A stretch of DNA of 23,178 nucleotides from a virus: the IMG/VR virus record IMGVR_UViG_3300025141_000795, positions 1 through 23,178 of that record; one strand, 5' to 3'. Under the pieces are notes generated by a model, which worked only from the letters and a program-made list of their open reading frames with translations, did not search any database and was not told the DNA's origin. Below, one piece after another: positions 1 through 23,178 of the stretch; position 1 is the stretch's first letter, and each line of letters starts with the position of its first letter. Position numbers and translations under genes: made by a program.

Positions 1-538
1 CGAACGTTCCTATGATGGCCGGTGTGTTCTTAAATATATTAATCATATGTATGGTGTTAACAATACCTTGATTTAGTGTCTCATAATAAGCCATGATTGA
101 GACCTCTCCGATGCTGCGCTCTAGAGATAGATTATCAATAAGCCATATGGCCTCCAGGGCGCCTGAACGTGCATATTCTTGGAGTACATTTCTAACTATT
201 CGTTCTTGCATGCGCTGGGTAGTAGTAGCGAGATCGAGGTCGGGCTGTATGTATACGAGAGTGACGCGTTGGGACTGTAGTTGTTCTAGGAGGCGCAGAA
301 TGCCTCCGGCGATTGTGCCGGATCCCGCCAGTGCTACGATTACTTCCTCTCCAGGTGGAAATTTTAATTTTCTCTTAAGGTTGGGAAAGCTCTCATCATA
401 AGCTTCGTGGGTGTCCCTAGTACGGATGGTGATATCTGCCTCTTTTGAGGTATCAATACCGTAGGTTTCATATTGCGGGAACTTAGAGAAAGCCTTTGCA
501 ATATTGCAGCCTGCGTTGCCAAGCCCCACTACTCTCAT
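1..538 (-). CDS. Tubulin/FtsZ-like GTPase, partial (3' end beyond left edge)
   Basis: I translated this by hand from 538 to the left edge: 179 codons are open with no stop, so the C-terminal part is missing. Residues 1-12 (MRVVGLGNAGCN) match the T1 nucleotide-binding loop of FtsZ (GxGGxGxN). Residues 71-79 (AGSGTIAGG) fit the tubulin signature loop GGGTG(S/T)G at G, G, T and the last G. Then come a strand VTLVYIQP, a helix with QxR, the IDN motif at 134-136 (FtsZ has IPN), and residues 145-168 (EVSIM...NQGIV...MINIF), which parallel the FtsZ stretch before helix H7. The catalytic T7 loop would lie outside the window, so GTPase activity cannot be judged. The start is the ATG at 536-538, in an ATGA overlap with the MazG stop. 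Phage tubulins such as PhuZ and TubZ position or segregate DNA; a similar role here is inference. A Rossmann-type dinucleotide-binding protein is the main alternative. Confidence 0.72.
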   Translation of the reverse strand, partial: MRVVGLGNAGCNIAKAFSKFPQYETYGIDTSKEADITIRTRDTHEAYDESFPNLKRKLKFPPGEEVIVALAGSGTIAGGILRLLEQLQSQRVTLVYIQPDLDLATTTQRMQERIVRNVLQEYARSGALEAIWLIDNLSLERSIGEVSIMAYYETLNQGIVNTIHMINIFKNTPAIIGTF

Positions 539-852
539 TCCTCTTGCACCCACTCCAAAATGAATCCCATTTCAAAGCCGCCGCGAGTAATGCGCTTGGC
601 GTGGGTCGCTGCCATTACTTCACTGTCTTTGATTCCCAGGCGATTGCAGATAAAATGAAAGATCTCCATAATGTCAGCGGCCTCTTCGGCACAGGGGTCC
701 TCAACGAATTCCTGAACTTCCTCTTGAAGCTTCTTCATCGCGTAGTCCTTGAGGCGATCGCCCCTCACTTGGCACACCGAGAATTCCTTTCCGGTCTCCT
801 CGATGATCTCGGGGATACGATCCCTGACTAGCTTCTGGTAAATCTTGTTCAT
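535..852 (-). CDS. MazG-like all-alpha NTP pyrophosphohydrolase (COG4997 type)
   Basis: A 105-aa protein. It begins with YQKLVRDRIPEII (residues 5-17), the hallmark of the short COG4997 branch of the MazG/all-alpha NTP-PPase superfamily. The metal-binding pattern is complete: ExxE at 45-48 (EVQE) and ExxD at 57-60 (EAAD). Family members hydrolyse (often non-canonical) nucleoside triphosphates to the monophosphate and pyrophosphate; phage MazG proteins have been linked to nucleotide-pool cleaning or lowering alarmones. The exact substrate cannot be read here. The start ATG overlaps the polymerase stop (ATGA, 849-852) and its own stop overlaps the next start (535-538), so translation of all three genes is probably coupled. 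The length is normal for the single-domain family. Confidence 0.85.
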   Translation of the reverse strand: MNKIYQKLVRDRIPEIIEETGKEFSVCQVRGDRLKDYAMKKLQEEVQEFVEDPCAEEAADIMEIFHFICNRLGIKDSEVMAATHAKRITRGGFEMGFILEWVQEE

Positions 853-2036
853 ATCTTGAGTTCTTTCATTTCTCCGAGATTCCTTCCGGCGGAGACGTTA
901 ACCTTGAACATATCATACCGTGTTTTCCTGAACGTGTCAAGCAAATTCAGCAACTCATTTCGATCTTCGTCGGCGAGGTCGATATACACAGCGTCGTGAA
1001 TAAGAAATGCGATGTGGCTCTTTCTCCCCTTCAAAAGCTCGTAGACTTTATAAGCCTGTTCGTGCACCATATCGATTGTGGTGCTTTGAACAATGTAATT
1101 GAGCGCATGATGCTCGTCTACATTCTCTATTATTCTACCATAATCTGTCTCAATTTTTAAGCCATCCCAGTACTTATCCCGGACTATTTTCTTGTTGTAG
1201 AGACTCTCTAAGTCCTTGTTTTCCTTATTAGAATACAACCACGCGAAGGTTTTCACTTTGGCTTCTTCGCGGCTGAGTTCACCATCGAAAACGTTCTTGA
1301 CATTCCAATTATGGATGTCGTTCTTGGGCTGTTCAACGCCGGCGAGAGCCAGAAGCACCCTCAACTCTGCTGCATTAAAGTCAAGCTCCACCAGCCAGTC
1401 GTTCTTTGGTTTAATGCACGCGCGGAACTCTTTGTTCATCGTGAGAATGGGTAAACTGTTTGGGTTTGTTGATAGGCGCCCTGTGATCGTGCCCCATGGG
1501 TTATAGTCGCACACGTGATTGACGGTTTGCAGGGTGCGGTGAAAGTTCATGCCGCGGACACTGCTCAAAAGATGCTTGATTGGGTTGATGTCAATGCTGA
1601 TGGTCTGAGAACGGATGCTAGAGAGCATTTCCACAAGGTTGTACATGCAGTCATAGTTTGCCGGCCTAGGGTAGGTCTCCAGAACGTGCCCTGTGATCTT
1701 ATTTTTCGCCTCTAAATATTGATATAGAAAGAATTCAGGCAAGACATCATAAAAACAATTTTCATCTAAGGAAAGGTGAGAAGTTCTAAAGGCCTTGAGG
1801 CACGATTTAAGGGTCTTCTTGATCTCTTCCCAGTCCGCCTTCATATCTTGCGGACAAACCTCTGTAAGGGCCGCTCCTTGGCTGTAGATACGTCCTATCT
1901 CGTAGTGATCCCCCGGCAGGTGCTGGGAATACTCCCACGTTGCTCCTTCGGTAGGCAAGATAGGTGTCGGGTTAATAATATTGGCTGCGTAAAAACCGAT
2001 GCAATCAGCCTTTGAATCTAAAACTTGAAACAGCAT
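849..2036 (-). CDS. Compact family A (Pol I/T7-type) DNA polymerase without exonuclease domain
   Basis: A 395-aa protein carrying the ordered palm and fingers motifs of family A polymerases. These are TGRLST at 185-190; motif A with D219 and, five residues on, E224 (equivalent to E. coli D705/E710); the O helix with R256, K260, F264 and Y268 at exactly the Klenow R754/K758/F762/Y766 spacing; NYIVQSTTID around Q317; and motif C HDA at 347-349. Motif C normally reads HDE; the catalytic Asp (D348) is kept and the Glu is Ala. About 180 residues precede TGRL, enough for a thumb but not for a 3'-5' exonuclease (T7 polymerase is about 700 aa). The start ATG has a GAGGAG site about 8 nt upstream and lies only 15 nt past the previous stop. 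Placement directly behind baseplate genes is unusual. It may be a second or repair-type polymerase, or have a partner exonuclease encoded elsewhere. Confidence 0.85.
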   Translation of the reverse strand: MLFQVLDSKADCIGFYAANIINPTPILPTEGATWEYSQHLPGDHYEIGRIYSQGAALTEVCPQDMKADWEEIKKTLKSCLKAFRTSHLSLDENCFYDVLPEFFLYQYLEAKNKITGHVLETYPRPANYDCMYNLVEMLSSIRSQTISIDINPIKHLLSSVRGMNFHRTLQTVNHVCDYNPWGTITGRLSTNPNSLPILTMNKEFRACIKPKNDWLVELDFNAAELRVLLALAGVEQPKNDIHNWNVKNVFDGELSREEAKVKTFAWLYSNKENKDLESLYNKKIVRDKYWDGLKIETDYGRIIENVDEHHALNYIVQSTTIDMVHEQAYKVYELLKGRKSHIAFLIHDAVYIDLADEDRNELLNLLDTFRKTRYDMFKVNVSAGRNLGEMKELKI

Positions 2037-2051
2037 TACACTGCTCCTCTC

Positions 2052-3635
2052 TTAATATAGGTTCCGATCCCGAGATGGAGGCGGGTTCCGATCCCGAGAT
2101 GGAGGCGTGTCCTTACCGGTTGCCTTCTCACTGCCGATCGGCGGGGGGCCAACGGTCGGGATGGAGGGTGCCGTCGGGGTGTCCGGCTCGGGAGGCTCGG
2201 ACCAGACAGAAGGCGCCTGGGCTTCGGGTTCTGGCGCTTCAAATATACTGTTATCCTCAAGCGCGATTCCGCCCTGGTATGCTGCTGTACATAATGGTTC
2301 TGCACCTAACTCAACTCCTGTGTCTATTATATCAGTGATACGGAACTTGTCAAGGTCTATTTCTCTATTAATATTTCCGTAGTTCACTGGGTATACATAC
2401 ACTCGATAAATCTGATTGATAAAATCGAGCACGTTTCTCATAGCGGTATACTTTTTATTGGGCCGCTGGGCGTATATATCATAGGCCCGGTGAGCGGCGC
2501 TCTTTAAGGAAGGATAGCTGTACTTACTTTCCGCATGACGCAAACTAATATATAAATCAATTAAAAATTTATCATCGAGGTGGTTTACGAGTGCATCCGT
2601 TGATCGATCTCGAAATCCACTATGATCTAGATACGGGTCGTCGGCACAATTGGGCCGGAAGAGGACTTTGCTTTCCGCGTAAAGTGGCTTTTTTAATATC
2701 AGGCGTTCGTAGGCACGTTCAAATATATATCGGAGACCGTCAAAGCCCTTTGTGTAGGCTTTGTTATAATAAATACTAAAGAAGTTACTTTCATTTATAT
2801 TATAGAGTAATCCGTCAATCTCTATTTGATAAAGATCGGTATAATAAGAAAGACCGCTGGTAAACACATCGGCCGTTAAAACCCACGGCATATTTTTGTC
2901 CACCAAGAACCCATATTTTTTAGCAGCTCTCACATAATAGTCAAAATTAGGATCATTAATATAGTCTACATATTTGGGATAATCATCAGCAGCAGACTTG
3001 CGAGATATTGATAAGGTGAGTCCTGAAATATAAGAACTTACATTATTTGAAAGATAAAAGCTTTCTTGGTTAATGGGATAGGTTTCTGCTACATACAGAA
3101 GATAAGATCTAAACAACGGAACAAAATCAGAAATATTTTTTATAATCTTGTCTCCTCGATCAATGTGCTCAGACGCAAACGCGTCACCTAGGCTATCAAT
3201 AAAAGCTTTCCACTTCCGTGACGGATCACTATAGCCCCGGACGGCCTTAATATTCCATAATTCCTTATTACCATTACGTGCCAAACAATTATTTAAAAAC
3301 GCGTCCTCCATATGTTCCGCGAAGGCATGAAAAGCCTGTTCCACAAAATTTAAACAATAGGTATTCGAAGTTGTGGCTTTACGTACTGTTACCAAGTTAG
3401 ACCGGTCCGCTACAATAGTGTTCTGGCATCGGTCGACTCGTCCAAACAAGTTTTTATTATACCACGTATCTAGAGGTAAGGGAAGCCCATCTTTATCGGG
3501 ATAAACAGCCTCTTTATAAACACTTCGTTGAAAGAACTTAGCACTAGTGGCTAAGTTGTTCTGGCCCTGAGGATTCTGGATATCGTTGAAAGTATAGGGA
3601 AAAGTATATTTATCGTTTTCACCATATCGCGGCAT
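2052..3635 (-). CDS. Unrecognised 527-aa protein, probably structural
   Basis: I do not recognise this family. It is rich in Tyr, Asn, Asp and Phe, lacks a signal peptide or membrane segment, and looks like a soluble folded protein up to about residue 460. The last 60 or so residues form a Pro/Glu/Ser-rich, probably disordered tail that ends in two copies of an 8-residue unit (PPSRDRN plus one residue), encoded by a perfect 24-bp tandem repeat. The ATG at 3635 is preceded by GAGGAG nine bases upstream, and the gene follows the hub-like gene by about 40 bp, so it is probably a baseplate-associated or virion protein expressed late. A near match to the leader heptamer (CTACTTA) lies 27 nt before the start. 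Its position between hub and polymerase gives no sharper clue. Other reading frames through the tail are compositional shadows. Confidence 0.75.
   Translation of the reverse strand: MPRYGENDKYTFPYTFNDIQNPQGQNNLATSAKFFQRSVYKEAVYPDKDGLPLPLDTWYNKNLFGRVDRCQNTIVADRSNLVTVRKATTSNTYCLNFVEQAFHAFAEHMEDAFLNNCLARNGNKELWNIKAVRGYSDPSRKWKAFIDSLGDAFASEHIDRGDKIIKNISDFVPLFRSYLLYVAETYPINQESFYLSNNVSSYISGLTLSISRKSAADDYPKYVDYINDPNFDYYVRAAKKYGFLVDKNMPWVLTADVFTSGLSYYTDLYQIEIDGLLYNINESNFFSIYYNKAYTKGFDGLRYIFERAYERLILKKPLYAESKVLFRPNCADDPYLDHSGFRDRSTDALVNHLDDKFLIDLYISLRHAESKYSYPSLKSAAHRAYDIYAQRPNKKYTAMRNVLDFINQIYRVYVYPVNYGNINREIDLDKFRITDIIDTGVELGAEPLCTAAYQGGIALEDNSIFEAPEPEAQAPSVWSEPPEPDTPTAPSIPTVGPPPIGSEKATGKDTPPSRDRNPPPSRDRNLY
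2060..2107 (-). repeat. Perfect 24-bp tandem duplication (two copies)
   Basis: Copy 1 is 2060-2083 and copy 2 is 2084-2107, identical base for base. The repeat is in frame (8 codons) at the 3' end of the 527-aa gene and duplicates a PPSRDRN-type unit. It is just long enough for replication slippage to change copy number. Confidence 0.95.
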
Positions 3636-3675
3636 TAGTCAGATCTCCTCTGTAATAAGTAGGGCATCCGCCGTT

Positions 3676-6600
3676 TTATAACTTGTCTGCTGGCTTTACG
3701 CCGGCGCCGCCGGCGCCCGACTCCGTTGTCGGAAGATTTTGTTGGGCTTCCAACTCTTGCTCCATTTGCTCCCACCGTTTCTCCTCAGCTGTCTTGGGCT
3801 TTTCTTCGTTAGGGTTGTCGGAAGGGCTTACTGTATCGTTGTCCTCATAAAAGCTTAGACTTGTGATCTTATTCTTTGACATACTCATCCCCTCTTGGAG
3901 CGCCTCCACCGTAACACTAAAGCCGGCTTCACTAATAGTGTGAGCTACCTTGCTTACAAGATGATAACCGCCAATCCCCAAAATACGAGCCAGGTTAGGA
4001 GTTGTACCCTTAGCTTTGCGATCGCCGAGTCCCACCCCAATGGGCTCGATATATAAGTACTGTCCGTTTTTGTGCAAAGTGTTACCAATCATCTCCATGG
4101 AGACCGTATAAAGCTCTCTCAATTGTGTAGCACTTAAATTGCCGCGTTTGCTCATCCGGGCTTCACGATAATAGGGCATGTCCATCCTATTAAACTTAAT
4201 CGTTTTATTTAGTCCGCACGCACTTCCGAGATAATAGTGATAAATACCGTTCTTAAGGTCTGTATCATAATCCCCAGTCCGGGGTCTCGACGCAGGACTA
4301 TAAAAGATAATGGTAGGAATCACATTCTTCTTTCGAGGCTGAAGTTGTTTGCGGCTTCGCTGATCAGCTAGCTTTTTGGATGCGCCTATTTTGCCAAGCG
4401 AAACTTCTTGGCCTTTATAGGAGTTAGCCAAATTAAATGTAGTAATATCAAATTTTAAATGGTACTGTAAGGTGTCTTCAAAACATATACTATTGAACGC
4501 CTTGCCAATCAGGTTGGCGGCAATGTCCTTTATGAAAGACAGCAGCGTATATCCCTCTCTTTGGGGGCGGATGACGTGATTAACGTACCATTCTTGAAAA
4601 TAGGTTAGAGAAATGGGGATGCTTCCGATGTTGGTAGAATAGAGTATATCTGATATTGCCGAACCAGCAAAACGCATAGGGTCTACTTGAGCAATAGCTC
4701 GCACCACCTTCTGCGTCCTCTCTCCCCCCTTGCACTCAATGTTCAGGTTTTTAACTTGAAACCCCAGAAGAGGGTCCATTACTTCAACCTTACCTAAAAG
4801 CACTTGCAGACTGCCGTTGCTCCCGTTTTTCTCGACAACAATATGTTGGAGATGATGTAGGATACCATCTACTAAGTCGCCTAAATAAAAATAGGGTACA
4901 TTAATTGCGCCGGCGTTATCTTTCTTCAGTTGAATGCTGGCATATTGCTCGTATTCATCCCCTCCCTCTAGGGCATTCGCGGGAGTGTTTCCATTTGTAC
5001 TGCTAAATTTAGCTAAATCCTTTAAAAGTGTATCATCTACACTATCTGTTTGGAGTGGTTCCCCAAAGCCGCGCGTGACTGGGTCAGAGGATGTGCGCGT
5101 TTTTGCCATCTGGGCCCTTTTTTCGGGGTCGGGTTCCTTGCTGATGAGGCCATCTTTATAGGTATCCGCAGTAATTTTGATATTATAGATTTTGTCGGTA
5201 TCGTAGAGGATCGCCAAAAATCTTCTATACTTTTCCATCTTATCTTTCTTGCGCAGCTCAGACGCCTTCTTTGCGGCCTTCTCAGACTTGGTGGCAGGGA
5301 CTTCAGGGACTTCGCCGGATTCGTCGGCGACGGGTGTCGCGGCGGGGGCGTCGGCGCCGCCCGATTCCTTGTCCTTCGCCTCTTTCTTCTTTGCCTCTTT
5401 CTCCGCTTCCTCGGCGGCCTTTCGGTCCTCACTATATTTCGTTTCGCCCTCAAAAATATCGGCTTTTTTCTCGCGCATGATACCAGATAAAGCTGCTTGG
5501 TAATCAATAGACAGCTCTACCGTTGCGTCATCTTTAAAATTAAGTTGATGTCGAGTGACTTGCAGATAAAGCGCAGTGTGAGTGTCCTCGATAGCAGCCT
5601 TAAAGGCTGCGGCCTGATCGCCGTTCATGCTCGTAGCGGCAACAATGGTATCGATAGATTCTGGAACGGACCACCCTACCAATACTTTTATTCTAAATCG
5701 GGCGCCCTCATATTCTTCATGAAGAACATCACATAGAGTGGCATTTTTAGGAATCGGCCTATCGACGGCCTTCTTGTCTTTAGAAGTGCGTGCGCCGGAG
5801 CCAATTATTAAGTCTAAATAACCAGCTTGTTCCCGGCCCGCTTTGAGATCATAGTCTCCGTTGTCTTTTTTATTTAGAGCAAACAAATCTTGAATACTTT
5901 GAAAATGGAGCTTCAGGTTAGCCGATATATTATTATCTACTTCGGCGGGATTGATGCCATCCAAAGACCACGAAAATGACTTGATGCCTGCACCAGGTAT
6001 TCTTCCGTGGCCCAACATATCTATATCTGCTGGGTTTATAAACGATGGAAACGGAATCTCAGTTTCCCTGTAGGGCTCCAAGTAACCATCTCCTTGATAA
6101 TCGACCCGATATATTCTTATTAGCGGAGACAAGAGAGCATAAGCATCCGGACAAGTTGCTAAAAGTGCCTTGACGGCATCGTCCCTGTTTCCGTGCTGAA
6201 TGAAAGAAACTAAATTTCCAGGGTTGCTTTTTTCATTTGTAATACGGCCTAGGTATTTATAGGGGCCCGCGTTGTCTTTAATTGTTGTAATATACCTAAT
6301 GTTTTCCATCAAGAAACATTGAAGATCAAACGGCTTTAAAAACCCCCCGTAACGGGAGATTGCATCTGCACCCTCTTTGACAGGATCTTGACTTACAAGA
6401 GGACGCGTCTCATCTGGAGTTGGGACAAAGGCGTCCGGGTCCGTATCTCCCACCATATCTTTAAGAATCTCATCGACAATGGCGTGAACACGCTGCGAGA
6501 TAAGTTCTGGAAAGTTGCGAGCAATCCTAGATATAAATTTCTTCGCGAAGGCCATCCAGTTGCGGTCGTTAGCCTGACCCCTTCTATCAACATTAAAGAC

Positions 6601-7473
6601 CACATCCTGTGGGCCAAACCACTGCTTTAGAGGGGTGTCATTCCTCGTAATGGCGGACGTTTGCGCTGGTTTGCCGGTGCCGGCGCGGGCTGCAGCCACA
6701 GTCGAGAGATACTTGTCCCATGGCAGATTCGCACTTGAGAACATACCCAGATCCGGGGAGGACCAGTTCTTCTCGTTGAACTCGCGATGAAAGAGATCAA
6801 TAACGAGCTGGGCGTTGACGGGGTTCTCCGGTGTAGGGTGTGCCACAATAACCGCTCTCCAACGAGAAGAGCCCCCGCCACCCAAGTACCAGCCACGCGG
6901 GGCGCCGCCGAACATGGCACCCCCATAATTAAACTGGCCGACCGTAGCGAAAAGATTCATCCCGTATATTAAATCATTTTTGTTTAGGGTAGGCTTGCCT
7001 CCGACGACGTCTGTGCTCGAATTGTAAAGGGGTGCATAGGCGGCCAGGTCATTATGAATTCCGGCGGCAACATAGAAAGCGCCCTTGCCTTCTCCACTGT
7101 GCAGGCTATTAAATTTGGATACAACGTTCTTAGACTTCTCGGTTCCAGTACCAGAATAAATACTATTAATTTTTACATTGATTTGAGAGAACTGTTTCTC
7201 ATTAATAAAGCCCACATAATCTGAGGGGTTTTCGGAGGCCTTCTTGCCGGGTTTTAGAAACCCATACGTTGGATGGTCTGCATAAAGATTTATGGCCTGC
7301 CCATAGGGGGCGGCGCTATCTTCCTTTGTCAACTCCATTGTAAGAAACAGGTCTACACACGCAGGTACGACCTGGTTGAGCCACTTGCGTTTCCACTTTT
7401 CGACCTCGTTAGCTTGAGTGGGTGTAGAGGTAGCCCAGTTCCAAAGGGCTACGGCTGCGCCGATGCCTGTCAT
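3676..7473 (-). CDS. Large baseplate hub-like protein (gp27/gpD-type C-terminal region)
   Basis: A 1265-aa protein, far longer than T4 gp27 (about 390 aa) or P2 gpD. Three parts are visible. The N-terminal region (1 to about 660) includes LSPLIRIYRV and an IKSFSWSLDG stretch that looks like a beta-rich tail domain. A charged Lys/Glu/Ala linker (about 664-750) has Ala/Pro/Gly spacers and is probably helical or disordered. A C-terminal region (about 750-1220) ends with GGYHLVSKVAHTISEAGF and VEAL, resembling the closing strands of hub proteins of the gpD/gp27 class. A Gly/Pro/Glu tail closes the protein. It follows the LysM gene by 11 nt and has AGGA nine bases before the ATG. The order tape measure, gpU-like, LysM, then this gene matches the T-U-X-D order of P2-type tails, supporting the hub call. 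I see no lysozyme motif. Confidence 0.55.
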   Translation of the reverse strand: MTGIGAAVALWNWATSTPTQANEVEKWKRKWLNQVVPACVDLFLTMELTKEDSAAPYGQAINLYADHPTYGFLKPGKKASENPSDYVGFINEKQFSQINVKINSIYSGTGTEKSKNVVSKFNSLHSGEGKGAFYVAAGIHNDLAAYAPLYNSSTDVVGGKPTLNKNDLIYGMNLFATVGQFNYGGAMFGGAPRGWYLGGGGSSRWRAVIVAHPTPENPVNAQLVIDLFHREFNEKNWSSPDLGMFSSANLPWDKYLSTVAAARAGTGKPAQTSAITRNDTPLKQWFGPQDVVFNVDRRGQANDRNWMAFAKKFISRIARNFPELISQRVHAIVDEILKDMVGDTDPDAFVPTPDETRPLVSQDPVKEGADAISRYGGFLKPFDLQCFLMENIRYITTIKDNAGPYKYLGRITNEKSNPGNLVSFIQHGNRDDAVKALLATCPDAYALLSPLIRIYRVDYQGDGYLEPYRETEIPFPSFINPADIDMLGHGRIPGAGIKSFSWSLDGINPAEVDNNISANLKLHFQSIQDLFALNKKDNGDYDLKAGREQAGYLDLIIGSGARTSKDKKAVDRPIPKNATLCDVLHEEYEGARFRIKVLVGWSVPESIDTIVAATSMNGDQAAAFKAAIEDTHTALYLQVTRHQLNFKDDATVELSIDYQAALSGIMREKKADIFEGETKYSEDRKAAEEAEKEAKKKEAKDKESGGADAPAATPVADESGEVPEVPATKSEKAAKKASELRKKDKMEKYRRFLAILYDTDKIYNIKITADTYKDGLISKEPDPEKRAQMAKTRTSSDPVTRGFGEPLQTDSVDDTLLKDLAKFSSTNGNTPANALEGGDEYEQYASIQLKKDNAGAINVPYFYLGDLVDGILHHLQHIVVEKNGSNGSLQVLLGKVEVMDPLLGFQVKNLNIECKGGERTQKVVRAIAQVDPMRFAGSAISDILYSTNIGSIPISLTYFQEWYVNHVIRPQREGYTLLSFIKDIAANLIGKAFNSICFEDTLQYHLKFDITTFNLANSYKGQEVSLGKIGASKKLADQRSRKQLQPRKKNVIPTIIFYSPASRPRTGDYDTDLKNGIYHYYLGSACGLNKTIKFNRMDMPYYREARMSKRGNLSATQLRELYTVSMEMIGNTLHKNGQYLYIEPIGVGLGDRKAKGTTPNLARILGIGGYHLVSKVAHTISEAGFSVTVEALQEGMSMSKNKITSLSFYEDNDTVSPSDNPNEEKPKTAEEKRWEQMEQELEAQQNLPTTESGAGGAGVKPADKL

Positions 7474-7484
7474 AATATTATATC

Positions 7485-7823
7485 CTATCCGCCATAGTAG
7501 CCCAAGATTTTCTCCAGGGGAATGGGTATATAGACCACATCTCCTGGTGAGAGTTGTGATTCTGTGGGCTTCTTGTTATACTGAGCGATGACCCACCAAT
7601 ACGTAGGCATTCCATAGTGTTGCGAGGCTAGTTTATAGTAGCGGTCTCCCACCTTCCATATGTGTTGCACCCGCTGGAGGGTTCGAATCTCGTTGGTGGT
7701 GGGGTAGTGCAGAATTGCCGTGTTATATTGCCTAATCTGTTTAACCCCTCTCTGCTCAAGGACTTTTTGATATTCTTCCATGTCATTTGTTAAGATGGTT
7801 CTATCGTCGTATCTGGTTCCCAT
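7485..7823 (-). CDS. LysM-domain baseplate protein (gp53 / P2 gpX type)
   Basis: A 112-aa protein. Residues 52-101 form one LysM-like domain: VQHIWKVGDRYYKLASQHYG, then WWVIAQYN and the closing LSPGDVVYIP. T4 baseplate wedge protein gp53 contains a LysM fold, and P2 gpX is a short LysM tail protein next to the hub gene, so a structural role at the baseplate is likely; peptidoglycan binding is possible but not needed. The N-terminal 45 residues are charged and may form the contact with the neighbouring subunit. The start has a strong GGAGGAGG site and lies only 2 nt after the stop of the preceding gene; the hub-like gene follows at once. Confidence 0.75.
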   Translation of the reverse strand: MGTRYDDRTILTNDMEEYQKVLEQRGVKQIRQYNTAILHYPTTNEIRTLQRVQHIWKVGDRYYKLASQHYGMPTYWWVIAQYNKKPTESQLSPGDVVYIPIPLEKILGYYGG

Positions 7824-7825
7824 GA

Positions 7826-8731
7826 CTAGTCGCCTCCTCCGATCGTGCTTTCTTCGGCTGCGGCCTCAGTGGCGGAAACCTCGTCTGGCTGCACCGTTGT
7901 TTGCCACTGGGCGCCCCACGCTCCCATGGCGCCGAGTCCTGGCTCAATTTGAGGCGACGTCTGCGGGCCGGACCGATGGGGGAAGTTTTGGAGGACGTCC
8001 GCCTGTTCTTCGCTTCCGCCAAATACATAGTTCCCCTTCGAGTCTTTACTCCACCCCACCAAGTGGGTATGCAATACGGTGAACTCTAATTGTACACTAT
8101 AATGCTGATAATTATAAGTATTTCGGCCGCCAGTGGGCCCAAAAAACTGGCCGCTCTCGATAGTTGGAGAGTAACTAAACCCATTAAGAAACCCTGTTAG
8201 GCCCCCCAGTTCTTGAGCATTCTCCATCAAATTAACCCACCCCATCTTTAACAAAGGAGGAGAAGTCATCACCCTTTGGTTCAGAGCTAGATTTTTTTTG
8301 TTCTTGCCTTTGCCAACGGTTTCGGGTGAATATACCGGATAGAGAAACTGGGCTAGTTTATTAAGCTTTTCTTGGTTTGCGGCAGCTTCAAGAACATCAA
8401 CAGCGAGGACGTCAAACTGAATACTAATTTTTCTACCGGTTCTTTGAAATGTGTAAAGATCGTCCATACGTCCGTAGACAGGAGTACCGGTCCATGTGGA
8501 TTGGAATTGGTCGGAAAATTGACTTACCCACGCATCTAAACCAATCGACCGGTTGGTTGGAAGGTGAGTAATATTAATCCGAAGGGTGGGATCTTTAATT
8601 CTAGCTGCGCCCTTCGGGGGTTGCCTGAATACGCCCCCATGGCCGAGCGGGGCAGTGCGCGCATAACGCATCGCATCTTCTTCACTAATATGGGGTAATT
8701 CTATACCGTCGATCTTGATGTTATTTGCCAT
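7826..8731 (-). CDS. Baseplate tail-tube/initiator protein (gpU- or gp48/54-like)
   Basis: A 301-aa protein. Residues 86-108 (YGRMDDLYTFQRTGRKISIQFDV) followed by EKLNKLAQFLYPVY at 121-134 give the pattern of a tube-like beta domain: a short YGR strand, an aromatic/Thr-rich turn, a long strand, then a helix that counts off a Leu-Tyr-Pro end. Similar patterns occur in gpU-type proteins and in the baseplate tube cap/initiator proteins of T4-like phages (gp48/gp54). It sits directly after the tape measure and before the LysM and hub genes, where such proteins are found. The ATG has AAGGAG seven bases upstream. The C-terminal 60 residues are Gly/Ser/Glu-rich and probably flexible. The exact T4 equivalent is uncertain. 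Confidence 0.6.
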   Translation of the reverse strand: MANNIKIDGIELPHISEEDAMRYARTAPLGHGGVFRQPPKGAARIKDPTLRINITHLPTNRSIGLDAWVSQFSDQFQSTWTGTPVYGRMDDLYTFQRTGRKISIQFDVLAVDVLEAAANQEKLNKLAQFLYPVYSPETVGKGKNKKNLALNQRVMTSPPLLKMGWVNLMENAQELGGLTGFLNGFSYSPTIESGQFFGPTGGRNTYNYQHYSVQLEFTVLHTHLVGWSKDSKGNYVFGGSEEQADVLQNFPHRSGPQTSPQIEPGLGAMGAWGAQWQTTVQPDEVSATEAAAEESTIGGGD

Positions 8732-8743
8732 CTTCTTTCTCCT

Positions 8744-11284
8744 TTATCTCGGCGCTGCGGAGGACCAGGGAAGCAGTGATGCTCGACCCGCCGGGGAGTC
8801 CAGTGCTTTGACAATCGTAGCGTCGACTTCTTCTTGACCTATATAGACCGTAACATTAATTCCGCCTGCCCCATCTCCAGTACCACCGCCGAGGGCTTGC
8901 ACGATGGGATTGGTTATGGTCTCTTTAAGCAGCGGCCCGAAGAGGCTCTTGAGGGCCATATTCTTTACCATGTCCAGAATACCAAACCCCTGTGCAGCTT
9001 TCTTTCCGAGGAAAGTGGAGCCCATTGCGCCGGCTGCGCCCGACGCCATATTCATTGGCATGGCAGTGCCCATTAGCTGGGTGAGGGCGGCGGAGAGTCC
9101 TCCGCCGGGTCGTCCTGCAAGGACCGTATCATTGTCGTCAATCCTGGTGACCTGGCCAGACCTGAGAATTGCACCGTCGGTGATCTTCTTCGGCGACGGT
9201 AGCCCTTTCGCTGCAGCGGCCTGATCCTGTGCAGCTTTCCTCTCTGCATTGGTGCCCCATCCGAAGAGCTTACCCAGGCCGCCGAACGATATATTGTTGG
9301 CAAACTCTACAGCCGAGTTTTTAAGAGCATCCATAGCACTCTGGCCTTGGGTAAGTCGATGAATGAATGACCCCAGGAGGCTGACGATCCACCCGATTGG
9401 GCCGCTGAAAGCAAGAACCTTTTTCCCCATGTCCACGAGGACCTCTGTCCAAGACATGCCCGCTTCCCTCAAGTTCATAATATGTTTGACGAGGAGCGCG
9501 ATGCCGGCGAGTGCGGCCGTAATAAGAACATAGGGGCTCAAATTCCAGGCAACGGTGAGGGCAGTTTGGGCGGCAGTGAAGAGCCATGTCTGTGCTGTCC
9601 ACAGCGCCTGCGCGATGCGGACAGCACCAGCGACGACCTTGAACTTCTGCATAAGGCTAATGAAAGATCCAAGCCAACTGAGCACCTTTATCGCAACTAA
9701 GGCTATCATGACATTCTTGAGTATAAGGGTTACGTCGTGCCCTTCCTTGAACTTAATGATCCATTCCGCCAAGGTCCTTATTCCGACCATAATGCCATCA
9801 GTTAAGCCCTTATTCTCTTGTATCAAAGATTGGAGCGCGAGGGTGAGGCCTTCCATAGCAGACTTGGCTTCTGCGGCGCGCTTGGCGGCCTTTTCCTGGA
9901 CCTTGATTTGTTCTTCCTCTTCCGAGGTGAGACCCATCATCGCTTTGCGCAAGGTATCCACATCTGTGCCCATGGCGGCGGCAAATGCTTTTTGCTCGTA
10001 CTTGCTTAAATCAGAGAACATAGTCCCAGACATGTCCATAGCTTCTTTCATCATCTCCATTCTCTCGTCTTCGGAAGCGTTGAGCATGTCAATAGAGTTA
10101 AGATACGGGCCACCCAATAGGGCGTTTAACTTGCCCACTGCTTTGCCCGCACCCTCAAAAGTATCGAACTGCTCGGTGAGTCCCAAGATCTCGTCAATTG
10201 AAAGCCCTGTGTCCTTGGACTGCATTTCGAGCTTACGGAATACATTAATCATGTCTGTTCCGTAGAATGAAAGCTTTTTGCTTGCGGACGCAAAGTCAGC
10301 AAACACGTCGCTGATGTTTTTGCCCAAGCTGACAGCAGTATCATCAAGCTGCTTAACCAAGTCCATCGATCCCTGAGCATCATAGCCCAAAGACTGCACG
10401 GCATGATCCATAATACCAGTGGTCACATCCATGCTGACGCCAAGCTGGTCATAGACCGCAACAGTACCGGCCACTTTTGTCTGCATACCATCGCTCATGC
10501 GAGTGAAAGAACTCATTCCTCCATAGAGCGACTCCAGAGATTTGCTAGCTTCGTCAAACCCTACTCCCGTTTGCTTCAGATTATTACGAACCGCAGATAA
10601 ATTATTATTAAACTCTTTGCCCGCACCAGTATTCTGGCGAAACTTAGATTGTGCTTCGTCGGCAGCGAAAGCTACCTGCATAAACATATCAAAGAGTTTG
10701 AGCAAACCACCTGTGACCATTTTGTTGATGCTCTTCAGACTAAACATTTCTTTACTGAAGGCTTTAAAGTCGCCAGCAGCGCCGCCGGCGACTTCTACGA
10801 TTTTACTGAGGCCACTACTAAGGCCGAAGATGCTATCCTTAAGTACTATGGCTGCTTGGATACCTTTCGCTTGTTCCTCGTTGAGTTTCTTCTGGGCTTT
10901 TGTTAGCCTCTTAAGCTTCTTTTCTGCCTTGTCGGTCGTGTCGGTCAGCTTCTTGAGCTGCTCAACTTGTTCTCTGGTCAGCTCTACGCCGGGCTCGAAG
11001 GTTTTCTTGAGGTCGATCTCTGCCTGGGCGGCGCGGTCGTATTCTATTTGAGCTAACTTCTGGTTTATCTCAATTAGGTCTTTTTCGCTAGTAGCAAGTT
11101 CTTTCTCTACCATCAGCAACTTTTGCCGGTCTTCGGCGGACATGAAACCAGAGCCTCCGCCTAGGCGCCCCCCGCCGAGGTCGGATTCCGAGCCTTCAGG
11201 CCTGTTCGCTTTTTTTAATTCCGCGAGGATTGCATTCAGAACAGTTGCGTCTGATGCGGTATCTGTGCCGTCTCCGTTAGCCAT
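8744..11284 (-). CDS. Tail tape measure protein
   Basis: An 846-aa protein with typical tape-measure features. These are long Lys/Glu/Leu/Ala helices predicted to coil (about residues 50-150: EKELATSEKDLIEINQKL, then EQVEQLKKL), a Gly/Ala-rich stretch, then at least three hydrophobic segments (about 520-555, 575-610 and 625-650), and a Gly-rich C-terminus. Tape-measure proteins set tail length and enter or help penetrate the host membrane at infection. With the usual 0.15 nm per residue the tail tube would be near 127 nm (inference). It follows the 106-aa gene by 10 nt with a weak Shine-Dalgarno (AGGT) and precedes the gpU-like gene by 12 nt. I see no lysozyme or peptidase motif. Confidence 0.9.
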   Translation of the reverse strand: MANGDGTDTASDATVLNAILAELKKANRPEGSESDLGGGRLGGGSGFMSAEDRQKLLMVEKELATSEKDLIEINQKLAQIEYDRAAQAEIDLKKTFEPGVELTREQVEQLKKLTDTTDKAEKKLKRLTKAQKKLNEEQAKGIQAAIVLKDSIFGLSSGLSKIVEVAGGAAGDFKAFSKEMFSLKSINKMVTGGLLKLFDMFMQVAFAADEAQSKFRQNTGAGKEFNNNLSAVRNNLKQTGVGFDEASKSLESLYGGMSSFTRMSDGMQTKVAGTVAVYDQLGVSMDVTTGIMDHAVQSLGYDAQGSMDLVKQLDDTAVSLGKNISDVFADFASASKKLSFYGTDMINVFRKLEMQSKDTGLSIDEILGLTEQFDTFEGAGKAVGKLNALLGGPYLNSIDMLNASEDERMEMMKEAMDMSGTMFSDLSKYEQKAFAAAMGTDVDTLRKAMMGLTSEEEEQIKVQEKAAKRAAEAKSAMEGLTLALQSLIQENKGLTDGIMVGIRTLAEWIIKFKEGHDVTLILKNVMIALVAIKVLSWLGSFISLMQKFKVVAGAVRIAQALWTAQTWLFTAAQTALTVAWNLSPYVLITAALAGIALLVKHIMNLREAGMSWTEVLVDMGKKVLAFSGPIGWIVSLLGSFIHRLTQGQSAMDALKNSAVEFANNISFGGLGKLFGWGTNAERKAAQDQAAAAKGLPSPKKITDGAILRSGQVTRIDDNDTVLAGRPGGGLSAALTQLMGTAMPMNMASGAAGAMGSTFLGKKAAQGFGILDMVKNMALKSLFGPLLKETITNPIVQALGGGTGDGAGGINVTVYIGQEEVDATIVKALDSPAGRASLLPWSSAAPR

Positions 11285-11294
11285 CGAAAACTAC

Positions 11295-11615
11295 CTAGTT
11301 CTTAAACGGCCATTTCAGGCCGGTTTCGTTTTCAAACTTGCCGACGGCGCCGTCGAGGCGGTGGCGATAATTTAATGTTTTGGGGTCACTCAAGCCATGT
11401 TTAATATAACTGTCCATGTAGCGTCGCTCCCGCTTAAGGGCATCAAAAAAGCTTTCAATTTGAGCATCTGTACCGCGGAGAGCCATGGGAACTTCAACCC
11501 CTGCGTGCATCAGGCTGAGGAGCAGTTGGTTAACCTGCTTGGAGAATGCTGTATAAAACTGCCCCTCTTTCAAAAGAGGGTCGTTGAGGTCAATAATAAT
11601 TTTTTCTTTAGACAT
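11295..11615 (-). CDS. Unrecognised 106-aa protein between tail chaperone and tape measure
   Basis: I do not recognise the family. The protein is soluble and mostly helical by composition, with a Leu-rich stretch (VNQLLLSLMHAGVEVP, residues 28-43) and a charged helix (FFDALKRERRYMDSYIKH). The ATG at 11615 is preceded by GGAG ten bases upstream and by a leader carrying the CTATTTA motif, so it opens a new transcription or translation block together with the tape measure. Its position suggests a role in tape-measure packing, tail assembly or the baseplate, but nothing in the sequence proves this. Confidence 0.7.
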   Translation of the reverse strand: MSKEKIIIDLNDPLLKEGQFYTAFSKQVNQLLLSLMHAGVEVPMALRGTDAQIESFFDALKRERRYMDSYIKHGLSDPKTLNYRHRLDGAVGKFENETGLKWPFKN

Positions 11616-11633
11616 GGTCGCGGATCTCCAAAA

Positions 11634-11640
11634 TAAATAG
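11634..11640 (-). promoter_or_regulatory. CTATTTA leader motif before the 106-aa gene
   Basis: Sense strand reads AAACTATTTATTTTGGAG; the C lies 25 nt before the ATG. It is one of five identical heptamers, each in a leader gap of this region. It follows directly on a probable terminator hairpin. Function (late promoter or RNA element) is inferred. Confidence 0.5.
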
Positions 11641-11646
11641 TTTCAC

Positions 11647-11675
11647 AAACAAAAATCCGCTCCTTTTAAGAACGG
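11647..11675 (-). terminator. Possible intrinsic terminator after the tail-chaperone frames
   Basis: On the sense strand an 8-bp stem with two G-U pairs (CCGTTCTT against AAGGAGCGG without the first base of the loop side) is followed by ATTTTTGTTT. The hairpin covers the stop codon of the downstream chaperone frame. It is modest in strength, so attenuation rather than full termination is likely. Confidence 0.4.
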
Positions 11676-11872
11676 CTGCTTGAGGAAGACTCTTCCATGG
11701 CTTTATTTTGCTTCTCGAACTCTTCAATCAACCGCGTAAGAAACCACCTGCGTAGCTGAACAGGAAGGTTATAGGCCTCAAAGAAAGACCACCCTCCGTA
11801 ATGCTTAAGAGCAAAAAACTCTTCGTATACTACTGCTTGGTACTCACTTGTTAGGCCAAAAAAACGCCGCAG
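11666..11872 (-). CDS. Startless overlapping frame, probable frameshift extension of the tail assembly chaperone (gpT-like)
   Basis: This frame is open from just after a TAA at 11873-11875 to a TAA at 11666-11668 but has no ATG, GTG or TTG before its last third. It nevertheless encodes a protein-like sequence: EYQAVVYEEFFALKHY, GGWSFFEAYNLP, then a charged helix (RRWFLTRLIEEFEKQ) and a Ser-rich end. Small proteins with this aromatic helix, a central LP or MP, then an Arg/Lys/Glu helix are found as downstream frames of phage tail assembly chaperones. It overlaps the end of the 289-aa gene, and a run of seven T residues lies in the overlap. A +1 (or -2) shift there would add 63 (or 64) residues to residue 285 of the upstream protein. 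Independent initiation at a CTG is the alternative. Confidence 0.65.
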   Translation of the reverse strand: MRRFFGLTSEYQAVVYEEFFALKHYGGWSFFEAYNLPVQLRRWFLTRLIEEFEKQNKAMEESSSSSRS

Positions 11873-12713
11873 TTAGCGGCATACCCACCTTCCCGAGATG
11901 GCCGCACTCCTCACACTCGAACTCAAACGTAAGATCAAGATCCGGGGTAAGATCGTCGTAAATGTTGCGCAGCTTTCGCGACATCATGGCGGGAATTTCA
12001 TTAGCAAACTTCTTAATAAGATTGCGGTCTGTAATATCGTTAACGCTAACGATAATCGCCTCAAGTTGGTCAGTAATCATCGCATCGGGGAGCTTACGCT
12101 TCTTGCGTGTCTCTCGGCGACCGGCAACGAGTTTTTCGTCTGAGCCCTTAAGAAGTTTAACTTCTACTCTTAGATTAAACTCTTCAAAAGAAATAATATA
12201 ATTTCCATTGTCGCCTTCTGTAACATTATCCGGCAGGTCGACGGATTCTTTGGTAGTCAGCTCATCAAGATTGAGGCTCTCGTCCGTAGTGGCGCTGCAG
12301 CCCGGGCATGTAAGTTGCGTTTCATAAAACGGGCCATAGCCTGTCTTGCGTGCTGCGATCAATAATGCGTTCTTGTCGCCAATAAGCAGATCATTAACTT
12401 TAATTTCTTTATTAACGATGACTGACTGTAATAGCCTGTCAAGTGCGAGGCCTTTTTTAAGGAGTGCCTCCGAGGTAAGGATATCTTCCTCTTTGGCGGT
12501 CATGTGTCGGATCTCGATTGTGTCAACACCGCAGAGAGGATGAGTCTCTGCGTAGTGTTCTCCGCCGCTGGGGAGTTCTACAAATTCTGTGGGGGTGACA
12601 AAGGAAAAGATGCTATCTTCACTGCTTCCTTTTGTCATTAACGGAGCTGGGGGGTTTTCATCACTCGGCGGCTCATGCGTGAGCCCGGAGCGATTAGAGT
12701 TTTTTCTTGCCAT
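11844..12713 (-). CDS. Tail assembly / baseplate hub assembly protein, gp26-like (PF12322 type), with two CxxC pairs
   Basis: A 289-aa protein. Residues 67-100 (EIRHMTAKEEDILTSEALL, then KGLALDRLLQSVIV) are the signature of the T4 baseplate protein family that includes gp26. Two Cys pairs, C136/C139 (CPGC) and C267/C270 (CEEC), could bind one zinc ion. The first 35 residues are Pro/Ser/Asn-rich and probably disordered. The gene lies between tail tube and tape measure, exactly where tail assembly chaperones lie in other phages, and ends in an overlap with a startless open frame through a T7 run. I therefore infer it is the short form of a gpG/gpGT-like chaperone pair, needed for assembly but perhaps absent from the virion. 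The ATG has a GAAGG site seven bases upstream. Confidence 0.75.
   Translation of the reverse strand: MARKNSNRSGLTHEPPSDENPPAPLMTKGSSEDSIFSFVTPTEFVELPSGGEHYAETHPLCGVDTIEIRHMTAKEEDILTSEALLKKGLALDRLLQSVIVNKEIKVNDLLIGDKNALLIAARKTGYGPFYETQLTCPGCSATTDESLNLDELTTKESVDLPDNVTEGDNGNYIISFEEFNLRVEVKLLKGSDEKLVAGRRETRKKRKLPDAMITDQLEAIIVSVNDITDRNLIKKFANEIPAMMSRKLRNIYDDLTPDLDLTFEFECEECGHLGKVGMPLTAAFFWPNK
11858..11864 (-). other. Candidate programmed frameshift site (T7 run)
   Basis: The sense strand reads GCG TTT TTT TGG in the 289-aa frame. A Phe tRNA on TTT can re-pair after a +1 or -2 move because all bases are T; both lead into the open downstream frame, while -1 meets a TAA two codons later. The 0-frame stop (TGA) is only five codons past the run, as in known gpG/gpGT-type sites. 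Confidence 0.6.
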
Positions 12714-12751
12714 TCGGCACCTTCTTTCTTATAAGTAAGCCCTGGACTTGG

Positions 12752-13309
12752 TTAATCAGTGACAACCGTGAAGGACTCATACGTAGCCCAATCATACTTG
12801 AAAGTTAGATCAATGTTAAGTATTTCATCACCAGAATAGTCTAAATCGCCAAATTTAGCATCAAGAATAAAGGCATTTTGGAGTTTCCATGTGCCGGCGA
12901 TGGCGCCAGTACCCGTTAGCTCGTCTACCTCTACCTGGCCTAACGCAGCCAGTGCGCCCGCCTTATTAACCGTACCAACGTTTCCTTCGACTAAGGCCTC
13001 TTGCTGATCGTTGGGCTTCAAGTAGCCGGACTTGATCAGGGCATCATAAATAACCTTATTTCCGTCAGGGGTTAAAGAGTTAACGATGCTAGCAGCACAG
13101 TCATTCCATAAAACGCTACCGGGGTAGTAGTAAGTGTTGCCGAGAAACTTGTGCTCTGTGCTCGAAACCGTAAAAGAAGGCTTCGTAAAAGTCTTGGCCA
13201 AGTATTCCTGGTAAGTGTGTTCTTGGTCCTTTGAGATCAAGTTAGGTAACCTCAAGATAAATCTATGTTGTCTTTTCGGTTCGGATAAAGGGCTTGTCCA
13301 AAATGGCAT
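12752..13309 (-). CDS. Tail tube protein (gp19-like)
   Basis: A 185-aa protein, close to T4 gp19 (163 aa), directly behind the sheath gene, the conserved place for the tube. It shows beta-rich spacing, the opening FWTSPLSEPKRQHRFILRL, FTVSSTEHKFLGNTYYYPG (about 48-66), and a final TFKYDWATYE that resembles the last strand of gp19-type tubes. Hexamers stack to make the inner DNA channel. The ATG is preceded by GGGAG ten bases upstream, in a leader with the CTATTTA motif. The separate leader may allow the high expression a tube needs. Confidence 0.88.
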   Translation of the reverse strand: MPFWTSPLSEPKRQHRFILRLPNLISKDQEHTYQEYLAKTFTKPSFTVSSTEHKFLGNTYYYPGSVLWNDCAASIVNSLTPDGNKVIYDALIKSGYLKPNDQQEALVEGNVGTVNKAGALAALGQVEVDELTGTGAIAGTWKLQNAFILDAKFGDLDYSGDEILNIDLTFKYDWATYESFTVVTD

Positions 13310-13337
13310 TAGTTTAGTTCTCCCACAGTTCTAAAAT

Positions 13338-13344
13338 TAAATAG
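13338..13344 (-). promoter_or_regulatory. CTATTTA leader motif before the tail tube gene
   Basis: Sense strand AACTATTTAATTTTAGAAC; 35 nt before the ATG, in the 65-nt gap after the sheath stop. Same heptamer and similar T-rich, RGA-ending extension as the other four copies. Confidence 0.5.
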
Positions 13345-13374
13345 TTGGCCTGAGCAAAAAAACCTTTCTGATTA

Positions 13375-16332
13375 TCAATCATCGAAGGAGGCCCCGGTCC
13401 GGGTAATATTGAAATCAATCGCGATATATTCAATGGCACGAGTTGGCTTCAGGAAGATCTTAGCATACAGAATATTTCTGTCTACCAAGTCTGGTGTAGT
13501 AGTAGTCTCGTCTAGGACCACCTTGTAGTCAGTTAGCCCAAAGTTAGTCTTAACATCGGCCAGGAACGGATCTACCCGAGAGGTAAAGCGTGCCCAGGTT
13601 GTCTTAACATTGGGATCAAACAGGATCGTGGCGGCCATCTGCGAAATTCGCTTCTTCACGAAGATCATGAGGCGTCGCACGTTAATGCGGTCGAGCGCAG
13701 ACGGGGTCACCTGAAGTGTCTTCTGGCCGAAGATCACAATACCTTCCGCGGGGAACTTAGCAATCGGGTTAATGTTTGCGGCATAGAGATCATCACGATC
13801 CTTGCGGCGTAGCTGGTGAGCCACATCCAACACCGGGATTCCAGCAGAGCCCTCTGTGAGACCTCCACGATTGAATCCGGCGGGAGCAAACCACACCTGT
13901 GTCTTGCGCTGCGAACTTGAGAAAGTTCCAATTGCTGCGACAGAAGGCGGCAACCACAAGAGCTGACCTCCGATGGTGTCCCTGGCTCGCACCCACGGAT
14001 AGAAAGTACAACCGTAAGAGGTATTAAGCCCTCGGGAGCGAAGATTGGCGATGGCTTGAGTAATAGTGCTGGCGCTGTTGTTTCGAGCGCTCGATGTCCC
14101 CTCTGCTCGGGGCTGAAATCCATCTGGCAAGTCGATAACAGCCAGCGCGTCGGCGCGGTCCTCACAAATCCGAATTAGATTAGTGGTGAGGGCCTCGTTG
14201 GTGACACCTGGGGCCGAGAGAAGATTCATCTCGGTCATCTCAGGATCAGCAACACTGTCGGCGGAGCGTCGAATCGAGTTAAACTGATAGCTAGTGCGAT
14301 CATTGATACCCGAAATGCCCGACATAATGCTGTTACGGAATGGGTCCATCTCATCGATGTTCAGACCGTCGAAGCCACCATAGAGAGGCACGCTAAAGCG
14401 ATCATATCCCGCATCCAAAACGCCGCTAATGGCGCCAGAGACGGCAGTGTAAGACGTTGTGCCCCCGGCGACCGGACCAGAGCCCGACGACCAAGTTGCA
14501 ATGCCTCCTACACCGGAACCAGAGAGGTCGTCCAGAGTGAAAAGGACACTCCTTTCCGTCAGTGATCCAGTGCCAGCAAACATGTTAGCGACGATGCCGC
14601 CTCGTGGGCGCAAAGTATCAATATTAGACTGGGCAAACACGGTGCCGCCGACCGTTCGAGTCGTCTGGAGGCCGAAGTATGCATCAGTAAAGGTTGAAAG
14701 GGCGCCTTCAGAAGAGTTAGCGCGGAATTCGGGGGCCGGGTAGTAGACAGAGGCACTTAGACTTGATCCACTAATTATGAAAACGCTTCCAGACGTTGCT
14801 GAGAAGAAGTTTGTTGCCATGGCACCATTCGACGATCCAGTTACCCAGTTTGCAGTCGTAGCTGTTGTAGGGGCTGCGGGCAACAAGCCGGCGTCGGTGA
14901 CGGGGCCGTCGGTGGAGGCTACAACAAGAGATGTACCCGTTTCATCTTTGTATTTGATCATACCCTGGAACCCAAAAGGAAGGTACATGGCGCTTAAGAG
15001 GCCACCTTCGACATCAGGATTAATCTCTACACGGATGAACCCGGATCGGTTATCATAATCACCAACTTCTTGGTAAATACGATCATCTTCGCGCCAAGAT
15101 AAATACTTGTCGCCGATCTTGCGTCCCACATAATTCAAGGACTCCGGATTAAGGTCACACTCAGTGAACTGCTCAACGACCTGGACTACGTTGTCCGAGT
15201 CAGACAGTCGCCGGACCAGGACCGTAAAAGTACCATAATCACTTGACTCATTGGTGGACTGCCGAATGTCCTGAATAGAAATCTTAAGGTTTCGGGAAGA
15301 CCAATCACCAGCTTCTCCAAGGGCATGGAACTTTATCAAATTAGGTTGTCGTTGATCGCCAATGTCACAGCCTACAATCCAGCCTGTCTGGGCATTCTGG
15401 ACGCCAGAATTAAAATTCGACCCAGAAAGGTTTGCGCCAATGGCTTTGCCGCCGTAGAGTTCTGCCACAGCCGCAAAAGTTACTCCGCTGGTCGGAGCGA
15501 CGTTGGCTTTCATAAAACGATCGAACGATTCCCCAAGGAAATAGTTCAACCGATTCGAAGAATCCGTGATGGCGCTATTGAGCAGCTCAGGATTAGTATT
15601 AAAAACTTTGCGGATATATTTTGAACTGTTTCGATCAAAGTTAAAGGAGGCTGTCATGGCGGTGAGGTTAGTATCTGAACCACTTATAATCAATTTGTAT
15701 TGATAGGTGTTCGTGGTTTGATTCATGATGAGTGCGTTCTGGTAGCCGCCGTCTGGGAGCGACGAGATCTCAAGGGATCCTGAGGTAATAGTGGGCCCCG
15801 TAGAGTCCGCGGAACAACTTTGCTCACAGATAAAGCTACCCGTGAGGCCAATGCTTGCGTTGTCATTAACGTAGAAGATAGCACCAAGGGATCCCGTGAC
15901 AGAGCCAGAGGTTGTAGTGGCACCAGAGCCAGACTCGAATACAAAAAGACCGTAGGCCTTAGTTTGAGTCCAGCCGGCGAGTCCTTCACCCGTCGCGGTG
16001 CCCTCAGTTGTCTGAGCACCGAGAAGGCGGATAAAGGTTAAGGGAGAACTGTTGCGAAGATACGCCTGCGCAGCATAAGCTCCATAAGTCGGGGCCTGGA
16101 GGCTGGCACCATCGCGCCATACATCATTTCCGGTTTGGCCCGGGGAGGGATTACCGAAAATCTGCACAAACTCTGAAAACGAGCTGACGGTGGTGGGTCG
16201 AAGGGCTGGGCCCTTTGCGGCGCGGCCGATGATGACGGGGCCGATTCCTGCCGGCGAGGCGGGCAGTTGGGAGTTATCAATCTCATTGATAAAGACCCCG
16301 GGTGATACAAATCTGTAGTTTTTAACTGACAT
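13375..16332 (-). CDS. Tail sheath protein (gp18-like), unusually long
   Basis: A 985-aa protein. The N-terminus (PGVFINEIDNS, residues 12-22; GPVIIGRAAKGPA) and the C-terminal 120 residues (RRLMIFVKKRISQMAATILF, then NVKTTWARF and a closing YIAIDFNITRTG) are typical of contractile sheath proteins. T4 gp18 has 659 residues; the extra 325 or so are mainly Ser/Gly/Thr-rich beta-like segments around residues 130-190 and 500-640, probably outward-facing domains on the sheath. The domain with RADALAVIDLPDG and LRSRGLNTSYGCTFYPW is the conserved core. The ATG at 16332 has AGGAG ten bases upstream and a leader motif. On contraction the sheath drives the tube through the envelope. Confidence 0.95.
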   Translation of the reverse strand: MSVKNYRFVSPGVFINEIDNSQLPASPAGIGPVIIGRAAKGPALRPTTVSSFSEFVQIFGNPSPGQTGNDVWRDGASLQAPTYGAYAAQAYLRNSSPLTFIRLLGAQTTEGTATGEGLAGWTQTKAYGLFVFESGSGATTTSGSVTGSLGAIFYVNDNASIGLTGSFICEQSCSADSTGPTITSGSLEISSLPDGGYQNALIMNQTTNTYQYKLIISGSDTNLTAMTASFNFDRNSSKYIRKVFNTNPELLNSAITDSSNRLNYFLGESFDRFMKANVAPTSGVTFAAVAELYGGKAIGANLSGSNFNSGVQNAQTGWIVGCDIGDQRQPNLIKFHALGEAGDWSSRNLKISIQDIRQSTNESSDYGTFTVLVRRLSDSDNVVQVVEQFTECDLNPESLNYVGRKIGDKYLSWREDDRIYQEVGDYDNRSGFIRVEINPDVEGGLLSAMYLPFGFQGMIKYKDETGTSLVVASTDGPVTDAGLLPAAPTTATTANWVTGSSNGAMATNFFSATSGSVFIISGSSLSASVYYPAPEFRANSSEGALSTFTDAYFGLQTTRTVGGTVFAQSNIDTLRPRGGIVANMFAGTGSLTERSVLFTLDDLSGSGVGGIATWSSGSGPVAGGTTSYTAVSGAISGVLDAGYDRFSVPLYGGFDGLNIDEMDPFRNSIMSGISGINDRTSYQFNSIRRSADSVADPEMTEMNLLSAPGVTNEALTTNLIRICEDRADALAVIDLPDGFQPRAEGTSSARNNSASTITQAIANLRSRGLNTSYGCTFYPWVRARDTIGGQLLWLPPSVAAIGTFSSSQRKTQVWFAPAGFNRGGLTEGSAGIPVLDVAHQLRRKDRDDLYAANINPIAKFPAEGIVIFGQKTLQVTPSALDRINVRRLMIFVKKRISQMAATILFDPNVKTTWARFTSRVDPFLADVKTNFGLTDYKVVLDETTTTPDLVDRNILYAKIFLKPTRAIEYIAIDFNITRTGASFDD

Positions 16333-16370
16333 TCGCTACGATCTCCTAATAACAGTAGAACTTTCAGAAG

Positions 16371-16377
16371 TAAATAG
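16371..16377 (-). promoter_or_regulatory. CTATTTA leader motif before the tail sheath gene
   Basis: Sense strand AGACTATTTACTTCTGAAAG; 45 nt before the ATG, in the 66-nt gap after the gp15-like gene. No hairpin is evident beside it. Confidence 0.5.
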
Positions 16378-16398
16378 TCTTAATCCGGTCCAATAGTA

Positions 16399-17343
16399 TT
16401 ATTCTCTATAAAATCCGTCTTTTATGTTATCCGGGATATCCCCAAAGATAGTTCTTTCGCGGGAAAACTTATATTCAACAGCGTTTTCGCGCTTTATAAT
16501 TTTGGGCTTTTCCTGGTTTTCGCCCTCTCCGATCAAATACCCCAAAACGTCAATACTGATGGTATGCTCATAGTTGCGCCGGTCCATTCCCAAGGCCGCC
16601 TTGTTAGATCCGTCGGCAAAGTTCCCATCTATAAAAGTCTCATAATAATGATTCTCATCGTGGATCATCTTAGGCATACGAGAATTACCTGGTATAGTAA
16701 TAAAAGGCTGCAGTAGCTGATTGATCTGCTGCTGGTATTCAGTTCGCAAACTTATCTCATATTTCACAGTGACCCACGTGGGGATTGGAATTGTAATGGT
16801 TTGATATACCGTGCGCTGGGTCGACATATTTCTTTTATTGGTGTTAACATTTTTAGATGTTATGTTGTTGTCCGGGCCAAGCTTACGTTTCGAGAAGGCA
16901 TTTTGAAACTCGGCCGTCTTTTTCTGATTTATCCGGCGAGCAATCGTGATGACGCCGCCCTTGTCGTCGGCCACCGGATATAAATTAGCATAAATTGAAC
17001 CCCGATTGCCAGGCTCTTTCACAACGCTGGCCCGGTTTACACTAATGAGCGGTAACTTTAAGATCTCGTCCTGGCCGCGTAGATCTTTGTTGTGTTTTAT
17101 TTGATAAGCGCGCTCGGCAGAAACCCACAACACTGGTACTTTTTTAAATCCTTCGTTGGTGGTCACCGAGAGATTAAGTTCCTCATCAATGAACCTAAGC
17201 ATAGCCGCATCGATGGTTTCTAGGGACGATGGTGCGAATTCTATCTCATGTAGTTTGTCCGCTACCTTGGCATCGCCAACATAATCATTTTTAGTGGCCT
17301 CTTTGTCTTCGATTTGGGCTTGAGTACGTTTGCTCCTAGACAT
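16399..17343 (-). CDS. Tail terminator / sheath stabiliser (gp15-like)
   Basis: A 314-aa protein. Two blocks match the layout of T4 gp15 as I remember it: FKKVPVLWVSAERAYQ at 66-81 followed by EILKLPLISVNR (T4: a VPITYAS strand, then ILPRINL), and VKYEISLRTEYQQQINQLLQPF at about 195-216 (T4: MIYELSIFTRYEDDMFQIVEQILPYF region). gp15 caps the sheath and tube and joins the tail to the neck. The N-terminal 35 residues are charged and likely flexible. The gene starts 5 nt after the connector stop with an AGGG site inside that gene's end, so the two are probably translationally coupled. Position just before the sheath gene fits. Confidence 0.75.
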   Translation of the reverse strand: MSRSKRTQAQIEDKEATKNDYVGDAKVADKLHEIEFAPSSLETIDAAMLRFIDEELNLSVTTNEGFKKVPVLWVSAERAYQIKHNKDLRGQDEILKLPLISVNRASVVKEPGNRGSIYANLYPVADDKGGVITIARRINQKKTAEFQNAFSKRKLGPDNNITSKNVNTNKRNMSTQRTVYQTITIPIPTWVTVKYEISLRTEYQQQINQLLQPFITIPGNSRMPKMIHDENHYYETFIDGNFADGSNKAALGMDRRNYEHTISIDVLGYLIGEGENQEKPKIIKRENAVEYKFSRERTIFGDIPDNIKDGFYRE

Positions 17344-17348
17344 CTATA

Positions 17349-18617
17349 TTACCCTACAAAAATGCCACTAGGAATGTTTTGAAGCACCTTAGCGGTGGAA
17401 TCTTGCAATCCTGAGTCCACAGTGGCCATCTCTGCATACGTAACTTGGTCGAGAAGGGTTTTAAGCTCGTCTCGCAACTGATCTTGTTCAGCCTTCGCTT
17501 GCCCCAACAGCTCGGACGCATTCAGTGTAACGCTCTCTCCTGGTATTGGCACCGTGGCGAACTTGCCACGTACCTGGCCGAGGATCTCTTTTGTCAACGC
17601 AAGGGCAAATCTGCGGATCCATTGCTTTCCAATAGAGTTAATTTTATTATAAGGAATATTATTGAATGGCAACTGATTCATGTTGTTGATTCCATTAATA
17701 CCTGAGCGGGGCTGTCCCGCACCCTCTTCCCACGGCGCAAATTGGTTCTCAATAGAGAACTGGACCCAGAACTTCTTCGGACCAGTGCTATCCGGCTGGG
17801 GGAATATCCTTAACTGATTGTTTTTTATCTCATAAGAATAGTGCGAGATGCGCGTATAGATGGCATCTTCATAGGCCATGGCCTGGAGCTTGTTCTGCCA
17901 GGTCGGGACCACCTCGAACGTGGAGTCGTCGGCGTATTGGCCGTAGGTTCGCAGATTGCCAACGACAGAAAATCCACCATAGTAACCATAAAAGCGCCAC
18001 ATGGCTCGGGGAGTTCGGAAATATACCTTACGGATGATAACCCTCTTGTCGTCGACCTCTCCGAAAAACGGAACAGAGGCCGAATTGGCAGATGATCCAG
18101 ATATCAAAGTCTGTAAATCATAATCTTGTTGTCCCGTAACTCGCTCGAAAGATGCTGAATAAATAGGAAGCGTACCTCCTATGTTGGTTTCTGTGGCAGA
18201 TCGTTCGGAAACGCGACGAGCAAAACCATAATCAAAACGAGGATATGCTAACTCAATGTCAGAACCGGATAAGGCATGGCCCGCTATTATCTGCCCGTCC
18301 TGATCGAAAGAGGCGGTTGGCGCGCCCAGCATATCAGACAGTACGTTTTTTGATTGATGCAGGTTAACTAAGTAAGAATATTCTAATACAGCCTCTTCGT
18401 AGGCTGAGTATACACTTCCTTCGGCAAGTTCAATATCTAAAACATCGCCCCCGAGCTTTTTATAAGTATAGGCCACCTGGTCGGCCGCCCCTGAGAAGAA
18501 CGCTACCGACTCATATATCCCAAAAGGGAGCGTGGCCGCAACATTGCCGGCATTCCCGGTAACTGGTAGGATGTTCGCATTAAAGGTGGATGCGGGGTTA
18601 AGATTAGGTATTGCCAT
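17349..18617 (-). CDS. Neck / head-tail connector structural protein (gp13/gp14 candidate)
   Basis: A 422-aa protein. The first half has VLDIELAEGSVYSAYEEAVLEYSYLV (around 57-84) and NLHQSKNVLSDMLG, an acidic helical stretch of the sort found in head-tail adaptor proteins. The last 110 residues (WIRRFALALTKEILGQVRGKF, then IPGESVTLNASELL and a long Gln/Glu-rich helix) look like the C-terminal helical part of such adaptors. The central part has many Tyr/Phe strands. It lies between major capsid and gp15-like genes, where neck proteins gp13 and gp14 belong. I cannot tell which of the two it replaces, or whether it does both jobs. The ATG has GAGAGGA six bases upstream and follows a terminator plus the CTATTTA motif. 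Confidence 0.6.
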   Translation of the reverse strand: MAIPNLNPASTFNANILPVTGNAGNVAATLPFGIYESVAFFSGAADQVAYTYKKLGGDVLDIELAEGSVYSAYEEAVLEYSYLVNLHQSKNVLSDMLGAPTASFDQDGQIIAGHALSGSDIELAYPRFDYGFARRVSERSATETNIGGTLPIYSASFERVTGQQDYDLQTLISGSSANSASVPFFGEVDDKRVIIRKVYFRTPRAMWRFYGYYGGFSVVGNLRTYGQYADDSTFEVVPTWQNKLQAMAYEDAIYTRISHYSYEIKNNQLRIFPQPDSTGPKKFWVQFSIENQFAPWEEGAGQPRSGINGINNMNQLPFNNIPYNKINSIGKQWIRRFALALTKEILGQVRGKFATVPIPGESVTLNASELLGQAKAEQDQLRDELKTLLDQVTYAEMATVDSGLQDSTAKVLQNIPSGIFVG

Positions 18618-18642
18618 GTATGGTCCTCTCTTGCTCTAATAC

Positions 18643-18649
18643 TAAATAG
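18643..18649 (-). promoter_or_regulatory. CTATTTA leader motif before the connector gene
   Basis: Sense strand CTTTCTATTTAGTATTAGAGC; 32 nt before the ATG. Its first base is the last base of the terminator hairpin after the capsid gene, so termination and probable re-initiation lie back to back. Confidence 0.5.
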
Positions 18650-18680
18650 AAAGCCCCGCCTCAAAAGAGACGGGGCTTTC
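18649..18680 (-). terminator. Strong intrinsic terminator after the major capsid gene
   Basis: A 14-bp stem, GC-rich in the middle (GAAAGCCCCG...CGGGGCTTTC) with one G-U pair and a 4-base loop, followed on the sense strand by TATTTAGTATT. It lies 28 bases past the capsid stop. The opposite strand also has a weak T tract after the stem (ACTATTTTG), so it may work in both directions. Confidence 0.85.
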
Positions 18681-18707
18681 ACTATTTTGACCTTAAGTCA
18701 AATATGG

Positions 18708-20591
18708 CTAGACTAAGTCTTCTACAACAACCAGTCCATACATATCCGGACGCACCATCTTCTTGGCATATCGAGTCATCACGCCCTTGCGAGGCACGAA
18801 GTCTTCAACACCGAAGATCGTAGGTGTGGTCTGCAGTGGCACATAAGGTGCATACACATAACCACTCTCAAGGAAGCTACTTCCACGACGGCCAACAAGG
18901 ACCAAGTTACGCGGGAAGTAAGGATCGACGATAACGTCGAACTTCTTCGAAAGCGAACCAACCTTAACAGCGCCCGCGTCTCCGCGATCGCTATCAGCAG
19001 TCACGTTGGCACGGAAGCCAGCGGTGAACTCAAGCAGATTGGCAATTTCAGGTCCGCAAACCACGAAGTTAGCCGCACCACGAAGAGTCTTACGGTGGAT
19101 CTGAGCCGACACATCATTGATGGTCTCAATGAGAGTCTCATACCATTCACTCACGTTACCCGTGAAGTCAGGCGGAGAAGCCGCATTGGACGCATCCAGG
19201 CCCGTCAAGCGATTAACGAACTTGCCGGGAAGGCGTGACCAGTAACGAACACCAGCCGTAGAGCCTCGAACGAGGTCTTCCACGATCTCACGATCGATTT
19301 CAAGTGCAACCTGCTCAGACAGAATCTGAGTAAGCTCGACTTCAGCGTCAAGGTTGTGGTAGGCGTTAAGATCTTGTCCTAACTCCGGGGTCCACTTGGC
19401 CTTGAGCTTCTTGGTGACCGCAGTAACGGACACACTGTCGACCTTGATGTCGATCTCAGGAATGTTCGGATTGTTCTCAAGTCCCCAGTTGGGAGCACCA
19501 ACAAGAGCACCAAGAGCATTCGCACTACCACCCTGAGCAGCGTCAAAGTTGTCCTTCATCGGCCATGACCACACAAAATCTGAAGCGGCGGAACCAGTGA
19601 TCTGCTCGAGCGCATCAGCAAATGTAAGCGTCGATGGAACAAGCCATGTCATCAAAAGATTTGTCGACGTCTGGTCATCAATTCGTCCGTTCAGCGACGC
19701 CGAACTATACTGCGTTAAACGACGCTGTAGGCGAATGTTACCCGCGCCGCCGGAGCAATAGATAGCACCAAAGGCGTCACCCGAAGCACCAGCAGAAGCC
19801 GAAACCTGAATGGCGACGAGATCCTCTTTATTGAATGCAGATGCATCCGCCGTAATCAGAGCAATCGGAACCTCGGTAACAACGACCTGGGAACCAGAAA
19901 TGTCCGGATCAAACTGAGCCATCGCACCTAAGGTGGCGGATGACGCACCCTCAAAGCCACGGATATTTCCTGTAACGTTCCAATCGGTGCCAGCGGTGCC
20001 GGTGACCGAAACCCGAAGCGAGTTGCCCACGCCGGCGACGGTGACGGCGGCTACGCTCGCAATAGAACCCGTCGGAGACGAGTAACCATTGTTGAGCGCG
20101 TATGGTCCACGCTCTGCGTCCTGGAAGTCGTCGCCAACCTTACCAAGGCTTACACCACCGGTAATCTGCGCACCAACCACTCCACCACCGTAGAGCGAAG
20201 AACCGGTGGGATATCCCAATCGGCCCAGAGCTGTTCCACCGTCTCCAACCGTCTGTGAGATGGTGAAGTCGAGGAAGAAGATGAGGCCCGAGGGCAAACT
20301 CATCGGCTGAACGCTAACGAGATCGTTGGCGATCAGCGCGCCGAAAACTCGGCGAACGAGGGGGAACGCCACAGCGGCGAAGCCCTCAACGTCTCCACCA
20401 CTCATGGTGGAAGACTCACGGAGAAGCTCTTTTGCCTGGTTCTCAAGCAATCGGGCCATTCCGTTCCGAAGTGTGTCATCGCCTAAACCTTCAAGAAGTC
20501 CAGTGGACTCCCACTTGCGAATAAGGGCGTCGCCCTCAGCAGCAAGATCGCGGTTAACGATACCTTCGGTTAATTTCTGTACAATAGACAT
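18708..20591 (-). CDS. Major capsid protein (gp23-like)
   Basis: A 627-aa protein (T4 gp23 is 521). The hallmark FPLVRRVFGALIANDLVSVQPMSLPSG falls at about 76-102. KKLKAKWTPELGQDL, then AEVELTQILSEQVALEIDREI, lies in the second half, and the C-terminus YGLVVVEDL is typical. Residues from about 130 to 340 are Gly/Ala/Ser-rich and hold the extra length, likely an exposed insertion domain. The helical N-terminus (1-60) is probably removed by the prohead protease; LRE at 57-59 fits the (L/I)xE cleavage rule of gp21 proteases, but no protease gene is in the window. A perfect AGGAGG lies eight bases before the ATG, matching a protein needed in hundreds of copies. It follows the scaffold gene and is closed by a strong terminator. 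Confidence 0.95.
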   Translation of the reverse strand: MSIVQKLTEGIVNRDLAAEGDALIRKWESTGLLEGLGDDTLRNGMARLLENQAKELLRESSTMSGGDVEGFAAVAFPLVRRVFGALIANDLVSVQPMSLPSGLIFFLDFTISQTVGDGGTALGRLGYPTGSSLYGGGVVGAQITGGVSLGKVGDDFQDAERGPYALNNGYSSPTGSIASVAAVTVAGVGNSLRVSVTGTAGTDWNVTGNIRGFEGASSATLGAMAQFDPDISGSQVVVTEVPIALITADASAFNKEDLVAIQVSASAGASGDAFGAIYCSGGAGNIRLQRRLTQYSSASLNGRIDDQTSTNLLMTWLVPSTLTFADALEQITGSAASDFVWSWPMKDNFDAAQGGSANALGALVGAPNWGLENNPNIPEIDIKVDSVSVTAVTKKLKAKWTPELGQDLNAYHNLDAEVELTQILSEQVALEIDREIVEDLVRGSTAGVRYWSRLPGKFVNRLTGLDASNAASPPDFTGNVSEWYETLIETINDVSAQIHRKTLRGAANFVVCGPEIANLLEFTAGFRANVTADSDRGDAGAVKVGSLSKKFDVIVDPYFPRNLVLVGRRGSSFLESGYVYAPYVPLQTTPTIFGVEDFVPRKGVMTRYAKKMVRPDMYGLVVVEDLV

Positions 20592-20599
20592 ATTATAAA

Positions 20600-20605
20600 C
20601 CTCCT
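20600..20605 (-). promoter_or_regulatory. Perfect AGGAGG ribosome binding site of the capsid gene
   Basis: Sense strand ACTATAGGAGGTTTATAATATG, spacing eight bases. It is the strongest Shine-Dalgarno seen in the window apart from that of the LysM gene. Confidence 0.85.
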
Positions 20606-20621
20606 ATAGTTATGTTGAATG

Positions 20622-21701
20622 TCATTTATTCAAACCTGCTAAACGTAGCATTCGACCCATTGCTGGATCTTTTGTTACCGTGTTGTCTCTCTGTGAGTTG
20701 AGTAAAAGCGAGGCTGGCCTCTGAACCGCTTCACGAAGTGTTTGGGGGCGTACGCGGGGATCAGCCGCTCCCCCCACTGCGTTTTGAATCGTTTCATAGA
20801 TCATACTCGTTTCTTCAACAGAATTGGCAGATTGAACAGCTTCGACAATTTGATTTTTTTGTCGCTCATTCAAGGAGGCGCTGCTTAGTGCCTTGTTTTG
20901 ATAAACAAGCTTGGCGTTGTCTAGGTTCAACTTTGTAAGTTGTTCCTTCGACATCATTAAGAGAGCACGAAGCTCTCTTGTTGATTCTTTAAGTTGGGAA
21001 ATCTTGGCCTCATAAAGTTCCGCGTCGGATACAACGTCGGGGGCCGTTTCAACTTCCTCTTCAATTTCCTCTTCTTCGAGGTGGGCGGCCTGTGCGGCGG
21101 CCATGGCATCATCGTTAGCCTGGATGATGCTATTGTCGGCAGAGTTCATCGACGCCCAGCCTTGTGGTCGTGGGGTCATGTCAACTACCAACTCTTCGAT
21201 AAGGTCATCTATCATCTCCGTGGTGAGATTAATATCTTCATCCTCGTCGGACTCGATGGAGGCGGCGCCTTCTTTGGCGTCATCCTCAAGTTCTGTGGGA
21301 GTGATGATACCGGACTCTTCAAGGGCATCAGCCATGCCTAGGGCATCGGTGAGATCCTCACCACTTGCCTCAGCTCCTTCGGCCTCTTCCTCATCAATAC
21401 GGGTTTTGAGCTCATCAAAATCGATTTCAATTAATTCATCATCGGCCGGAGCGTCGATCTCTTCGTTTTGAAAAGAATAGGGAACTTCGTCGAGAAAAGA
21501 GGTATCCGCGCTTTCGCCGGAAGCCTCTTCTGTCGGGGCGCCGCCCAAGCCTAGGTCCATCTCGTCCTGTTCTAAAAGGGTATTAAGTGCGCCCTTCACT
21601 TCGGCCGAATACTTCTCTAGTACGGTGTTTTCCGCGTTTTTAAGTGCGGCGTCCTTAAGGGCTTTAGCGTCTACAATCGCTTCTTCTAACAGTGAAGACA
21701 T
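20622..21701 (-). CDS. Prohead core scaffold protein (gp22-like)
   Basis: A 359-aa protein if started at the ATG at 21701, which has GGAG seven bases upstream; the frame also extends to a TTG at 21731, a less likely start without a site. It opens with a Lys/Ala/Glu helix (SSLLEEAIVDAKALKDAALK), goes through a long very acidic part (Glu/Asp-rich, about 60-180), then a coiled-coil helix (LYEAKISQLKESTRELRALL, about 230-270), and ends with a basic region (DPRVRPQTLREAVQRP, then MGRMLRLAGLNK). This helical, acidic make-up and the position right before the capsid gene match prohead core proteins, which shape the prohead and are then degraded by the prohead protease. Similarity is by composition and context; I see no exact family motif. 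Confidence 0.78.
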   Translation of the reverse strand: MSSLLEEAIVDAKALKDAALKNAENTVLEKYSAEVKGALNTLLEQDEMDLGLGGAPTEEASGESADTSFLDEVPYSFQNEEIDAPADDELIEIDFDELKTRIDEEEAEGAEASGEDLTDALGMADALEESGIITPTELEDDAKEGAASIESDEDEDINLTTEMIDDLIEELVVDMTPRPQGWASMNSADNSIIQANDDAMAAAQAAHLEEEEIEEEVETAPDVVSDAELYEAKISQLKESTRELRALLMMSKEQLTKLNLDNAKLVYQNKALSSASLNERQKNQIVEAVQSANSVEETSMIYETIQNAVGGAADPRVRPQTLREAVQRPASLLLNSQRDNTVTKDPAMGRMLRLAGLNK

Positions 21702-21734
21702 AGAATTACTCCAAATCTGATGACTTATCAAAAA

Positions 21735-21741
21735 TAAATAG
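21735..21741 (-). promoter_or_regulatory. CTATTTA leader motif before the scaffold gene
   Basis: Sense strand CGAACTATTTATTTTTGATAAG; 40 nt before the ATG at 21701, in the gap after the fibre-like gene. A related ACTATTAG lies about 25 nt further upstream, and a weak 6-bp hairpin (TGATTT/AAATCA) covers the preceding stop codon. Confidence 0.5.
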
Positions 21742-21787
21742 TTCGTAAGATGAGGAAATGACTAATAGTTGTGATTTCTAACTCAAA

Positions 21788-23178
21788 TCAGCCGCAGTAA
21801 ATATAACCATAAATGCCAGTAGCCTGTCCATTACCATCAAATGTAACATCTTCCATAGCCTTTCCTACCGTGTAACTACGCATAATATCATCTGACTGCT
21901 TCATTAAGAATCCTGGGGTTGTGCTCGTGCACAGCAAGTCACCAGCGGATACTTCGCCGCCTTCATTACACACTTTAAAGCCCGTCAGGTCTGTGGTCCC
22001 ATAATTGCTTTGGCGACTATCGCCCAGGGCGGCTAGTTTCCATAATGTCTGGAACTTTGCAGTAGGCACCCATTCCCCTCCGCTCTCTTCGGCCATATTA
22101 CACTGAATTCCCAGCGCGTCTGACGCAACTCGTGAAACTGTGGCATCATCAAGGGTTAAAGGCCACGCTTCATCGCCGGAACTGCCGGAGTTTTGCAGAT
22201 CGGACAACACACTATACCAAGCGATACCACTCACATTCTTCTGCATCGGCGAAGAAGAACGAACAATCTGACCATTTTCTAATACACAGCAATCGCCCAC
22301 TGTGATGTTCTCGTCATTACTATAATAGGGGTGTCCCTCCGTGAACAATCCCGCGGTGGTCTTCACACCGTTGAGGGTTGTAATGGTATTGGAAGCGCCG
22401 GATTCATAGATACGCATCACTTCGTTGCCGCCCACATCAATATTAAACCTTTCGCTGTTAGTAAATTTGTATTCTATAATTCCTTCGTCAATGTCTGAAC
22501 TGTCTCCGAAAAAAATCCGGGCGCGTGATCCTCCCGATAATAAGCTGATACCAGCATTGCCGCCAGACTCCACTACAACTTGAGAGTCAGCTGGGGCCCC
22601 TGCGGTGCTAGAGTCTCCATCGGTAACATGAAGTTCCTTGCCGGACCAGGGGGCGAAGCCTATACCTACCGAACTGCCGCTTACTATTAAAACGTCGTCG
22701 CCTACTACAAGATCTCCGGATCCTGAAATATCACCTATAACGGATAGTGCTTCGGACGGCGATGCGGTGCCGATGCCTACACGGCCGTCGGAGGTGACCA
22801 CAACCTTACTATCGGCGGCATTTGTGCCTAGGTGTAGTGCTGAGTCTGCGCCGGCCAATAGTTTTATCTCGCCACCCGAAGTCAAGTTAAACCCTCCGGT
22901 ACCCAGAGAATAGAACTCGGTACCGCTATTTCCTTGAACGTAAATCGTCGTCTGGGTGCTGGCGTTATTGGTGTTTAGGTACAAATCCGTTCCAAAAATA
23001 ATACCGCTAGAGCTGATGGCGCCATCGACGACCAGGGGGGTACCCGAGCCGGACACGTTTACGACTGCCCCAGACACCGCTAGAGTTAACTCTCCGCCGG
23101 CAACGAGGCCGATGGCGTCCTCGCTCCAGTCTATATAAGTATTTCCCTGGGCATCGTTTTGATTATAGATGTCGCCCC
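21788..23178 (-). CDS. Fibre-like virion structural protein, partial (5' end beyond right edge)
   Basis: A GTG at 23077 could start the frame, but the same frame stays open to the window edge (GDIYNQNDAQGNTYIDWSED, then LVAGGELTLAV), in the same repeat style as the rest; the gene is therefore cut at its 5' end, with 462 residues visible. Repeat units include GGELTL / GGEIKL, DIYNQN / TTIYVQ and VGIGTASPSEALSV / VGIGFAPWSGKELHV, the modular beta repeats of phage fibre and adhesin shafts. The C-terminal 190 residues form a Cys-containing domain (GDCCVLENG, IQCN, KVCNEGG, DLLCTS) that ends MKQSDDIMRSYTVGKAMEDV...YGYIYCG. I see no S74 chaperone motif. It may be a head fibre, tail fibre or whisker; its place before the scaffold gene does not decide this. 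Confidence 0.7.
   Translation of the reverse strand, partial: GDIYNQNDAQGNTYIDWSEDAIGLVAGGELTLAVSGAVVNVSGSGTPLVVDGAISSSGIIFGTDLYLNTNNASTQTTIYVQGNSGTEFYSLGTGGFNLTSGGEIKLLAGADSALHLGTNAADSKVVVTSDGRVGIGTASPSEALSVIGDISGSGDLVVGDDVLIVSGSSVGIGFAPWSGKELHVTDGDSSTAGAPADSQVVVESGGNAGISLLSGGSRARIFFGDSSDIDEGIIEYKFTNSERFNIDVGGNEVMRIYESGASNTITTLNGVKTTAGLFTEGHPYYSNDENITVGDCCVLENGQIVRSSSPMQKNVSGIAWYSVLSDLQNSGSSGDEAWPLTLDDATVSRVASDALGIQCNMAEESGGEWVPTAKFQTLWKLAALGDSRQSNYGTTDLTGFKVCNEGGEVSAGDLLCTSTTPGFLMKQSDDIMRSYTVGKAMEDVTFDGNGQATGIYGYIYCG

Follow-up and report, generated by a model that had tools for sequence, protein, structure and literature searches.

The sequence analysed here, hereafter the window, comprises 23,178 nt of the IMG/VR record IMGVR_UViG_3300025141_000795, which belongs to a marine T4-related virus (major capsid gene against Gp23, 2e-69). 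A gene of 289 aa is located on its minus strand (11844-12713), with a tail tube gene as upstream neighbour (12752-13309, minus strand; phrog_4542, 1.4e-16) and a probable tape measure gene of 846 aa downstream (8744-11284, minus strand), a 106-aa ORF being placed between the latter and the 289-aa gene (11295-11615). The probable tape measure gene was assigned by length and position, its searches having returned no family at a significant level (phrog_10613 at E 0.064, nothing in Pfam). This arrangement corresponds to the position of G/GT-type chaperones, between the tail tube and the tape measure, as had been proposed in the first-pass annotation. Elsewhere on the minus strand of the window, a 395-aa family A DNA polymerase-like protein (849-2036; PF00476, 6e-15), below the usual size for this family, adjoins the tail genes, and an ORF running off the window edge (2-553), which begins with MRVVGLGNAGCNIAKAF, recalls by eye the FtsZ/tubulin-like GTPases and had no Pfam match at E <= 0.01.

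The 289-aa protein matched the Pfam family T4_baseplate (PF12322) with an E-value of 6e-15 and 56 bits, above the cut-off of 24.5, as well as phrog_150 (8e-17). The same Pfam family matches both T4 gp26 (8.8e-64) and gp51 (3.9e-52), gp51 being a paralogue of gp26 in T4. On sequence grounds, the gene is assigned as a T4 gp26-type tail assembly chaperone.

The 3' end of this gene reads GCG GCG TTT TTT TGG CCT AAC AAG TGA on the minus strand, with a run of seven T at 11864-11858 and the 0-frame stop TGA at 11846-11844. In the +1 frame (equivalent to the -2 frame), exactly 68 codons are open, bounded by stops at 11875-11873 and 11668-11666, the latter being a TAA by direct reading, and the earliest usable ATG, GTG or TTG is found only in the last third. 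The -1 frame encounters an immediate stop, a TAA at 11853, in agreement with the first-pass annotation, which had described it as closed at once. In a single sequence, an open frame of 68 codons constitutes weak evidence, as chance would produce it in a few per cent of cases; we take it as real because 125 distinct homologous junctions keep the open frame, the encoded domain and the YTT TGG site. Direct reading and these 125 junctions thus bear out the proposed 68-codon frame, devoid of an early start and overlapping the end of the gp26-like gene.

Homologues were gathered from a search of viral contigs, which contributed 80, and from an alignment-based search, which contributed 80 more with partial overlap. 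The downstream frame was in the +1 register in 125/125 distinct junctions, encoding a domain with the pattern GL..Y..VYE.. (G)GWS..EAYNLP..LR.WF, and the 0-frame stop was located 3-4 codons past TGG in 126 of the 128 loci. Five spellings of the site were found among the 125 junctions: TTT TTT TGG CCT (106; also the spelling in the window, at 11853-11864, minus strand), TTT TTT TGG TCT (7), TTT CTT TGG CCT (6), TTC TTT TGG CCT (5) and TTT TTT TGG CTT (1). The conserved element is therefore [TTY/TTT]-YTT-TGG-YYT, and not the T7 run, which is intact in 114 junctions and broken in 11/125; the alignment of homologues thus strongly upheld a near-invariant slip site together with its downstream frame, while the T run that the first-pass annotation had singled out was replaced by YTT-TGG as the part that is kept. 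As the junction loci are related, these counts do not represent independent events; nevertheless, identities among the loci are widely spread, for which reason a chance origin of the conserved site is untenable.

Constraint at the site was compared to that of the rest of the gene in 89 representatives with less than 70% identity, in which 47 conserved degenerate columns were available. The three most codon-invariant columns of the 47 were the Pro CCT (83/83), a Phe TTT (84/84) and the other Phe TTT (86/89) of the site, whereas the next column reached 0.78 and the median was 0.39; in the gene body, TTT accounts for 76% of Phe codons and CCT for 24% of Pro codons. Conservation of FFWP could partly come from the 0-frame protein. 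In 8 junctions, the 0-frame Pro is changed to Ser or Leu while the Gly-Leu of the +1 frame is kept, and conservation in this frame starts right at the site, with Gly-Leu in 127/127. Past the 0-frame stop, differences at positions 1, 2 and 3 of the +1-frame codons amounted to 109, 19 and 444, respectively, and dN/dS among homologues was about 0.05 in this frame, a pattern indicative of purifying selection at the protein level. These comparisons, with a conserved slip site close to the 3' end of the gene and an out-of-frame extension that has no start of its own, argue for a real and strongly conserved +1 programmed frameshift site.

The extension comprises 63 codons from GGC (GLTSEYQAVVYEEFFALKHYGGWSFFEAYNLPVQLRRWFLTRL...; 11669-11857, minus strand) and would constitute a gpT-like C-terminal domain, as suggested by its dN/dS, its helix model and its profile match to cyanophages. 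In profile comparisons, the extension aligned to the T domains of T4-like cyanophages with scores of 26.5-28.3 (permuted maximum, 17.7), and the tail of gp51 aligned to the cyanophage T domain with an hhalign E-value of 1.5e-12 and a score of 60.5 (permuted maximum, 15.4). The direct hhalign comparison between the extension and the gp51 tail was not significant (E 0.25-0.36), and the homology between the two is probably indirect, through the cyanophage T domains. The extension was modelled as three helices with pLDDT of 88-97, and a layout of helix, short helix and helix is common to the predicted models of the C-terminal domains. In the model of the fused protein, the middle part displayed pLDDT below 50, derived from a mixed alignment, and claims on the fold are limited to the C-terminal helices; at E <= 0.001, a Foldseek search with this model yielded no more than two matches in BFVD, to uncharacterised phage proteins in each case, and searches of solved structures found no relative of the protein. 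The family DUF6760 (PF20546) was considered and rejected, as its match was below the curated cut-off (14.9 bits against 27, E 0.028).

We propose, with a probability of roughly 0.88, that at this locus a T4-related myovirus encodes its pair of tail assembly chaperones, produced by a +1 slip at TTT TGG; that ribosomes slip, how often they do so and what the short and long forms do are what we infer. Most ribosomes would synthesize the 289-aa short form (G-like, TAC-N), ending at the TGA soon past TGG. A fraction would slip +1 with tRNA-Phe on the P-site UUU (11861-11859) and the A-site codon UGG (11858-11856) still to be decoded. By moving one base towards the 3' end, from UUU_UGG to U_UUU_GGC, this tRNA would pair again with a UUU that overlaps the first, and GGC would become the next codon. 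The slip would yield a 348-aa long form (GT-like, TAC-NC) with the junction ...AAFF-GLTSEYQ..., which would end in the small domain of three helices. If the pair behaves as in lambda, short copies in large number and long copies in small number may cover the tape measure protein and bring in the subunits of the tail tube.

The type of shift was addressed through the site variants. A -1 heptamer of the form X_XXY_YYZ does not agree with the closure of the -1 frame at 11853 and the location of the domain in the +1 register. The first-pass annotation had considered a +1 or a -2 slip on T7, and tail-chaperone shifts of the latter type have a precedent in phage Mu (PMC5009743). Two-base backward re-pairing, which would add one extra Phe (AAFFF-GL), is permitted by TTTTTTT in the 114 junctions whose run is unbroken; however, it would require mismatches in TTC TTT TGG (5 junctions) and TTT CTT TGG (6 junctions, and the isolate immuto), which keep the +1 frame, making ribosomal slippage by -2 improbable. 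A slip at this site is thus retained from that proposal, with +1 favoured over -2 because these 5 + 6 variant junctions permit +1 re-pairing and break -2 re-pairing. The same variants are hard to reconcile with RNA polymerase slippage on T7, in which mixed mRNAs would be produced, some of them reading through into the second frame: although the run is present in most relatives, variants in which the T runs span only 3-4 bases (TTTCTTTGG, TTCTTTTGG) keep the frame, and the invariant TGG-YYT beyond the run would be left unexplained, so that we hold this explanation as highly improbable.

The downstream segment could also be translated as an independent gene, from a start of its own or by re-initiation, as in LR756511, which displays a TAATG overlap, and perhaps in Vibrio phage D508. 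Such overlaps occur in two distant relatives, and an ATG is present between slip site and GGW motif in 37/128 homologues; nonetheless, no start precedes the last third of the frame in the IMGVR_UViG_3300025141_000795 locus, 70/128 homologues lack any ATG, GTG or TTG in that interval, and the +1-frame conservation begins precisely at the site. We give this explanation very little credence. Concerning the +1 slip itself, no Shine-Dalgarno sequence was found upstream of the site at the spacing of RF2, and no marked downstream structure was detected (mean z of -0.61 downstream, -0.63 upstream and -0.16 in the gene body); therefore, no stimulator was recognised. A related contig binned as Flavobacteriales (L279) carries TTT TTC CCT in place of TTT TGG, so UGG is not absolutely required. 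To our knowledge, UGG is not known as a slow codon in the host of this virus.

The same arrangement was found in the isolates Flavobacterium phage immuto (CTT TGG CCT) and Microcystis phage Mel-JY01 (TTT TTT TGG CCT), and in contigs binned as Flavobacteriales. In SP-15, LIS04 and GXN1 the domain is in the +1 register; these phages and LR756508, whose candidate sites are TTT_N or NCC_C, were counted as +1 register only. In T4-like cyanophages, the domain lies in the -1 frame and 64/64 distinct loci display the -1 heptamer NNT TTT TT(C/T); pf16, Bhz51, OLIVR5, Atu_ph04, Atu_ph07 and phiAS5 are also -1. T4, RB49 and five other carriers of gp51 have two PF12322 genes each, while the single-copy phages examined either carry the domain out of frame or show a TAATG overlap. 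In the tree of 0-frame proteins, the +1-register sequences were grouped in one clade (support 96/92, 29 rows), including one TAATG case, which supports a single clade of +1 sites together with the SP-15-like phages. Given long deep branches and a divergent alignment, the order of the recoding events is tentative.

Additional arrangements were observed in individual phages. In Vibrio phage D508 (around 1410-1640 of locus L273), the gp26-type gene overlaps a T-like domain through TAATG, probably a case of re-initiation rather than frameshifting. In Salmonella phage PM10 (Ackermannviridae; around 1420-1600 of locus L274), the gp26-type gene ends with ATT TTC ATT TAA, and the T-like domain is in the -1 frame without a standard heptamer. 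In Agrobacterium phage OLIVR5 (1384-1524 of locus L271), a truncated T fragment is annotated as 'baseplate hub assembly catalyst', the name of gp51, an annotation that provides independent support for the link to gp51.

With T4 gp26/gp51, the chaperone shares the family PF12322; T4 relies on two genes, of which gp51 carries the domain in frame, whereas here a single gene would be used with a +1 shift at YTT_TGG. The T domain is homologous to that of cyanophages, which use -1 at T_TTT_TTY. As in lambda gpG/gpGT, a short form and a frameshift-extended long form would be encoded by a gene that follows the tail tube gene and precedes the probable tape measure gene, but with a +1 rather than a -1 shift, an uncommon direction for this known device; the likeness is one of architecture, and no sequence homology is claimed. 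The site resembles that of prfB (RF2), CUU_UGA C, in the P-site YUU followed by U, the re-pairing to UUU and the A-site UGN, while differing in the sense codon UGG instead of UGA and in having no Shine-Dalgarno stimulator at the RF2 spacing. RF2 sites are mostly CUU_U, with UUU_U in a minority of species (PMC5009743), whereas in the present sites UUU predominates and CUU is the less frequent form. A likely +1 frameshift has been reported in the tail chaperone of the haloarchaeal myovirus HSTV-2, which belongs to a different virus group (PMC5009743).

In a 2016 review, T4 was regarded as an exception to G/GT frameshifting (PMC5009743). According to later citations, short and long forms of the T4-like tail assembly chaperones (TAC-N/TAC-NC) were described by Vladimirov et al. 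(2022; Vladimirov, Gautam and Davidson, cited in PMC10885494, PMC12846349); some T4-like phages are described as having a short copy together with a longer, fused one (PMC10885494), and poly-T -1 signals are mentioned for T4-like TAC-N genes (PMC12846349). The link between T4 gp26 and the lambda G/GT system made in the first-pass annotation thus holds by homology to gp26/gp51 and is not new, having already been published in outline. According to the PRFect paper, a general motif for forward shifts is not known (PMC10885494), and the conserved +1 site of this clade was not found in the open-access literature searched; the conserved RF2-like +1 site before the sense codon UGG appears to be new.

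Sites of +1 shift are far less understood than -1 heptamers, and the 125 distinct junctions, five variants and isolated phages make this site a clean system for studying how +1 slippage takes place at a sense codon. Moreover, the long form of the chaperone is routinely missed in annotation, the extension appearing as a truncated hypothetical protein or as nothing in immuto, SP-15, LIS04 and DSL-LC02. We lean towards the view that, in this clade of marine viruses and Flavobacterium and Microcystis phages, the RF2-like YUU_UGG_YYU before a sense codon would set a fixed ratio of both forms with no recognisable stimulator, and that the chaperone family may have obtained the same protein pair by switching among +1, -1, re-initiation and gene duplication. 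A single gene family would thus attain the same pair of products via several recoding routes.
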